64,000 nt of DNA from Rhizobiaceae bacterium (lineage in GTDB: Bacteria; Pseudomonadota; Alphaproteobacteria; Rhizobiales; Rhizobiaceae), in assembly GCA_023953905.1 (NCBI GenBank), contig JAMLJA010000010.1:62001-126000 (forward strand). Direction: 5' to 3'. Below, piece by piece: positions 1-64,000 of the stretch (position 1 is its first letter; the number at the start of each line of letters is the position of its first letter). The translations under genes and the position numbers were made by a program. A model generated the notes under the pieces. The model saw only the letters and a program-made list of their open reading frames with translations, ran no database searches and was not told the DNA's origin.

Positions 1-109
1 CGTTTAGCGAAAAAGGCGCCGCACAGGTTGCCATTCTTTCATCTTATTCATATAGATCAATTTAAGCGTTAAGACTCATTGGGCCAGAACGGAAGGACTT
101 TCGCCCGAG

Positions 110-1378
110 ATGACAAAGCCCAGTTCCGAATTCGACTTCGCCTCCGTCCTTCAGTCCGGCGACCATGTCGCCTGGCCGCAGGGAACGGGCGAGCCGACGG
201 GGCTGACGGCCGCCCTCGTCGAGGCGACGCCGAGCCTGCCGGACTATGTGGCGGTTCTAGGGATGGTGACGACGCGCACACCCAAGGCGATGACCGAGAA
301 TGGGGCCCGCTTCCTGTGCCTGAACGGCGCTGCAGGCACGCGCATTGCCGCCGCCGTTTCCGGCAATCGCATTGTCCCCAGCCATGTTTCGGCGGTGCCG
401 GGTCTGATCCGCGCGCGGCGCCTGCGGACCGATGTCGTGCTAATCCGAGTGCGCCCCACCAACGAAGCCGGGATGTTTTCGGTGGGCGTTGTGGCCGATT
501 TTGTGCAGGAAATGGTGAATGCCGCCCGGGTTGTCGTCGCCGAAATCGACGATCGGCTGCCTCTCACCGCCGATGATGCGCTGATCGCGAGCGAGCGCAT
601 AGATTATTTGACCCTCGCTGACGGGTTAGAACCGCTGCTACCCGATGCTGTGCCAAACCCGACAGAGATCGAGGTCGCACGGCATGTGGCCGAAATTATC
701 CCCGATCGCGCGACCATACAGCTCGGCATAGGTGGCTTGCCTACCGCGGTATGCGCGGCGCTGGCAGGGCATAAGGATTTGGGCATCCATTCAGGCGTGA
801 TCCCAGACTGTGCGGTCGATCTGCTGGAAAAGGGTGCCATCTCCAACCGCTATAAGGGGCTCGACGAAGGGCGGACGGTGACCGGTGGGCTATTTGGCGC
901 CCGTCGACTGATCGATTTCTCCGACGGCAATGCGGCCATATCGCTGCGCGGTGCCGCCTATACGCACGCGGCCCAGACGATGATTCGGCTCAAAAAGTTC
1001 TACACGGTCAACTCAGCTATCGAGATCGATCTGACCGGGCAGGTCAATTCCGAGCTCGCGGGCAGCAAGTATGTCGGCGCTGTGGGCGGACAGGTCGATT
1101 TCGTTCGCGGCGCCCGACTGTCTGAGGGCGGCCGGTCGATCATCGCTCTGGCTTCCACCACAGCAGACGGTAAAACCTCGAAAATCGTAGCCGGTTTTGA
1201 AGGCCGGCCGGTCACAACCGCGAGATCTGATATCGATATCGTGGTGACCGAATTCGGTTCGGCCGAGCTTTGGGGACTCGATTTTCCGGCACGCGCACGC
1301 GCGCTGATCGCGATCGCCCATCCCGACTTTCGAGAAACTCTGGACCGTTCGCTGAACGCCGCCGCGCACGCAGGTTAA
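110..1378 (+). CDS. Acetyl-CoA hydrolase/transferase family protein (4-hydroxybutyrate CoA-transferase-like)
   Basis: At 422 aa this is the length of the family, whose members move CoA between carboxylic acids in the cytosol. The family's QLGIG stretch (about residue 203) and the C-terminal GGQVDFVRGA and RARALIAIAHPDF blocks are present. The catalytic glutamate of this family sits in an H-S/T-E-M motif; here the motif reads HSGV, so residue 229 is Gly. The fold is clear but the classical glutamyl-CoA mechanism is doubtful. It is first in an operon with a crotonase only 11 bp downstream, so it presumably activates the pathway substrate as a CoA ester. A GGAAGG lies some 14 bp before the ATG, a rather long spacing. 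Confidence 0.85.
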   Translation: MTKPSSEFDFASVLQSGDHVAWPQGTGEPTGLTAALVEATPSLPDYVAVLGMVTTRTPKAMTENGARFLCLNGAAGTRIAAAVSGNRIVPSHVSAVPGLIRARRLRTDVVLIRVRPTNEAGMFSVGVVADFVQEMVNAARVVVAEIDDRLPLTADDALIASERIDYLTLADGLEPLLPDAVPNPTEIEVARHVAEIIPDRATIQLGIGGLPTAVCAALAGHKDLGIHSGVIPDCAVDLLEKGAISNRYKGLDEGRTVTGGLFGARRLIDFSDGNAAISLRGAAYTHAAQTMIRLKKFYTVNSAIEIDLTGQVNSELAGSKYVGAVGGQVDFVRGARLSEGGRSIIALASTTADGKTSKIVAGFEGRPVTTARSDIDIVVTEFGSAELWGLDFPARARALIAIAHPDFRETLDRSLNAAAHAG

Positions 1379-1389
1379 GGAGACGAACT

Positions 1390-2163
1390 TTGGGGGATCA
1401 TCTGATCGAGCACTGGCCTGGTGAGGGCGTTTGCATTCTGCGACTGAACAGGCCAGCGAAATACAACTCCCTGAGCACAGCCCTGACCGACGATCTGCGC
1501 ACTGCCCTGGTACGGATCAAGGAGCGCGGCGTTCGAGTACTGTTGCTGGCGGCTAATGGAAATGGATTCTGCGCCGGCGCGGACCTTTCAGAGCGCAAAA
1601 CTATGTCAGACGATCAAAAGTTCGCCCACAATCGTGCGATTTCCGGACTTGCGGACGATATCGCCGCACTGCCCTGCCCTACCATTGCCGGCCTGAACGG
1701 GCACGCGCTTGGCGGCGGCTGCGAGATCGCGCTCGCCTGCGATCTGCGTTTCATGGTGCGGAACGCGAAAATTGGCCTGACCGAGGCCCGGATCGGAGCC
1801 ATTCCCGGTGCCGGAGGTACCCAACGGCTGCCTCGCCTGATCGGAACCGCTCGCGCATTGGAGATGATGTATTCGGGCGAGCCGATCGAGGCGCCTCAAG
1901 CCGAAACCTGGGGCTTGGTCAACCGAACTTTCCCTGATGCAGCCGCGATGGAAGCCGCGATGCTCGAATTTGCCGCCCTCGTGTCACTGCGCTCCCGTCG
2001 CGGCATGCAGTTGCTCAAATCGGTGGTGTATTCCGGTTTCAACCGGCCAATCTCCGAGGGGCTCGAGGGCGAAAGGGTAGCCATCACCGAAATTCTGCGC
2101 TCGCGCGATTATCGCGAAGGCATCTCCGCCTTTGCCGAACGCAGGAGCCCTCTTTTCGACTAG
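1390..2163 (+). CDS. Enoyl-CoA hydratase/isomerase (crotonase) family protein
   Basis: This is a 257-aa crotonase-fold enzyme. I chose the TTG at 1390 because AAGGAG sits 7 bp upstream; the open frame runs further back into the preceding gene but without a ribosome site. The oxyanion-hole region (NGFCAGADL), the GGGCEIALACDL block and the LTEARIGAIPGAGGTQRL block are all present, so both glutamates used for hydration in the rat enzyme (E144 and E164) are retained. A true enoyl-CoA hydratase is the likeliest role, adding water to the product of the acyl-CoA dehydrogenase next door. The gene lies inside the first operon. Confidence 0.88.
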   Translation: MGDHLIEHWPGEGVCILRLNRPAKYNSLSTALTDDLRTALVRIKERGVRVLLLAANGNGFCAGADLSERKTMSDDQKFAHNRAISGLADDIAALPCPTIAGLNGHALGGGCEIALACDLRFMVRNAKIGLTEARIGAIPGAGGTQRLPRLIGTARALEMMYSGEPIEAPQAETWGLVNRTFPDAAAMEAAMLEFAALVSLRSRRGMQLLKSVVYSGFNRPISEGLEGERVAITEILRSRDYREGISAFAERRSPLFD

Positions 2164-2201
2164 CCGCGCCCGGACCGCGAACTACCTCAAAGGGAAGACG
2201 A

Positions 2202-3365
2202 ATGAAGCTAGAATTGAATGACGATCAAAAGGCGATGCTCGATACCGTACGCCAACTGGCGCAAACCAAATTCCGTTCGCGCGTCGCCAAATGGCAGGAC
2301 GGTACTTTCCCCTACGCAAACCTGAGGGAACTGGGCGAAATCGGCGTGTTGGGCATGGCAGTGCCTGAAGAACATGGCGGCCTGGGAATGCCGGTGCTGG
2401 ATTGCGTTCTCGTGCTCGAGGAAGTGGCCAAGGTCTGCTACGTGACAGCCATGGCGGCGATGAGCGCGATGGGCGCCCAGAACAGAATCATTGCCAATTA
2501 TGCGCCCGAGGATCTGAAGCAGAGATACCTGCCCGGCGTCATAACCGGTGAAACCATCCTGGCTATCTGCATGACCGAACCCCATGCCGGAACTGACGTG
2601 GCGAATTACACCACAAACACAGTCGTTCATAAGGATCACGTCGTTCTGAACGGGACAAAGACGCTTATCAGTAGGGCGGACGAAGCCCATTGCTTCATCG
2701 TCTTTACCCGCGTCGACGGCCGGTCCGGGCGCGAAGGCATCGGTTGTGTTCTGGTCGATCCGTCGACGCCGGGCTTCGAAGTTACCGCGCGATATCACAC
2801 GATGGGCGGCGAAAACCTGGCCGAGATCCAGTTTCGGGATATGAAACTGCCGTCTGAAAACCTGATCATCCGTGAGAATGGCTTCAAGAGGCTGCTTAAC
2901 GCCTTCAACACGCAGCGATGCATGAATCCATCCGTTTCTCTCGGGCTGGCCGAAGGTGCCTTCGAGGAAGCAGTGAAGTACGTTCGGAGCCGCGAGATAT
3001 TTGGACGCCCTACCGGCACCATGCAGGGCATTCGCTGGAAAATCGCCGACATGGCGCGCGAGATCGAGGTAGCGCGTTCGATCCTCTATCGGGCCGCCTC
3101 GACCGCCAATCCTTTCCCCGATCCCTATCTTGCCGCCATCGCCAAGATCCAGACAAACGAGATGGCAATCCGGGTTACCAGCGAAGCCCTCCAGGTTCAC
3201 GGCGGCTATGGATTTACCGATGAATACCCCGTCTCGCATTTCTATCGCGGTGCACGCTACGGCACCCTCGGTGGCGGGGCGACTGAGACACTCAAGGATC
3301 TCGTCGGACGCCGTGTGTACGACGCTTTCCCCGATGACGGTTTCCTCAGCTTCGGTTTGATGTAA
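2202..3365 (+). CDS. Acyl-CoA dehydrogenase family protein
   Basis: This 387-aa flavoprotein has the full-length acyl-CoA dehydrogenase layout: N-terminal helices, the middle beta domain with AICMTEPHAGTDV (about residue 120), and a C-terminal helical domain with EALQVHGGYGFTDEYPVSHFYRGAR. It would oxidise a CoA ester at the alpha-beta bond using FAD, passing electrons to ETF. The end of the protein reads LGGGATE where many family members have YEGT, so the usual C-terminal catalytic glutamate is not evident. GGGAAG precedes the ATG. It sits between the crotonase and the lyase, fitting a short beta-oxidation-like route. Confidence 0.9.
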   Translation: MKLELNDDQKAMLDTVRQLAQTKFRSRVAKWQDGTFPYANLRELGEIGVLGMAVPEEHGGLGMPVLDCVLVLEEVAKVCYVTAMAAMSAMGAQNRIIANYAPEDLKQRYLPGVITGETILAICMTEPHAGTDVANYTTNTVVHKDHVVLNGTKTLISRADEAHCFIVFTRVDGRSGREGIGCVLVDPSTPGFEVTARYHTMGGENLAEIQFRDMKLPSENLIIRENGFKRLLNAFNTQRCMNPSVSLGLAEGAFEEAVKYVRSREIFGRPTGTMQGIRWKIADMAREIEVARSILYRAASTANPFPDPYLAAIAKIQTNEMAIRVTSEALQVHGGYGFTDEYPVSHFYRGARYGTLGGGATETLKDLVGRRVYDAFPDDGFLSFGLM

Positions 3366-4249
3366 TGGCGAGTGAAGCGATCCGTTCGCTGCTCTTTGTC
3401 CCTGGTGACAAGGAGAAAATGATCCACAAGGCCCTCGCCTCAGAAAGCGATGCAGTGATCGTGGATCTTGAGGATGCCGTGACCCCAGAAGCTAAGCTGG
3501 CAGCGCGCGAGATCACCCGCGATGCCCTGATCGACGCCGACCGGACAAAGCCGGTATTCGTGCGTCTCAACGCTTTCGATACCGGCATGACCGCCGATGA
3601 TCTGGCAGCAGTCATGGCGGCGCGCCCCTTTGGAGTAATGCTGCCGAAATGCAGCGGACCCGCCGAACTGCAGCGACTGGCTCATTATCTTGATATGGCC
3701 GAGGCCGACCAAGCCATTACGCCCGGCACGACACGGATCGTCACCGTGGCGACGGAAACCGCCGCCGCGACCCTTAACCTCGCCGCCGCCCCCGGGGGCA
3801 CCGGAACGCGCCTTTGGGGACTGCTCTGGGGGGCTGAAGACCTCGCCGCCGATCTCGGGCTCGGCGCCAACCGGGACGAACATGGGCGGTACACTGATCC
3901 GTGCCGCCACGCGCGCACACAGTGTCTTTTTGCCTCCAACGCCGCCAAGGTTGTCGCGATTGACGCCGTCTATGTCGACTTCAAGGATCCCGAGGGGCTG
4001 GAGCGCGAATGCCGCGAGGGACTTCGCGACGGCTTTACCGCCAAGGCAGCTATCCATCCCTCGCAAGTCGAAATCATAAATCGGATCATGACCCCCACGC
4101 GCAGTGAACTGGAGTGGGCCGGGCAGGTCTGTAGTCTTCTTGCAGAAACCGGCGTCGCCAGGCTGGACGGCAAGATGATCGACCTTGCCCACAAGCGCCT
4201 TGCCGAGCGCATTCTGAAGCGGGCCTCGGCAGCTGGCATCACCCTTTAA
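3365..4249 (+). CDS. HpcH/HpaI aldolase/CitE-like CoA ester lyase
   Basis: The start overlaps the upstream stop (TAATG), indicating translational coupling. The 294-aa protein has the CitE-type N-terminus RSLLFVPGDKEKM, the DLEDAV metal-binding stretch (about residue 36) and a substrate-binding arginine in VRLNAF. Relatives are citrate lyase beta subunit, malyl-CoA and citramalyl-CoA lyases, and malyl-CoA thioesterases; they cleave or hydrolyse a beta-hydroxyacyl-CoA with Mg2+. Following a CoA-transferase and a hydratase, cleavage of a hydroxylated dicarboxyl-CoA such as citramalyl- or malyl-CoA is a reasonable inference. The exact substrate cannot be read from the sequence. Confidence 0.87.
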   Translation: MASEAIRSLLFVPGDKEKMIHKALASESDAVIVDLEDAVTPEAKLAAREITRDALIDADRTKPVFVRLNAFDTGMTADDLAAVMAARPFGVMLPKCSGPAELQRLAHYLDMAEADQAITPGTTRIVTVATETAAATLNLAAAPGGTGTRLWGLLWGAEDLAADLGLGANRDEHGRYTDPCRHARTQCLFASNAAKVVAIDAVYVDFKDPEGLERECREGLRDGFTAKAAIHPSQVEIINRIMTPTRSELEWAGQVCSLLAETGVARLDGKMIDLAHKRLAERILKRASAAGITL

Positions 4250-4274
4250 TGTCCAAGGAAGGGCGCAGGCTTAG

Positions 4275-4721
4275 ATGAGCGACAGCAACGCCCTATCCGA
4301 TGAATGGATTGCGGTGTCCGACGACACCTATGTTGGCGAACTCGGCGTGCTGCTGCGACGGGCTGGCGAGGAGCTCACCGAAATAGGCCTGCTGACGACC
4401 GAACGCCATCGTAATCTCAGCGGCAATGTACATGGCGGGGTCCTCATGACGCTGTTTGACCGTTGCGCGGGGCTGATCTCCCGTTTGGCAATGCCAGGCG
4501 TTCCTGTTGTAACCGCCTCGATAACGGTGAACTTCATCCGGTCTGTGAAACCGGGCGAGTTCATTCGAGTTTCCGGCAAGCTTCGCAAGGCAGGTCGCAC
4601 CGCCGTTTTTGCCGACTGCGAAGCCTGGGTGGGTGATCGTCTAGTCGGCACGGCGAGCGGACTACTGATGCGCGCCCAGAGTGGCGCCTGCCGACGCAGC
4701 ATACCAGGAGAGCCAGGATGA
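4275..4721 (+). CDS. PaaI-family hotdog thioesterase
   Basis: This small 148-aa protein has the PaaI-type hotdog signature NVHGGVLMTLFDRCAG (about residues 53-68), followed by the usual beta strands TASITVNFIRSVKPGEFI. Members hydrolyse acyl-CoA thioesters in the cytosol, often to recover CoA from dead-end esters in aromatic or branched-chain catabolism. It lies 25 bp after the lyase, and its stop overlaps the next start by ATGA, so it is part of the operon. The catalytic Asp candidate is the D of LFDRCAG. Confidence 0.85.
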   Translation: MSDSNALSDEWIAVSDDTYVGELGVLLRRAGEELTEIGLLTTERHRNLSGNVHGGVLMTLFDRCAGLISRLAMPGVPVVTASITVNFIRSVKPGEFIRVSGKLRKAGRTAVFADCEAWVGDRLVGTASGLLMRAQSGACRRSIPGEPG

Positions 4722-6163
4722 ACACCCACTTGGCAGTCGAGGCCATGGAAACCGACTTCGCCGAGGTCTTCTCAACCTTCTCAAGCGCACTGACAATTAC
4801 CGACATTCCCGACTCGGTTCTCAATGTCGTACGCACTGACATTTTCGATACGCTTGCCTGCGCAACTGCGGGATTCTCCGCCGACGGCGTCGGTTCACTG
4901 GTCGAGCTTGTGTGCGGCTGGGGCGGGCAGCCCGAAGCTACGATCTGGTGCAGCGGGCAGAGGGTACCCGCCCCCCACGCAGCCTGGGTCAACGGCATGA
5001 TGGCCCATGCCCGCGATTTCGACGATACGCACGATGACGCCGTGCTGCACGCCGGTGTCTCGGTGGTTCCGGCCGCAATCGCCGCGGCCGAGCGCGATCC
5101 CGCTGCCACCGGCGCCGATCTGCTTGCCGGGATCACCGCTGGGCTGGAGTTGATCTGCCGTCTCGGGGTTGCTACCAGGATCGGCATCATCGAGAGCGGT
5201 TATATGTATACTTCGCTCTTCGGCCATTTTGCCGCCACCGCCGCTGCCGCAAGGGTCATGCGCATGAGCGCCGCCGAAACGGTGAATGCGCTTGGCATCG
5301 CTTACAGCCAGGCGGCAGGCACTCATCAGGTCACACGAGACGCGGCGCTAACCAAGCGAATGCAGCCCGGATTTGCCGCCAAGACTGCGCTTATATCGAC
5401 TGCGCTCAGCCGAGCCGGCATCAGCGGCGCGCAGAAGACATTCGAAGGGCTGGATGGGCTGTTTGTTTCCTACTTCCGCGGGGCGTACACAGCCGGGATC
5501 CTGCGCGAAGGACTTGGTCAGCGGTTTCACCTCGCTGATCTCAGCTTCAAACCTTATCCCTGCTGCCGCTTCAATCATACCGCCATCGAAGCCGGTCTAT
5601 TGCTGCGCCGAAAGCTCGCCGATCTGGGTCATCCGCAGATCACGCGCATCGTGGCGAAAGTCAATCACCAGTCGCATGAGGCGGTCGGAAAACCCATCGA
5701 GATCCGGCAGAATCCGCGCAACATTGTACAGGCGCAGTTCAGCATTCCTTACACCGTGGCCTGCGCTCTCGTAGACGGAGAGTTGAGCCTTCGACACTTC
5801 AGTAAGAAGTTTATGGGGAACGAGGAAGTCCGCAACCTCGCCGGGCGCATCACGGTCGAGACTGATCCCGAGATTGAGCGGGGCTGGTCTCGCGGGATAT
5901 CTCCAACGCGCCTTGAGGCTGAAACCACCTCAGGACCGGTTGCCGTCCAGATTGATCGGCCGCTAGGCGGGCCTGAACGCCCTATGACCGACTCTGATTT
6001 CCGGGCCAAGTTTCGGGATTGCCTGGATATCAGTGGGCTACCCTGGCCAGACGAAACCCCGTCGACGCTGCACCTGCGCATTGGCGATCTGGAGAGGGGC
6101 GGCAAGCCGGCTGAATTGGTCCGCTGCCTGCTGTCGGAGAATGCGGGTGCGACAAGCAAATGA
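4718..6163 (+). CDS. MmgE/PrpD family protein
   Basis: This 481-aa protein belongs to the family of 2-methylcitrate dehydratase and cis-aconitate decarboxylase. The hallmark HARDFDDTHDD is at about residues 95-105, and the C-terminal domain has the YPCCRFNHTAIEA lid segment. Family members dehydrate or decarboxylate tricarboxylic-type acids without an iron-sulfur cluster. The start overlaps the thioesterase stop (ATGA). In a cluster with a CoA-transferase, hydratase and CitE-type lyase it recalls itaconate or methylcitrate handling, but which acid it acts on is inference. It is the last gene of the operon. Confidence 0.87.
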   Translation: MNTHLAVEAMETDFAEVFSTFSSALTITDIPDSVLNVVRTDIFDTLACATAGFSADGVGSLVELVCGWGGQPEATIWCSGQRVPAPHAAWVNGMMAHARDFDDTHDDAVLHAGVSVVPAAIAAAERDPAATGADLLAGITAGLELICRLGVATRIGIIESGYMYTSLFGHFAATAAAARVMRMSAAETVNALGIAYSQAAGTHQVTRDAALTKRMQPGFAAKTALISTALSRAGISGAQKTFEGLDGLFVSYFRGAYTAGILREGLGQRFHLADLSFKPYPCCRFNHTAIEAGLLLRRKLADLGHPQITRIVAKVNHQSHEAVGKPIEIRQNPRNIVQAQFSIPYTVACALVDGELSLRHFSKKFMGNEEVRNLAGRITVETDPEIERGWSRGISPTRLEAETTSGPVAVQIDRPLGGPERPMTDSDFRAKFRDCLDISGLPWPDETPSTLHLRIGDLERGGKPAELVRCLLSENAGATSK

Positions 6164-6216
6164 CCGATGCGACGAGTGCGACCGATGGCGAGAACCGCAA
6201 TGGCCTGCAGTCAAGA

Positions 6217-6963
6217 CTAGCTCGGCCGCGCTGAGATATCGGCCGGTTCTCGTGACAGTTCCTTGAAACGCGTCCTAAGCAGGTGGTCGAGTTCGCTGAT
6301 ATGCTCCTTCATCAGCTTGGCGGCCAAATCTCCGTCACGCTTACGGCAGGCATTCAAGATCTGCTGATGAAAATCGACAATCGCCCGGCGATTCTTCTCG
6401 GTATAGCGCATACCATGCCGTTCGCCACTCGCCACGATCGCAAGAACCGACCAGAAGGTCTCAAGCACAGCACTCTTCGAGGCTTTCGCCACACAAGCAT
6501 GGAAGGCTCTGTTCTCGCTCGCAAATTCCATGGGATCGCCGCCAATTTTCTTCATCCGGTCGATCGAGGCCTGCATTTCGCCGAAATCCTCGTCCGTGCC
6601 GAACACCGCTGCGCTGTAGGCCAGCGACGGTTCGATCTCAAGGCGAGCCTTGACGATTTCTATAAAGGGTACCTCGTTCAGACGAAGATACAAGGATAGG
6701 GCATGAGCCACGAAGTCGACGTTTGGCCGCCTCACAATAATGCCTCCCCGGGGGCCGGGGCGCATCGAAATGACACCTTGGCTTTCAAGGATGCGAAGAC
6801 TTTCACGCAGGGTCGGGCGACTTACTCCGAATTTCTGGATCAGCTCGCTTTCAGTCCCCAGGCTGTCTCCGACACGAACGTCGGAATCCACGATCGTCTT
6901 CAATAGAAGTGATGCAACTTGGTCAGACTTGCTGATTGTTCGCGTAGCTGTATTCTCAGACAC
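6217..6963 (-). CDS. GntR/FadR-type (FCD domain) transcriptional regulator
   Basis: The 248-aa protein has an N-terminal winged helix-turn-helix (GTESELIQKFGVSRPTLRESLRIL, about residues 37-60) and a C-terminal all-helical FCD ligand-binding domain with metal-site-type histidines (FHACVAKAS, FHQQILNACR, MKEHISEL). FCD regulators usually repress catabolic operons and release DNA on binding an organic acid or CoA ester. It converges on the CoA-ester operon with only about 50 bp between the stop codons, so it is the natural candidate regulator of that operon. Confidence 0.88.
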   Translation of the reverse strand: MSENTATRTISKSDQVASLLLKTIVDSDVRVGDSLGTESELIQKFGVSRPTLRESLRILESQGVISMRPGPRGGIIVRRPNVDFVAHALSLYLRLNEVPFIEIVKARLEIEPSLAYSAAVFGTDEDFGEMQASIDRMKKIGGDPMEFASENRAFHACVAKASKSAVLETFWSVLAIVASGERHGMRYTEKNRRAIVDFHQQILNACRKRDGDLAAKLMKEHISELDHLLRTRFKELSREPADISARPS

Positions 6964-7037
6964 TTTGGTTTATTCTTTTCTATCCGCAAGATTGTATCGC
7001 AACACCTTGAGCGAGTGCTATTAAAATACACGTAATC

Positions 7038-7056
7038 CGAATCCCTAGCGGATTCG
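7038..7056. promoter_or_regulatory. Perfect 7-bp inverted repeat upstream of the GntR gene
   Basis: CGAATCC, a 5-bp spacer CTAGC, then GGATTCG. It lies 75 bp upstream of the GntR start at 6963, in a gene-free stretch (6964-7252) that otherwise shows nothing I recognise. No T run follows on either strand, so an operator is more likely than a terminator. Autoregulation is inference. Confidence 0.35.
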
Positions 7057-7252
7057 TATCTGTCTATATCATTTAGTATTTTCGTGCAGGTTGCAACGCT
7101 TGCGTTGAAGTTTGCAGCAATTTGACGGGGACGCGCTTCGCCAGACTTAAGACTGGGTCGCAAAGTGAGTATGCAATTGAGGCTATCGCGCCCCGGCGAT
7201 GCGGTGGTGCCGATAGCAAAAATGAACTCCGTGAGCTCTGGCGCAAGTTGCT

Positions 7253-7790
7253 TCAATTGTTCGTGCGGTCGATGCCGACGAACAGGTAGAGCTTGCCTTC
7301 TGCGGTCTGAACCTCGGCGATGTCGATGTGAAAGAACCCGATGGGATACCGTTTAAACTTCGACCGCTTCGGCTTGTCACCCTCGACATCGGGCAGGCGC
7401 GAGATGCCATGACGTTGCAAGCACCGGTGCAGCGCAGATCGTGTCAGGTGAGGGATTAAGGACTGCAGGGCGCAAAGACAGTCGTCCAGCGGCAGCAGCG
7501 TATGGCACCGGAACGCCACGATCATCGCCTCCTCGGCCTTGGAAAGAACCGTCGAGCGCGGTTCTGACGGCCCAGTCTTCATGTCCTCGACGCTTGCCCG
7601 CTTGCGCCACTTCGCGACCGTCTTGGGGTTGATGCCAAGTTCCCGGCTCAGTTGCGCGAGCGAAGCTTGCGATCGCTGTATTGCTGCTCGGACAGCGTGC
7701 GTGGTCGTGGCACTGCCGTGACGAATTTGTCCCATAGGGCGTCCTTCCATTCCAAAGAAAGGATCACACCATCAAACCGTGGAATCAAAC
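7253..7790 (-). mobile_element. Truncated IS481-family insertion sequence (transposase N-terminal half)
   Basis: On the minus strand, 7253-7750 encodes the first 165 aa of an IS481-type transposase: a helix-turn-helix (LAQLSRELGINPKTVAKWRKR) followed by the start of the catalytic core with the first acidic residue in FFHIDIAEV. The frame ends after GIDRTNN, before the second and third acidic residues of the DDE triad, so the element is inactive. The left end appears to lie near 7782-7791, right against the stop codon of the enolase-type gene. The other end has been deleted at about 7255. Confidence 0.8.
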
Positions 7791-7792
7791 AC

Positions 7793-9208
7793 CTAACTGA
7801 ACAATTCGCCAGCTATGTCTTCGCGGGTGGCGTTAAGGCAGAAACCGGCGCAGTCGAGAGATGCCAGCTGTATCTGACCGCTTTGGATCCGCAGCCGCAC
7901 GGGATGGCCAACCTCTCGGTGATAGAGATCGGGATGGGCGCTCATCATCGCCTGTTGCTCCGCGTCCGGCGCGAAGCCCATACCGTCGACATAATGGTGG
8001 CCGTTGCGCTCCACATGGGAGATGCCGAGCAGCGACACAAGGCCGAGATCCTGCTGCGTCGACAGGCCCGACATTGTCATGAGATCCTCCGCCGACATGA
8101 AGAAACGTCCCGGTTCGGCGATATTGCGATGCGCCGTGCGTGCCGTGTTGAGGATCGACTTGTAGAAGCCCTTGCAGCACTTGCTCGATACGCCGGTGTA
8201 GCCGAGTTCGATGGCCTTCGGGAACGTATCGATGGTGGCGTCGGATTCGTCGACGATGACGGCGCGGCGGGCCGCGAGCGCCGAAATATCCTGCTGCAGG
8301 GCCACGGACCGTTTGATCGGCTGCTCGATGAAACGCACGGACGCGGCTAGCCTGCGCGTCGATGGACGCTCTTCCAGCCGGCGCCACAGTTCGATGATGC
8401 CCTCGGCGTCGTCGTACTGTTCATTGCCATCCAGCGTGCAGCCATAGTCCATTCCGGACCCGTCAAGCACGGCGGCAATACCGTCCAGCCTGTCGAGGTC
8501 ACGCGCCGGGTCGCCCGCGACCTTCAGCTTGAACCATCGGCAGCCATAGTGGCCGACGACCTCCTCCAGCGTGACCGGCAGCCCGTCATCCGGCGCGTCT
8601 GACGGGCGGTCGGCGGCGGTGAGCGCGTCCACGAGACCAACCGTATGGCGCAGCGCGATGCTCGCACCTGGCCGCAGCCGTTCCAGGAAACGATTCAGGT
8701 CGAAGCCAGCCAGGTCGGGCGTCAGCCGGTTGTCGATGCCCGGCAGGTTCGCATTGATCATCTGTGCGAGCGACTGGCCAGTCAGACAGCCGACGGCATC
8801 GAGGATGGCGCGGTCGAGCAGCGCCGGCCCGTAGGAGGCGACGAGCGGATTGAGCCCCTCGGCGGCGCAAGCCGCCTGCTGCGCGGGATAGACGGCGGCC
8901 GACAGTCCGAACGGCGTCTGCGGTTCGGCACCAATGTAGCGATCGATGGCGAGAGCGAGCGATCGCCGAAGCTGGGCGACATTGTCCGCATCTGTCAGGT
9001 TCGGACTCTTGTCGAACCATTTTGGCAACAGGCATTCGGCCGCGACGCCGAGAGCGATCCGGCCGGCCTTGTCGGCGACCCGCACACGCACGACAGCCTG
9101 CTCGATGTGTCGCAATGTGGCGACGCCGAAGCCGAAGGGCATGCGGAGCGTGGCCGGGCGAACGCGCACCTCAACCTCGACGACACGGATGGGCAGAGCT
9201 TGCATCAT
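7793..9208 (-). CDS. Enolase-superfamily enzyme (muconate-lactonizing-type, mandelate racemase family)
   Basis: The 471-aa protein is longer than the usual 360-400 aa. The C-terminal barrel shows FKLKVAG (K227 and K229, candidate general base), D260 in CTLDGNEQY, E295 in FIEQP, D320 or E321 in VIVDESD, and K343/K346 in SSKCCKG. This order matches the muconate-cycloisomerase pattern (KxK, D, E, D, K). Such enzymes abstract a proton alpha to a carboxylate with Mg2+ and then isomerise, eliminate or epimerise. It is probably co-transcribed with the IclR gene 37 bp upstream, both running away from the epimerase operon. The substrate is unknown. An IS481 remnant abuts its 3' end. Confidence 0.83.
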   Translation of the reverse strand: MMQALPIRVVEVEVRVRPATLRMPFGFGVATLRHIEQAVVRVRVADKAGRIALGVAAECLLPKWFDKSPNLTDADNVAQLRRSLALAIDRYIGAEPQTPFGLSAAVYPAQQAACAAEGLNPLVASYGPALLDRAILDAVGCLTGQSLAQMINANLPGIDNRLTPDLAGFDLNRFLERLRPGASIALRHTVGLVDALTAADRPSDAPDDGLPVTLEEVVGHYGCRWFKLKVAGDPARDLDRLDGIAAVLDGSGMDYGCTLDGNEQYDDAEGIIELWRRLEERPSTRRLAASVRFIEQPIKRSVALQQDISALAARRAVIVDESDATIDTFPKAIELGYTGVSSKCCKGFYKSILNTARTAHRNIAEPGRFFMSAEDLMTMSGLSTQQDLGLVSLLGISHVERNGHHYVDGMGFAPDAEQQAMMSAHPDLYHREVGHPVRLRIQSGQIQLASLDCAGFCLNATREDIAGELFS

Positions 9209-9245
9209 GATCCGGACCTGGGTTGGAAAATTATAGGGGCGCAGG

Positions 9246-10106
9246 TCACGTCACGATGCGCGGGAAGGCGCCGCTGCGCGCGCGCGCATCCAGCGGCCAT
9301 GTCTCCCCAAGCCTGCGCGTCGTCGCCATGACAATCGGGCTGCAGGCTTCCAGATCGGCACGGCTCATCCGGTTCGACGGCGCCGCGAGGCTGACGACGC
9401 CGACGCACTCGGTGACGCCGCCCAGGGTCGAGGCCATGATCGGTGCCGCAACGGCACCGACACCAAGTTCATTCTCCTCGTAGCTCACGGAAAAGCCGCT
9501 TTCGCGCACCGCATCGAGTTCAGCACGGATGTCGTTGATCGAGGTCTTGGAGTGGATCGTCAGCGGCTCCAGCCCGTCATGCAGTAGCAGAGCCAGTGCC
9601 TCGCTGAACGGCAGGGTCGAGATCCAGGCCTTGCCGGTAGCGTGCGTATGGAGGCCGATCCTGAGCGTGTAGTTAGGATCAATGCGCAGAGATCGCTTGC
9701 TCCCGGCGAATGACTGCACCCAGACCAGACGCTTTCCGCCCGGCTCGACAATGGCGAGGCGCACCAGCTCGCCCGTCTCCTCCGCGAGCTGTCTTAGTGC
9801 TGCGGAGCATTGATCGAGCAGCCGGCTCGTTTGCAGATGCCGCAGGCCGATATTACTGATTGAGTATGTAAGGTAATAGCGTTGGGCCCTCTCATCACGC
9901 CATACCAGTTGAAGCCCCTCCAGCGTATGCAGCAGCTTGCTAACGATCGCCTTATTGAGGTCCAGGGCCCTAGAAATCTCTGAAAGCGGCAGGCCATCGA
10001 CGGAATCGGCGAGCATCTCGATGATTTCAAACGCCCTCTCGACCGAAACAATAGTGTCGTCCGCCTTTTCGGGACGTGCGACATGTGCGGACTTTGTCAT
10101 GGGCAA
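9246..10106 (-). CDS. IclR-family transcriptional regulator
   Basis: The 286-aa protein has an N-terminal winged helix (VERAFEIIEMLADS, then LPLSEISRALDLNKAIVSKLLHTLEGL) and the IclR effector domain ending with SVSYEENELGVGAVAAPIM and a predicted small-molecule site. It is transcribed divergently from the operon beginning at 10307 and lies directly upstream of the enolase-type gene. A TAACGACGTTA palindrome 26 bp before its start recurs 25 bp before the divergent gene, which suggests it controls both directions. The inducer is likely an intermediate of the encoded pathway. Confidence 0.9.
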   Translation of the reverse strand: MPMTKSAHVARPEKADDTIVSVERAFEIIEMLADSVDGLPLSEISRALDLNKAIVSKLLHTLEGLQLVWRDERAQRYYLTYSISNIGLRHLQTSRLLDQCSAALRQLAEETGELVRLAIVEPGGKRLVWVQSFAGSKRSLRIDPNYTLRIGLHTHATGKAWISTLPFSEALALLLHDGLEPLTIHSKTSINDIRAELDAVRESGFSVSYEENELGVGAVAAPIMASTLGGVTECVGVVSLAAPSNRMSRADLEACSPIVMATTRRLGETWPLDARARSGAFPRIVT

Positions 10107-10131
10107 CGGCTCATTGTGACAACATTAATGA

Positions 10132-10142
10132 TAACGACGTTA
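10132..10142. promoter_or_regulatory. Candidate IclR operator, copy 1 (TAACGACGTTA)
   Basis: An 11-bp palindrome, TAACG-A-CGTTA, embedded in ATAACGNCGTTAC, a 13-mer shared with a second copy 140 bp away. It lies 26 bp upstream of the IclR start, where binding would block transcription of the regulator and the enolase gene. Confidence 0.55.
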
Positions 10143-10271
10143 CTATCCATATTGCACATTATCAAGGCACCTGACGTCACTTCCACAAGCTTTCACCCCA
10201 GAAATCAGAAAAAATGATCCGATATGGACGGTTGACGAGCCGTACAGAGGCGTCTATGGAGAATTTATAGA

Positions 10272-10282
10272 TAACGGCGTTA
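10272..10282. promoter_or_regulatory. Candidate IclR operator, copy 2 (TAACGGCGTTA)
   Basis: The second copy of the ATAACGNCGTTAC motif differs from the first only at the central base and lies 25 bp upstream of the ATG at 10307. The near-equal distance of the two copies from the two divergent starts is what makes a shared regulator site likely. The other bases of this 200-bp intergenic region show no further signal to me. Confidence 0.55.
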
Positions 10283-10306
10283 CCTTTTGTTCGTGGCGCT
10301 AAAAGC

Positions 10307-11365
10307 ATGAGGGAGGGCACTTTGACCGATCGACTGACATTTGAGACCTTGCCGGACCATATCCGGACGGAGGAAGAGCTCGAGGAGCTCATCTCGCGGC
10401 CGACGCAAGGACTTGTCGACGATCTTTCGCAGGTGGAAGGCGACATCGTCGTGCTCGGCGTCGCGGGCAAGGTCGGGCCGTCGCTGGCAAGGATGGCCAA
10501 GCGCGCAGTTCCCTCAAAGCGGGTCATCGGCGTCGCCCGCTTCTCCGAACCCGGCCTGCGCGAACAGCTCGAGGGTTGGGGCATCGAGACCGTTCGCTGC
10601 GACCTGCTGGACTCCGCCGCCGTGGCCGAGCTCCCGAAGGCGGCGAACGTCGTCTACATGGCCGGCAAGAAGTTCGGCACCAACGACGACCCGTCCTTTG
10701 CTTGGGCGATGAACACGATGGTGCCGGCGACGGTAGCCTCGTACTACCGCGACTCCCGCATCGTCGCTTTTTCGACGCTGTGCGTCTATCCATTCGGCGT
10801 CGTCGCCCACAATGGCTGGGACGAGCGCGTGCAGCCCAAGCCTGTCGGCGACTACGCCAATTCGTGCGTGGGGCGCGAGCGGGCGTTCGAATACGGCTCT
10901 CGACGCTACGGCACGCCGGGTCGCCTCGCCCGGCTGAACTACGCCATCGACCTGCGCTACGGCGTGCTTCACGACATCGCCGGCTGGGTCTATCGCGGCG
11001 AACCTGTCAAGCTCGCCACTGGCCATGCCAGCGTCATCTGGCAGGGCGACGCCAATGCCCAGATCCTGCGCTGCCTGAAGCAGGCCACTACGCCGACATC
11101 GCCGATCAATATCGGCGGGCCGGAGCAGGCGAGCGTGCGCGCCATCGCACACGCCTTTGGCGAGATCTTCGGCCGCGAGCCCATCTTCGAGGGCGAGGAG
11201 CAGCCGACCGGCTGGATCAACTCCACCTTCCTCGCCCAGCGGCTGTTCGGCTACCCCAACGTACCGCTGTCGCGGATGATCGACTGGGTTGCCTGGTGGG
11301 TCGCCAACGACATGCCGGTCTACGACAAGCCGACCCGCTACGAAGTGCGCGACGGACTGTTCTGA
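10307..11365 (+). CDS. NAD-dependent epimerase/dehydratase-like protein
   Basis: This is an extended SDR of 352 aa. A Rossmann motif (VVLGVAGKVGPSLARMA) opens the domain, and a sugar-epimerase-like C-terminal region follows (PINIGGPEQASVRAIAHAFGEIFGREP). The catalytic Y-x-x-x-K of the family is replaced: Y183 is followed by A-N-S-C, putting Cys at 187 where Lys is expected. The S/T of the triad may be in FSTLCVYPFG. A TTG at 10322 with GAGGGAGG 5 bp upstream is an alternative start. It is the first gene of the long operon, under the second candidate IclR operator. Confidence 0.8.
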   Translation: MREGTLTDRLTFETLPDHIRTEEELEELISRPTQGLVDDLSQVEGDIVVLGVAGKVGPSLARMAKRAVPSKRVIGVARFSEPGLREQLEGWGIETVRCDLLDSAAVAELPKAANVVYMAGKKFGTNDDPSFAWAMNTMVPATVASYYRDSRIVAFSTLCVYPFGVVAHNGWDERVQPKPVGDYANSCVGRERAFEYGSRRYGTPGRLARLNYAIDLRYGVLHDIAGWVYRGEPVKLATGHASVIWQGDANAQILRCLKQATTPTSPINIGGPEQASVRAIAHAFGEIFGREPIFEGEEQPTGWINSTFLAQRLFGYPNVPLSRMIDWVAWWVANDMPVYDKPTRYEVRDGLF

Positions 11366-11387
11366 GACGCTGCGGGGAGGTGATCCG

Positions 11388-12092
11388 ATGATCGAGGACG
11401 GGCTGGGTTTCATGGGGTTCTGGTCGGATATCGAATCCGACTACCTCCTGTCCTATCAGGAATGGCACAATTGCGAGCACATGCCGGAGCGCGTGTCGAT
11501 TCCGGGCTTCATCGAGGGTCGCCGCTATCGCGGAACCGACACGCCGACCGGGGCGAGCTTCTTCATGTGCTACGTCACGCACACGCCGGACGCGCTCGGC
11601 AGCGCGGCCTATCTCGCGGCGCTCAACAGTCCGACGCCGTGGACAAAGGAAGCGCTGACGCGGTTTCGCAATCCGGTGCGCACGCTCTACAGGCGCGTCG
11701 CTTCGGCCGGCTCGGCGCCCGCGCACCGTCCTTATCTTGCGCTGCTGCGCTTTGACATCGATCGCGAGGCGTGCGCCCTGGCACCGGTCCTCGATTCCGC
11801 GCTCGCGGGCGCGGCAGGCGTCGCCCGCTCGCTGTTCGAGGTCAATGCGGCGGCGTCCAGCATCATGACCGCCGAACGCAAGATCTATTCGGGCGGCCCC
11901 ACGAGCCAGCAGTTCCTGGCGGCCTTCGAGAGCCACGACAAGGCGGCGGCCGCGGACGCCCTCGCCGCTTTCGAGGCGGCGATGGAGGCGCCCGTCCGGA
12001 ATGCGGTGCAGAACACCTACTGGCAGGAAGCGCGGATCAGGGCGGTGGACGTGTGCAAATCCGCATCGAAAGACGAGGAGAAGGCGGCATGA
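11388..12092 (+). CDS. Hypothetical protein, dimeric alpha/beta-barrel-like (EthD-type)
   Basis: The 234-aa protein starts at the ATG at 11388 with GGGGAGG upstream; the frame is open further 5' but overlaps the epimerase gene. It has a duplicated small ferredoxin-like pattern: GFWSDIESDYLLSYQEWHNCEHMPERVSIPGF early, and a second beta strand PYLALLRFDID midway. EWHNxEHMPERV is typical of stress-responsive/EthD-like barrels that act as dimers on small ligands. No catalytic motif is visible. Its stop overlaps the permease start (ATGA), so it is coupled to the transporter. Confidence 0.65.
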   Translation: MIEDGLGFMGFWSDIESDYLLSYQEWHNCEHMPERVSIPGFIEGRRYRGTDTPTGASFFMCYVTHTPDALGSAAYLAALNSPTPWTKEALTRFRNPVRTLYRRVASAGSAPAHRPYLALLRFDIDREACALAPVLDSALAGAAGVARSLFEVNAAASSIMTAERKIYSGGPTSQQFLAAFESHDKAAAADALAAFEAAMEAPVRNAVQNTYWQEARIRAVDVCKSASKDEEKAA

Positions 12093-12940
12093 CGATCGCT
12101 GCGGGAGGAGATCGACAGGTGCAGGTGAGGACAACGAAAATGTCGGTAACGAACATCTTAGCGCGCGTCGCGACGTCAGAAGCCGTCAAACCGTTGCTGC
12201 TCATCCTGGTCATCCTGATCGGCTGGGACTTAGCGATCCGTATGTTCGGCATCCCCGCCTATCTGATCCCGGCGCCGCTCGACGTAGTCGAGCAGATCGT
12301 CCTGCAATGGCCGCTTCTGCTGCGAGAGAGCCTGCCGACGCTTTACGCGACCCTCTGCGGCTTCGCGCTCAGCGCATTGATCGGCATCCCGTTGGCGCTG
12401 CTGATCGCTTCATCGCGGCTGATCGAGAGCTATCTCTATCCGCTGCTGGTCTTCTCTCAGAGCATCCCGAAAGTCGCGATCGCACCGCTCTTCGTCGTCT
12501 GGTTCGGTTTCGGCATGCTTCCCAAGGTCATCGTCGCCTTCCTGCTCGGCGTCTTTCCGGTAATCGTTTCCACGGTCCTCGCGCTCAAGAGCATCGACGC
12601 GGAGATGATCGATCTGGCGCGCTCGATGCGCTCCGGGCCGCTGCGCACCTTCCTGCAGATCAGGCTGCCGCATGCGATGCCGGGGATCTTCGGCGGACTG
12701 AAGGTCTCCATCACGCTGGCAGTGGTCGGCGCTGTCGTCGGTGAGTTCGTCGGCTCCAATTCCGGCATCGGCTACCTGCTGCAGATCGCCAACGGCAATT
12801 TCGACCTGCCGCTCATGTTCGCCGCCCTGTTCGTCCTGTCGATGATGGGCGTGCTGCTGTTCTGGATCCTCGACGCCATCGAGGGGCTACTTGTGCCCTG
12901 GCACGAATCCCGGCGCCGCGATCTGAGGGAGGGCGCCTGA
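12089..12940 (+). CDS. ABC transporter permease, nitrate/sulfonate/taurine type
   Basis: The 283-aa permease starts at the ATG that overlaps the previous stop; an in-frame ATG further in (MSVTNIL) is possible. It has six predicted membrane segments and the EAA-type cytoplasmic loop at DLARSMRSGPLRTFLQIRLPHAMPGIFGGLK. With the binding protein and ATPase next door it forms an SsuABC/ThiXYZ-like importer in the inner membrane. The transported compound is unknown; the neighbouring oxidoreductase and FAH genes suggest an alcohol, ether or ring-cleavage precursor. Confidence 0.88.
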   Translation: MTIAAGGDRQVQVRTTKMSVTNILARVATSEAVKPLLLILVILIGWDLAIRMFGIPAYLIPAPLDVVEQIVLQWPLLLRESLPTLYATLCGFALSALIGIPLALLIASSRLIESYLYPLLVFSQSIPKVAIAPLFVVWFGFGMLPKVIVAFLLGVFPVIVSTVLALKSIDAEMIDLARSMRSGPLRTFLQIRLPHAMPGIFGGLKVSITLAVVGAVVGEFVGSNSGIGYLLQIANGNFDLPLMFAALFVLSMMGVLLFWILDAIEGLLVPWHESRRRDLREGA

Positions 12941-12968
12941 GAATACGGCCACAAGCCTAGAAGAACGT

Positions 12969-12986
12969 CGTTGCCATGAGGCAACG
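12969..12986 (+). other. Intercistronic hairpin within the importer operon
   Basis: CGTTGCC, loop ATGA, GGCAACG: a perfect 7-bp stem with a 4-base loop. It lies between the permease and binding-protein genes, 28 bp before the latter's start. No T run follows, so it is not a standard terminator. Such hairpins often shield the 5' end of a processed message and raise binding-protein levels. Confidence 0.5.
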
Positions 12987-13014
12987 GAGGGGAACTACAA
13001 ACGGAGGAGAAGAC

Positions 13015-13995
13015 ATGGAGAGACGTTCATTCCTGGCGACGGTCGCTGCCGTCGCGCTGTTGGCCGCGCCGAGTGTGGCGAAGGCGAATGACAAGGCTGT
13101 GCTGATGCTCAACTGGGTCGTGTATGGTGAGCACGCACCGTTCATCTACGGCAAAGAGCTAGGCTATTATGCCGACGAGGGCATCGACCTCGAAATCCAA
13201 GAGGGTCGCGGCTCCGGCGTGACCATCCAAGCCGTGGGCGCCGGGACTGTCGAATTCGGACTGGCTGACACGGCGGTGATGATCAAGGCCGCCGCCAAGG
13301 GCGCGCCCGTCAAATCAGTCGGCGTGCTGCTGCAGCGCACCTTCGCATCGCTGGTTTCGCCGGCAGGCAAGATTGACAAGCCCGAGGACATTGCAGGCAA
13401 GACCATTGCCATCACACCCGGCGATGCCGTGACGCCGCTTTGGCCGCTCTACCTTAACAAGATAGGTATCAAGGGAAGCGACGTGAAGACCGTCGCGGGC
13501 GATGCCCAAACCAAGCTCAACGCTGTCGTGAACGGACAAGCCGATGGTCTGCTCGGCTCATCCACCGAGCAGGGCGCGAGACTGCCGGACATCATCAAGG
13601 CACCCGTCTCGATCCTGCGCTTCACCGAAGTTGGAATCACGCTGGTGGGGCTGGGTATCGTTGCGAGCGACCGGACGATTGAAAGCAATCCGGATCTCGT
13701 TCGCCGATTCATGAAGGCATCTACCCGCTCGGTCGAAGCGGCGATGGCCGACCCGGAAGCCGCGGTCAAGGTGCTTTTGGAAAAGTATCCCAGCATCGGA
13801 CTGCCCGAAGCGCAGCTGCGCAGCCTGAAATACTCTCAGGCGCTCTACTTCGCCGAGGGGGCCGGCCCGAAACCCTTCCGTGCCGATCCGTCCCTGATCG
13901 ACCAATCGCTCGAGACACTCGTCACATACGGCGGAATGCCCGAAGCCGAACGCGGGAAGTCCGAAGACTATTTCACGGTCGAGTTCTTGCCATGA
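13015..13995 (+). CDS. ABC transporter substrate-binding protein, NMT1/SsuA type
   Basis: The start at 13015 has GGAGGAG 6 bp upstream and gives a signal peptide (MERRSFLATVAAVALLAAPS, cleavage near AKA-ND); the mature protein is about 300 aa. The NMT1-type core reads LMLNWVVYGEHAPFIYGKELGYYADEGIDLEI, followed by the GSGVTIQAVGAGTVEFG segment, as in binding proteins for sulfonates, pyrimidine precursors and related organics. It works in the periplasm with the permease upstream and the overlapping ATPase downstream. Confidence 0.9.
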   Translation: MERRSFLATVAAVALLAAPSVAKANDKAVLMLNWVVYGEHAPFIYGKELGYYADEGIDLEIQEGRGSGVTIQAVGAGTVEFGLADTAVMIKAAAKGAPVKSVGVLLQRTFASLVSPAGKIDKPEDIAGKTIAITPGDAVTPLWPLYLNKIGIKGSDVKTVAGDAQTKLNAVVNGQADGLLGSSTEQGARLPDIIKAPVSILRFTEVGITLVGLGIVASDRTIESNPDLVRRFMKASTRSVEAAMADPEAAVKVLLEKYPSIGLPEAQLRSLKYSQALYFAEGAGPKPFRADPSLIDQSLETLVTYGGMPEAERGKSEDYFTVEFLP

Positions 13996-14822
13996 CATAT
14001 GCTTTTGCCGCCCGTCCCGTCATCGCACAGAGCGCCCCCGTCATGACCGCCGAAGCCCATATCAGCATCGACGCCGTCACAAAGATCTACCAGACCAAGT
14101 CAGGCCAGGTGGAGTCGCTGCGGCCCATCGACCTGAGCATCAGGCGCGGCGAGTTCCTGGCGGTCGTCGGGCCAAGCGGTTGCGGCAAGAGCACTCTCCT
14201 CAAGCTGGTGGCCGGGTTGACCTCGGCCACCAGCGGCACCATCTCGATCGGCGGCAAGGCGGTGAGCGAGCCGCCGGACGGCGTTGGCATCGTTTTCCAG
14301 AATCCGGTCCTGCTGCCGTGGAAGACCGTGCGTGAGAACGTCATGCTGCAGATCCGGATGCGCGGACTGGATCCGGCGAAATACGCGGACGCGGCGCAGC
14401 GGCTGCTCAAGACAGCCGGGCTCGAAGGCTTCGAGAAAAGCTATCCCTGGGAACTGTCGGGCGGTATGAAGCAGCGCGCATCGATCTGCCGCGCGCTGGT
14501 GCACGATCCCGAAGTGCTGCTCATGGACGAGCCGTTCGGCGCGCTCGACGCCATGACACGCGAGAAGATGAACGCCGAGCTGCAACGCATCTGGGCGGAG
14601 TCGCGCAAGACCGTGATGCTCATCACCCATTCGATCCCCGAGGCGGTCTATCTGGCCGACCGCGTCGTCGTCATGTCGAGCCGGCCAGGCACGATTGAGG
14701 CCATCTACGACATCGACCTGCCTCGTCCGAGGCCGTTGTCCGTCATGGGCGAGCCGGCCTTCATCCGCTACACCCAGGACATCCGAAAGCACTTCTTCGC
14801 TCAGGGTGATCTGGACCACTAG
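13992..14822 (+). CDS. ABC transporter ATP-binding protein, SsuB/TauB type
   Basis: This 276-aa ATPase has Walker A GPSGCGKST (about residue 58), signature LSGGMKQR and Walker B VLLMDEPFGALD, followed by the switch histidine in LITHSIPEA. The ATG overlaps the binding-protein stop. A second ATG at 14043 would remove a 17-residue leader that family members lack, and may be the real start. It powers the importer formed with the two preceding genes. Confidence 0.92.
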   Translation: MTYAFAARPVIAQSAPVMTAEAHISIDAVTKIYQTKSGQVESLRPIDLSIRRGEFLAVVGPSGCGKSTLLKLVAGLTSATSGTISIGGKAVSEPPDGVGIVFQNPVLLPWKTVRENVMLQIRMRGLDPAKYADAAQRLLKTAGLEGFEKSYPWELSGGMKQRASICRALVHDPEVLLMDEPFGALDAMTREKMNAELQRIWAESRKTVMLITHSIPEAVYLADRVVVMSSRPGTIEAIYDIDLPRPRPLSVMGEPAFIRYTQDIRKHFFAQGDLDH

Positions 14823-14870
14823 ACGGCCTCGATCGAAGCCACCCTTCCCGCCCATCAGGATTGAACGATC

Positions 14871-15719
14871 ATGAAACTCGTCCGCTTCGGCCCCGCCGGA
14901 CAGGAAGTTCCGGGGATGCTGGACGCCCAGCGGCGCGTCCGCAGTCTGGCCAACGTCGTCGCCGACATCGACGGCCGCGTCATATCGCCGGAAGGACTGG
15001 AAATGCTCCGCGCGGTCGATCCGGCCTCGCTGCCGCTTGCCGAAACCGGCGCGCGGCTCGGACCATGCCTGGGCAATGTCGGCAAGCTGATCGGCATCGG
15101 TCTCAACTATTCCGACCACGCCGCGGAATCGAATCTGCCGATCCCGCGCGAACCAATCGTCTTCATGAAGGCGTCGAGTTGCATCGCCGGTCCTTACGAT
15201 CCGGTCCTGCTGCCGCCCGACGCCAAGAAGACAGACTGGGAAGTCGAGCTCGCCTTCGCCATAGGCACCAGGGCGAAGAACGTCTCGGAGGACGATGCCC
15301 TTACGCATGTCGCAGGCTATTTCATCCTCAACGACATTTCCGAGCGTGCCTGGCAGATCGAACGGGAAGGCCAATGGACCAAGGGTAAGAGCCATGACGG
15401 TTTCGGGCCGATGGGTCCCTGGTTCGTCAGTGCCGACGAGATCGCCGACCCGGGCGACCTTTCCATGACGCTGGACGTCAGCGGCGTGCGGCGGCAGGAT
15501 GGCACGACAAGGACGATGATTTTCGGAGTTGCAACGCTGGTGAGCTACCTGTCGCGGTTCATGACGCTGCACCCCGGCGACGTCGTAACGACCGGCACGC
15601 CGCCCGGCGTCGGTTTGGGAATGAGGCCGCAGGTGTGGTTGAAGGATGGCGACGTCATGCGACTGGAGATCGCGGGGTTGGGGCACCAGGAACAACGCGT
15701 CCAGTTCGCGCGGGCATAG
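14871..15719 (+). CDS. Fumarylacetoacetate hydrolase (FAH) family protein
   Basis: This 282-aa protein has the FAH C-terminal catalytic domain: IGIGLNYSDHAAE, WEVELAF (acidic metal ligand), YFILNDISERAWQ, KSHDGFGPMGPW and TGTPPGVGLGM. Family members use Mg2+ or Mn2+ to hydrolyse or decarboxylate acylpyruvates and ring-cleavage products, or to isomerise their enols. It follows the importer by 48 bp and precedes a GMC oxidoreductase by 6 bp, so it probably handles a later intermediate of the same catabolic route. Confidence 0.88.
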   Translation: MKLVRFGPAGQEVPGMLDAQRRVRSLANVVADIDGRVISPEGLEMLRAVDPASLPLAETGARLGPCLGNVGKLIGIGLNYSDHAAESNLPIPREPIVFMKASSCIAGPYDPVLLPPDAKKTDWEVELAFAIGTRAKNVSEDDALTHVAGYFILNDISERAWQIEREGQWTKGKSHDGFGPMGPWFVSADEIADPGDLSMTLDVSGVRRQDGTTRTMIFGVATLVSYLSRFMTLHPGDVVTTGTPPGVGLGMRPQVWLKDGDVMRLEIAGLGHQEQRVQFARA

Positions 15720-15725
15720 GGCGAA

Positions 15726-17330
15726 ATGCGCGACTATGGAACCTATGACTATGTGATTGTCGGTGCCGGTTCGGCCGGCTGCGTCCTTGCAAACCGGCTG
15801 AGCGCGGACCCGCGCCACAAGGTGCTGCTGCTGGAGGCGGGCGGCAGCGATAACCGGCTATGGGTGCATGTGCCGGTCGGTTACCTGTTCGCGATGGGCG
15901 ACCCGTCGCTCGACTGGTGCTTCAAGACCGAGCCCGAGCCCGGCCTCAACGGCCGCGCACTCAACTACCCGCGCGGCAAGGTGCTGGGCGGCTGCTCGTC
16001 GATCAACGGCATGATCTATATGCGCGGCCAGGCGCGCGACTACGACCAATGGCGGCAGATGGGCAATACCGGTTGGGGTTGGGACGACGTGCTGCCCTAC
16101 TTCAAGCGCTCCGAGCATCACTACGGACCTGCGGACGAGATGCACGGCACGAGCGGCGAGCTGCGCGTCGAACGCCAGAGGCTGCACTGGCCGATCCTCG
16201 ACGCGGTACGCGAGGCGGCAAAGGAACTCGGTATCGAACCCACCGACGACTTCAACCGCGGCGATAACGAAGGCTCGGGCTACTTCCCTGTGAACCAGCG
16301 GCGCGGCGTGCGCTGGAACGCGCGCAAGGCGTTCCTGGATCCGGTCATCCGGCGCCCGAACCTGCGTGTCGTCACCGGCGCGTTCGTCGAGACGATCAAC
16401 CTTGAGGGCCACGAGTCAACAGGCGTGTGCTTCCGGCTGAACGACCAGCCGCACGTGGCCCACGCATCGGGCGAAATTATCCTTGCAGCAGGCGCCATCG
16501 CCACGCCGAAGCTGCTTGAACTGTCCGGGATCGGCCCGGGCGCCGTCCTCGCCGGCCACGGTATCGAGGTGCGGCACGACCTGCCCGGCGTCGGCGAGAA
16601 CCTCCAGGACCATCTGCAGATCCGCACCGTCTTCCGCATCAGCGGGACCCGGACACTGAACGACACCTATGCGTCGCTGATCGGCCGTGCCGGCATCGCC
16701 GCGCGCTATGCCCTTTCGCGCAGCGGCCCGATGTCCATGGCACCGAGCCAGTTGGGCATCTTCACGCGCAGCAGTCCCGAGTACGAAACGGCCAACATCG
16801 AATACCATGTGCAGCCGCTGTCGCTGGACGCCTTCGGTCAGCCGCTGCACCGCTACCCGGCGCTCACCGTGTCGGTGTGCAACTTGCGACCCGAGAGCCG
16901 GGGTACCTGCCATGTGCGAAGCGCCGATCCCGCCGATGCGCCGGTTATCCGGCCGAATTACCTGTCGACCGAGGCAGACCGACGCGTCGCCGTCGACAGC
17001 ATCCGCCATGCGCGCGCCCTGATGGCCACGACAACCCTCAAGCCCTACAACCCGATTGAGGCGCTGCCGGGGCCGGAAATCGAGAGCGAGGCGGATTTGG
17101 TCGAAGCGGCCGGACGCATCGCCACGACGATCTTCCATCCTGTGTCGACCGCGCGCATGGGAACCGACAGCAAGGCCGTGGTCGATCCGCGTCTCGCTGT
17201 GCATGGCATCGGTGGGCTGCGCATCGCGGACGCTTCTGTGATGCCGACCATCCCCTCCGGCAATACGCACGCCCCGGTGACCATGATCGCCGAGAAGGCG
17301 GCAGACATGATCCTCGGGGCCTGGCGCTAG
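15726..17330 (+). CDS. GMC family FAD-dependent oxidoreductase (choline/alcohol dehydrogenase-like)
   Basis: The 534-aa flavoprotein opens with the FAD-binding motif YDYVIVGAGSAGCVLANRLS, followed by the GMC signature GKVLGGCSSINGMIYMRG at about residue 82. At the C-terminus are the HPVST and NTHAPV segments that carry the catalytic histidine and its partner. It would oxidise a primary or secondary alcohol to an aldehyde or ketone, with a quinone or oxygen as acceptor. Lack of a signal peptide suggests the cytosol or inner face of the membrane. AGGG lies just before the ATG. Confidence 0.9.
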   Translation: MRDYGTYDYVIVGAGSAGCVLANRLSADPRHKVLLLEAGGSDNRLWVHVPVGYLFAMGDPSLDWCFKTEPEPGLNGRALNYPRGKVLGGCSSINGMIYMRGQARDYDQWRQMGNTGWGWDDVLPYFKRSEHHYGPADEMHGTSGELRVERQRLHWPILDAVREAAKELGIEPTDDFNRGDNEGSGYFPVNQRRGVRWNARKAFLDPVIRRPNLRVVTGAFVETINLEGHESTGVCFRLNDQPHVAHASGEIILAAGAIATPKLLELSGIGPGAVLAGHGIEVRHDLPGVGENLQDHLQIRTVFRISGTRTLNDTYASLIGRAGIAARYALSRSGPMSMAPSQLGIFTRSSPEYETANIEYHVQPLSLDAFGQPLHRYPALTVSVCNLRPESRGTCHVRSADPADAPVIRPNYLSTEADRRVAVDSIRHARALMATTTLKPYNPIEALPGPEIESEADLVEAAGRIATTIFHPVSTARMGTDSKAVVDPRLAVHGIGGLRIADASVMPTIPSGNTHAPVTMIAEKAADMILGAWR

Positions 17331-17335
17331 CCATC

Positions 17336-18523
17336 ATGCAGAAACTCAACCCGACCGCAGCGCCAGGGACGGCGTGGCCACAGGTATTGACCGTGGTCTT
17401 CGGCGGTACGGCGGTCGCGCTGCAGGTCGGCAAGGCCAGCGTCACCTTGACGGCTCTATCGGCGGCATTTTCGCTGAGCGTCGTCGCGACCGCTTCCTAC
17501 CTGTCCTGCATCAGTGTCTTCGCCGCCCTCACCGGCTGGGCATTCGGATCGCTTGCAGGGCGGATCGGAGTCCGGCCGGCGGCGACGGTTGGCCTTGTGA
17601 TCATGGGCGTCGCATCCGCCGCGGGTGCCTTCGTCGACGACTTTGCCAGCCTGATGGCGGTGCGTCTGGCAGAGGCTGTCGCGCTGCTCTTGTTCGTCGC
17701 CGCTGCGCCGGCAATCCTGCGTGAGGCAACGAAGCCCGGGGACGAGGCGGCACCGTTCGGACTGTGGGCGATGTGGCTACCCATAGGGCTTGCGGTCGGC
17801 ATGCTGCTCGGGCGTTATGCGCTGGAGCCATTCGGCTGGCGAGTCATCCACCTGATCTGCGCCGTTCCACCCCTTTCGGCCGCGGCGCTGATGACCCTCC
17901 TGGTCCTGCCGCGACGGCCGGTCAGGCACATACCTCCTCCGCCGGAAGGCGGCGGATCGGTGATGCATTCGCCTGAAGTGCTGCGGATGGCGATCTGCTT
18001 CGGCCTGTTTTCGGTCGGCTACATGACCTTCGCCGGCTTCCTGCCGACGCTGGCCGTCGAGACCATGGGACTGACGCTGCACGGAGCCTCCATGCTGGGC
18101 TTCTGGACGGCGATCCTCGTCATCCCGGGCAATGTCACGACCGTCATCAGCACACGCATCGGCCTGAGCCACCGCTGGTCGCTGGCAGCGGCTTTCGTGA
18201 CGATGGCAGCCGCCGGCACCGTGGTTTTCCTTACGGCGCTGCCCACGCCGCTGCGGATATTCGCCAGTCTTGTCTATGCCTATGCGGCTGGCGTGGCGCC
18301 GGGCGTCCTTTGGGCCGCGATCCCCGCGCTTGCCGACGCAACACGGCTCCCGGCACAGAAAGTGTCGGCGCTCTTCTTCCAGAGTTCGGCGACCGGCCAG
18401 GTTCTAGGTCCGCTCGTCGCGGGAGGACTGGTCCAGGTCACCGGCGGCTGGAGCGTGGTCTCGGCGGTGGTAGGCCTGGCCATGCTGACAGCTGTCGCTT
18501 ACGTTGGCAGGAGAAGAGCGTAA
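17336..18523 (+). CDS. Major facilitator superfamily transporter
   Basis: The 395-aa membrane protein has about 12 hydrophobic segments, the MFS loop motif GSLAGRIGVRPAATVG between segments 2 and 3, and a basic cytoplasmic loop near the middle (RRPVRHIPPPPEGGG). It starts 5 bp after the GMC gene and closes the operon. It may import the substrate alongside the ABC system or export an intermediate. Directly after its stop codon lies a sharp junction to truncated, decayed genes. Confidence 0.85.
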   Translation: MQKLNPTAAPGTAWPQVLTVVFGGTAVALQVGKASVTLTALSAAFSLSVVATASYLSCISVFAALTGWAFGSLAGRIGVRPAATVGLVIMGVASAAGAFVDDFASLMAVRLAEAVALLLFVAAAPAILREATKPGDEAAPFGLWAMWLPIGLAVGMLLGRYALEPFGWRVIHLICAVPPLSAAALMTLLVLPRRPVRHIPPPPEGGGSVMHSPEVLRMAICFGLFSVGYMTFAGFLPTLAVETMGLTLHGASMLGFWTAILVIPGNVTTVISTRIGLSHRWSLAAAFVTMAAAGTVVFLTALPTPLRIFASLVYAYAAGVAPGVLWAAIPALADATRLPAQKVSALFFQSSATGQVLGPLVAGGLVQVTGGWSVVSAVVGLAMLTAVAYVGRRRA

Positions 18524-18534
18524 GCGCGACGAGA

Positions 18535-19064
18535 GTATGGCCGGGCAATGCTCGCGCTCTTCATTCCGTTCTGGGCCAGCAGTCTGGTAGGGACCTACGG
18601 CATCATGGTCATCATGGGGTGGACCGGCGTTCTCAACAATGCGCTGATCGCGGTCGGTATCATCGACAGCCCGATACAGTTCCTTTTCAACACATGGGTC
18701 GTCCAGGTCGCGATGGTGCAGGTTCCGCTGCCCTTCTTCGTGCTGCCCCTCTATTCGGTGATGAAGACGATCGACCCGAACCTGATGCGCGCCGCACGCG
18801 GGCTTGGCGCATCGTCCTTTAACGTCTTCACCCGGATCTACTTTCCGCTGACGCTGCCCGGCATTTATGACGTCGGCCTTATCGTTCTTGTCTTCTCGTT
18901 CGGCTTCTTCATCGTGCCGTCGATGCTCGTCATCCAGCAATTCGAGGGCCAGGTGAACTGGGGCTTTGGCGCGGCCATAGGTGCGGTCCTTCTTGGCGGA
19001 ACCCCTCGCCGTGATCTTCGCGGCCAGCCGCCTTATCGGCGCGGACAGGATTAAGGCACGATGA
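18535..19064 (+). pseudogene. Spermidine/putrescine-type ABC permease (PotB-like), 5'-truncated and frameshifted
   Basis: The frame begins in the middle of a PotB-type permease (LALFIPFWASSLVGTYGIMVIMGW) without its first 80-100 residues and continues through the EAA loop (RAARGLGASSFNVFTRIYFPL). After GAVLLGGT the frame is lost; with one base of the C run at 19002-19005 removed, it would read LAVIFAASRLIGADRIKAR and stop at 19062-19064, overlapping the next ATG as in an intact operon. The 5' junction lies about 15-20 bp after the MFS stop. The largest open stretch is 18548-19054. Confidence 0.75.
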
Positions 19065-19352
19065 AGCGCGGCTGGAACGGGTTTCTTGGCCTACTGGACA
19101 TGGATCGTGCTGGCTCTGCTGAACCTGCCCATTGTCATCGTGGTGGTGCTGTCCTTCAATGAGGGCCGCTTTCTCACCTTCTCGCCCAAGGGCTTTTCGC
19201 TGCAATTGTACGAGGCCTATTTCGCCTCGGCGCGCTGGAAGCTGGCCACATTGAACAGTTTCAAGATCGGCATCACGACGGTCGTTCTCGCAACGCCCAT
19301 CTGCGTTCTGGCGCGCTATGCGCTGGTGCGCGGCAATTTTCCCGGGCGCAGG
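19061..19352 (+). pseudogene. Spermidine/putrescine-type ABC permease (PotC-like), frameshifted and 3'-truncated
   Basis: The ATG at 19061 gives MKRGWNGF, then a single extra base near 19086 breaks the frame. The shifted frame reads LAYWTWIVLALLNLPIVIVV and onward through SFNEGRFLTFSPKGFSLQLYEAYF, the usual first part of a PotC permease. Homology ends near ALVRGNFPGRR at about 19352, where the sequence joins the opposite-strand remnant of a regulator. Only about a third of the gene is left. Confidence 0.72.
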
Positions 19353-19957
19353 ATAGAGTTGGCGCCGAAAGCGCGATCCGCAAGGTGGTTTCCTCCAGCA
19401 GCTCGACGCTGTCGTCCACGCCACTGACCGTCAGCGGATGGAACGATTCGTTGCAGATTGCGGTGGCGACACCGACAACGCAGGAAATGCAGTCGCAAAC
19501 CGCTTGCAACTGGCCTTTCCGCAGCACGATGCCGAGCAGTTCCTGGTTCAGCGCCTGCGACAGTTCCATGAAGCGATACTGGGATTCCACGAACTGCGTC
19601 AGCAACACGCGTGTGATGTCGCCGAAGTTGACCTCCCATGGGATCGCGATCAGCGGACTGCTTGCGGTCCAAGATCTCGAAAATCTCGCGCTGAAGCGTC
19701 GGATCGGCCGCCAGCGCTATCCCGGATTTTAGCAGCAACTCATGGGTGTTGAGCGAATCCTCCATGTCCCGGTGGTCGACGACATGAACCCAGTTCATGC
19801 GCCGCCTCAGTGCCGCACGCCCGGCAACGACCGTCGCCTGACTGAGCGGCGCAATGCCCAGGCACTCCTCGACGGCGATGCCGAAGTCAGAGATACCATC
19901 CCGCGCCACGTCCTGAGCTGCGGCTGGCCGGTTGTGTTTGGCGGCTTTCGTCAACAT
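19352..19957 (-). pseudogene. PucR-type transcriptional regulator, frameshifted and 3'-truncated
   Basis: The ATG at 19957 has AAAGGTGAG upstream and starts a PucR N-terminal domain; VVAGRAALRRRMNWVHVVD is the typical sequence. Around 19670 the frame shifts: after FEILDRKQ the other frame continues SPLIAIPWEVNFGDITRVLL and further to about 19360. The C-terminal helix-turn-helix is missing. PucR regulators control purine or amine catabolism, so a purine/polyamine-type pathway with the PotBC-like permeases may once have stood here. Confidence 0.72.
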
Positions 19958-20041
19958 TGCTCTCACCTTTAGGAATGTAGCTTCCGAACCCACGGACCCT
20001 CGCGATACATGTGATCACGCTTCTGAGAACGGAAATGTTTG

Positions 20042-20589
20042 ATGTGCAACTTGGTGAACGGCCCGGCACAAGCAAGCACCGACATATTTCCCGAATGGAA
20101 TTCGCACGACAGGTTTGGCGTGGTCATCAACGCGCCGCTTGGCGGGCTTGGTGCGTCACATCTGATACAAATCGCGATCACGTCGTTTTATGACGCGAAG
20201 CAAAGCCGGCGTGCCGAACGAAAGGTCTATCCCGAGATCTACTCTTTTCACCTTGGTCGGGGGTATGGCGCACACGCGCCCTTCGATGTTTGGCCGCAAC
20301 GACGTGAAAAGATCATAGTCGGCGACCACCGCGACATGCTGGATGCGATCAATGATTGCGGCGGCATCACGCGGCTCGCCATACCCGGCGGACCATTCCA
20401 GAATCTGCCCCACATCCCAAGGAGGAAAATGCGGCGCTGGACAGAATCGTCACCGCAGTTGCCTATTCACCATCCGGCCGCACTCACGATGCGGATTTCT
20501 CGATCACAGGGAACGGCCGGCGCACCGAATATAATCCGACCCGTGTACTGCGACCCGTCGTGCCGGCTCAACCGCTTCAGACGAGCTGA
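20042..20589 (+). pseudogene. Conserved-looking hypothetical protein with an internal frameshift
   Basis: From the ATG at 20042 the protein reads MCNLVNGPAQA and has well-formed segments such as FGVVINAPLGGLGASHLIQIA and RRAERKVYPEIYSFHLG. Near 20400-20420 the protein-like sequence moves to another frame (NAALDRIVTAVAYSPSGRT, then TEYNPTRVLRPV) and stops at 20589. Read together it would be about 180 aa. I do not recognise a function. It diverges from the PucR-like pseudogene, 85 bp away, so the two may have formed one unit. The following 250 bp (20590-20840) hold nothing I can support. Confidence 0.5.
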
Positions 20590-20840
20590 CGCCAACGACC
20601 CAGTGTCGATGTCCCAATCCCACGATCGGCCGCAACCGACATTATGCCTCCGGTACCACCGCTAGGCCGTTCAGGCCACCTCCCGGGTTGGCAGGGGAAG
20701 AATAAGGCGTGGTGGCCGCCCGCGATCCTGATCTTCCTCCGTTCATGGGACGGTGATCCGAAAGGTCGTAGCGGCGTCTGTAGACAAGCCGAAAAAGCTT
20801 TAGACAAGTGCCGCTGAAAGAGAATGCGGCTTCCGTCCGG

Positions 20841-21818
20841 TCACCTTGGCTGTGGTTGAAACCGGCACGACACGCAGTGATCCGGCCCGATCATATGCAT
20901 CGGCGCGGTTCCCGTTGTCGCGTGATCTTCCGCGTGCGCGCATGGTCCGGGGTTCGAATCGACGAAGCGCACATCCGGCAGCGGATTGCGTAGCCGGAGC
21001 CGCTGGATCGCCGGATCGGGCACTGGAATGGAATCGAGTAGCAGCCGGGTATAGGCGTGTCCGGGACTGTCGTACACGGCGGCCGATGGCCCCAGCTCGA
21101 CGATCTGGCCGCTATACATCACCGCGACGCGGTGCGCCATTTCACGCACAATCGCCAGGTCGTGCGCGACGAAAAGATAGGACAGGCCCAGCCGTTCCTG
21201 AAGGCCTTGCAGCAAGGTGACGATCTGCGCCTGCGTGCGCACGTCGAGCGCCGAAACTGCCTCGTCGCAGACCACGAAATCGGGATTCACTGCCAGGGCC
21301 CGTGCGATTACGATACGCTGGCGCTGCCCGCCCGAAAATTCGTGCGGGTAGCGGTCGACGACCTTCGGATCCATATTCACAAGTTCGAGCAGCTCGACGA
21401 TCCGCTCGCGAATCCGCGCGCGCGAAACCGTGCGATGCACCTCCAGCGGCTCGGAGAGGATTCTTCCGATCGTCAGCCGCGGATGCAGACTGGAATAAGG
21501 GTTCTGCTGCACAAACTGCATGTGCCGCCGCATTTCGCGCAAGGGCTTGCGTCCCATGCCGACCAATTCTCTCCCCAAGAGCCGGACCGATCCGGAGGTG
21601 ACCTTCTGCAGTTGCAGCACAGCCCGCCCGGTCGTCGTCTTGCCGGAACCGGATTGCCCCACCAGCCCCAGCGTCTCGCCCCGGCCGATCACGAAGCTCG
21701 CCCGGTCTACGGCCGTTACCGTCGCGCCGCCGTGGAGGCCGGGGAACGTCACCGTCAGGTCGCTCACCTCCAGAACCGGTCCTTCCGGTTGCGCCGCTGG
21801 CATTACCGTCTCGCTCAT
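20841..21818 (-). CDS. Oligopeptide/dipeptide ABC transporter ATP-binding protein (DppF/OppF-like)
   Basis: This 325-aa ATPase has Walker [10 protein letters not shown], signature FSGGQRQR and a Walker [13 protein letters not shown] in which the usual DEP is DEA. The C-terminal oligopeptide-transporter extension ends in a Cys-containing stretch ([12 protein letters not shown]). The start overlaps the stop of the sister ATPase (ATGA). It is the last gene of a five-gene importer operon running leftward from 26063. Confidence 0.9.
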
Positions 21819-22633
21819 GAGATCGCTCCCGCGACGCGAATCCGCGGAACCGCCGCCAGCAGCGACTTGGTGTATTCGTGTTGCGGCTTCGACAGCAGCG
21901 TATCGACGTCTCCCGTCTCGACGATCTCGCCGCGATACATGACATTGACCTTCTCGACCATTCCCGCCACAACCCCGAAATCATGGGTGATGAGAAGCAG
22001 CGACATGCCGCGCTCCTCCCGCAACCGCATCAACAGCCGCAGGATCTGCGCCTGGACGGTGACGTCGAGGGCTGTGGTGGGTTCATCGGCGATGAGCAGG
22101 TCCGGATCGCAGGCGATGGCGATGGCGATGAGAATCCGCTGGCGCTGGCCGCCGGAAAACTGATGCGGATGGTCGTCGGCGCGCCGCGCCGGATCGGGAA
22201 CGCCGACGGCGTCAAGTAGTTCGATCGACCGCGCCCGTACCGCCCGGCCATACAAGTCGGTATGGCGTCTCAGCACGTCGTCGATCTGCGCACCGACGGT
22301 CATCACCGGGTTGAGCGAGGTCATCGGGTCCTGGAACACCATGGCGATCTGCCGGCCGCGCATCTTGCCCATCTCGCGATCACTCAGCGTCAGCAGATCG
22401 CGGCCCTTGAAGAGGATTTTCCCGTCCAGCCTGACATCGGTGCCCTCTGCCGCAAGCCGCATGATCGCGCGCGCGGTGACGCTCTTGCCGCAGCCGGATT
22501 CGCCGACGAAACCCACCGCCTCGCCTGGCGCGACGTCGAAGGAGACGCCGCGCACCGCTTCAACGATCTCGTGGTGGGTGGCAATCCGCGCGGTCAGGTC
22601 CCTAACCGAAAGAAGTGGCGTCCCCGCGCTCAT
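21815..22633 (-). CDS. Oligopeptide/dipeptide ABC transporter ATP-binding protein (DppD/OppD-like)
   Basis: The frame is open far upstream, but the protein begins at the ATG at 22633 ([13 protein letters not shown]), which overlaps the permease stop; this gives 272 aa. Walker [10 protein letters not shown], signature FSGGQRQR and Walker [13 protein letters not shown] are intact. It is shorter at the C-terminus than many DppD proteins, ending soon after [12 protein letters not shown], so the Cys-rich tail is missing. It pairs with the ATPase downstream to energise the importer. Confidence 0.9.
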
Positions 22634-23502
22634 CGACGCGTACTCACATTCAGGAACTCCCTGAGCCCGTTCGCCAGGATGATGAAGGTCATGGTCGCGA
22701 AGACGATGGCGCCCGCCGGCGCGATCACGGTTATCGGCGCCAGTTCCATGAACTGGCGCGATTCCGCCAGCATGCCGCCCCAATTGGGATCGGGCGGCGG
22801 CGGACCGAGACCCAGGAACGACAGCGCGGTCACAGTGAAGATGGTCTGCGCCAGGGTCAGGCTGGTTTCCACAACCACAGGCGAGGCGACGATCGGTAGG
22901 ATGTGGCGCGACACAATGCGCACATCGCCCACGCCGATGCTGCGTGCAGCCTCGACATGGTCCCATTGCTTGACGCTCAGCACCGGCCCGCGCACCACCC
23001 GCGCCATTGCCGGCGTATAGACGATGGCGATGGTGATGATCAGGTTTGGAATGGTCGGCCCCAGCGCCGCGACCACGGCGATGGCGAGCAGGAACACGGG
23101 GAACGCGAACACCACGTCGAGGATGCGCATGATCGTCTCGTCGACAATCCCGCCGAGATAGCCCGACAAAAGGCCAAGGATCAGCCCTGCGACCAGCGCC
23201 AGCGAAACGGCGATGCCGGTGATGAGCAGGGTCGTTCGCCCGCCCGAGATCAGCCGGCTCAGTATGTCGCGACCTATGACATCGGTGCCCAACAGATGCT
23301 CCGCATTCGGAGGACTGAGCGGCATACCAATGCTTGCCGATGGATCGTAGGGGACGATCCACGGAGCAAGCACGGTCGTTACGATCATGATGGCCAGCAT
23401 CAGCAGGCCAACACAAAGCAACACGCTGCCGCCGCGCAGCTGGGCTCGCCAGCTTCTGCGCGTCGAGCCGACAGGCGCGATGTCGTCGTTCACGAGACTC
23501 AC
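22630..23502 (-). CDS. Oligopeptide/dipeptide ABC transporter permease (DppC-like)
   Basis: The 290-aa inner-membrane permease has an N-terminal membrane segment (VLLCVGLLMLAIMIVTTVLA), the DppC-type HLLGTDVIGRDILSRLI motif, and a cytoplasmic EAA loop (ARSIGVGDVRIVSRHILP). It overlaps the stop of DppB-like gene 23499-24440 and the start of the ATPase, so the operon is translationally coupled throughout. Confidence 0.92.
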   Translation of the reverse strand: MSLVNDDIAPVGSTRRSWRAQLRGGSVLLCVGLLMLAIMIVTTVLAPWIVPYDPSASIGMPLSPPNAEHLLGTDVIGRDILSRLISGGRTTLLITGIAVSLALVAGLILGLLSGYLGGIVDETIMRILDVVFAFPVFLLAIAVVAALGPTIPNLIITIAIVYTPAMARVVRGPVLSVKQWDHVEAARSIGVGDVRIVSRHILPIVASPVVVETSLTLAQTIFTVTALSFLGLGPPPPDPNWGGMLAESRQFMELAPITVIAPAGAIVFATMTFIILANGLREFLNVSTRR

Positions 23503-24440
23503 AGCCGCACCCGCGCATCGGCCCGGATATAGGCGATGTCCACCAGCATGTTGATCAGCACGACGACGCCCGCAGCGACGAGGACGATAGCCTGAATGAC
23601 CGGATAGTCGCGCCGGGTGATAGAGTCGAACAGATATTGTCCCATGCCTGGGATGGCGAAGATGGTTTCGACAAGGATACTACCTCCAAGGAGCGTCGCC
23701 ACCTGCAACCCCGCGACCGTGATGATCGGCGTCGCCGCATTGCGCAGCAAGTACTGGAACAGCACGGTAGACCGTTTCAGGCCCTTCGCCCGCGCCACCA
23801 TCACGAAATCCTGGTTCGAGACCTCGAGCACGGCCGCCCGCGTGTTCTCCGAGATGGTCACCGACACCGCCAGTCCCAGCGCCAGTCCCGGCAGGAGCAG
23901 ATTGCCGAAGCTCTTGAGCGGATCGACAGCGAAAGGCGTGTAACCGAACACGACGAGCTGCGGGAAATAGAGCCCTGCGAGCAGCACGATGAGCGTTGCG
24001 ATCACGAAATTCGGCACCGCGAGGCTAACGCCGTTGATCGCCCGCACCAGCCAGTCGACGCGCCCCCGCAGGCGCGCCGATGCGAGCCCGGTGACGCCGC
24101 CGATCAGTAGCGCCATGACGATAGCCACGAGGCTGAGCTGCAGGGTGACGAAGAAGCGCGGCGCCAATTCCTGCAAAACCGGCGCGTGTGTCACGAACGA
24201 AGCGCCGAAATCACCCTGCAGGGCATTGCCGAGCCACACCAAATACTGCTCGAGCACCGGCCGGTCGAGCCCGAGCTCTGCCCTCATCCCGTCGAGCGCC
24301 TCGGCCGACACAGAGGTCGTCCCGGCAGCCGCCAGGACGAAATCGCCCGGAAGCGCGCGCATGAGGATGAACGCGATGAACGACACGCCAAGCAGGATGG
24401 CGAACGTCCATGCGAGCCGAACGATTATCAGACGCTTCAT
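23499..24440 (-). CDS. Oligopeptide/dipeptide ABC transporter permease (DppB-like)
   Basis: The 313-aa permease has the DppB N-terminal pattern (RLAWTFAILLGVSFIAFILMRALPGDF), six predicted membrane segments and the EAA loop VARAKGLKRSTVLFQYLLRN. It forms the membrane channel with the DppC-like partner. It starts 42 bp after the binding-protein stop. Confidence 0.92.
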   Translation of the reverse strand: MKRLIIVRLAWTFAILLGVSFIAFILMRALPGDFVLAAAGTTSVSAEALDGMRAELGLDRPVLEQYLVWLGNALQGDFGASFVTHAPVLQELAPRFFVTLQLSLVAIVMALLIGGVTGLASARLRGRVDWLVRAINGVSLAVPNFVIATLIVLLAGLYFPQLVVFGYTPFAVDPLKSFGNLLLPGLALGLAVSVTISENTRAAVLEVSNQDFVMVARAKGLKRSTVLFQYLLRNAATPIITVAGLQVATLLGGSILVETIFAIPGMGQYLFDSITRRDYPVIQAIVLVAAGVVVLINMLVDIAYIRADARVRL

Positions 24441-24482
24441 CTGGGAGCGACGGACCGTGCGATGTCGAGCAGCATTCCCACC

Positions 24483-26063
24483 TCAGTCGTTGCGCCAGGT
24501 CGTGCGCACGTAGGAGCGGATATTGGCGGCCAGCGGCTCGTAGCCATCGACATAGTTCCACCACAGCTCCCAGCGCAGCGGATACTGGTAGACCTGAAGC
24601 ACATAGACATTATCAGCGATGAGACGCTGTATCTTGTCGTGAAGCTCCGCACGTGCCGCAGGATCGATCTCGGCGCGCGCCATATCGATCATCTTGTCGA
24701 GCTCGTCGTCCTTTATCCCCAGCGCCGCGCCGAATTGCGAACTCGGAGCGATACGCTGGAGGATGGCGTCGGCGTCGGCCGACCAGGACAGCGCGACCGA
24801 CAACAGCGTCCCAAACGTGCCCTCGTTCCAGTGCGCAAGCAGCGGCGCGGTTTCCATCGGATTGATCTGCACCCGAATGCCGGCTGCCGCCCATTGCTGC
24901 TGCAAGAGCTGTGCGCAGGCTACATCCAACGCATTGGCGGCGACGACGATATACTCGCCGAGATCGATGCCGTCGGGATATCCAGCCTCCGCCAGAAGTG
25001 CGCGCGCGCCTTCCACATCGACGCCGTAGTAGGGCAGTTCGGATTTGCCGTCGTAACCGCCGACATGGCTTTCGGGCAGCATCGCGCCGACCTTGCCCGA
25101 TCCGCCGAGCACGACCTGAACGCACAGCTCACGATTGGTAGCAAGGCTCAGCGCACGCCGCACGCGTACGTCAGTGAGCGGACCTTCCTTGAGGTTTATC
25201 CACACCGGGAAGGTGCGCGAGGTCTGCCCGGGCGCCGAGACCAGATCGGGCGAGGTTTTCGCCACCTGGGCGGCTACGCGCGGATCCTTGAGCCACGTCA
25301 TGTCGACCGCCTTCGAGCGCAGCGCAGAGGTCAGCGTTGCCTGGTCGCGGTAGAACTTGAAGACAACCGTATCGAGATAGGGCTGGCCCTCCTCGTAATA
25401 ACCCTTGTTGGCGCTGAGCGTGAACTGCTGGCCCGGCTGGTAGGACTCGAAAACGAACGGGCCGGTGCCCACCGGCTTTTCAGTGAGCCCCTCGACACCT
25501 TTCGGAACGATCACACCGTCCGGATTGGTGGCAAGGAACCGCAGGAACGCCGCGTCAGGGCTGCTCAGTTTGAACTCGACCGTGTAGGGATCGACGACCG
25601 TCACCTCCGCTACGTTTGCATAGTATGAGCGCAGGCGGCTGTTGCTGGCCGGATCCATGATCCGGTCGAAGGTGTGCTTGACGTCATCTGCGGAAAAGTC
25701 CTGCCCGTTGTGGAATTTCACCCCCTCGCGCAAGCGGAACACATAGGTTGTCGCGTCCGGCTGCTCGTAGCTGACGGCGAGGTCCGGCTCGATCTCCATG
25801 TCCGGCGTCCAGCGCAGCAGCCCGCTATAGATCAGCGCGGTAAAATCCATCGAAGAATACGCCGTCAGCGTCACCGGATCGAGTCCGATCGGGTCGGCGT
25901 CGGCGCCAATCGTCAGCGTGCCGCCGCGCTTGGGCGACCCGTCCTGACCGAACGCCAGCGAACCGGCGGACATGAACATGGCTCCGCTGACCAGCCCGAG
26001 CCGCAGCATGTTGCGCCGCGAAATTGCCAGCATGGTCGTTTCAGAGTCCGACGCTTTTCCCAT
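24483..26063 (-). CDS. ABC transporter substrate-binding protein, peptide/opine type (SBP family 5)
   Basis: The ATG at 26063 has AAAGGAG 6 bp upstream. The 526-aa precursor begins with a leader containing SRRNMLRLG, a twin-arginine-like motif, followed by a hydrophobic stretch and a cut near AFGQ-DG. The periplasmic domain matches family 5 (LTIGADADPIGLDPVTLTA; FRLREGVKFHNGQDFSADDVKHTFDR). Ligands of the family are di- and oligopeptides, opines and other large amino compounds. The gene opens the importer operon, next to the IclR gene 26244-27032 and the M81 peptidase genes, so a peptide-like ligand is plausible. Confidence 0.92.
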   Translation of the reverse strand: MGKASDSETTMLAISRRNMLRLGLVSGAMFMSAGSLAFGQDGSPKRGGTLTIGADADPIGLDPVTLTAYSSMDFTALIYSGLLRWTPDMEIEPDLAVSYEQPDATTYVFRLREGVKFHNGQDFSADDVKHTFDRIMDPASNSRLRSYYANVAEVTVVDPYTVEFKLSSPDAAFLRFLATNPDGVIVPKGVEGLTEKPVGTGPFVFESYQPGQQFTLSANKGYYEEGQPYLDTVVFKFYRDQATLTSALRSKAVDMTWLKDPRVAAQVAKTSPDLVSAPGQTSRTFPVWINLKEGPLTDVRVRRALSLATNRELCVQVVLGGSGKVGAMLPESHVGGYDGKSELPYYGVDVEGARALLAEAGYPDGIDLGEYIVVAANALDVACAQLLQQQWAAAGIRVQINPMETAPLLAHWNEGTFGTLLSVALSWSADADAILQRIAPSSQFGAALGIKDDELDKMIDMARAEIDPAARAELHDKIQRLIADNVYVLQVYQYPLRWELWWNYVDGYEPLAANIRSYVRTTWRND

Positions 26064-26177
26064 AGCGCTCTCCTTTCAAGCAGTAAACGTTCCTCGTCCC
26101 TCCCCTCGAGGGCAGGCCGACCGCATCCGCGATCCATCGAGTTGAGCCCAGCGGGTTGGCAGAGTAAACCGCGCGCC

Positions 26178-26194
26178 GTTTCGCGGTACGGAAC
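26178..26194. promoter_or_regulatory. Candidate IclR operator upstream of the importer operon (GTTTC-N7-GGAAC)
   Basis: A 17-bp imperfect palindrome, GTTTCGCGGTACGGAAC, 115-131 bp upstream of the binding-protein start. It has the same 5-7-5 layout as the sites at 27077-27093 and 27252-27268. Confidence 0.45.
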
Positions 26195-26243
26195 AAGAGG
26201 CGCCGGATATTCTCTCCGGCATGCCTGCTTTCGCGAACCGCCA

Positions 26244-27032
26244 TCAGCAGGCGGGGCTCGGTTCAGGAGCTGGCGAAAGACTTCTCGAAATCCGCGTGGC
26301 CGCTTCCTTCAGCATGGCAGCCGCCCGTGACACCAGGTCGGGCTGCATGCGCCGCTCCGGAGCCGACAGGCTCATGGCCGCGACCGGATATCCCTGTCGG
26401 TCGAGGATGGGCACCCCGACGCACATCAGCCCGTCCTCGTTTTCGCCCATCTCGACCGCATAGCCACGTCGACGCACCTCGTCGACGTGCCGCGCAAGCT
26501 GCCGCATGTCAGTCAACGTATTGATGGTGCGCTGTTCGAACCCGCTTTGCGAGATCGAGGAGAGGTCGAAATCCGGCAGGTGGGCGACGATAGCCTTGCC
26601 GAGCGACGTCGAATAGACGGGATCGCGGTGTCCGACACGCGCCTGACTGTTGAGACGCCCGCGCTCCACGATGTCGAGATAGATCACCGAATTATCCGAG
26701 AGCATCCCGAGATTTACGGTCTTGTCGAAAGCGTCAACTAGCCTTGCCATCTCCGGCCGGGCGGCATCGCGCAGATTCTGCAGATCGCGATCGACCTGCG
26801 CCAACGCCCTGAAGCGCTTTCCGGACCGGTAGCGGTCGCGCGGCAGGTCGTAAAAGAGGAAACCTTCGTTCGAGAGAGTCTGAAGGTAGCGAAATAATGT
26901 CGTCTTCGGCAGCTTCAGCGCCTTGACGGTTTCCGCCAGCGTCACATCCCTGCCCTGCTGCGCGACATATTCGAGCACGTGCAGCGCCTTGACGACTGGC
27001 TGGACGTTGTAGCCTCCACCTGAAGCGTTCAT
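26244..27032 (-). CDS. IclR-family transcriptional regulator (importer side)
   Basis: I place the start at the ATG at 27032 (MNASGGGYNVQPVVKAL), which has GAGAGG upstream; the frame is open to 27155 but the extra residues do not resemble the family. The protein is about 262 aa with a winged helix (VTLAETVKALKLPKTTLFRYLQTL) and an IclR effector domain (YAVEMGENEDGLMCVGVPILD). It lies between the importer operon and a second, divergent IclR gene. A GTTCCA/TGGAAC palindrome is 45 bp upstream of its start. Confidence 0.9.
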   Translation of the reverse strand: MNASGGGYNVQPVVKALHVLEYVAQQGRDVTLAETVKALKLPKTTLFRYLQTLSNEGFLFYDLPRDRYRSGKRFRALAQVDRDLQNLRDAARPEMARLVDAFDKTVNLGMLSDNSVIYLDIVERGRLNSQARVGHRDPVYSTSLGKAIVAHLPDFDLSSISQSGFEQRTINTLTDMRQLARHVDEVRRRGYAVEMGENEDGLMCVGVPILDRQGYPVAAMSLSAPERRMQPDLVSRAAAMLKEAATRISRSLSPAPEPSPAC

Positions 27033-27076
27033 CGGCTTGCCTCTCGTCGGTAGGGCAGCGAAGCCCCCTCCAATTT

Positions 27077-27093
27077 GTTCCATGTCGTGGAAC
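27077..27093. promoter_or_regulatory. Candidate IclR operator (GTTCC-N7-GGAAC), perfect palindrome arms
   Basis: GTTCCATGTCGTGGAAC: 6-bp perfect arms GTTCCA and TGGAAC around 5 bp. TGGAA/TTCCA half-sites are typical of IclR-family operators. It lies 45-61 bp upstream of the IclR start at 27032. Confidence 0.6.
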
Positions 27094-27251
27094 AGCGTCG
27101 CTGGAATTATGGAAATAAACGGCCAAGGATGACGATTTGTCAATCGTGACGACAACGTAATCGATCATTTTTATTCGAAATGCTTGCCAGTATGCTCGAA
27201 TTCATGCCCTATTGCATCTCGAATCCAAACCAAAAGCAGTCTACATAGAGC

Positions 27252-27268
27252 ATTCCACATTATGGGAC
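27252..27268. promoter_or_regulatory. Candidate IclR operator before the second IclR/M81 operon (ATTCC-N7-GGGAC)
   Basis: ATTCCACATTATGGGAC repeats the 5-7-5 design of the perfect site at 27077, with one mismatch in each arm. It ends 24 bp before the ATG at 27293, a position suited to repression of the regulator-peptidase operon. Confidence 0.45.
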
Positions 27269-27292
27269 GATTAACAACAGGCCAGGGCAATA

Positions 27293-28099
27293 ATGCGGGA
27301 TGAGATGATACCTGTCGGCGCTGCAGGCTTGCCTGCACGTATCCAGTCTATCTCGCGTGCGAAGGCGCTTCTGGATGCGATGGCGGAGGGTGGCTGGGTG
27401 TCGTTGCGCCACCTCGCGAGTCGCGCCGACCTTGCCAAGACCACTGCCTTCAACCTCGTCACGGCGCTGGTCGATGTCGGTCTGGCCGAGCGTGACCCCA
27501 AGGGCGGTGCCTACAGGCTCAGCCTGCAGCACATCATATACGGCAAAGCGGTTGAGCGCCGTCTCGACATCGCGGGGATCGCCCGACCGCATCTCATCAG
27601 GCTATGCGCGCAGACCCGGGAGACCGTAAACCTCGCTCTACCCGGCCCCACGCATGCGCTAATCGTCGAGAGCCTCGAAGGCAACCAGACCCTGCGCGTT
27701 TCGTCCTATTCGGGCACCCTCGCGCCCTATCATTCGACCGCCTGCGGCAGGGCGTTGCTGGCCTATCAGCCGGAAGACTTCCGCAGGATCATTTATAGCC
27801 TCGGCCCGCTCCAACCCACCACCGAACGCACCATCACCGACTCCGCGGCGCTGGAAACGTCGCTCGCCGATTGTCGCCGCATCGGCTGGACCAGCGAATA
27901 TGAGGAGAACGAGATCGGCGGCGCGTGCGTCGCGGCGCCGATCTTCGGTCACGGCGGTACGGTCGTCGCCTCGGTCAGCATCGCTGGTCCGGCCGCCCGC
28001 TTCGACACAAGTGAGATGGACAGGCTCGGACGCCTACTGGTCGCCAGCCTCGCCGAAATTTCCGCCGACCTCGCCAAGGCACATCCGCAACAGCTCTGA
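27293..28099 (+). CDS. IclR-family transcriptional regulator (peptidase side)
   Basis: This 268-aa regulator has the winged helix (GWVSLRHLASRADLAKTTAFNLVTALVDVGL) and the effector domain with GWTSEYEENEIGGACVAAPIFG. AGGG lies 6 bp before the ATG at 27293. It is transcribed in the same direction as, and 13 bp before, the first M81 peptidase gene, and diverges from another IclR gene. Two IclR regulators back to back between an importer and its probable hydrolases suggest separate sensing of substrate and product. Confidence 0.9.
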   Translation: MRDEMIPVGAAGLPARIQSISRAKALLDAMAEGGWVSLRHLASRADLAKTTAFNLVTALVDVGLAERDPKGGAYRLSLQHIIYGKAVERRLDIAGIARPHLIRLCAQTRETVNLALPGPTHALIVESLEGNQTLRVSSYSGTLAPYHSTACGRALLAYQPEDFRRIIYSLGPLQPTTERTITDSAALETSLADCRRIGWTSEYEENEIGGACVAAPIFGHGGTVVASVSIAGPAARFDTSEMDRLGRLLVASLAEISADLAKAHPQQL

Positions 28100-28112
28100 A
28101 CAGGACAGAGAC

Positions 28113-29618
28113 ATGCACCGCATCCTCCTCGCCGGCCTCTTCCACGAGACCCACACTTTCGTCAGCGGCACCACCAGCTTCGATGATTTCACCATCCGTC
28201 GCGGCGACGCACTCTTCGGGCATCGCGGCATCGGTTCGACCATAGACGGCTTCCTTGAAGTCGCCGACGAAAGGGGCTGGACCGTCATGCCCGTCGTCGA
28301 CTACGTGGCCATGCCGTCCGGCACCATCGACCATGCCGTGTTTGCGCAGTTCTGCGACGAACTGGAAAACGGTTTGCGCCACGCGCTCGCCGAAGGCGGG
28401 CTGGACGGCATCTGGCTCAGCCTGCACGGCGCGATGGTCACCACACAGGACGTCGACCCGGAAGGCACCCTGCTTGCGCGCATTCGCGCCGTGCCCGGCG
28501 CCGAATCCCTGCCCCTCTTCGGGGTTTTTGACCTGCACGCCACCTTCACGAAGAAGATGGCCGAACACGCCAATGGCCTCCTCGGCTATCGCGAAAATCC
28601 GCATACCGACGCCCGTGAGCAGGCGGTCAACTCCGCGCGCCTTCTGGCCCGCAGCCTCGACGAGGGCGCGCTGCCGCGCATGGCGGCACGCAACGCGCCC
28701 GTCCTGTGGGCGCCGCCCGGCACGGGAACTGCCGACCGCCCGATGCGCGACCTGAGCGACCTGGCGCGCCGAATCGAAGCCGAACATGCCGACATCTGGG
28801 CCGTCAATGTCGTCGGCGGCTTCGCTTTCTCCGACGTGCCTGATGCCGGCGTCGCCTTCTCAGTGATCACGACCGGCGACGAGACCGCCGCCGCGCGCGT
28901 GCTCGACCAGCTCGAAGCGATGGCGGTCGAGCTGCGCGAGCTCGGCCAGCCGCGCGAATGGGACATCGACGAGGCCATCGTCGATATCAAATCGAAGTCG
29001 GGAGGCCCCTATGTGATCGTCGAACCCGCCGACAATATCGGCGGCGGCGCGCCGGGCGACGACACCGCCGTGCTGCGTGCCCTGCTACGCCACGACGTCT
29101 CCAATGCCGCGGTCGTGATCGCCGATGCGGACGCGGTGGCAAGCCTCGCAGACGTGAAGCCGGGCGAGACGCGCCGACTCGTCATCGGCGGCAAAGGCAG
29201 CCGCCTCGGCGCGGGGCCGCTCACCGTCGATGCCGAGTTCGTCAGCCGCAGCGACGGCGCATTCACCCTCGAGGACCGCAACAGCCACATGGTTGCCTCC
29301 AAGGGTATTCACATAAAGATGGGCCCGTGCGCCGTCATCCGCGTGAAGGGCGTTTCCGTCCTGCTGACAAGCCTCAAGACGCCGCCCTTCGATCTCGGCC
29401 AGCTTCGCTCGCAGGGCATCATCCCTGAGGAGATGACTGCCATCGGCGTCAAGGCGGCGGTCGCCCACAGACGTGCCTATGACCGCATCCAGAAGGCAAG
29501 CTACACGGTCTCGACGGCAGGCCCCTGCACCAGCGACATCACGCAGTTGCCCTACAGGCATCTGCGCCCCGGCGTGTTCCCGATCTCGCACGGGGGCGGA
29601 CAAGGCTCCCGGGCCTGA
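28113..29618 (+). CDS. M81 family metallopeptidase (MlrC-like), copy 1
   Basis: I place the start at the ATG at 28113 (MHRILLAGLFHETHTF); the frame is open upstream only as overlap with the regulator. At 501 aa it is family length. Candidate zinc ligands are E12 in HET, D140 and H142 in FDLHATF, and H164 in NPHTD; their spacing (128, 2, 22) is the same as reported for microcystinase C, which has E56, D184, H186 and H208. The C-terminal domain has the GGGAPGDDTAVL stretch. MlrC cleaves the amide bond of the beta-amino acid Adda in linearised microcystin. The real substrate here is unknown but should be a small amide or peptide. Confidence 0.9.
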   Translation: MHRILLAGLFHETHTFVSGTTSFDDFTIRRGDALFGHRGIGSTIDGFLEVADERGWTVMPVVDYVAMPSGTIDHAVFAQFCDELENGLRHALAEGGLDGIWLSLHGAMVTTQDVDPEGTLLARIRAVPGAESLPLFGVFDLHATFTKKMAEHANGLLGYRENPHTDAREQAVNSARLLARSLDEGALPRMAARNAPVLWAPPGTGTADRPMRDLSDLARRIEAEHADIWAVNVVGGFAFSDVPDAGVAFSVITTGDETAAARVLDQLEAMAVELRELGQPREWDIDEAIVDIKSKSGGPYVIVEPADNIGGGAPGDDTAVLRALLRHDVSNAAVVIADADAVASLADVKPGETRRLVIGGKGSRLGAGPLTVDAEFVSRSDGAFTLEDRNSHMVASKGIHIKMGPCAVIRVKGVSVLLTSLKTPPFDLGQLRSQGIIPEEMTAIGVKAAVAHRRAYDRIQKASYTVSTAGPCTSDITQLPYRHLRPGVFPISHGGGQGSRA

Positions 29619-29619
29619 G

Positions 29620-29640
29620 CAGGTTCATCAGCCGAACCTG
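29620..29640 (+). other. Intercistronic hairpin after the first M81 gene
   Basis: CAGGTTC, a 7-base loop, GAACCTG: a perfect 7-bp stem starting right after the M81 stop codon. A short T run (TTTT at about 29654) follows a second weak GC element, so partial termination or message processing is possible. The next gene is 130 bp further on and in the same direction. Confidence 0.45.
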
Positions 29641-29748
29641 GCCTGCACCAAGGGTTTTCCGGCAGGTTCCACGTCGCGAAACGGGCGGCCATTTACAATC
29701 GGGAAGCGATGCCGCCTGCTGGCGGAATAAAAAACAGGAGATGCTCCC

Positions 29749-31089
29749 TTGGCCACCTCATTGTCCGCTGCGACCCCGTCCGGCCTGTTCTCGTTCGACG
29801 CTTCGGCCGCCGCGATCAAGAAAAACTCCCGATGGCTGGCGGGCGGAGTAAGCAGCAATTTCCGTCTCAACATTTCCCCCACCCCGCTCGTGATCGAGCG
29901 GGGCGAAGGTCCGTATCTCTACGACGTCGATGGCAACCGGCTCATCGACTATTATCTCGGCATGGGGCCGATGATCCTCGGCCACAATCCGCAGGCGTTG
30001 AGCGACGCGGTCAGGACGCAGATGGAACACGGCATCCTGTTCGCCGGTCAGACCGCGATCGAGGTTGAAGCGGCCAGGCTCGTCTGCGAGATGGTGCCGT
30101 CCGCCGAGCGCATGCGCTTCAATTCCTCGGGCTCGGAAGCGGACCAGGCCGCGCTGCGCCTTGCCCGCGCCGCGACGGGCCGCGACAAGATCATCAAGTT
30201 CGAGGGCCACTATCACGGCTGGTTCGACAACATCCTGTGGTCGACCGCTCCGGGCCTCGACGTCGCCGGCCCGCATGATGCGCCGAACCCTGTTCCGGGC
30301 AGCAAAGGTCAGCCCGCGGGGTCGGTCGACGGGCTCGTCGTGCTGCCGTGGAATGATCTCGACGTTGTCGAAAAGCGCCTCGCCGGAGGCGATGTCGCGG
30401 CCATCATCATGGAAGCGGCGATGTGCAATGCGGGCGCTGTGCACCCGGCGCCCGGCTATCTCGAAGGGGTCCGTGCCGCCTGCGACAAATACGGCACCGT
30501 CCTCATCTTCGACGAAGTCATCACCGGTTTCCGCCTCGCCCCCGGTGGCGCGCAGGAACGCTTCGGCGTCACGCCCGACCTTTCCACCTTCGGCAAGGCT
30601 ATCGCTAACGGCTTCCCGGTGGCCGCCATCGCCGGGCGGGCCAACCTGATGGACATGTTCTCCACTGGCGGCGTCGTGCATGGCGGCACCTACAACGCGC
30701 AGCCGATCGCCATGGCCGCCACCGTCGCCACCCTCAAGGCGCTCCAGCCTTCCCTCTTCGCCGACATCGAGGTGACGGGCGGCAGGCTGATGAGCGGCAT
30801 GCGCGAGATTTTCGCCAAGGCCGGGGTCAAGGCGGTGGTGGAAGGTTTCCCGCAGGTCTTCCACGTCGCCTTCGGGCTCGATGAGCCAGCAAAGGATTAT
30901 CGCGACCTCGCAAAGATGGACCGCAAGACCTATGTCGCCTTCACCAGCGCGCTGTTGCAGCGCGGGGTGCGCGCCCTGGAACGCGGCGCGTGGTTCATGT
31001 CGATCACGCATACCGAGGAAGTGGTCGACGAGACCCTCAACGCCGTCCAGGATACGGTGCGTCACATGCGTGCGAGCGGGGCTCTCTAG
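29749..31089 (+). CDS. Class III PLP aminotransferase/aminomutase (glutamate-1-semialdehyde aminomutase-like)
   Basis: The TTG at 29749 has AGGAG 8 bp upstream and gives 446 aa. The family hallmarks are present: VSSNFR near the N-terminus, FNSSGSEADQAALRLARAATGRDKIIKFEGHYHGW, the PLP-binding acid in LIFDEVITGFR, and the Schiff-base lysine K283 in STFGKAIANGFPVA. Relatives move amino groups on GSA, beta-amino acids or omega-amino acids. Since a single HemL suffices for haem synthesis and this gene lies between two M81 peptidases, a catabolic role on an unusual amino acid released by them is the better reading. Confidence 0.85.
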   Translation: MATSLSAATPSGLFSFDASAAAIKKNSRWLAGGVSSNFRLNISPTPLVIERGEGPYLYDVDGNRLIDYYLGMGPMILGHNPQALSDAVRTQMEHGILFAGQTAIEVEAARLVCEMVPSAERMRFNSSGSEADQAALRLARAATGRDKIIKFEGHYHGWFDNILWSTAPGLDVAGPHDAPNPVPGSKGQPAGSVDGLVVLPWNDLDVVEKRLAGGDVAAIIMEAAMCNAGAVHPAPGYLEGVRAACDKYGTVLIFDEVITGFRLAPGGAQERFGVTPDLSTFGKAIANGFPVAAIAGRANLMDMFSTGGVVHGGTYNAQPIAMAATVATLKALQPSLFADIEVTGGRLMSGMREIFAKAGVKAVVEGFPQVFHVAFGLDEPAKDYRDLAKMDRKTYVAFTSALLQRGVRALERGAWFMSITHTEEVVDETLNAVQDTVRHMRASGAL

Positions 31090-31142
31090 TCCCGCCAGCG
31101 TCGGCCCTTGATCCCTGATACCGGCCCGACAACGAGGCTCCA

Positions 31143-32612
31143 ATGCGTCTGTTTATCGCCACACTCGGCACCGAGACGAACACCTTCGCCTCCATTCCGA
31201 CCGGGCTTGCCGATTTCACTAGCCAGCTCTGGAGCGAAGGCTGCATCGAAACCCTTCCGCCCTCGCCATGGACGGTTCCCTGCCAGCGCTGGCTCACAAA
31301 CGGCCGGGCGGAAGGCTGGGATGTTGTACAAGGGCTGCACGCTTTCGCAGCCCCGGCCGGCACCACCATAGGCGCGGACTATGAGTTCATGCGCGACCGC
31401 ATCCTCGCCGATCTGAAGGCAGCAGGTAAGGTCGACGCGATTCTGCTCTACATGCACGGCGCCATGGTCGCCAACGGCTATGACGACTGCGAGGGCGACC
31501 TCGTCGTCCGCATTCGCCGGCAGGTCGGGCCGCAGGTGAAGATCGGAATCGAGCTCGATCTGCACGGCCACATCGACGAATCGCTGGTCGGCGCCTCCGA
31601 CATTATCGTCATCTACAAGACCTATCCGCACATCGACCACGACGAACGCGCCGAAGACTTGTTTCAGTTGATGAAGCGCACGCTGGCCGGCGAGATCGAA
31701 CCGAAGATGGGCCTGTTCGACTGCCGCGCCATGGGCCTGTTCCCGACCACCATGGACGGGCCGATGATCGCCTTCACCGCAGCCATGTTCGCGTGCGAAG
31801 GCAGGGACGGGGTCCTGTCGCTGTCACTCAACCACGGCTTCCCGTGGGCCGACGTGCCGCTGGCAGGCGCCAAGATGCTCGCCGTCACCGACGGCGACAA
31901 GGCGCTCGCGGATCGCATGGCGCGCGAATTCGGCGAGCGCTTCTACCGGATTCGCAAAGAAGCCACCCTCCCCTTCACCTCTTTCGAGGAAGCGCTGGCG
32001 GAAGCAAGGATCAAAGGAGACAAGCCCCTGCTCATCGCCGACACTGCCGACCAGACCGGCAGCGGCGCGCCCGGCGACACTACCTATGTCCTGCGGGCCT
32101 TCGTTGACGCCGGCATCCGCAATGCGGCGATCGCGCCGTTGTGGGACCCGCTTGCCGTCGCCATCTGTTTTCAGGTCGGCGTCGGCGCGAAGCTGCGCCT
32201 GCGCATCGGCGGCAAGTTCGAACCCTATTCCGGCCCGCCCTTCGACGGCGTGGCGGAAGTCCTGTTCCTGAAGCGCGATGCGTGGCAACATCATATCGGC
32301 GACGAGAAAATCGGCATCGGCGACGTCGCGGTGATCCGCGTCGAAGGCATCGAGATCCTGCTGACGACGCAGCGCACCAACCTTTACTCGCTGAGCCTGT
32401 TCTCGCTGCACGGCATCAGCTTCGACGACAAGCAGGTCGTCTCGATCAAAAACCTCTACAAGCACAAGGATCTTTTCATCGAGAACACCCGCAAGCAGTT
32501 GTTCGTCGCAACACCCGGCACCAGCAATCCGGACTGGGCGGCATTGCCGTTCGAGCGGCTGCCGCGCCCGATCTGGCCGCTGGACGCGGACCCGCTGGGC
32601 CTCGACGGCTGA
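31143..32612 (+). CDS. M81 family metallopeptidase (MlrC-like), copy 2
   Basis: This 489-aa paralogue of the gene at 28113 has the same ligand spacing: E11 (in GTETNTF, where copy 1 has HETHTF), D139 and H141 (ELDLHGH), H163 (YPHIDHDERA). The C-terminal half has ADQTGSGAPGDTTYVLRAF, matching copy 1's ADNIGGGAPGDDTAVLRALL. Sequence divergence outside these blocks suggests different substrates rather than a recent duplication. It ends the operon; downstream sequence (32613-32940) holds no recognisable gene. Confidence 0.9.
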   Translation: MRLFIATLGTETNTFASIPTGLADFTSQLWSEGCIETLPPSPWTVPCQRWLTNGRAEGWDVVQGLHAFAAPAGTTIGADYEFMRDRILADLKAAGKVDAILLYMHGAMVANGYDDCEGDLVVRIRRQVGPQVKIGIELDLHGHIDESLVGASDIIVIYKTYPHIDHDERAEDLFQLMKRTLAGEIEPKMGLFDCRAMGLFPTTMDGPMIAFTAAMFACEGRDGVLSLSLNHGFPWADVPLAGAKMLAVTDGDKALADRMAREFGERFYRIRKEATLPFTSFEEALAEARIKGDKPLLIADTADQTGSGAPGDTTYVLRAFVDAGIRNAAIAPLWDPLAVAICFQVGVGAKLRLRIGGKFEPYSGPPFDGVAEVLFLKRDAWQHHIGDEKIGIGDVAVIRVEGIEILLTTQRTNLYSLSLFSLHGISFDDKQVVSIKNLYKHKDLFIENTRKQLFVATPGTSNPDWAALPFERLPRPIWPLDADPLGLDG

Positions 32613-32940
32613 CCCCTGGATCGCGCCCGATGTGATGAGTATCCGTTCGGCCTTAGCGTACGATTCTGAGCAGTTCTTGTTCCGACCTCGGAATGACCGG
32701 AATTGATATTGCGGATGCAATAGAAGGCCGTGCCGTCGCGCAGCTCTCGAAGCAGCACGCGATCAGGCACAGGCGCTTGCCCGAATTCAGGCGCAAACAC
32801 CGGCGGCAAACGGCAGCTTCAACTTCACCGGCTGCAATTGGACCGGACGCGCAATATGGCCTTGTCACGTAGACGTTGAAGTATTGACACGATGGGCCGC
32901 AGTCACCTTGTCGCCGTACACGCTCCCTGCATAGATCACC
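32613..32940. other. Gene-poor stretch between the M81 operon and the orphan riboswitch
   Basis: I see several open frames on both strands, but none resembles a known protein or has a ribosome site. It may include decayed sequence from a mobile element. A TTGACA at 32884-32889 could be a -35 box for the riboswitch, but no convincing -10 box follows. Confidence 0.3.
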
Positions 32941-32943
32941 CTA

Positions 32944-33025
32944 TTCCGAGGGGGGCGTCGTACGACGCTGAGATGGCGGTGAGCCGGACCCTTGAACCTG
33001 ATCCGGGTCATACCGGCGTAGGAAC
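32944..33025 (+). ncRNA. TPP riboswitch (THI element), orphaned
   Basis: The conserved parts appear in order on the plus strand: a GGGG stretch, a GCGTC/GACGC stem, CTGAGAT (32969-32975), then ACCCTTGAACCTGATC (32988-33003), and finally TACCGGCGTAGGAA. These are the THI-box signatures of the thiamine-pyrophosphate riboswitch, which turns off thiamine synthesis or uptake genes. No thiamine gene follows: only about 90 bp of unexplained sequence separates it from the 3' end of a broken serine recombinase on the opposite strand. The regulated gene has been lost, or was displaced by the recombinase-bearing element. Confidence 0.88.
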
Positions 33026-33109
33026 GCAACAAGGGTTCGCTGCCGCCCAAGACAAATTGTCTGTTCTGCTCGAATAGTTCGTCAATCCAGACCATGCGCC
33101 TTTCAAGCC

Positions 33110-33452
33110 GACATGAAGTTCGAAGATTTCTCCCTCCGCCAGCGTGACGATGCTGACGCCCGCGAACTTCAAATGCTTGTAGAGCGTGGCGACATCTGCC
33201 TGATCGCGGCTGATCCTATCCAACGCCTCGGCCAGCAGGATATTGAACCCGCCTTGCTTTGCGTCACGCATGAGCCTCTGGATGCCGGGACGCAGGATCG
33301 TGCTTGATTCCGATATGGCTGCGTCCTCGTAGGAACCGACAATCTCCCATCGCTCCTGTCCGGCGCGCTCGCGGCAAAGCCGGAACTGATCGTCGATGGA
33401 CGCTTCCCTGATTGTCCGACGAATAACGGGCATAGAGTGCTGCACGCGTCAT
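33110..33452 (-). pseudogene. Large serine recombinase (resolvase N-terminal domain), frameshifted and truncated
   Basis: The start MTRAALYARYSSDNQ contains the nucleophile serine of the resolvase fold. Near 33415 the frame shifts, and the other frame continues EASIDDQFRLCRERAGQERW through LLAEALDRISRDQADVATLYK to ELHVGLKG, where homology ends abruptly at about 33112. The DNA-binding and recombinase domains are absent. It is evidently the scar of an integrated element next to the toxin-antitoxin pair and the orphan riboswitch. Confidence 0.82.
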
Positions 33453-33472
33453 GGCGGCGGTGTCCTTTCTCT

Positions 33473-33964
33473 CTACAGGTTCTTCAAATCCTTGATGAGA
33501 GCGAACAGATGTAGCGGATCGGTGGGAGATGGCTGGAGGTCGAACCGCTCATAGAAAGAACGCGCTGCGTCATTCTTGGCATGAACCACAAGCGCGCGGA
33601 CGCCAGCAATATCGGCCACTTGCAGCGTCCGCAGAACGGCGTCCCGTAACAACCCTGCGCCGATCCTCTTGCCCTGCCAAGCCTCGCTGACGCCGAGGCG
33701 AGCCAGCAGCATGACCGGCACGGGATGCCGGGCCAGTCCCTTGGTCAGCCGCTCGGGGGCTTCGTCGTAGCGGACCTCGCCGACAACGAGCGTATAGAAA
33801 CCAACGATGGCGTCCTCATCCGAAACACCCACATAGGTCTGCGAGGCATTCGCCATCTGGTTCGGCAGGGCGAAGCGAACCAGAAAGCGATTCAGCGCGT
33901 CCTCGCCGCAGTCGAAGTTCTCGACGGCATGGCGACGTTGCAGCTTTTCGATGCGAAGGCCCAT
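33473..33964 (-). CDS. GNAT-family acetyltransferase toxin (TacT-like)
   Basis: The 163-aa protein has the small-GNAT pattern of toxins that acetylate aminoacyl-tRNA: N-terminal FDCGEDALNRFLVRFALPNQ, the acetyl-CoA site LARLGVSEAWQGKRIGAGLL, and the C-terminal RSFYERFDLQPSP with the catalytic-type tyrosine. It starts where the antitoxin stops, overlapping by one base. This is a type II toxin-antitoxin operon, often stabilising plasmids and islands. Confidence 0.88.
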   Translation of the reverse strand: MGLRIEKLQRRHAVENFDCGEDALNRFLVRFALPNQMANASQTYVGVSDEDAIVGFYTLVVGEVRYDEAPERLTKGLARHPVPVMLLARLGVSEAWQGKRIGAGLLRDAVLRTLQVADIAGVRALVVHAKNDAARSFYERFDLQPSPTDPLHLFALIKDLKNL

Positions 33965-34254
33965 TACGAACGATTATCGTCAGAAAAGACGCCCGGCTCG
34001 TTCAGCAGCTTGCGCAGGCGCGAGAGATCGCGCGGCGGCGCGTCCAGCGCGGCAACGAAGGCTTCCCACCTCTCGGGCGGAAGCTGGAAAACGCGACGGT
34101 CGGCAAGGGCTTCCTCGGCTCGGCCAAGCGCGCTTTCAAGCACGAACTCGCTCAAGGAACGGCGTTGCGCCTGTGCGGCGGCGGCAAGGGTATGCTTGGC
34201 CTCCGCCGTCAGGCGAAGGTCGAGCTTTTCGGTGCGAGTTATACGTGTGCTCAT
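33964..34254 (-). CDS. DUF1778 ribbon-helix-helix antitoxin (TacA-like)
   Basis: The ATG at 34254 (MSTRITRTEKLDLRL) has AGGAG 8 bp upstream; a longer frame to 34275 lacks one. The 96-aa protein has the basic DNA-binding N-terminus of a ribbon-helix-helix (RLTAEAKHTLAAAAQAQRRSLSEFVLESAL) and an acidic C-terminal tail that wraps the toxin (PPERWEAFVAALD). It should neutralise the overlapping GNAT toxin and repress the operon. Confidence 0.88.
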   Translation of the reverse strand: MSTRITRTEKLDLRLTAEAKHTLAAAAQAQRRSLSEFVLESALGRAEEALADRRVFQLPPERWEAFVAALDAPPRDLSRLRKLLNEPGVFSDDNRS

Positions 34255-34360
34255 AGCAGAATCTCCTGAATACACCTTATCGAATCGCCAGACATTGTCA
34301 AGACAATCCGAAAGTCTTCGACGGGCCGTTCCTACAATGTTCCGCTCTTATGAGGTTTGG

Positions 34361-35719
34361 TCATTCGGGCGGCCGCAAGACGGGCGCTAAGCGCAACACT
34401 CCTATGAGAGTTGCCACCAGAGCGATGGCGCTCGCCAGCCAAAGCAAGGGTGTCGCGTCGGCCATTGTCAAACCGATTGCCGCGAGCGCCGCGCCAAAAG
34501 ACTGCCCCAGCAAACGGGCTGTTCCTATGGCACTGCTCGTTCTCCCGCTTAGATGGAGCGGCACACCGGCCATTATCGTCTTGTTATTCGGCACTTGAAA
34601 AAAGCCAAAGCCGAAGCCGCATAGAGCCATGCGCCAGGCAACATCGGAAACAGTAACTTCTGGCTCGAGCAAGGCAAGTGAGACGATTCCAGAGGAGAGC
34701 ATCACCAGGCCGGCTCCCGAGAGCACGCTTGGACGATATCGATCTGAGAAAAAGCCCGACATCACGCCGCTGGTGGCATGGGCGATCGGCCACGGCATGA
34801 AGATTACTCCGGCTTCCACAACGCTGAAACCAAGCTCTGACTGGAGTTGGAACGGCATGATGATAAAGACCAGCATCTGCGTCGTGAAGGCCAGCACCGA
34901 GGTGGCAAGGGTCAGCGATATCAGCGGGTCGCGCAAAAGGTCGATCGGCAGCATCGGATCGACCGCTCGCCGCTCACGGCGCACGAGTACCAGACAGGCA
35001 ATTACACTGGTCAGTGCAAAAGCCAGCACCTGCCATACGGGCAGCTTTTGTACGAGCGCGACAACCGACAGGATGACAAAGCCGAAAGTTAAGGCGCTCA
35101 AGCTCGCGCCGGCCGTGTCGAACGGCTTGTCCGAGGTTCGGTTCCAAGGCAGATATCGAAGCCCCAGTATAAGAGAAAAAAGAGCAACGGGGACGCAGGC
35201 CAAGAACATCCACCGCCAAGAAGCGTAGGAAATGAAAAGGCCAGCGATGAGCGGTCCGGTCGTGGAACCGATCGCCACGACAGTGGCATTGAACCCCACC
35301 GCGCGGCCGAATATTCTTGGCGGAACGATGTGCCTCACCAAGGCAAGGTGAACACTCATGATGCCTGACGACGCCAGACCCTGAAGTGCGCGGACGAATG
35401 CGAGTTGGTAGATATTCTGCGTTAGAGAACATGCAATCCAGCACAATATCATGCCTGCGAGGCCGGTCAGGTAAACTCGCCGATAGCCAATCTTTTCGCC
35501 CAACCGAGCAAGTGGAACTAGGCCGACAATCAACGTCAATTGATAGAGATTGACGATCAGGACGGAATTGGAGTTTCCACTGCCGAAGTCTTGCGCCAAG
35601 GTTGGCAGCATTATGTTCGTCGCGCTCTGATCCACCATGGTGATCACAATCGACAGGACGACAGCCAGGTAAGATAGGCGGCGTTTGGGGAGCGGGAGTT
35701 CGTGAGGCTCAGCTTTCAT
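34361..35719 (-). CDS. MFS transporter, EmrB/QacA (DHA2)-like
   Basis: The 452-aa protein has many hydrophobic segments, with the DHA2-type N-terminus LSIVITMVDQSATNIMLPTLAQDF and the loop motif LGEKIGYRRVYLTGLAGM. A GTG at 35758 would add 13 residues; neither start has a good ribosome site, and I prefer the ATG. Such proteins are proton antiporters, usually exporting drugs or metabolites. It stands alone in its direction between the TA module and the TctABC operon. Confidence 0.8.
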   Translation of the reverse strand: MKAEPHELPLPKRRLSYLAVVLSIVITMVDQSATNIMLPTLAQDFGSGNSNSVLIVNLYQLTLIVGLVPLARLGEKIGYRRVYLTGLAGMILCWIACSLTQNIYQLAFVRALQGLASSGIMSVHLALVRHIVPPRIFGRAVGFNATVVAIGSTTGPLIAGLFISYASWRWMFLACVPVALFSLILGLRYLPWNRTSDKPFDTAGASLSALTFGFVILSVVALVQKLPVWQVLAFALTSVIACLVLVRRERRAVDPMLPIDLLRDPLISLTLATSVLAFTTQMLVFIIMPFQLQSELGFSVVEAGVIFMPWPIAHATSGVMSGFFSDRYRPSVLSGAGLVMLSSGIVSLALLEPEVTVSDVAWRMALCGFGFGFFQVPNNKTIMAGVPLHLSGRTSSAIGTARLLGQSFGAALAAIGLTMADATPLLWLASAIALVATLIGVLRLAPVLRPPE

Positions 35720-35860
35720 CGCTTGGGGTCGCTCGCAAGCACGCTCCGTCGTCGCCACCTATTCCACTGGTGAGTGCAATGTGGTCCGCCCAGCACCATC
35801 GCATTCAGCGCCGTTTGGGAGGTCTCCGTCCGCAACTCGCCCTGATTTATTTGATTGGCT

Positions 35861-37369
35861 TCAGCGTGCACGTCGTGTTTGCGCCGTCACGGAGCGGATC
35901 ACCGAGCGAAGGTTTGAATACGAAATCATGAGGATCAGGAGCACGGCTACGCCAAGCAGGAGGCCGCTGATGGGTCGCTGAATGAAAGGCATAAAGTCGC
36001 CTCCGAAGATCAGCATGGCGCGCCTGAAATTTTGCTCGATCATGGGACCAAGTATGAAGCCGATGAGCAGAGGAGCCGGTTCAAAGCGTGCTAAGCGCAT
36101 CAGGTATCCCAGAACACCCAGTGCAGCGACCATGACGATATCGAATGCACTGTAACGAATGCTGTAAACGCCAATGCAGATCAGAGTCAGAATCGCGGGA
36201 TAGAGCAGCGAATATGGGATGCGCAGAAGCGATACCCACACTCCGATCAGAGGAATGTTGAGCAGCATGAGGAAGAGATTGCCAATCCAGAAACTGGCAA
36301 CCACCCCCCAGAATAGATCCGAATGCTCGGTGATGAGACGTGGGCCTGGCGTAATGCCGTGGATCATCAAGGCGCCCAGCATGATGGCCATTGTTGCGCT
36401 GCCGGGAATACCCAAAGCGAGCGTCGGGATGAACGCTGTCTGGACTGCGGCGTTATTGGAGGCTTCAGGCGAACAGATGCCCTCGATCGCACCCTTGCCA
36501 AAACGCGACGGATCCCGCGCGACGCGCTTTTCTAGCGCATAGCTGAGGAAGGACGCAACGGTTGGACCGGTTCCCGGCAATGGACCGAAAATGCTGCCGA
36601 CGGCAGTGCCGCGCAGCATGGGCATGATCGAAACCTTGATCTCTTTCCGTGTTGGCATCATTGAGCGGAAAGACACCCAGGCCGACGCATTTTTATCCCG
36701 GTCTGTGAGGATCGATGAAATCACTTCGGATACGCCGAAAAGTCCCATCGCCACCACTACCAGATGAAGGCCCTCATACAGGTAGAGGCTGCCGAAATCG
36801 TAGCGAACGGCGCCGCTGTTTTCATCGACGCCGATCAACGCAAGCAACATGCCAAGGGCCACCATCGCCAGTCCCTTGAGCGGAGACCCCTGTCCAATGG
36901 TCGCCGCGGCGATCAGGCCGAGGATCATGGCGGAAACGAATTCCGCGGGTCCGAAGGCGAGAGCAAAGCTTACAACCGTTGGTGTCAGGACGATGAGAAT
37001 GACGATTCCAATGCAGCCGCCGACAAAAGAGGCGACGGTGGTCATGAACAGCGCCACCCCGGCTCGACCATTCTTCGCCATCGGATAACCGTCGAGGCAG
37101 GTCACCGCATTTGAAGCTGTGCCCGGCAGATTCAGAAGAATCGATGAGGTCGATCCACCATACTCCGAGCCATAGTAGACGCCGCCGAGCATGATGAGGC
37201 CGGCAGTGGGATCGAGATGAAAAGTAATCGGCAAGAGCATACTTACCGCGGCCAGTGCGCCCACGCCCGGCAGCACACCGATGAACGTGCCTAGCAGAAC
37301 GCCGATGAAGCAATAGGCAAGATTGTGCAGACTCAGCGCGACATCGAAGCCGAGGATGAGATTATCCAT
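35861..37369 (-). CDS. Tripartite tricarboxylate transporter large permease (TctA family)
   Basis: The 502-aa protein is full length for TctA, with the family blocks GVLPGVGALAAVSMLLPITFHLDP, YGGSTSSILLNLPGTASNAVTCLDGYPMAKNG, and GSIFGPLPGTGPTVASFLSYALEKR. It forms the main channel for carboxylate import driven by the proton or sodium gradient. It overlaps the TctB stop by one base. The substrate is not predictable from the sequence, but the divergent thiamine-diphosphate enzyme points to a carboxylic or 2-oxo acid. Confidence 0.93.
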   Translation of the reverse strand: MDNLILGFDVALSLHNLAYCFIGVLLGTFIGVLPGVGALAAVSMLLPITFHLDPTAGLIMLGGVYYGSEYGGSTSSILLNLPGTASNAVTCLDGYPMAKNGRAGVALFMTTVASFVGGCIGIVILIVLTPTVVSFALAFGPAEFVSAMILGLIAAATIGQGSPLKGLAMVALGMLLALIGVDENSGAVRYDFGSLYLYEGLHLVVVAMGLFGVSEVISSILTDRDKNASAWVSFRSMMPTRKEIKVSIMPMLRGTAVGSIFGPLPGTGPTVASFLSYALEKRVARDPSRFGKGAIEGICSPEASNNAAVQTAFIPTLALGIPGSATMAIMLGALMIHGITPGPRLITEHSDLFWGVVASFWIGNLFLMLLNIPLIGVWVSLLRIPYSLLYPAILTLICIGVYSIRYSAFDIVMVAALGVLGYLMRLARFEPAPLLIGFILGPMIEQNFRRAMLIFGGDFMPFIQRPISGLLLGVAVLLILMISYSNLRSVIRSVTAQTRRAR

Positions 37370-37812
37370 CAGAATTCAGCCTTGAAGGCGGGCATCGACA
37401 ACCCGATGCCGACACGGAAGATCAACCAGATCGCAAGAGACATGAATGCAGCGACGAGCAGCATGTGCACGATCTTGCTTTTCGGGTCCGCTAAAGAGGA
37501 AGCAACGACAAGGCCAAATATTGCAGGCACGGTGCCAAACGGAACGATCAGCAAAGCGAATATGACAATGCCTGCGGTGGTTGCCAGCATCGGCCGCCAT
37601 TCTATTGCGAGCTGCGGCAACTGGTTCCAGAATGCATTGCCGGTGATCAGAACGCCAAAGATAATCGTGAACGATGCGATGATGGCGGGGAATAGTCCCG
37701 GCCCGATGTTCCTGATGCTGCCGAAGCCGTAGCCGAATGCGCCGTATAGGATGACGATGCCTAGTGCTACCAGCAGGAGACCTGCAACGGCATCATGTCT
37801 ATTCAGGCCCAT
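37369..37812 (-). CDS. Tripartite tricarboxylate transporter small permease (TctB family)
   Basis: This small protein (147 aa from the ATG at 37812) has four hydrophobic segments and the TctB pattern GFGSIRNIGPGLFPAIIASFTIIFG. ATGs at 37821 and 37863 are also possible; GGGA lies 9 bp before the one I chose. It partners the large permease whose start overlaps its stop. A 183-bp gap without recognised features separates it from the binding protein upstream. Confidence 0.85.
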   Translation of the reverse strand: MGLNRHDAVAGLLLVALGIVILYGAFGYGFGSIRNIGPGLFPAIIASFTIIFGVLITGNAFWNQLPQLAIEWRPMLATTAGIVIFALLIVPFGTVPAIFGLVVASSLADPKSKIVHMLLVAAFMSLAIWLIFRVGIGLSMPAFKAEF

Positions 37813-37995
37813 AACAGTCATTCCCGTTCGCGTTGAACGTCCAATATGCGCCTGTCCGGGCAATGCCCGCGCCTTCGCTCAAAGCGCAGCACTTGCTGGG
37901 CTCATTTCATAGCGTGAGCCCAGCGATATCAGGCTGGTGCGTCGAGATGCGTGGCGTCGAGCAAGTTGGACAGGCGAGGAGGCGCTGCCCTTGCG

Positions 37996-38979
37996 CTACT
38001 GCTTTTCTATTCCGGCGTTCTCAACGACCGAGGACCACTTCTTGATCTCCGCCTCGATGTATTGGGCGAACTCGGCGCCATACAGGTCACCGACGACCAA
38101 GCCCTGCGATGAGAAGAACTGCTTGATCTCATCATTGCTCATGACTTCCTTCAAGGCATTCTCGATCGTCTTTTCTGTTTCCTCGGACATTCCCGCAGGT
38201 CCGAGGAGGACGAAGATAGAGAGCGTTTCATAGCCGTCGAGGCCGGATTCGGCGACCGTGGGAATTTCAGGAGCGGCTTCGAGGCGTTCCGATCCCGTCA
38301 CAGCGAGCGCCTTCAATTGTCCGTCTTGGAAATAGCTCTGGACATTTGGCAGTGAGGCAAAGCCTGCCGAGACATGATTGCCGAGGACCGCTGCAACGCC
38401 CTGTGCGCCACCACCATAGGAGACATGGGTCATGTCAAAGCCCGCCATCGACTTCAACAACTCGCCAGACAGATGGTTGCCGCTGCCAACGCTGTTTGTT
38501 GCAAAGGTAAGAGTGCCAGGCTTTTCTTTGGCCAGTGCTATGAATTCTTGGAGAGTATTGGCGGGAATTGACGGGTTGATGAAGAGCACATTGGCTGCGG
38601 AAACGACGAGCCCAATCGGCGTGAAGTCCGCGATAGTATCATAAGGAAGGGATTTGCGCGTTGCCGGGTTGATCACGTGGTTGGTGGCGGTCAGAAGCAG
38701 GACGGACCCATCTGGCTTGGCCTGAGCCACATGGTTTGATCCGATGATCGTCCCAGCGCCTGGTCGGTTTTCAACTATGGCTGTGACGCCCAGGTTCTTG
38801 CCAAGCTCGTCGGCCACTTTCCTGGCAATCATATCCGCGGCGCCGCCGGCGTCATAGGGCGATACGATCACCATTTCATTGAATGGAAGTGAAGACTCCG
38901 CGCGGGTTGGGCCAGCGATCAGACCGGCAAACGAAGCGATCAAAGCGACGGAGAATGCGTGGATTGAGCGGATTGTCAT
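37996..38979 (-). CDS. Tripartite tricarboxylate transporter substrate-binding protein (TctC/Bug family)
   Basis: From the ATG at 38979 the 327-aa precursor has a signal peptide (MTIRSIHAFSVALIASFAGL) cleaved near TRA-ES. The mature protein has the Bug-type motifs IVSPYDAGGAADMIARKVADEL and VENRPGAGTIIGSNHVAQAKPDGSVLL. It captures a carboxylate in the periplasm for the TctAB permease. It diverges from the thiamine-diphosphate enzyme gene, with a candidate operator in the space between. Confidence 0.92.
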   Translation of the reverse strand: MTIRSIHAFSVALIASFAGLIAGPTRAESSLPFNEMVIVSPYDAGGAADMIARKVADELGKNLGVTAIVENRPGAGTIIGSNHVAQAKPDGSVLLLTATNHVINPATRKSLPYDTIADFTPIGLVVSAANVLFINPSIPANTLQEFIALAKEKPGTLTFATNSVGSGNHLSGELLKSMAGFDMTHVSYGGGAQGVAAVLGNHVSAGFASLPNVQSYFQDGQLKALAVTGSERLEAAPEIPTVAESGLDGYETLSIFVLLGPAGMSEETEKTIENALKEVMSNDEIKQFFSSQGLVVGDLYGAEFAQYIEAEIKKWSSVVENAGIEKQ

Positions 38980-39063
38980 GTCGGCTTCCCATTGGTTCAA
39001 GGTTGGATTGGTAGGTCCCACCGCAGCGCCACCTTGCTCGGTAGCTTAGATTTTTATTTACAA

Positions 39064-39082
39064 TACATAGTTATATTATGTA
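39064..39082. promoter_or_regulatory. Inverted repeat TACATA-N7-TATGTA in the divergent TctC/TPP-enzyme region
   Basis: Perfect 6-bp arms around a 7-bp AT-rich spacer, 85 bp upstream of the binding-protein start, and flanked by two CAATAC copies. The layout suggests an operator for the divergent promoters. No regulator gene lies next to it. The rest of the 39083-39424 region shows nothing I recognise. Confidence 0.4.
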
Positions 39083-39424
39083 CGCAATACGCCAGCTTGT
39101 ATTCCGTAATTTTCAGGATCCATCGGTATGCTGCTGGCATCTGAGACCATGAACCGCCGGGTTCTTCGCCTTCTTCTGGCTGCGCTCAATTTTGAGACGG
39201 CCTGTGGATGACGGATGATATTGTCGCACGCAATTTCGATGCGCCCGCACCCGATGTCGCTCGACGGGCCAGGTTGGCCTCTGCTTGCCCAGGGGGACGC
39301 AGCCTCTCACGAAACCATGTCGGAATTCGTGTTTTCTCTATTGGAGGTTGGGCCGTCAGGTCATCGTCATTCGTTGATGAGTGACTTTATGGCGCGTGCT
39401 CGTTTGTGAACACCAGGAGTCCCT

Positions 39425-41143
39425 ATGCACAAGAATGAGTTTGATGGCGGCGAAGCGATTCTCGAAGCGTTTCGCAACATGGGCGTCGACTTCGTTTTCT
39501 GTTCTCCTGGTTCTGAGTGGCCACCGTTCTGGGAAGCGATCGCGCGGCAAAGGCGTGATGGACTGGACGGTCCGCGTTATCTCGATACCGGGCATGAGAC
39601 CATCGCCGTTACGATGGCAACCGCTTACGGGAATATCACCGGCCGAATGCAAGCGGTGATGCTTCATGCTGGTGCGGGCCTGCTTCAAGGCGCCATGGCG
39701 ATCAACGCGGCTCGAGCTATGGAAACGCCGATGCTCGTCATGTCGGGTGAATCTCTCACCTACGGGGAGAGCGACTTTGACGCAGGCTCTCAATGGTACC
39801 GCAATCTTAGCGTTGTCGGTGGACCTCAGCGATTGGTCGAGCCGCTGGTGAAGTGGGCCCAGCAAGCACCGTCCGCCGAGACACTGTATCAAACAGTCGT
39901 ACGGGCAGGAGAATTGGCGCAGCGCGTACCCAAAGGCCCGACCTACGTCTGCGTTCCCATGGAGACGATGCTGCACGGCTGGAAGAAACCCGAGAGGGTG
40001 AGAAAGGTGCCGCCGGCACCAAAAATTCGTCCAGTGGACTCAGATATCGAGGCCGTGGCGAAGCTGATTATGGCCGCCGAATTTCCCGTGATCTCAGCCT
40101 TGACGGCAGGGCCGGACAGGGCAGCATTTGATGCGCTTGTGGAACTGGCTGAGTTCGCCGCAATTCCTGTGGTCGAAGGACAGGGCGCGTTCTTCGCCAA
40201 TTTCCCGAAATCGAGCGATCTCTACCTGGGCCCCAAGATTCAGCCTTACCTAAAGGACATGGATCTTGCTATTCTGGTCGACAGCTGGGCGCCTTGGTAT
40301 CCGCCGGGCAATGCGCCGAAGAATGCCGACATTGTTTCAATCAGCGAGAACCCGCTGAAGATCAACATGGTCTATCAGACCATGGAAGCCAGCCACTACC
40401 TTGAAGGAAACATTGCCGCGACGCTCCGCTTACTTACCGAGGCCCTGCGTCATCTTGGTCTAGACGAAGATGCCGTTGCCAACCGTCGGGCGCGATGTGT
40501 CAAGGAACACGACAAATGGCATAAGAACGTTGCAGACGCCGAAGCCGGGTCAACGACGCGTGACCACATCAGCATTCCGCTTCTTATGAAAACTCTCCGC
40601 GACGTCATGCCTGCGTCTACAAGCTATGTGGACGAGACAATTACGCACTACGGCGATATCCGAAACCACATAAAGTGGGACGATCCGAACGGCTATTTCC
40701 GCGCTCCCAGCGGGCTTGGTCAAGGAATGGGCTATGCCTTGGGTGTCAAGCTCGCACTGCCTCAACAGCACGTGGTGTTGATGATCGGAGACGGGTCGTT
40801 TCTCTACAACCCCGCCATTGCGGCGCTTACCACAGCGGACGAGTATGAGCTGCCGCTGCTTACCGTTATCTGCAACAACAGGAAATATGCGATCATGGAG
40901 CAACTCCACGACCGTTTCTATCCTGATGGCATCGCGGGCGTGCAAAACGACTACAGTGGCGTCCACATCCATGATTCGGGATACGAACATGCTGCGCAGA
41001 TCGTTGGCGGTTACAGCGCAAAAGTTGAGACCCCTGGGCAACTCAAGCCTGCTCTGGAGGCAGCTTTGGCGTGCATAAATAGTGGCAAGTCGGCAATCGT
41101 AAACGTTATACTGCCAGAGTCTGGATCTCAGCGCTCAAGCTGA
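39425..41143 (+). CDS. Thiamine-diphosphate-dependent enzyme (acetolactate synthase/benzoylformate decarboxylase-like)
   Basis: AGGAG lies 6 bp before the ATG. The 572-aa enzyme has the three-domain layout of the family: an N-terminal Pyr domain with the cofactor-activating glutamate in LDTGHETIAVTMA (E at about 58), a central domain, and a C-terminal PP domain with GDGSFLYNPAIAALTTADEY and NN (IGDG to CNNRKY) for Mg-ThDP. Members decarboxylate 2-oxo acids or condense them. With the TctABC importer facing away from it, decarboxylation of an imported 2-oxo or related acid is plausible. Confidence 0.9.
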   Translation: MHKNEFDGGEAILEAFRNMGVDFVFCSPGSEWPPFWEAIARQRRDGLDGPRYLDTGHETIAVTMATAYGNITGRMQAVMLHAGAGLLQGAMAINAARAMETPMLVMSGESLTYGESDFDAGSQWYRNLSVVGGPQRLVEPLVKWAQQAPSAETLYQTVVRAGELAQRVPKGPTYVCVPMETMLHGWKKPERVRKVPPAPKIRPVDSDIEAVAKLIMAAEFPVISALTAGPDRAAFDALVELAEFAAIPVVEGQGAFFANFPKSSDLYLGPKIQPYLKDMDLAILVDSWAPWYPPGNAPKNADIVSISENPLKINMVYQTMEASHYLEGNIAATLRLLTEALRHLGLDEDAVANRRARCVKEHDKWHKNVADAEAGSTTRDHISIPLLMKTLRDVMPASTSYVDETITHYGDIRNHIKWDDPNGYFRAPSGLGQGMGYALGVKLALPQQHVVLMIGDGSFLYNPAIAALTTADEYELPLLTVICNNRKYAIMEQLHDRFYPDGIAGVQNDYSGVHIHDSGYEHAAQIVGGYSAKVETPGQLKPALEAALACINSGKSAIVNVILPESGSQRSS

Positions 41144-41149
41144 CCTGAT

Positions 41150-41460
41150 GTGGTGGACGGCCTCCGCTTCCGGCATTGAGGTGCCATAGTGTGGCTGTCG
41201 AAAGTCACATGAGGGAGTGCCGTCCATGAAAAGGATTCCCACAATTGGTCTGGACATCGCCAAGCAGGTGTTTCAGGTTCACGGAATTGATGGTGTCGGC
41301 GCGGTCGTCGTCCGCGGCAAGCTTGGTCGCGATGATGTCGTTGGTACTTCAAGGCATTGCCGCCGTGCCTGATCGGCATTGAGGCATGCGCGACTGGACA
41401 CCACTCGGCTCGTATTCTTGTGGCGCTGGGTCACGAGCTATGCCGAGGCGATCTGCTAAG
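41150..41460 (+). mobile_element. IS110-family insertion sequence remnant
   Basis: From 41226 the sequence reads MKRIPTIGLDIAKQVFQVHG, the start of an IS110-type (DEDD) transposase with its first acidic residue in GLDIAK. After GRDDVVG the frame is lost, and the adjacent frame continues FKALPPCLIGIEACATGHHS and ILVALGHEL before similarity stops near 41450. A GC-rich repeat-containing left end precedes it. The catalytic domain is gone. Confidence 0.8.
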
Positions 41461-41998
41461 CGGTGACGTGCCCGCCGAAGCGCAGCAGTCCAGCAGGCCG
41501 CCGCCGAGGCCGCAGAGTCACATGGCCCCGCAGGCGTTGACCGATCACAGCTGCTCGATGCCCTGCGCGCAGGGGCGTTACGCACCAACAACCTGATCGC
41601 CTGGATGATGGATTTTCACGGCGGGCCGCAACGATGGCGATGATTACTACGTTTGCGCTGTTCCCGAATGAGTGCAGCAAACTCAATCACAAATTGATTG
41701 CGATTTGACAATCGCTTCACGTCGCCGATGGCATGGGAGCAGCTTGAAGAAGTGTCGGGCCCGAGCTTGCACCGATTGCGACGTTCTATCGACAGTGCCC
41801 TATATCCCTGCCAATGCGATGTCGAGCGATTATCGAGCTCCGACGCGCGAAGCGTTCTAGTTGTGGGTCAAAGTGGACGTGCAAACATCAGTGGTCCCTT
41901 GACGCTTTCGGTTTCCCAACGCGAAGATCCGAACGCATCCCGGCAGGTGCACTCCGCGGAGTTCGCCGGCTCGCTTAGACAACGTAAGAACAGCTTGA
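41460..41998. other. Non-coding or decayed stretch after the IS110 remnant
   Basis: Several open frames exist, but none resembles a protein I know. One frame at about 41475-41645 (LLDALRAGALRTNNLIAWMM) could be the tail of a broken gene. The AT-rich part near 41680-41710 contains AATCACAAATTGATTGCGATT with short self-complementary pieces. Confidence 0.3.
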
Positions 41999-43111
41999 TT
42001 AGGTGACCACCCCAACTTTGTGCCGCGTGATCAGATCGAAATCGATCTCCACGCCCAGGCCGTCATTTGCCGGCACGCACACCATGCCGTTCGCGTCGAC
42101 GACGAGATCATCCACCAGCCCGTATTTTTGCACATCGTCGGGCAGAATGACTTCGAAGAACTCCGAGTTCGAGATGCCGCACATGACATGAAGGTTTGCG
42201 ACGTTGTTGAGAGAGTTGCCGCCGTGGTGGATCTCGAAGGTCATGTGAAACGCCTCCGCCAGATGAGCCGCCTTGACGCAAGCCGTTATGCCGCCTTTCA
42301 CCGCGACATCGCCCCTGAGATAGTCGGTAGCCTGGCCGGTGATCCACGGAGCATAGGCATGAAAGCCGCCGGGCGAGAACTCGGTGGCCAGGATCGGAAT
42401 ATCGAGCTTCTGGCGCAGCTTGGCCGAGTTGTAGATGTCGTCCTCGGCCAGTGGATCCTCAAACCAATAAAACCCCATCTCCTCGATCGCACGACCGACC
42501 CGCAGGGCCTCTGTGTAAGTGTACATCCAAGTCGAATCGAGCATCAGGCGGTAGTCGTCGCCGACGGCCTCGCGGACCGCCGCGCAGACCGCGATGTCGC
42601 CCTGCCAACCCTTGCGCGGCGGGTGAATCTTGTAGGCATGATAGCCTCGCGCCTTGACCTCCAGCGCTTCTTCGACATAGGCGCCAACGTCGTCATGCCC
42701 CGGCGAACTGGCATAGGCCGGGACGGCCGTCCTGTACCCACCGATCAGCCGGTGAATGGGCAGGCCGGCGATTTTCCCCGCCAAGTCCCATAGTGCGACA
42801 TCCACCGCGCCGATGCAGCGCCAGGTGGTCGAACGGAAGCGCTTGCAAATGGCAAGGTGGATTGCCTCCCGGTCGAGCGGGTTGCGACCGATCAGGATTG
42901 GTTTGAGCGTGTCGACGAGAGAAAACGCGTCAAGTTCGCAAGATTTCGTCACCGAGCCGAGAAACGCGTGCCCCTCCGGGCCTTCATCTGTCTTGAGCGT
43001 CACCAGTCCAAGCACACTGCTGCCTCTGGTTGGCGCATTGTGGGGGCCGAAGGACAGGGCGCGGATGTTCCGTTGCTCAAACTGGGTGACGCTGACATCG
43101 ACGATCTTCAT
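41999..43111 (-). CDS. Mandelate racemase/muconate lactonizing family protein (probable acid-sugar dehydratase)
   Basis: At 370 aa this is a typical enolase-superfamily enzyme of the mandelate-racemase group. Metal ligands are D192 (LMLDSTW), E218 (FEDP) and E244 (ATEFS); the D268/H295 pair has the 27-residue spacing of the mandelate racemase Asp-His dyad. On the other face, K161-I-H163 replaces the common KxK, with H163 at the position of the racemase base K166. Dehydration of an aldonic or aldaric acid with Mg2+ is a fair guess given the neighbours. The stop is 5' of an IS-derived gap; the start overlaps the upstream gene by ATGA. Confidence 0.88.
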   Translation of the reverse strand: MKIVDVSVTQFEQRNIRALSFGPHNAPTRGSSVLGLVTLKTDEGPEGHAFLGSVTKSCELDAFSLVDTLKPILIGRNPLDREAIHLAICKRFRSTTWRCIGAVDVALWDLAGKIAGLPIHRLIGGYRTAVPAYASSPGHDDVGAYVEEALEVKARGYHAYKIHPPRKGWQGDIAVCAAVREAVGDDYRLMLDSTWMYTYTEALRVGRAIEEMGFYWFEDPLAEDDIYNSAKLRQKLDIPILATEFSPGGFHAYAPWITGQATDYLRGDVAVKGGITACVKAAHLAEAFHMTFEIHHGGNSLNNVANLHVMCGISNSEFFEVILPDDVQKYGLVDDLVVDANGMVCVPANDGLGVEIDFDLITRHKVGVVT

Positions 43112-44187
43112 AAGCCTGCCACGCCGGCCGCTGTTCGTGACAGTCTGGATGGCGGCTCGGCGCCGACCTGGCGCCCCGCGGCAACAATGTCGGCCCAGCT
43201 TTTCGGATCGATCGGGACGCCGCGAGCAAGCCTTTCTTCCGTCAACGCCGCCTCAACATCGCCGGGAAGCAGCACGTCCGCATTGGGTCCGGAGCGGACC
43301 CATGCGACAAACTCGTCGATCTCTGGCGACAGGGTTGCCGCCGTGCCGAGATGGTCGGGAGACACGATGATCGACAGCATGCAGTTGATCGTTGAGTTGC
43401 GCCGTTTCGGACCCTTCTGCGTCTGACCGCCAATGAGCGCGGCGCCGAGCACTTCGCATACGAAAGAGAGCCCCCAGCCCTTATGGTCGCCGAAAGGCAG
43501 GAGGATGCCTTTCGGCTGGCCGAAAAGAACCGAAGCATCCGTCGTCGGCGTGCCGTCGGCCGTCAGCAAGGCGCCTTCCGGCAGAGGCTTGCCCGAATTC
43601 ATGGCGACGCGGACCTTTCCCACGGCAAGCTTGCTGGTGGCGAAATCGAGAATGAGCGGCCGCTCCCCCGCGCGGGGGATACCTACGGAGAACGGATTTG
43701 TGCCGACTCTCGCCGCCGCGCCGCCGAAAGGCGCGACGGATGGGTCGCTCACCACATTGACGAAATGAATGGAGACCAGGCCCTCGGCTGCGCATTGCTC
43801 TGACCAATGGCCGATCCTTCCGACATGATGACTGTTGCGCAGGCCGATCAGCGCGACGCCGTTGCGGCGTGCCTTGGCGATGCCGATCTCCATGGCGTCA
43901 TGTGCCATGACCTGACCGTAGCCGCCATTCCCGTCGCAGACGGCAAGGCTGTCGGTTTCCGTTACCACCGACAGCCCCTCGTTCGGCCTCAGATCGCCGC
44001 AGCTAAGATTGCGAATATAGACGGGTATCGAGCCAACACCGTGGGAATCGTGTCCGCGGAGATTGGCATCTACCAGATGGCGCGCGACGAGACGCGCTTC
44101 GCGGTCATTTGAACCAGCGGTAAGAAAGATGTTCGCGACATAGTCGTGCAGAATCTGGTCGTTCACGACGATCTGTTCGCCGGGCAT
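43108..44187 (-). CDS. Ldh family oxidoreductase (malate/L-lactate/ureidoglycolate/sulfolactate dehydrogenase type)
   Basis: The 359-aa NAD(P)-dependent dehydrogenase is not of the Rossmann type. The family motifs are NLRGHDSHGVGSIPVYI (about residues 43-59), the ligand stretch LRNSHHVGRIGHW with its catalytic-type histidine, and GGAAARVGTNPFSVGIP. It would interconvert a 2-hydroxy acid and its 2-oxo acid. The gene overlaps the mandelate-racemase-type gene and is about 76 bp downstream of the binding protein, so the three probably form an operon. Confidence 0.9.
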   Translation of the reverse strand: MPGEQIVVNDQILHDYVANIFLTAGSNDREARLVARHLVDANLRGHDSHGVGSIPVYIRNLSCGDLRPNEGLSVVTETDSLAVCDGNGGYGQVMAHDAMEIGIAKARRNGVALIGLRNSHHVGRIGHWSEQCAAEGLVSIHFVNVVSDPSVAPFGGAAARVGTNPFSVGIPRAGERPLILDFATSKLAVGKVRVAMNSGKPLPEGALLTADGTPTTDASVLFGQPKGILLPFGDHKGWGLSFVCEVLGAALIGGQTQKGPKRRNSTINCMLSIIVSPDHLGTAATLSPEIDEFVAWVRSGPNADVLLPGDVEAALTEERLARGVPIDPKSWADIVAAGRQVGAEPPSRLSRTAAGVAGL

Positions 44188-44263
44188 GCATTGTCCCTTC
44201 CGCTGAGCTGCAAAGAAAACGGCTGCCCACCGACTCGTGAGCAGCCGCGCTTGATGCCATCAA

Positions 44264-45742
44264 TCAGTTGACCGTGATGGAGGCGAGATAAGGTGCCTCT
44301 ATCGGCGAGAATTGCAGGCCGGAAACGTTCGAGCGGGTGACATAGACAATCTTCAGGTCGCCCCAGAAAATGCCGACCGCATCGTCCCAGATCATTTTTG
44401 TCGCTTCAGCATAGATCTTCTGGCGCTTCTCCTGGTCGCTTTCGGCCTTTGCGGCGAGAAGCAGCTTGTCCAGCTCCGGATTTGCGTAATTCATCTCCTT
44501 GTTCTCGGAGTAATAGAGCCGCCCGACCGTGTAATCGGCATCAAGCGTCAGCGCCGGATTGGACGAGAGCACCATGTCCCAGTTCATCTCGCGGAAATTC
44601 TGGGTGAAAATAGCGCGCTCCTGCTCGAGCGGCCTTACCTTCACGCCGACCGCGTCCCAGTAGGAGATGAAAGTTTGGGCGAAATCAGAAATGCCCGGGA
44701 AGAAGTTCTGGCCGAAGAGCAAACTGGTTTCGAAACCTTCGGGCATGCCAGCCTCAGCGAGCAGCGCCTTCGCCTTCTCCGGGTCGTAGGTGTAAGGGTC
44801 GAGCGGCGTGAAGCCGAAGACCGTCTCCGGAATGACGTTGCGCGCCGGCGTTCCGGTCTCGGGTTTGAGATCCTTGAGAACCTTGGTGGTGTCGATGGCA
44901 TGCCACATGGCGCGACGCACGCGTGCGTCGTCGAACGGCTTGCGGGCGGCGTTGAACCATGCATAGCCATAGGTGGCGCTCGGCACGACATCCACTTTCA
45001 CGGCATTGTCGCCGCGCAGCTGGGCGAGTTCGTCATCGGAGAAAGCCCAGGCAATGTCGACCTCGCCATTGAGGATGGCGGTAACGCGTGCCGTCTGCTC
45101 CGGAATGTTGACGAACTGCAGCCCCTCGATCTTTGGCTTATCACCCCAGTAATCCGGGTTGGCCGTCACAGTGAGGCTGTCACCCGGCGAAAACTCCTCG
45201 ATCTTGAATGGTCCCGTGCCGGGCATGACAACACCAGCGCCATATTCTTCCGGTCCCTTCGCGCTCACCACCTCGGATGGAGCGATCGACAGAAACGAGG
45301 TGATGCGCAGAAAAGGACCGACAGGGTTCTTGAGATGGATCACAACCGTCTGCGGGTCTGGCGTGTCGACGCTCTCCAGAACCTTCCATTGACTTGCCAG
45401 GCCACCCTTGGCCCTGGACAAACGCTCCGCAGACGCCTTCACATCGGCGGAATCGAATGCGCTGCCATCGTGAAACTTGACGCCGGTGCGCAGCTTGAAC
45501 TCCCAGGTCTTGTCGTCGATCTGCTTCCAGCTTTCGGCGAGAACCGGCACCGCCTGGTCGCCATCGAACTTGACCAACGTCTCGAAGATCTGGCGCGCCA
45601 CCAACACGGATTCTCGTAGAAGCGCATTCGGTCCGTGCGGGTCGATGTCGATGATGGTGCGCGGCGGCGATACCTTCACCACCTCGGCCGACGCAGCGGT
45701 CGACAGAAGCGCCGCTGCGAGTACGATCAAAAGCTTTTTCAT
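44264..45742 (-). CDS. ABC transporter substrate-binding protein, family 5 (dipeptide/organic acid type)
   Basis: The ATG at 45742 has GGGAGGAG just upstream and starts a signal peptide (MKKLLIVLAAALLSTAASA). The mature protein (about 475 aa) has FKLRTGVKFHDGSAFDSADVKASAERL and the C-terminal family 5 pattern. No permease or ATPase lies next to it; the matching set, which lacks its own binding protein, is at 50328-54002. A candidate operator shared with the GntR/dehydratase promoter is 49 bp upstream. Confidence 0.9.
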   Translation of the reverse strand: MKKLLIVLAAALLSTAASAEVVKVSPPRTIIDIDPHGPNALLRESVLVARQIFETLVKFDGDQAVPVLAESWKQIDDKTWEFKLRTGVKFHDGSAFDSADVKASAERLSRAKGGLASQWKVLESVDTPDPQTVVIHLKNPVGPFLRITSFLSIAPSEVVSAKGPEEYGAGVVMPGTGPFKIEEFSPGDSLTVTANPDYWGDKPKIEGLQFVNIPEQTARVTAILNGEVDIAWAFSDDELAQLRGDNAVKVDVVPSATYGYAWFNAARKPFDDARVRRAMWHAIDTTKVLKDLKPETGTPARNVIPETVFGFTPLDPYTYDPEKAKALLAEAGMPEGFETSLLFGQNFFPGISDFAQTFISYWDAVGVKVRPLEQERAIFTQNFREMNWDMVLSSNPALTLDADYTVGRLYYSENKEMNYANPELDKLLLAAKAESDQEKRQKIYAEATKMIWDDAVGIFWGDLKIVYVTRSNVSGLQFSPIEAPYLASITVN

Positions 45743-45790
45743 GTTTCTCCTCCCACTGGCCTTCGCCCGTTCGCCGCGAACTAAATTCAT

Positions 45791-45808
45791 TTGTCATCCA
45801 TATGTCAA
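45791..45808. promoter_or_regulatory. Candidate GntR operator upstream of the binding protein
   Basis: TTGTCATCCATATGTCAA has TTGnCAT and ATGnCAA arms around a 4-bp centre. A similar sequence (14 of 18 bases) occurs upstream of the GntR gene, at 47699-47716 on the other strand. It lies 49-66 bp before the binding-protein start. Confidence 0.4.
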
Positions 45809-45945
45809 TAGTTGTTGCAAAAATTGGGTGAGATTTGTAAACATTGACTCTCGCATCCATTGATAAATCGTTCTGGCTGAACTGCCCCCTCGCGCGGCTC
45901 GTGATGGCGCTGACCGACAAATTCACCGCTCAAGAGGTGACGACT

Positions 45946-46887
45946 TTGACTAACGGCATATCGGACCGCACGGTTTTGCAGGTTGGGCCGCTCGCCCCTG
46001 AGGCGGAGGAACTTCTTCGCCGCACCTTTGACCTGGTTCGGGTCGATACAGCGGAAAGCATCGCGGCGCGGCCGGACCTGGCTGCCATCGAGGCCATAGC
46101 AACCAGCGGCAAGGTGCCCTTAGACGCCGCCCTAATGGGTCGCCTTCGCCATTTGCGGATCATTTCGTGTCTGGGCGCAGGCACAGACGGTATCGACATG
46201 GCTGAGGCGGCCCGACGCGGGATTTCAGTCGCCACCACGGCATCGGTGCTCGCCGGCGATGTCGCCGATGTGGCGATGGGATTGGTGATCGTCGCCGGGA
46301 GAGATTTTATCGGCGCCAGTCGTCACGCCGTGGGAGGCAAGTGGCAGCATGGCCGTTACCCGCTCGGCCAGTCGCTCAGTGGAGCGAGACTGGGCATTGT
46401 TGGGCTCGGCAACATCGGCAATGCCGTTGCCACGCGAGCCACGGCATTTGGCATGCAAGTGGCCTATCATTCGAGGCGGCGTGTAGAAGCCGCGCCGTGG
46501 AACCATGTGTCGAATCTCGTGGAACTAGCCCTCTGGTCCGACTTCCTGGTGCTTTGCTGCCCCGGTGGCGAGGCGACGCGGCGTCTCGTTGGGCGGGAGG
46601 TGCTTGTGGCACTGGGCGCCGAGGGCAGGCTGATCAACGTCTCCCGCGGATCTGTGGTCGATGAAGCTGCCCTCATCGATGCACTGGATCAGGGCGTTAT
46701 CGCTGCGGCCGGGCTCGATGTGTGTGAGAACGAGCCGAACCCAAGCCGCTCACTCGCTGACAATTCACGTGTTTTTCTTTTGCCGCATATCGGCAGCGCA
46801 ACGACGCAGACACGGACCCAGATGGCCGAGGCTATGGTGAAGGCCCTCACGCGCGAGCTATGCGATTTCCCGCGCGCCAATACCTGA
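45946..46887 (+). CDS. D-isomer-specific 2-hydroxyacid dehydrogenase
   Basis: I choose the TTG at 45946 because AGAGGTGA lies close upstream and 313 aa is family length; the frame is open to 45844, and an ATG at 45904 has no ribosome site. The NAD-binding motif is LGIVGLGNIGNAVATRA. The catalytic set is the Arg of NVSRGSVVDE, the Glu of LDVCENEPNP and the His of LLPHIGSAT. It reduces a 2-oxo acid or oxidises the D-2-hydroxy acid, linking the dehydratase products to the oxidase and aldolase nearby. Confidence 0.88.
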   Translation: MTNGISDRTVLQVGPLAPEAEELLRRTFDLVRVDTAESIAARPDLAAIEAIATSGKVPLDAALMGRLRHLRIISCLGAGTDGIDMAEAARRGISVATTASVLAGDVADVAMGLVIVAGRDFIGASRHAVGGKWQHGRYPLGQSLSGARLGIVGLGNIGNAVATRATAFGMQVAYHSRRRVEAAPWNHVSNLVELALWSDFLVLCCPGGEATRRLVGREVLVALGAEGRLINVSRGSVVDEAALIDALDQGVIAAAGLDVCENEPNPSRSLADNSRVFLLPHIGSATTQTRTQMAEAMVKALTRELCDFPRANT

Positions 46888-46892
46888 ACAGG

Positions 46893-47657
46893 CTACATAT
46901 CTTCGGTAACCGGGATCCGGTCGATCATGTAGTCGTAGGCGTTCTGGATATGGTAGCGCATATACTCGCGCGCATCGTCCGCCTGGCGGCGTTCGATAAG
47001 CCGTAGGATCTCACGATGTTCCCCATTGATCCTGGTGCGATGCTCGACCGGATCTGGCGCCTTGGTCGCGTTGCAAAGACGCAGATACACCTGAAAACCG
47101 GGCTGCGAGCGCACCAATTGTATCGACTTTTCCAGGAAGGGATTGTCAGCAGCCGCGACCACCGACAGGTGGAAATCGTAGGCTTCCAACGGCTCCTGCA
47201 TGAATGTTGGAAAATTATGAGTCGGCGGATAAACGCATTCGCTGATGCGCTTGAGCGATGCTGGTCCATGACGCAACGCGGCCAGATAGGCGGCCTCGCT
47301 TTCGATTAGCAGGCGAAACTCGAAGCACCGCTGCAGATCGCGCACACTGCTGCCCTGAAGAACTTCGCTGCGTGCGGCGACCGAACCTTCGACCTCACGA
47401 ATGACGACCGTGCCCGAGCCTTGCACCGAACGCACCAGTCCCTTGTCGCGCAGCTTTGCGATCGCCGCCCTGACAACGGGACGCGACACGTGAAAATGCT
47501 GGCTGAGTTCGTTTTCCGTTGGGAGTTTCCCCTCATAGGGAATGCGTCCCTCCTCAATCCAGCCGAGCAACGAGCGATAGACCGTATCGCTGCGATTTCC
47601 CTCGCGCATCACCGGTCCGGGTGCAGCACCGCCAAATGTTTCGGGACTCGAATCCAT
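46893..47657 (-). CDS. GntR/FadR-type (FCD domain) transcriptional regulator
   Basis: The 254-aa protein has a winged helix (KLPTENELSQHFHVSRPVVRAAIAKLRDKGLV, about residues 40-71) and a C-terminal FCD domain with conserved histidines (DFHLSVVAAADNP, NGEHREILRLIE, MRYHIQNA). It converges with the 2-hydroxyacid dehydrogenase gene and diverges from the dehydratase gene; the intergenic region has a candidate operator at 47699. It is the probable regulator of this sugar-acid module. Confidence 0.9.
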   Translation of the reverse strand: MDSSPETFGGAAPGPVMREGNRSDTVYRSLLGWIEEGRIPYEGKLPTENELSQHFHVSRPVVRAAIAKLRDKGLVRSVQGSGTVVIREVEGSVAARSEVLQGSSVRDLQRCFEFRLLIESEAAYLAALRHGPASLKRISECVYPPTHNFPTFMQEPLEAYDFHLSVVAAADNPFLEKSIQLVRSQPGFQVYLRLCNATKAPDPVEHRTRINGEHREILRLIERRQADDAREYMRYHIQNAYDYMIDRIPVTEDM

Positions 47658-47698
47658 ATGTGCTGCATATCACATACGCGGAGAATTTGGCAAGAACC

Positions 47699-47716
47699 AT
47701 TACAAATATATGACAA
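47699..47716. promoter_or_regulatory. Candidate GntR operator between the regulator and dehydratase genes
   Basis: On the minus strand it reads TTGTCATATATTTGTAAT, matching 14 of 18 positions of the site at 45791-45808. It lies 42 bp upstream of the GntR start and 76 bp upstream of the dehydratase start, so a single bound dimer could affect both. Confidence 0.4.
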
Positions 47717-47791
47717 ATCTATTGACAACATCAGCGCTGTCGGTAAGTTGCGGCGAAATTTGTCGCGCCCTCGACGAACGGTGAAGACTTC

Positions 47792-49516
47792 ATGAAAAGA
47801 ATTTCGGTTTCGGATCTGCGCAGCCAGCGCTGGTACAACGCCCCGGCGATGCGCACCTTCAACCATCGCTCGCGGACGTTCCAGATCGGCTATTCAAAGG
47901 CCGATTTCGAGAACAAGCCGGTAATCGCGATCCTCAACACCTGGAGCGACTTCAACCAGTGCCACTCGCATTTCAAGCAGCGTGTGGAGGAAGTAAAACG
48001 CGGCGTCTGGCAGGCCGGCGGCTTCCCGATCGAGGTTCCTGCGATCTCGCTTAGCGAGCCGATGATGAAACCGACAACCATGCTCTACCGCAATTTGTTG
48101 GCGATGGAGGCCGAGGAAATTTTGCGCGCGCATCCGGTCGACGGCGCCGTATTGATGGGCGGTTGCGACAAGACCACGCCCGGCCTGCTCATGGGGGCGT
48201 TCAGCATGAACCTGCCCTGCATATTCGTGCCGGCTGGTCCGATGCTCAATGCACGCTGGCGCGGCCATACCTTGGGCAGCGGCAGCGACAATTGGAAGTT
48301 CTGGGACGAAAAACGGGCCGGCAACATCACCGACGCGCAATGGCATAGCATGGAGGAACAGATCGCCCGTTCGCCGGGTCATTGCATGACGATGGGCACA
48401 GCCTCGACCATGACGAGCGCGGCTGAGGCAATGGGCATGACGCTGCCGGGCGCCGCGTCCATTCCGGCTCCCGATTCCAATCATCCGCGCATGGCGTCGG
48501 ATTCCGGCCGCCGTATCGTCGACATGGTCTGGGAAGACATGCGACCCAGAAGTCTGCTGTCGATGCAGTCGTTTGAGAACGCGGTCACCACGGTGATGGC
48601 GCTGGGCGGTTCGACGAATGCCGTGATCCACCTCATCGCCATGGCGCGACGCCTGTCCATCCCGCTCGATCTCGACACGTTCGATCGCATCTCGCGGCGA
48701 ACGCCGGTGCTTGCCAATCTAAGGCCGTCGGGCAAGTTCCTGATGGAGGATTTCTATTATGCCGGAGGTCTGCGCGCCTTGATGCGCAATATGCTCGACC
48801 TCTTGCATGCTGACGCGGTGACGGTGAACGGGAAGACGTTGGCCGAAAACGTGGCCGATGCCGACACGTTCGACGCGGACATCATCCGCCCACTCGACAA
48901 TCCGATCCTCGCCGAAGGCGGGCTCGTCGTGCTGAAGGGATCACTCGCGCCCGACGGCGCGGTGATCAAGCCGGCCGCCTCCACCCCCGCTCTGATGAAG
49001 CATCGCGGTCGCGCTGTTACCTTTGCCAGCCGCGACGATCTGGCGAAGCGCATCGACGACCCGGATCTCGACATCACCGAGAACGACGTCATCGTGCTGA
49101 AGGGCGCCGGTCCCGTGGGCGCGCCAGGCATGCCGGAGTGGGGTGCGCTTCCGGTGCCGAAGAAGCTGCTGCAGAAAGGCGTGCGCGACATGCTGCGCAT
49201 CTCGGACGCGCGTATGAGTGGAACGAGTTTCGGGGCCTGCGTGCTGCATGTCTCGCCAGAGGCGGCGCGGGGCGGGCCGCTGGCGCTTGTGGAGGATGGC
49301 GACATCATCGAGATCGATGTGTCGGAGCGGAGGCTCGACCTCATGGTCTCCGAGGAAGAACTGGCGCGTCGCCGCGCCGCCTGGACGGCGCCGGCACCCT
49401 ACTACACGCGCGGCTACGGACTGATGTTTGCGCAGCATGTGATGTCCGCCGACAAAGGCTGCGATTTCGACTTCCTCGAGCCGGCGGGCGAAACGCCTGA
49501 ACCCAAGATCTATTGA
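47792..49516 (+). CDS. IlvD/Edd family dehydratase (aldonic-acid dehydratase type)
   Basis: The 574-aa protein is typical in length. Cluster-binding cysteines appear in SDFNQCHSH (about residue 57), MGGCDKTTPG and PGHCMTMGTAS, which carry the Fe-S cluster and Mg2+ used to dehydrate 2,3-dihydroxy acids. The sequence pattern (RWYNAPAMRTFNHRSRTFQIG at the start) is closer to sugar-acid dehydratases such as L-arabinonate or D-xylonate dehydratase than to biosynthetic IlvD. The next gene is an RraA-type aldolase, so a 2-keto-3-deoxy acid is probably formed and then cleaved. Confidence 0.9.
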   Translation: MKRISVSDLRSQRWYNAPAMRTFNHRSRTFQIGYSKADFENKPVIAILNTWSDFNQCHSHFKQRVEEVKRGVWQAGGFPIEVPAISLSEPMMKPTTMLYRNLLAMEAEEILRAHPVDGAVLMGGCDKTTPGLLMGAFSMNLPCIFVPAGPMLNARWRGHTLGSGSDNWKFWDEKRAGNITDAQWHSMEEQIARSPGHCMTMGTASTMTSAAEAMGMTLPGAASIPAPDSNHPRMASDSGRRIVDMVWEDMRPRSLLSMQSFENAVTTVMALGGSTNAVIHLIAMARRLSIPLDLDTFDRISRRTPVLANLRPSGKFLMEDFYYAGGLRALMRNMLDLLHADAVTVNGKTLAENVADADTFDADIIRPLDNPILAEGGLVVLKGSLAPDGAVIKPAASTPALMKHRGRAVTFASRDDLAKRIDDPDLDITENDVIVLKGAGPVGAPGMPEWGALPVPKKLLQKGVRDMLRISDARMSGTSFGACVLHVSPEAARGGPLALVEDGDIIEIDVSERRLDLMVSEEELARRRAAWTAPAPYYTRGYGLMFAQHVMSADKGCDFDFLEPAGETPEPKIY

Positions 49517-49530
49517 GAAAGCCAGCAGCC

Positions 49531-50259
49531 GTGACCACCGAAGCCGACAACGACATCATCGCACGCCTCAAACGCTGCGGGACCGCGACCCTGTCGACGA
49601 TCCTCACCAGGCGCGGTTTGAACCGCGTCTTCATGTACGGCGTCGCACCCTTGCCGGGATCGATGCCGCGCATGGTGGGCCGCGCCTTCACCATGCGTTC
49701 GGTTGCCATGCGTGAAGACAAGCTTGCCGAGGACAAGTCACAGGATCCGCGCGTCAATCTGCAGCGCCGGGCGACGGAGGAGTGCGGCGTCGGCGAAGTG
49801 CTGGTGATCGACTGCCGCGGCGACGCGTCGGGCGCGAGCGGCGGTCTGATGCTGTTCGAGCGCATGCGGCTGCGGGGTTGTGCGGGTGTTGTGTCGGATG
49901 GCGGCGTGCGCGATGCGTGGGAAATCGCGGCCTCTGGCTTTCCGGTATACGCGAAAGCTGTCTGCCCGCCGAACAGCACGCTGGCGCATCGCTTCATCGA
50001 CCTGAACGTGCCAATCAGCTGCGGTGGGGCGGCGGTTTATCCCGGCGATTTCATTGCCGGCGATCCGGATGGCTGCATCGTCATTCCTCAGGCGATCGCG
50101 GACGAGGTGTCGCGGCAGGCGCTTGCCTATGAGGAACAGGAGGAGTTCATCCTGCGCCGCCTGCGCGCCGGTAACCCGATCTACGGAACATATCCGCTCG
50201 AGGCCGAGGGGCTGGCCGAGTACGAGGCGGAGCGCGCGGCGCGCAAGGTTGAAGACTGA
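49531..50259 (+). CDS. RraA-like/4-hydroxy-4-methyl-2-oxoglutarate aldolase-type protein
   Basis: The GTG at 49531 gives 242 aa; a TTG at 49513 overlapping the dehydratase stop is possible. The domain shows CGTATLSTIL, the GASGGLMLFERMRLRGCAGVVSDGGVRDAWEI core with Gly-rich loop and DGGVRD metal and substrate residues, and an extended C-terminus (FILRRLRAGNPIYGTYP). Members without RNase-E-inhibiting function are Mg2+-dependent pyruvate aldolases or oxaloacetate decarboxylases. Cleavage of the dehydrated sugar acid to pyruvate and an aldehyde fits the operon. Confidence 0.85.
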   Translation: MTTEADNDIIARLKRCGTATLSTILTRRGLNRVFMYGVAPLPGSMPRMVGRAFTMRSVAMREDKLAEDKSQDPRVNLQRRATEECGVGEVLVIDCRGDASGASGGLMLFERMRLRGCAGVVSDGGVRDAWEIAASGFPVYAKAVCPPNSTLAHRFIDLNVPISCGGAAVYPGDFIAGDPDGCIVIPQAIADEVSRQALAYEEQEEFILRRLRAGNPIYGTYPLEAEGLAEYEAERAARKVED

Positions 50260-50327
50260 CATCATGCAGGTGAAGCTGCAGGTGACGCCAGATGAAGCGC
50301 CACCGATGCAGCGGGGGAGGACAAGGC

Positions 50328-51356
50328 TTGGTTGAACCAGCAACGAGCGGGCAAAGAGCACCAGCGACGAAGGCGGCCGATCCCTTGCTATCGGTCCGCG
50401 ATTTGACGGTGAAGGCCGGCGCGCTGGAGTTGGTGCATGGCGTGAGCTTCGACCTCGCGTCCGGCACGGTGACGGCGCTGGTCGGGGAATCAGGCAGCGG
50501 CAAGAGCCTCACGGCGCAGGCAATCCTCGGACTTCTCGCCCGGGAGGTCTACGCGGTGAGCGGAACGTCCCTTGCCTTCAACGGCACTTCGCTCGGATTC
50601 GGCGGCAATCATCTCCCAAGGGGCTTCCGCGGTCTGCTCACCGGCTACGTGATGCAAGACCCCTCCTCGGCGCTCGATCCGACCATGACAGTTGGGGGCC
50701 AGATCGCCGAAATGTTCATGGTGCATCGCGGCATGGGACGCATGGCGGCTTTGAAGGAGGCGGCCCGCATGCTGGACCTCGTGCGCGTTCCAAACGCCAG
50801 CGCCCGCATCTATGACTATCCACATCAGTTCTCCGGCGGCATGAAGCAGCGCGTGCTGATCGCAATGGCGGTGGCGCTGTCGCCGCGTCTGCTCATAGCC
50901 GATGAGCCCACCACGGCGCTCGACGTCACCGTACAAGCCGAAATCCTCGCGCTGATTGACGATCTGCGCGTGGATCTCGACATGGCGGTTTTGATCATCA
51001 CGCATGATTTCGGCGTGGTCTATCAATGCGCTGACCGCGTGCTGGTCATGTATGCCGGCAAGCTCGTCGAGGGTGGCGAGACGCTTCAGATCACGGAACG
51101 CGGGCGGCATCCTTACACGCGCGGGTTGATCGCCTCGATCCCGGACCTGGACGATCTCGATCGCCGGGTCGTGCCCATTCCTGGCCAGCCGCCGCGACCG
51201 GAGGCGAGTTGGCGCGGCAGTTGTGCTTTCAGTCCGCGCTGCGGCTGGAAGGTGGAACGATGCCTGAACGACGTGCCGCGCGAGGAGATCCTGGCTGGCA
51301 GCGCCATTGTCCGCTGCTTCGAGTGGCAGCGCGTCGAAGCGGGTCGCACAAGATGA
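50328..51356 (+). CDS. Dipeptide-type ABC transporter ATP-binding protein (DppD-like)
   Basis: The TTG at 50328 has GGGGGAGG 7 bp upstream and starts a 342-aa protein. Walker A is GESGSGKSL, the signature is FSGGMKQR and Walker B is [12 protein letters not shown]; the C-terminal oligopeptide extension has the Cys-type stretch SCAFSPRCGWKVERCLNDVP. The start of the next ATPase overlaps the stop. It is part of a four-gene ATPase/permease set that depends on a binding protein encoded elsewhere, most likely at 44264-45742. Confidence 0.9.
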   Translation: MVEPATSGQRAPATKAADPLLSVRDLTVKAGALELVHGVSFDLASGTVTALVGESGSGKSLTAQAILGLLAREVYAVSGTSLAFNGTSLGFGGNHLPRGFRGLLTGYVMQDPSSALDPTMTVGGQIAEMFMVHRGMGRMAALKEAARMLDLVRVPNASARIYDYPHQFSGGMKQRVLIAMAVALSPRLLIADEPTTALDVTVQAEILALIDDLRVDLDMAVLIITHDFGVVYQCADRVLVMYAGKLVEGGETLQITERGRHPYTRGLIASIPDLDDLDRRVVPIPGQPPRPEASWRGSCAFSPRCGWKVERCLNDVPREEILAGSAIVRCFEWQRVEAGRTR

Positions 51357-52213
51357 GCGCCGCGCTGGATGTCGAGCAACTGACCTTCGGTTATCCTTCG
51401 GCAAGCCTCGGCGCGCGCCGCCAGGTCATCGTCAAGGCGCTCGATCATGTGAGCCTTTCCGTCCAGCCGGGCCGCGTACTGGGAATAGTCGGCGAATCGG
51501 GCAGCGGAAAAAGCACGCTCCTGCGCACCATCGTCGGACTGAACCGGGGCTTCAGTGGAACGATCCGCTTCAATGGCAGGCCGGTCGACCATGGCGCGGG
51601 CAAGGCGGGGCTGGCTGATTTCCGTGCCGGGGTCCAGATGATCTTCCAGGATCCGGGGGGCAGCCTGAACCCGTTCAAGACGATCCGGCAGACCCTCGCT
51701 GCGGCCCTTGCGAGAGCTCCTTTGGGGATACGCGGCGAGGGCAAGCCAGGCGAGAACAAGCTCGGCGCACTGCTGGACCGGGTCGGCATGAACGCGTCGG
51801 CACTCGACCGCAGACCTTCGGAGTTTTCCGGCGGACAATTGCAACGACTTGCCATCGCGCGCGCGCTCGCCAGCAATCCCTCCGTCATCCTTTGCGACGA
51901 GCCGACTTCGGCGCTCGACGTCTCGGTGCAGGCGCAGATCCTCGACCTGTTCGCGGAGTTGCGTGCGGAAGGGCGAGCCTTCATCTTCGTCACGCACAAT
52001 CTCGGCGTGCTCGGCCATATCGCAGACGACCTCGTCGTCATGTATCGAGGCAAGGTGATCGAGACAGGCCCGGCGCGGCAGGTCATCGCCTCACCGCGTG
52101 AAGCCTACACTTCGGCGCTGATCGCGGCATCGCCTCGGCTGAAGCATCGCGGCGCTCTCCTCAACCAGGCGCGTGAACGTCGCGAAAGCGCATCGGGAGG
52201 GAAGCCCGCGTGA
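51353..52213 (+). CDS. Dipeptide-type ABC transporter ATP-binding protein (DppF-like)
   Basis: The ATG at 51353 overlaps the previous stop by ATGA, giving 286 aa, somewhat short for DppF. Walker A GESGSGKST, signature FSGGQLQR and Walker B VILCDEPTSALD are intact, and it ends soon after the YTSALIAASP segment. The frame is open further upstream only as overlap. Confidence 0.9.
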   Translation: MSAALDVEQLTFGYPSASLGARRQVIVKALDHVSLSVQPGRVLGIVGESGSGKSTLLRTIVGLNRGFSGTIRFNGRPVDHGAGKAGLADFRAGVQMIFQDPGGSLNPFKTIRQTLAAALARAPLGIRGEGKPGENKLGALLDRVGMNASALDRRPSEFSGGQLQRLAIARALASNPSVILCDEPTSALDVSVQAQILDLFAELRAEGRAFIFVTHNLGVLGHIADDLVVMYRGKVIETGPARQVIASPREAYTSALIAASPRLKHRGALLNQARERRESASGGKPA

Positions 52214-53130
52214 TTTCGTTCCTGAGCTCCAGATTTCTCAACGCCGCAGGCACACTCGTCGCAGCGGTGATCGCAACCTTCATCATGATCCGCATCGCGC
52301 CGGGCGACCCCGTTCTGGTGCTGCTTGGCGATCTCGCTTCACCGCAACAGATCGAGGCTGCACGCATCGAATACGGTCTCGATCTTCCGCTCTACGAACA
52401 ACTGTTCATCTATCTCGGCAAAGCCTTCTCACTCGACTTCGGCAATTCGATTATCCAGGGCCGGCCTGCAGTCGACATCGTCGCCCAACGCATGATGGCG
52501 ACACTGACGCTAGGCGTCGCGACCTTCGCCATCGTCACCGCGGTCGCCATCCCGCTCGGCCTGATCGCCGCACTCTACCAGAATCGATGGTTCGACAGAG
52601 CCACATCGAACACCTCGCTTGTCGTGCTCGGCATACCGGATTTCTGGCTTGGCCTCGTGTTCATCCTCTTGTTTGCGCGATGGCTCCAGATCCTGCCAAG
52701 CTCGGGCTGGTCGTCGCCGACCTCGATTATCCTGCCCGCGGTCACGCTGGCGCTGCCGCTGATCGCGCTCAACATGCGGCTGATGCGCAACGAGGCGATC
52801 GGCGTGCTGAGTTCGAACATGGTGAAGATTCTGCGGGCGAAGGGCGTGCCGACCCGGCGCATCATCACCCACCACGTGCTCCGTAACGCGCTGTTGCCGG
52901 TGTTGACCGTGGGCGGGGTGCAGTTCGGCCATCTGCTCGGCGGAGCGGTGATCGTGGAGACGGTGTTCGGCTGGCCGGGGCTCGGCAAGGAACTCATCAC
53001 GGCGATCGGCTATCGGGACTATGCCGTGGTTCAAGCATGCATCTTCGTGATGACGTTTCTCGTCGTCACGATAAATTTCGCGGTGGATTTCAGCTACAGG
53101 CTGATAGATCCGCGCCTGAGGCGTATCTGA
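52210..53130 (+). CDS. Dipeptide-type ABC transporter permease (DppB-like)
   Basis: The GTG at 52210 overlaps the ATPase stop (GTGA). The 306-aa permease begins with RFLNAAGTLVAAVIATFIMIRIAPGDPV, the DppB pattern, and has the EAA loop ILRAKGVPTRRIITHHVLRNALLPVL. It channels the substrate through the inner membrane with the DppC-like partner 2 bp downstream. Confidence 0.92.
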   Translation: MISFLSSRFLNAAGTLVAAVIATFIMIRIAPGDPVLVLLGDLASPQQIEAARIEYGLDLPLYEQLFIYLGKAFSLDFGNSIIQGRPAVDIVAQRMMATLTLGVATFAIVTAVAIPLGLIAALYQNRWFDRATSNTSLVVLGIPDFWLGLVFILLFARWLQILPSSGWSSPTSIILPAVTLALPLIALNMRLMRNEAIGVLSSNMVKILRAKGVPTRRIITHHVLRNALLPVLTVGGVQFGHLLGGAVIVETVFGWPGLGKELITAIGYRDYAVVQACIFVMTFLVVTINFAVDFSYRLIDPRLRRI

Positions 53131-53132
53131 GC

Positions 53133-54002
53133 ATGGCGATGACGATATCCACGGCACACAGGTCGCGTTCGGCGCTCTCGGTCACCGAAATATTGGCTGT
53201 CGCCGTCGTTCTGCTCTTCGTCGTTGTTGGCGTGGCGGGACCCAATCTGGTCGACTTCAACCCTGCGGCGACCGACACGTCGGCGCGTCTGAAGCCACCT
53301 ATGACGATGCTCGCGGACGGGTCCGTTGCCTGGTTCGGCACCGATGCGGTCGGGCGCAACGTGGCAAAGCAGGTCATCTATGGCGCCCGCATCTCGCTCA
53401 TCGTCGGCTTCACCTCGGCGCTGCTCGCTGCCGCCTTCGGCGTCGTGATCGGCGTCTGGGCCGGATGGGCCGGCGGCAGGACCGAGCAATTCCTGATGCG
53501 GATCGTCGATGTGCAGCTCGCCTTTCCGTCTATCCTCATCGCGGTGTTTCTGGCCGCCTTCATCGAACCCAGCCTGCTGTCGGTAATCGTCATCCTCGCC
53601 GTCACGCGCTGGGCCATCGTAGCCCGCGTCTCGCGCGCCATCACGACGCGGTCCCTGACGAGAAGCTATGTCGAGGCGGCCATCATCTCCGGTGACAGTG
53701 CCTGGAGGGTGGTGCGGGACTGCATCCTGCCCAATCTCTGGATACCTTTGCTGATCCTGATGTCGGCTGAACTCAGCCTGATCATTCTGGCCGAAGCCTC
53801 GCTCGGCTTCCTGGGCCTCGGCACGCCGATCGATGTTCCCTCCTGGGGCCGCATCATCTCGTCGGGTCGCAATTACCTTGCCAATGCATGGTGGATCGCG
53901 ACGCTCCCGGGCGTCGTCATCGTTCTGGTGGTGGTCTCGATCGGCGTCGCCGGCGAGATCTTGCGCCGGCGCCTGGGGCGCGGCGTCATCACCGCCATTT
54001 GA
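53133..54002 (+). CDS. Dipeptide-type ABC transporter permease (DppC-like)
   Basis: I choose the ATG at 53133, 2 bp after the previous stop, giving 289 aa; the open frame upstream is overlap. It has an N-terminal membrane segment (ILAVAVVLLFVVVGVAGP), the WFGTDAVGRNV motif of the DppC branch, and the EAA loop EAAIISGDSAWRVVRDCILPN. It ends the transporter set, 18 bp before the LhgO-type oxidase. Confidence 0.92.
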   Translation: MAMTISTAHRSRSALSVTEILAVAVVLLFVVVGVAGPNLVDFNPAATDTSARLKPPMTMLADGSVAWFGTDAVGRNVAKQVIYGARISLIVGFTSALLAAAFGVVIGVWAGWAGGRTEQFLMRIVDVQLAFPSILIAVFLAAFIEPSLLSVIVILAVTRWAIVARVSRAITTRSLTRSYVEAAIISGDSAWRVVRDCILPNLWIPLLILMSAELSLIILAEASLGFLGLGTPIDVPSWGRIISSGRNYLANAWWIATLPGVVIVLVVVSIGVAGEILRRRLGRGVITAI

Positions 54003-54020
54003 GGTTCGGAGATCGAGCCC

Positions 54021-55235
54021 TTGATCCATGATTTCATCGTCGTTGGCGGCGGCATTGTCGGGCTTGCCACAGCTCTCGAACTGCTGCGCCGACGGCCCGG
54101 GGCGAGCCTCGTGCTCCTGGAAAAGGAGGATCGCGTCGCCTTTCACCAGACGGGCCACAACAGCGGCGTTATTCATGCGGGAATCTACTATGCGCCTGGA
54201 AGCCTCAAGGCAAAACTTTGCTTGGAGGGCCTGCACGCTACCAAGGCGTTCTGCGACGAGCATGGCATTCCCTACATCACCTGCGGCAAGCTTATCGTTG
54301 CGACCAATGAGGGCGAGATGCAGCGCAACGAAGCCCTGTTCGAGCGGGCCACTGCCAACGGTCTGAGGCTGTCGAAGATCGGGGCCGAAGCGTTGCGTGA
54401 GATCGAGCCCAACATAAGAGGCACAGGCGCGCTGCTCAGCCCCGAGACGGGCATCGTCAGCTACAGGCAGATTTGCGACAAGATGGCCGACCTACTCAGG
54501 AGCGCTGGTACGGAGATAAGGCTCTGCACCACGGTTACCGATATTCGCGACGGGGCCGACCGTGTTACGGTCGTTGCGGGTGGGGAAAGTCTTGAGGCGC
54601 GTCATGTTGTTTGCTGCGCTGGCCTCCAGTCGGATCGCCTGGCGCGCATGGCCGGCGCGCCGGTCGATTTCCGCATCGTGCCCTTCCGCGGCGAGTATTT
54701 CGTCCTGCCGCCGGACAAGAACGAGGTCGTCAGGCATCTGATCTATCCCGCGCCGGATCCATCCATGCCGTTTCTGGGCATTCATCTGACACGGATGATC
54801 GACGGCACGGTCACCGTCGGTCCCAATGCGGTTCTGGGCATGGCCCGCGAGGGATATCCATCCCTGTCGTTCAATCTGCGAGACGCGGTAGACCTCGTGA
54901 GCTATGCCGGATTCTGGAAGCTGGTTGCAAAGAACTGGCGTCACGCAGCAGGAGAGATGCGCAACTCAATATGGCGCTCGAGCTACCTTCGCGAATGCCA
55001 GAAGTACTGTCCGAGCCTCACTCTCGATGATCTCAAACCGTACCCGTCGGGCATCCGCGCACAGGCGGTGACTACGAAGGGTGAGGCAATCCACGATTTC
55101 CTATTCGCGGAAACTCGCCGCACGCTCCATGTCTGCAATGCGCCGTCGCCGGCAGCCACATCGGCCATTCCAATTGGCCGGATGATCGCCGACAAGGTGC
55201 TGGCGAGCGGCAGCAATAGTGGTGAAAGAACTTAG
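54021..55235 (+). CDS. lhgO: L-2-hydroxyglutarate oxidase (LhgO family)
   Basis: The TTG at 54021 has GGAG about 9 bp upstream. The 404-aa flavoenzyme starts with IHDFIVVGGGIVGLATALELL (FAD-binding), followed by the family's HQTGHNSGVIHAGIYYAPGSLKAKLC (about residues 37-62) and the C-terminal FLFAETRRTLHVCNAPSPAATSAIPIG. LhgO oxidises L-2-hydroxyglutarate to 2-oxoglutarate, passing electrons to the quinone pool. In this cluster it may act on L-2-hydroxyglutarate or on a related 2-hydroxy acid made from the imported sugar acid. Confidence 0.88.
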   Translation: MIHDFIVVGGGIVGLATALELLRRRPGASLVLLEKEDRVAFHQTGHNSGVIHAGIYYAPGSLKAKLCLEGLHATKAFCDEHGIPYITCGKLIVATNEGEMQRNEALFERATANGLRLSKIGAEALREIEPNIRGTGALLSPETGIVSYRQICDKMADLLRSAGTEIRLCTTVTDIRDGADRVTVVAGGESLEARHVVCCAGLQSDRLARMAGAPVDFRIVPFRGEYFVLPPDKNEVVRHLIYPAPDPSMPFLGIHLTRMIDGTVTVGPNAVLGMAREGYPSLSFNLRDAVDLVSYAGFWKLVAKNWRHAAGEMRNSIWRSSYLRECQKYCPSLTLDDLKPYPSGIRAQAVTTKGEAIHDFLFAETRRTLHVCNAPSPAATSAIPIGRMIADKVLASGSNSGERT

Positions 55236-55329
55236 TCTTTTGTAGTTCAACGGCTGGTTTTGGAGATAGCGCCGGGTACTCGGCACGGCCGAAGAAGGGG
55301 CTCGTTCTGACCGCGGCCTCGTCGTGTTC

Positions 55330-55600
55330 AGCGAGGCCGCGCGAACCAGACTTCCGTTGTCTCAGCAAGCGTAGGCGCGTCGTCGCTATCGACACCAAGG
55401 AGACCTTCCAGCGAGGCTCTTCCTCCCATGCGTTGAGATGCTGAAAGTTCCACCAAGCCTTGATAGCGTCTTTCAGATAGGGAATGCCGTTGAGCCCTCC
55501 GACGCGGTTATCCAGCCTCTGCAGCGCATTGCCCAGATTGTTCTGCGTCTTCGACCATTGCCACGTCACTCGCTCGCGGTTCTGCCGAACAGTTCGAGAA
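55330..55600 (-). pseudogene. Tetratricopeptide-repeat protein fragment
   Basis: A minus-strand frame reads TWQWSKTQNNLGNALQRLDN, the pattern of TPR units in large repeat proteins (WAxTQNNLGNALQxLG), followed by LKDAIKAWWNFQHL. The frame lacks a proper start, and similarity fades after about 80 residues. I take it as the remnant of a longer gene. The rest of the 450-bp gap between the oxidase and crotonase genes shows nothing else. Confidence 0.35.
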
Positions 55601-55685
55601 CCTTGCCGCCTGATCGTAGGCGCGAAAGAGGTGCGTGGTGAGCAAGAAGCGAAATTTGCGACAAAGCCGCCGTTCCCGTCCCCCC

Positions 55686-56435
55686 TCAGCGCGATCTTCT
55701 GTTCATGAATGCGGTACGAGCCTGGGCGTGCTCTGGCGAGGCAAGCAGCGCAAGGTATGAGCGCATTTCGCTTTCGAGAGCCTCATGAAGGGAATTTGCG
55801 CCGGCCGCCAGCAACGCCCTGACATGCGTCTGATAAAGAGGCGCGAACTGCGACAGTTCAGTCGCCCGATCGATCGCGACCGGCAGGAGACTATCCGCAT
55901 CGACGATATCGTCCACGAGCATCAGGGATGCCGCCTCCTGCGCGTCGACGACACGCCCGCCCAGCAGAAGCCGACCAGCTCGCGACGCGCCGACACGCCG
56001 CTGCAATGTCCAGCTAAGTCCCAGATCGGGCGGCAAACACATCCGCGAGAACGAGGCGCAAAACCGCGCCGACGGATCGGCGACAATCTGGTCGCAACAC
56101 ATTGCGAGAGAAAACCCGGCTCCGAACGCATCCCCCATCACGGCCGCGACCGAGGGCTTCCCCGTTACCAGCGCACGTACGACATCGTGCAGGATTCCCA
56201 TGCGTTGTCGGGCTATCTCCGGGTCGGGTGTCATTGCGGCAATATCGCCGCCAGAACAGAATGTGCCGCCGGCACCGCCAAGCACAATCGCCCGAACGGA
56301 AACGTCCGTCTGCGCGGCAAGGATCGCTTGCCGCAATTCGGCACGCAATCCGTCAGTCAACGCATTCTTCTTGGCCGGGACATTCATCCTCAGCACAAGA
56401 ACTCCGTCGCTCATTTCTTTTTCGAGTTCCGTCAT
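55686..56435 (-). CDS. Crotonase-fold protein lacking the hydratase glutamates
   Basis: The 249-aa protein has the crotonase core (VRAIVLGGAGGTFCSGGDI and AVMGDAFGAGFSLAMCCDQIVAD), but the two glutamates of enoyl-CoA hydratases are missing: GCE is GFS, and the second block reads SFSRMCLPPDLGLSW with no Glu. An Asp in PPDLG is a possible acid-base residue. Isomerase, dienoyl-CoA isomerase or lyase activity is more likely than hydration. It is the last gene of the minus-strand operon, its start overlapping the MaoC-like gene stop. Confidence 0.85.
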   Translation of the reverse strand: MTELEKEMSDGVLVLRMNVPAKKNALTDGLRAELRQAILAAQTDVSVRAIVLGGAGGTFCSGGDIAAMTPDPEIARQRMGILHDVVRALVTGKPSVAAVMGDAFGAGFSLAMCCDQIVADPSARFCASFSRMCLPPDLGLSWTLQRRVGASRAGRLLLGGRVVDAQEAASLMLVDDIVDADSLLPVAIDRATELSQFAPLYQTHVRALLAAGANSLHEALESEMRSYLALLASPEHAQARTAFMNRRSR

Positions 56436-56824
56436 GCTAGCTGCCCCTCACCGCCCATCATCACAAGACGGCCACTCAGCACACGGGTGCCGGACAAGGT
56501 GGCGACCCAAATCTCGTACTCGTTTCCAGTGGGGGAAAGCCGGTTGCCGCCTGTTTGGATCGTTTCCCCTACTTTCACGGGCGCGGAGAACCGGATGTCC
56601 AGATAGGGCGTCATTTCCGAATCCGCCATCGACTGGTCGATGGCCTCAATCAGCAAGTTGAGCGCCATCGTGCCATGGGCGATCGGGCTGCCGAACGGCG
56701 TCGTGGCAGAGAATTCATGGTCCAGATGGAGCGGATTGTAGTCGTATGTCAGCGCGGCATAGGCCTCTGCCATGGCAGGGCTTGTTTCGAGCGTCAGTTC
56801 AGTGATGGAAACGGGATATGCCAT
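56432..56824 (-). CDS. MaoC-like hotdog dehydratase
   Basis: The 130-aa protein starts at the ATG at 56824 (MAYPVSITELTLE); the frame upstream is overlap. It has the R-hydratase motif YDYNPLHLDHEFSATTPFGSPIAHGTMALNL with the catalytic Asp and His pair (about D34 and H39). It lies 10 bp after another hotdog protein; the two may form one two-chain hydratase, as in steroid and bile-acid pathways. Confidence 0.85.
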   Translation of the reverse strand: MAYPVSITELTLETSPAMAEAYAALTYDYNPLHLDHEFSATTPFGSPIAHGTMALNLLIEAIDQSMADSEMTPYLDIRFSAPVKVGETIQTGGNRLSPTGNEYEIWVATLSGTRVLSGRLVMMGGEGQLA

Positions 56825-56834
56825 GCTGGTTACC

Positions 56835-57230
56835 TCACGCGGCCCAAATGGAGCGGATCGTTCCGTCAAGGACGACCGAGTCAACGCACCGACCCTCAAC
56901 CTTGAAATCCACCCAGTAGCGACCTTTCTTTTCCTGCTTGGCCGCGCACGAAACGCTGAAGACAACCGTATCGCCCCAGCGCAATTCCTTTGACAGGGAG
57001 CCCAGACTTTGGGCGGCATGGACATTGCCGTTGGGGCGAGGTTGGATGGCGCGGATATACGCCTCCATCATTCCAGCGACGAGCATGCCACGCGGCAAGC
57101 CATCTCCTTCCACCGCGCCAAAGATTGTTTCCCATCGCGCGCGCCTTGCTCCGTCCATCGGCACCGCAATCTCGCCGAAGGCCAGACCCGGAGAGAAACG
57201 ATCGAATGTCCACATCTCGATCTCCGTCAT
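56835..57230 (-). CDS. MaoC/FAS1-like hotdog domain protein (partner hydratase half)
   Basis: The 131-aa protein has the FSPGLAFGE opening of MaoC-type domains and the LPRGMLVAGMMEAYI hot-dog helix, followed by LGSLSKELRWGDTVVFSV. It lacks the catalytic D-x-x-x-H, so it is probably the non-catalytic partner of the MaoC-like protein encoded next to it. The stop is 10 bp from the partner's start, and the gene overlaps the NIPSNAP-like stop by ATGA. Confidence 0.75.
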   Translation of the reverse strand: MTEIEMWTFDRFSPGLAFGEIAVPMDGARRARWETIFGAVEGDGLPRGMLVAGMMEAYIRAIQPRPNGNVHAAQSLGSLSKELRWGDTVVFSVSCAAKQEKKGRYWVDFKVEGRCVDSVVLDGTIRSIWAA

Positions 57231-57907
57231 GGGGCCCGCTCCGGAAACGCGGTGGAAAAGTTCGTCATTGGGACGCCGTAGCCAAGCGGCCGCATGACGT
57301 GACTTTGAGCGAAATCGCCCGGATAGAGCGTTGCTTCTCGACTACGGGTGGCGAGACGCTGCGCGTCGTCGGGCCAGGCAAGGAACACGATACGACTGTC
57401 GGTCGGGAGCCCTATCCAGCCATCGAAAACGCCCAGGACTTCCGCCCCGTGTTCCTGCGCTGCCCCAACGCGCGCGGCGAGAAGGGCGTCGTCTTCAAAC
57501 TGCCTTCCCCGATAGATGCGCATTTCGTGGATGCCCGAAAGTTCTGCCACCGGACCTTCGGAATGGAATCTGGGCCAGACGGCGGACGGCCGAAGTATCA
57601 ACACGCTTGGCCGATCGACGCGCTGCTGGCCCGCATAGTTTGTCGAGAGTTTCTCCTGCCAGACCGGGTCGGCATAAAAGCGCGTCCAGGCCGCCATGCG
57701 GGCATCCAGAGACTCCCAGGGCAGAATATAGCCGAAAAGTGGAGCGTATGGGCCCGCGTAGGATTCCCAGAAGCCCAGCGGACGAGACACGCCGCACTTT
57801 GCGAACAGCGGCGGCACCTGAACGCCTAGCAGGTCGTGAAAGACCGGCATTCTTGTCGGCAGCATCTTATAAAGGCGCAATTCGTAGTAACGGCTCATGC
57901 CGGTCAT
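57227..57907 (-). CDS. NIPSNAP family protein, copy 1
   Basis: The 226-aa protein carries two ferredoxin-like repeats: MSRYYELRLYKMLPTRMPVFHDL at the start and GIHEMRIYRGRQFEDDALLAARV in the middle; the segments ILPWESLDARMAAWTRFYADPVW and VFLAWPDDAQR are typical. Such proteins fold as dimeric alpha/beta barrels and occur in terpene, aromatic and steroid gene clusters, usually without a known reaction. Both its ends overlap neighbours by ATGA. Confidence 0.8.
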   Translation of the reverse strand: MTGMSRYYELRLYKMLPTRMPVFHDLLGVQVPPLFAKCGVSRPLGFWESYAGPYAPLFGYILPWESLDARMAAWTRFYADPVWQEKLSTNYAGQQRVDRPSVLILRPSAVWPRFHSEGPVAELSGIHEMRIYRGRQFEDDALLAARVGAAQEHGAEVLGVFDGWIGLPTDSRIVFLAWPDDAQRLATRSREATLYPGDFAQSHVMRPLGYGVPMTNFSTAFPERAP

Positions 57908-58536
57908 GGCGCGACACTCTTCACGAGATATTGGATCATCCGATCATGGTAGGGCCTGCCCAATGCGTCGATCTCGGCCTGTCGCTGCCTAACGACACCC
58001 TCGTCGCGATCCATTGCTCGCCAGCCCTCGTGAAGCGCCTGAAAATCCGGCCATGCCAGAATGGTTACAAAATTCGGCCTGTTCGGGCCGAGCACGGCGT
58101 CGAACTGTCCCACGACGCGGCCGCCCGCTGTTGCAATCTGCTGGGCGACAATGTTCCAGAAGTCCGCTCCCGCTGCCGCCTGGCTTCCGTTTACGACCTC
58201 CTGGACGCGAAACTCGAACAACTCTCCGGTATTCCACTTCCCCGAAAACTCCGGCGCGCCGCGCGTCGGCGTGACGATCCAGTGTTCGCATTCTGCGAAT
58301 GCCTGGGACGTTGTCCGCCAAGCAGGGTCGGCTGCCAGCGGGTCGTGAATCCGGTCGCGCGTCTCCAGGTCCGGCCACTGCGACAGCATCAGGAAATGTG
58401 CCGGTCTTGCGCCGCCATCCGGTTGCCACAGACCAAGTCGGTGCTGTCCCATTCGCGGGGTCAGCCCTTTCAAGGCGGCAAGGGCTTTTGACCAGGCACC
58501 GGGCGCGCATTGATAGAAACTCAGTTCGTACAGCAT
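57904..58536 (-). CDS. NIPSNAP-like dimeric alpha/beta-barrel protein, copy 2
   Basis: From the ATG at 58536 (MLYELSFYQCAP) it is 210 aa. Two half-repeats are visible: FLMLSQWPDLETRDRIHDPLAADPAW and FVTILAWPDFQALHEGWRAMDRDEG. It resembles copy 1 in layout, though with different residues. Two tandem copies in one operon suggest a heteromeric barrel or two steps on related intermediates. Confidence 0.75.
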   Translation of the reverse strand: MLYELSFYQCAPGAWSKALAALKGLTPRMGQHRLGLWQPDGGARPAHFLMLSQWPDLETRDRIHDPLAADPAWRTTSQAFAECEHWIVTPTRGAPEFSGKWNTGELFEFRVQEVVNGSQAAAGADFWNIVAQQIATAGGRVVGQFDAVLGPNRPNFVTILAWPDFQALHEGWRAMDRDEGVVRQRQAEIDALGRPYHDRMIQYLVKSVAP

Positions 58537-58541
58537 CTGCG

Positions 58542-59318
58542 CTAACCCACGAACGTCCCGCCATTCACGTCCAGGATGGCGCCCGAAATATAAGAAGCCA
58601 TCGGCGTGCACATCATCGCGATCGGCCAGCCAAGCTCCGACGGATCGGCGAGCCGCCCGATCGGCAGCGCATTTTCGTCAAACGCTACGGTCTGCGAGAC
58701 TTTCTGGAACAGGGGGGTGCGCACGACTCCAGGAGCGACGCCGTTGACCAGCACGCCCTTGCCCACGGCGCGCCGCGACAGCCAGCGAACCAGCGTATGA
58801 GCGCCACCCTTGGACGCGGCATAGGCCGCATAGGTCAAGGAGGCTTCGTTCGAGGCGCCGCCGTTGCGTCCGGCGGCGGAACCGACGATGACAATATACC
58901 CCTCGCCCGCTTGCGCCATCTGGTCGATGATCGCGGCAGCCAGTATCACCGGGGCTCGCACATTGATGTGCATGACGAAATCGAACGCTTCCTCCGGCGA
59001 CTGGTTCGGAAGGCCCTGAAACACGCCGGCCACGTTGGCGAATGCGAAATACGGCCCGCGGGAAATGAGATCGCGGCAATAGCTCTCGTCGCGCAGGTCA
59101 CCCTGCACGGCGCTTACCGTCGTTCCCTCGCCTGCAAGCTCGTCCCGCAGTTCGTCCATCGGGACGATGTCGGCAAGAACGAGATCCGCGCCCAGTTGCG
59201 CCAGACATAATGCGGTGGCGCGGCCGATCCCGTTCGCAGCGCCGGTGACGAGAACCCGACGCCCGCTCAAGCTGAGCCGTTCAGGAAGTGACTGTGCCTC
59301 ACGCGCTGTTTTCGTCAT
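58542..59318 (-). CDS. Short-chain dehydrogenase/reductase (SDR)
   Basis: The ATG at 59318 has AAGGA 7 bp upstream and gives 258 aa. The classical SDR motifs are VTGAANGIGRA (cofactor), NVAGV, a Ser in IVGSAAGRNGG, and the catalytic YAASK. A C-terminal IGRLADPSELGWPIAMMCTPMASYISGAILDVNGGTF is typical. It oxidises or reduces a hydroxyl/keto group with NAD(P)H. It follows the ABC ATPase by 26 bp and precedes the NIPSNAP-like pair. Confidence 0.9.
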   Translation of the reverse strand: MTKTAREAQSLPERLSLSGRRVLVTGAANGIGRATALCLAQLGADLVLADIVPMDELRDELAGEGTTVSAVQGDLRDESYCRDLISRGPYFAFANVAGVFQGLPNQSPEEAFDFVMHINVRAPVILAAAIIDQMAQAGEGYIVIVGSAAGRNGGASNEASLTYAAYAASKGGAHTLVRWLSRRAVGKGVLVNGVAPGVVRTPLFQKVSQTVAFDENALPIGRLADPSELGWPIAMMCTPMASYISGAILDVNGGTFVG

Positions 59319-59344
59319 CGAATATCCTTCCAGGTTCTCGGCGT

Positions 59345-60856
59345 TCAATGTACCGCCGCATACATGATCTGTTGTTCAGTCGCTGTTTCCGGAGAAAACT
59401 CCTCGACAATCTTGCCCGCTCGCGACACCAACACCCTGTCCGACATCGCCATGACCTCCGGCAGGTAGGACGAGATCAGGATCACGGCATACCCTTCGTC
59501 GGCCAATGCGTTGATCGCCTTGTGAATTTCGGCGATTGCCCCAACATCTACCCCGCGCGTCGGCTCGTCGAGGATGACGATGCGCGGATTCAGCTGGAGC
59601 GAGCGGGCGATGACGACCTTCTGCTGGTTGCCGCCCGACAACTCGACCACACGCGCCCCCTCGTCGATCGTCTTGATGTCGAGCTTGCGCTTCCAGTGAT
59701 GAAACAACGAAACCAGACGCGAGGAAGGCAGGGCCCAGAACCGGGCACTGCGCGCCATCGCTGCCACTCCCAGATTGTCGGCAATGGACATGGTTTCGAA
59801 GAAGCCGTCATGCTTGCGGTCCTCGGTGACGTAGGCAATACCGTCGAACATGGCCTGTCTCGGCACACGATACCGGACGGGCCTTCCTTCCAGCATCACA
59901 TCGCCGCCATAGAAGAAGTCGCGCTTTGCCAAACCCGCGATGATCCTCGCGGTTTCCGTTCGCCCGGATCCGACGAGCCCGAACATGCCGGTCACCTGAC
60001 CCGCGTAAACCGTGAAAGATGTATTGCGCACGACCTTTCCCATGGACAGGTTGCGCACGCTCAGGACTTCCTTTTGGCGCGGACGCACCTTGCGGGGCGG
60101 CACGTCCTGAACATCGCCCGGTCGTGACCGGCCGACCATATCGGAGACGATACGCGCGCGATCGTACTCGGTCACCTGCCCGCTTGAGACGACCTGGCCA
60201 TCGCGCAGAACCGTTATCCGATCCGCGATCTGCAGTGCTTCTTCAAGCGCATGCGAAATGAACACGATTGCGACGCCGTCCCTTCTCAGCCGGGCCAAAA
60301 GGGCGAAGAAATGAGACTTTTCCTCGGGCGTAAGGGTCGCCGTCGGTTCGTCGAAGATGATGAGACGCGCCTTCTGGCGCACGGCGCGCGCGATCTCCAC
60401 CATCTGCTTGCGGGCGCTGCCGAGGCTTGAAACGAGCGCTTCCGGACTGACCTCGAAATTCAAGGAATTGAGGAATATCTGCGCCTCTATCTCGAGCTTG
60501 CGCTTGCGGTTGAACCAGGTTTCGTCACCGAGGAACAGGTTCTGTGCGACGGTCATCGACGGCACCAGGCTCGTTTCCTGATGGACCATCACGATACCGC
60601 TGCGCAAACCGTCAATGGGCGAGCGAAAGCTAACGGGCTTACCGTCGAGGAGGATCGCCCCCTCGGTGGGCTGCGTAACGCCGCTGATCAGCTTCGACAG
60701 CGTGGATTTGCCTGCACCGTTTTCGCCCAACAACGCGTGGCATTCGCCGGCTCGGAACTCCAAGTCCACATTGCGCACCGCGGCGGCCGAATGATAATAT
60801 TTCGAGATCCCCTGAAGCCGCAGCATCGGCTTCGCACCATTCGCCGGGCCGGTCAT
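59345..60856 (-). CDS. Sugar-type ABC transporter ATP-binding protein (RbsA/MglA-like, two ATPase domains)
   Basis: I place the start at the ATG at 60856, with GGGAGAGG upstream, for 503 aa; the frame is open to 61054 but overlaps the propeller gene. The N-terminal ATPase has Walker A GENGAGKST and signature-type SLGSARKQMVEIARAV. The second half has a degenerate Walker A (LVGSGRTE), LSGGNQQKVVIARSL and Walker B VILDEPTRGVDVG. It energises the permease half of the fusion protein at 61926. No binding protein or second permease is in the window. Confidence 0.9.
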   Translation of the reverse strand: MTGPANGAKPMLRLQGISKYYHSAAAVRNVDLEFRAGECHALLGENGAGKSTLSKLISGVTQPTEGAILLDGKPVSFRSPIDGLRSGIVMVHQETSLVPSMTVAQNLFLGDETWFNRKRKLEIEAQIFLNSLNFEVSPEALVSSLGSARKQMVEIARAVRQKARLIIFDEPTATLTPEEKSHFFALLARLRRDGVAIVFISHALEEALQIADRITVLRDGQVVSSGQVTEYDRARIVSDMVGRSRPGDVQDVPPRKVRPRQKEVLSVRNLSMGKVVRNTSFTVYAGQVTGMFGLVGSGRTETARIIAGLAKRDFFYGGDVMLEGRPVRYRVPRQAMFDGIAYVTEDRKHDGFFETMSIADNLGVAAMARSARFWALPSSRLVSLFHHWKRKLDIKTIDEGARVVELSGGNQQKVVIARSLQLNPRIVILDEPTRGVDVGAIAEIHKAINALADEGYAVILISSYLPEVMAMSDRVLVSRAGKIVEEFSPETATEQQIMYAAVH

Positions 60857-61929
60857 ATCCTCTCTCCCAGCTTTGAAAGTGGTAGCGACAAGATCTCCCC
60901 GGCACCGATACTGGTCGCCAGCAGCCTGTCGGCATCCCGCAACACGCTTCTTATTCCGTGCCGCGTGCCGTCGGCGCGTGAAAACAGGCTGTATTGCGCG
61001 GCCCAATCGTGGCTGAACCGGATCACCAGCCCGATCGACATGCTTGGCGCCCAAGGCTTGAGCGTTCCCAAGGAACGTTGAGCGCCCTGCTGCATCGGCT
61101 CGAGAAAGCTGCGCGCCCGCGTCAAGGATGGCGCAATCCAGTGCGCCGGGTCGATTTCGGACAACATGCGGTTGCGGTACTCATCCTCGCGAAGCACAAA
61201 CTCGACGAGCTGATTGCGGGGGGCCATGACCGCAAGCCAGGCACCCCCACCGTCAGCGGAAATCAGGCGCGCCGGATACCCCGGGAGATCGCTCGCCAGC
61301 GGTTTCGTACGCCCGCCCGGCAGAACCTCCACCAACCTATGACGCCACGCTTCCGCAACGACGACGGACCCGTTGGACAGCGACAGGACACCACATGGAT
61401 ATGCCAGCCCGTGCGAAAGCTTGGTCGCAGCGGCCGTTCGGGGATCCAGCCGCCAAAGCGATCCCTCTCGACGCTTCTCGAGCAGGTCGCGCGTCCACGC
61501 CCCAAGACCATGCTTCGAGGAGCCTATACAGGCAAGAATCGCACCCTCCCGATCAAAGGCAAGAGCGGTGATGTCCCCATCGAGGGTGCCGATCCGCGAC
61601 GTAGCGTCAGGTCGCAATCCGACCCGTAGCAGCGTTCCTCCTGAAAGAGCGACGACTCCGCTATCCCCGCCATCGCCAGCGGCGGCTGTGATTTCGGTGC
61701 CATGGTCCTCGACCAGCACCGCCTCACCGGGTCCGATGATCGCCATTCTCTTCGTGCCGCTTGTGAACTGGAGCTGGCCTCCGACCTTGAAAAGGTTGTC
61801 GGGGGCATCCACCCGAAGAAGCGCATCGCCCTCTTCAAGCGCATTGTTTGCGTCGTACGGACCGTCGAGCGGCGGAATTGCGGGGGATGCCCCGCCAATT
61901 CCACGCCAGCGCTGCCACCAGGTCGTCAT
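60853..61929 (-). CDS. Beta-propeller protein, SMP-30-like but with lost metal ligands
   Basis: The 358-aa protein has several blade-like segments. Two match the propeller half of the neighbouring fusion: AYPCGVLSLSNGSVVVAEAW and LPGYPARLISADGGGAWLAV. At the positions of the metal-binding Asn and Asp of the SMP-30 family are C179 and A220, so the metal site has been lost. No signal peptide is visible. It overlaps the ATPase gene (ATGA) and the fusion gene on either side, and may be a non-catalytic subunit or sensor. The exact family is uncertain. Confidence 0.65.
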   Translation of the reverse strand: MTTWWQRWRGIGGASPAIPPLDGPYDANNALEEGDALLRVDAPDNLFKVGGQLQFTSGTKRMAIIGPGEAVLVEDHGTEITAAAGDGGDSGVVALSGGTLLRVGLRPDATSRIGTLDGDITALAFDREGAILACIGSSKHGLGAWTRDLLEKRREGSLWRLDPRTAAATKLSHGLAYPCGVLSLSNGSVVVAEAWRHRLVEVLPGGRTKPLASDLPGYPARLISADGGGAWLAVMAPRNQLVEFVLREDEYRNRMLSEIDPAHWIAPSLTRARSFLEPMQQGAQRSLGTLKPWAPSMSIGLVIRFSHDWAAQYSLFSRADGTRHGIRSVLRDADRLLATSIGAGEILSLPLSKLGERI

Positions 61930-63986
61930 CGCGCGTCACCCCAATAGCTCCGGTATCCCGACCAATCCTGGCCGGCCTCGGGCAAGTCAATCATTCCGAT
62001 CCTGTTGTTGCGCAGGCCTCCGATGAACAGCCGTCCTTTGTGCTCGCGCATCGAGGTGACATGCGAATGCGCTTCGCCGGTGGGATCCCACAAGGATTGC
62101 AGCACCCTTCCCTCCGCGTCGAAGCGAATGAGGCACCCAGAATTCGTATTGGCAAAAAGGCAGTTGTCGGGCGCGACCCGCTTGATCATCCGTTCGCGAA
62201 CCTTGGGCATTTCCAGCATCAGGTCGAAAGCGGGTGAACGCATCCCGACCAGCGCGCACCAGAATGTACCGTCTGAGGCACGATTGATGTTGTCGGGATA
62301 GCCAGGCAGATTTTCGATGACGACCTCGATCTGCCCGATCTTGGGCCCATCATACCAGTATCGCAGAATCCGGCACGCCCAGGTCGAGGCTAGGAGCAGC
62401 GACTGGCCGTCATTGGTCATGCAAACGCCGTTGGGGAAGATCAGGTTGCGCGCGACGGTTCGCGTCGAGCCGTCCCGCGGATCGAAGCAGATGAGCCGGC
62501 CATTTCCGCGCATTTCAAGCGCCTCGTTGAGCCAGTCGCTCAGTTCATAGCGGACGGACGGATCGGTGAAGAAAATCCGGCCGTCCGGGGCAATGTCCAG
62601 ATCGTCGGCCATCTTGATTTTGGAGTCGTCGATTATCGAAAAGCGGCTGCGATTGGTTTCGTTGGTAAGACACGTGACCTCACCGTCACGGGTGGTACGG
62701 TAGAGGCCCATACCCGCCACACACGCAACGATGCTGCCGTCCCGGTCGATCGCCATGCCGAGCGGATGACCGCCGATGTGGGCAACGATCTCCTGTCGCG
62801 AATAATCAGGGGCAAGAAAGCGCACGATGTCGCCATGTCTGGTGCCGGTGTAAAGATGGTCGTCCTCATCAAGGATGACATCCTCTGGGCCCTCAAGCTG
62901 ACGCAAGCCGATCGCCGATACGCCGGCCAGTCCCTGATTCATGGCATAGGGCGTGGCAGCTCCAGGCTGGCTGTCGACGAGTGGCGGCATGACGAACCGC
63001 ACCGGCGCCACATAATTGCGCGCGAGAACCTTGTGGCGGTTCTTGGCCCAACGAATATCCAGTATGACCGCGACGATCAGGACGGCGCCGAGTACCATCG
63101 AGCTCCCGCCGCTTGCCAGCCCCATTCGAAGCATGCCGTTGGTGATGCAGATGACGGCGGTCATCCCGAGCAGGGCCTTGGCGATGGATCCGCGACCGCC
63201 CCCAAGGCTTATGCCGCCCAGCACGATCCCCGTGATGACGATCAGCTCCATGCCGACGCCGGTTGACGAGCCGGCAGTGTTAAGGCGCGCGGCAAAGAAG
63301 AAGGCGCCGATTGCCGTCAGCGCGCCACCCAGCATGAAGGTCGCGGCCACGGTCCTGCGAACATTGATGCCGGCATTGAATGCGGACCTGCGCGAGCCGC
63401 CGACCGCCTGAACATGCCATCCTCCCCTGAGCCGTGTGAGGTAGACATGGCAGCCAGCCGCGACGAGGAGCGCGGCCACAAATGAACTCGGCAGGCCCAG
63501 TATTTCCCCGTCGCCCATGAAGTCCCAAAGCGCGATGCCGTTCACCTGATAGTTCTGGAGGAGCGTGGCGGAATAGTTGAGCGCAAGGAGATCGAAAATC
63601 GACCGGAAGATGACGAGGGTGACGAGCGTCGTCAGGAAGGCGCGCAGGCGCCGGTAGCCGACCAGATACCCGTTGATTGCACCAAGGCCGATGCCAAACG
63701 CGATCGTCAGCGGAAAGGCCAGCGCCACGTGGAGCTGGAACTTGAAAACAAGCGCGAGTGCCACGAAGTTGCACAACGCAAATGCAGATCCGATGCTGAG
63801 ATCGATGCCGCCCGCAATCATGATGATTGCGACGCCCATGCCTACGAGCAGGTATTCTCCGAGGACGCGTGAAAGATCCGACAGGCTGGCCGCAGCGAAG
63901 AAACCCGGGGTCAGGATGAACAGCGCGACCGCCGTCACCCCGAGAAAGGCGGTGGGGATCAAAGTGTCGATCCAGTCCTTCGACAA
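61926..63986 (-). CDS. Fusion of ribose-type ABC permease with SMP-30/strictosidine-synthase-like beta-propeller
   Basis: The single 686-aa frame has two parts. Residues 1-320 are a BPD_transp_2 permease (GVAIIMIAGGIDLSIGSAFAL, GINVRRTVAATFMLGG, GIVLGGISLGGGRGSIAK). Residues 355-680 are a six-bladed-type propeller: LEGPEDVILDEDDHLYTG, FPNGVCMTNDGQSL with N519, and GYPDNINRASDGTFWCALVG with D565. These are the metal ligand positions of gluconolactonases. Termini of this permease class are normally cytosolic, so the propeller is expected inside. It starts with TTG at 63986, GGGAGAGG upstream, near the window edge. Frame continuity is complete with no stop between the halves. Confidence 0.87.
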   Translation of the reverse strand: MSKDWIDTLIPTAFLGVTAVALFILTPGFFAAASLSDLSRVLGEYLLVGMGVAIIMIAGGIDLSIGSAFALCNFVALALVFKFQLHVALAFPLTIAFGIGLGAINGYLVGYRRLRAFLTTLVTLVIFRSIFDLLALNYSATLLQNYQVNGIALWDFMGDGEILGLPSSFVAALLVAAGCHVYLTRLRGGWHVQAVGGSRRSAFNAGINVRRTVAATFMLGGALTAIGAFFFAARLNTAGSSTGVGMELIVITGIVLGGISLGGGRGSIAKALLGMTAVICITNGMLRMGLASGGSSMVLGAVLIVAVILDIRWAKNRHKVLARNYVAPVRFVMPPLVDSQPGAATPYAMNQGLAGVSAIGLRQLEGPEDVILDEDDHLYTGTRHGDIVRFLAPDYSRQEIVAHIGGHPLGMAIDRDGSIVACVAGMGLYRTTRDGEVTCLTNETNRSRFSIIDDSKIKMADDLDIAPDGRIFFTDPSVRYELSDWLNEALEMRGNGRLICFDPRDGSTRTVARNLIFPNGVCMTNDGQSLLLASTWACRILRYWYDGPKIGQIEVVIENLPGYPDNINRASDGTFWCALVGMRSPAFDLMLEMPKVRERMIKRVAPDNCLFANTNSGCLIRFDAEGRVLQSLWDPTGEAHSHVTSMREHKGRLFIGGLRNNRIGMIDLPEAGQDWSGYRSYWGDAR

Positions 63987-64000
63987 GACCTCTCCCAGCA

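Follow-up and report, generated by a model that had tools for sequence, protein, structure and literature searches.

A gene in which an ABC importer permease is joined to a strictosidine-synthase-like (SSL) β-propeller is present at one end of the 64,000-nucleotide stretch of Rhizobiaceae DNA analysed here (the window). The fused gene, permease2::SSL, belongs to a cassette with the gene order permease1, binding protein, permease2::SSL, SSL2 and ATPase, and no exception to this order is found in 89 fusion copies at 86 loci. The second propeller, SSL2, is encoded as a free protein and has lost its metal site. In the reading favoured here, which has about an even chance of being right, the fused propeller would hydrolyse a lactone or ester at the inner face of the membrane, with SSL2 as its non-catalytic partner.

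The uninterrupted frame that the first-pass annotation described as joining a permease to a propeller is present on the (−) strand at positions 61926-63986. Its size was correctly given as 686 amino acids, and residue numbers below are those of this frame, but the frame is cut by the window edge and the full gene encodes 718 amino acids (Table 1). By comparison with homologues, the extra N-terminal part is common to them. Pfam places BPD_transp_2 (PF02653) at residues 38-307 and SSL_N, Str_synth and SGL at residues 346-581. Against PF02653 (cut-off 26.8) the fused gene scores 99.3 bits and permease1 scores 81 bits. In the profile search the permeases score well under all curated equivalog cut-offs, and none of the curated sugar equivalogs reaches its cut-off. 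As to the type of propeller, the strictosidine-synthase-like assignment made earlier stands, but both Pfam and fold comparison place the domain nearer to SSL than to SMP-30, which had also been proposed. Public records label the fused gene 'SMP-30/gluconolactonase/LRE family protein' and the partner gene mostly 'hypothetical protein'.

Table 1. Features of the window operon, the fused protein and a propeller-free sister system. Positions are those of the window unless a locus prefix is given.
Feature	Position	Strand	Remarks
BVMO	L007:12192-13637 (outside window)		Best PDB match cyclohexanone monooxygenase, E 1.8e-68; fingerprint FxGxxxHxxxW
permease1	L007:11209-12195 (outside window)		PF02653
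Binding protein	L007:10146-11171 (outside window)		Peripla_BP_4, PF13407 139 bits; RbsB-like
Fused gene permease2::SSL propeller	61926..64000	(−)	718 aa; ATG beyond window edge, at window coordinate ~64082 (L007:10083)
CUT2/RbsC-type permease domain	63012..63986	(−)	Residues 1-325; 10 predicted TM segments; N and C termini predicted cytosolic; Pfam, AlphaFold2 helices, K+R counts
SSL six-bladed propeller domain	61929..62954	(−)	Residues 345-686; Pfam, structure comparison
Metal position 1, E368	62883..62885	(−)	E in 89/89 homologues
Metal position 2, D461 (N in related enzymes)	62604..62606	(−)	D in 76, N in 13 of 89
Metal position 3, N519	62430..62432	(−)	N in 89/89
Metal position 4, D565 (= DFPase D229), followed by N566	62292..62294	(−)	D in 88/89; N566 in 89/89
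SSL2, free second propeller	60853..61929	(−)	358 aa; metal site lost; ATGA overlap with fused gene
RbsA-type two-domain ATPase	59345..60856	(−)	503 aa, counted from the ATG of the ATGA overlap with SSL2
SDR-family dehydrogenase	58542..59348	(−)	Overlaps ATPase stop
Two NIPSNAP-domain proteins, tandem	57904-58611 and 57227-57907	(−)	Pfam
131-aa protein, MaoC-like dehydratase, enoyl-CoA hydratase/isomerase	55686..57230	(−)	Operon end; Pfam
Sister permease2::ATPase fusion	L142:4433-6973 (G764:C14)		846 aa, RbsA-type ATPase; also L130

The operon is read from the (−) strand in the order BVMO, permease1, binding protein, permease2::SSL, SSL2, ATPase, SDR, two NIPSNAP genes, the gene for the 131-amino-acid protein, MaoC-like dehydratase and enoyl-CoA hydratase. 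ATGA overlaps link BVMO to permease1, the fused gene to SSL2 and SSL2 to the ATPase, and a TTGA overlap links the ATPase to the SDR. The RbsA-type ATPase, SDR and CoA-ester enzymes previously listed as neighbours of the fused gene are all found in the operon by Pfam. The ATPase has two ABC_tran stretches, with XylG/AraG/RbsA as its top NCBIfam matches; the 131-amino-acid protein has no Pfam match. Among the scanned operon genes no hydrolase other than the tethered SSL was recognised. The BVMO, NIPSNAP and MaoC genes do not recur near other cassettes of the locus set. Upstream of the BVMO, outside the window, are the genes of a TRAP transporter (DctM, DctQ, DctP; L007:14623-17533), and plasmids L028, L116 and L118 also carry TRAP genes in the vicinity of the cassette. 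Elsewhere in the window, positions 54021-55235 encode a putative FAD-dependent oxidoreductase that resembles L-2-hydroxyglutarate oxidase and adjoins an ABC permease at 53037-54002.

The fusion is widespread. A search of other genomes for the same architecture, as the first-pass annotation had advised, found it in more than 100 loci. Full-length fusions at 41-57% identity are present in 11 of 61 related genomes (the window's own included), on 15 plasmids and at 79 or more genome loci. In sampled genomes, 9 of 385 from the class and 11 of 398 from the phylum contain a full-length fusion. Among the hosts are Rhizobiaceae, Bradyrhizobium, Roseobacteraceae, Variovorax, Bordetella, Paraburkholderia, Alcanivorax and Pantoea. 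Fused propellers of alpha-, beta- and gammaproteobacteria, with roughly 50% sequence identity, share the conserved metal positions. The 89 fusion copies represent 76 complete cassettes and 13 truncated by contig ends, and the 12 annotated plasmid loci display the identical five-gene order. Of 77 cases, 64 have the start of SSL2 inside a 4-base overlap with the fused gene. A frameshift or assembly artefact joining two genes is excluded by these independent full-length copies from separate assemblies and finished plasmids, and its probability is practically nil. On the tree the window copy forms a long lone branch, its nearest relative being at most about 56% identical. Four regions (L039, L066, L077 and L141) carry two mutually diverged propeller cassettes each, which in L141 are consecutive.

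The location of the fused propeller is indicated by two features, and these agree with the cytosolic placement proposed earlier. With ten transmembrane segments assigned on the modelled helices by analogy with the generally known layout of RbsC, permease2 has approximately 17 Lys/Arg residues in inside segments, six of them in the C-terminal segment alone, and none in outside loops. The second feature is a propeller-free sister system (genome G764, locus L142; also L130), in which a relative of permease2 is joined straight to the ATPase and is accompanied by permease1 and a binding protein. As the sister's ATPase must be cytosolic, the same junction in the cassette is expected to be cytosolic too. 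A cytosolic propeller is thus supported by sequence, and a periplasmic one is disfavoured on both counts.

Three metal ligands had been named for the fused propeller, the E of a GPED motif, N519 and D565. These are correct, the first being E368, and each is kept in 88-89 of the 89 homologues; the fourth member of the site, D461 at position 2, was missing from that list. Eight free-standing bacterial SSLs also have D at this position, and the term 'intact metal site' is therefore appropriate for the fused branch, but because position 2 is mostly D and not N, metal affinity or chemistry could differ. A single fused copy of the 89, in Acidisoma cellulosilyticum (L084), has Ala for Asp at position 4. 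The AlphaFold2 model of the fused protein (mean pLDDT 86.6) displays a confident six-bladed propeller, which compares with TGW6 (8kg3) at Z 35.6 and 2.4 Å over 279 residues, and with the bacterial lactonase RPA3624 at Z 30.5. TGW6, the closest solved structure, is reported to be a plant IAA-glucose ester hydrolase, and no calcium was seen at its site (PMC10958001). Most SSL proteins keep four metal ligands and are likelier to be hydrolases than synthases, according to a review (PMC4215206), and the fused domain retains the ligands that are present in most SSLs and absent from characterised strictosidine synthases (PMC4215206). The fused propeller is therefore a putative metal-dependent hydrolase, either a lactonase or an esterase.

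SSL2 was overlooked in the first-pass annotation, and it must be explained by any mechanism. The gene is always retained, but its product has G, A or S at metal position 4 in 83 of 83 copies and Asn at position 3 in only 17 of 84. Given the loss of the fourth ligand in every copy, SSL2 is, by sequence, a pseudoenzyme and non-catalytic. Its model (pLDDT 91.3) is again a six-bladed propeller, with Z 30.2 and 2.7 Å over 269 residues against TGW6. Residues 275-300 show peak conservation (0.73 versus 0.54 overall) yet the lowest model confidence, and we read this segment as a candidate partner-binding loop. In Brucella pituitosa (L071:12067-13172), SSL2 is broken into frames of 253 and 115 amino acids while the fused gene is intact; this is possibly a sequencing error.

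The transporter part of the cassette resembles the CUT2 sugar importers RbsABC, AraFGH, LsrABCD and YtfQRT-YjfF, with which it shares a Peripla_BP_4 binding protein, BPD_transp_2 permeases and an RbsA-type double ATPase. Two different permeases are also found in LsrC/LsrD. The cassette differs from these importers in the C-terminal propeller of its permease, in the second propeller gene that is always present, and in its neighbours, many of which are CoA-ester and alcohol or aldehyde enzymes. The propeller shares the six-bladed fold and four conserved metal positions with the SSL branch of the N6P superfamily (TGW6, RPA3624), but it is tethered to an ABC permease, has mostly Asp as the second ligand and has an obligatory pseudoenzyme partner. 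In enzyme-transporter fusions such as SulP-carbonic anhydrase and LplT-Aas the enzyme is joined so that the solute is changed beside the membrane; these are secondary carriers without a pseudoenzyme partner, whereas the cassette is an ABC importer. Fusions of an enzyme to the permease of an ABC importer seem to be rare. In degradative mevalonate operons, of which Pseudomonas mevalonii provides an example, HMG-CoA reductase and HMG-CoA lyase occur together. Eight cassettes share a TIGR00532 reductase and HMG-CoA lyase with such operons, but they use the propeller-bearing ABC cassette. No description of the cassette was found in the open literature searched, whose coverage is thin for subscription journals. 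Each half of the fusion is a known family; as far as the open literature shows, the permanent association of an ABC importer with an active/inactive SSL pair is undescribed.

In the proposed mechanism, the binding protein would hand over the solute to a CUT2-type importer with two different permeases, and the permease1/permease2 pair would carry it inward with the RbsA-type ATPase. The tethered propeller would open a lactone or ester at the inner face to give a hydroxy acid, which would be trapped and then handed to the CoA-ester enzymes of the operon. The most likely place of SSL2 is next to the catalytic propeller, as its partner, or beneath permease1. In the window, the SSL would hydrolyse a Baeyer-Villiger lactone. 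Such a lactone may arise inside the cell, in which case the substrate of the enzyme need not be the molecule that is taken up. Another explanation is that the propeller is an ordinary pathway hydrolase, tethered for amount and place, which acts on an intermediate made in the cytosol and is uncoupled from transport. The BVMO and SDR of the window operon would indeed make a lactone after uptake, and the propellers are dispensable in that the sister system at L142 lacks both. A mere pathway enzyme, however, would be expected to vary with its pathway, whereas the fusion and SSL2 are kept together with the transporter even where the surrounding pathway genes are wholly different. An uncoupled hydrolase is considered unlikely.

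It is also conceivable that the propeller is a cytosolic sensor of the imported compound or of a downstream metabolite and throttles transport by trans-inhibition, SSL2 being a second binding module. SSL2 is conserved despite a metal site lost in every copy, which means that at least one propeller acts without catalysis, and a segment that is the most conserved and yet the least confidently modelled alone is as expected of a partner-binding loop. On the other hand, the four metal positions are kept in nearly all 89 fused copies, and ligand sensing would not need them. C-terminal regulatory domains with trans-inhibition are found in MalK, MetN and ModC, but these are located on the ATPase and not on a permease. 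A sensory role is likewise regarded as unlikely. A purely structural role is very improbable. In this case both propellers would lend stability to the heterodimeric permease/ATPase complex or serve as docking sites for pathway enzymes, and the metal too would be structural. Propellers are common interaction platforms and SSL2 is non-catalytic by sequence, but conservation is centred on catalytic-type metal positions, and the sister locus indicates that the transporter can exist, and the assembly form, without propellers.

The neighbouring genes offer clues to the solute. The lactone logic attributed earlier to the gene context is borne out by the BVMO in the window operon and by HMG-CoA reductase and HMG-CoA lyase elsewhere. 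Among 205 neighbouring proteins at 43 dereplicated loci, the commonest Pfam assignments are SDRs, class III CoA-transferases, crotonases, acyl-CoA ligases and aldehyde/alcohol dehydrogenases. There is no constant partner in this set, and one common substrate for all cassettes is not supported. The BVMO and SDR of the window operon suggest production of a lactone from a cyclic alcohol or ketone, and the solute taken up by the window system is probably an alicyclic or terpenoid compound (an alcohol, ketone or lactone). As a counterpoint, the RbsB-like binding protein would suggest a sugar-like ligand. Because the window copy is a long lone branch, its substrate is not transferable from relatives, and the TIGR00532 scan detected no degradative HMG-CoA reductase in the window's genome.

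A degradative HMG-CoA reductase is found beside the cassette in at least ten loci, seven in the locus set and three in genomes G022, G488 and G400. The TIGR00532 cut-off is passed by two profile-scanned reductases of the locus set and by those of the three genomes. HMG-CoA lyase is also present in 8 of the 10 loci, several of which hold a class III CoA-transferase and a crotonase. Five cassette genomes contain a reductase that passes the cut-off, and in three of them it is encoded on the same strand as the cassette at a distance of up to ~12 kb. The reductase label changes at least three times on the tree, with gain and loss not distinguishable, and the association is therefore not a single inheritance. 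The link covers a minority of cassettes, as most cassette loci have no HMG-CoA reductase within 10 kb. Locus L141 contains a compact operon of HMG-CoA reductase, the five cassette genes and HMG-CoA lyase only, where the step remaining for the propeller would be mevalonolactone to mevalonate. The solute in the ten or more loci is likely mevalonolactone or mevalonate. These mevalonate-linked copies are candidates for ABC-type uptake of mevalonolactone, for which a clear growth phenotype could be sought.

A more specific form of the favoured reading, which is tentative and on balance doubtful, has an obligate enzyme/pseudoenzyme pair at the inner mouth of the heterodimeric permease, mechanically coupling uptake to ring-opening, with mevalonolactone as one natural substrate. 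If true, this would represent vectorial metabolism in a primary active importer and a distinct class of ABC importer. With a conserved enzyme/pseudoenzyme pair on the transporter, coupling of transport to hydrolysis is directly testable. Induction of HMG-CoA lyase and a CoA-transferase has been reported at loci other than the cassette (PMC5789663), and no tie to the cassette was established for the SMP-30 gene described in PMC6710368. A gene of the carboxymuconolactone-decarboxylase family is found near the cassette in 12 loci, for example at L030:14645-15055.
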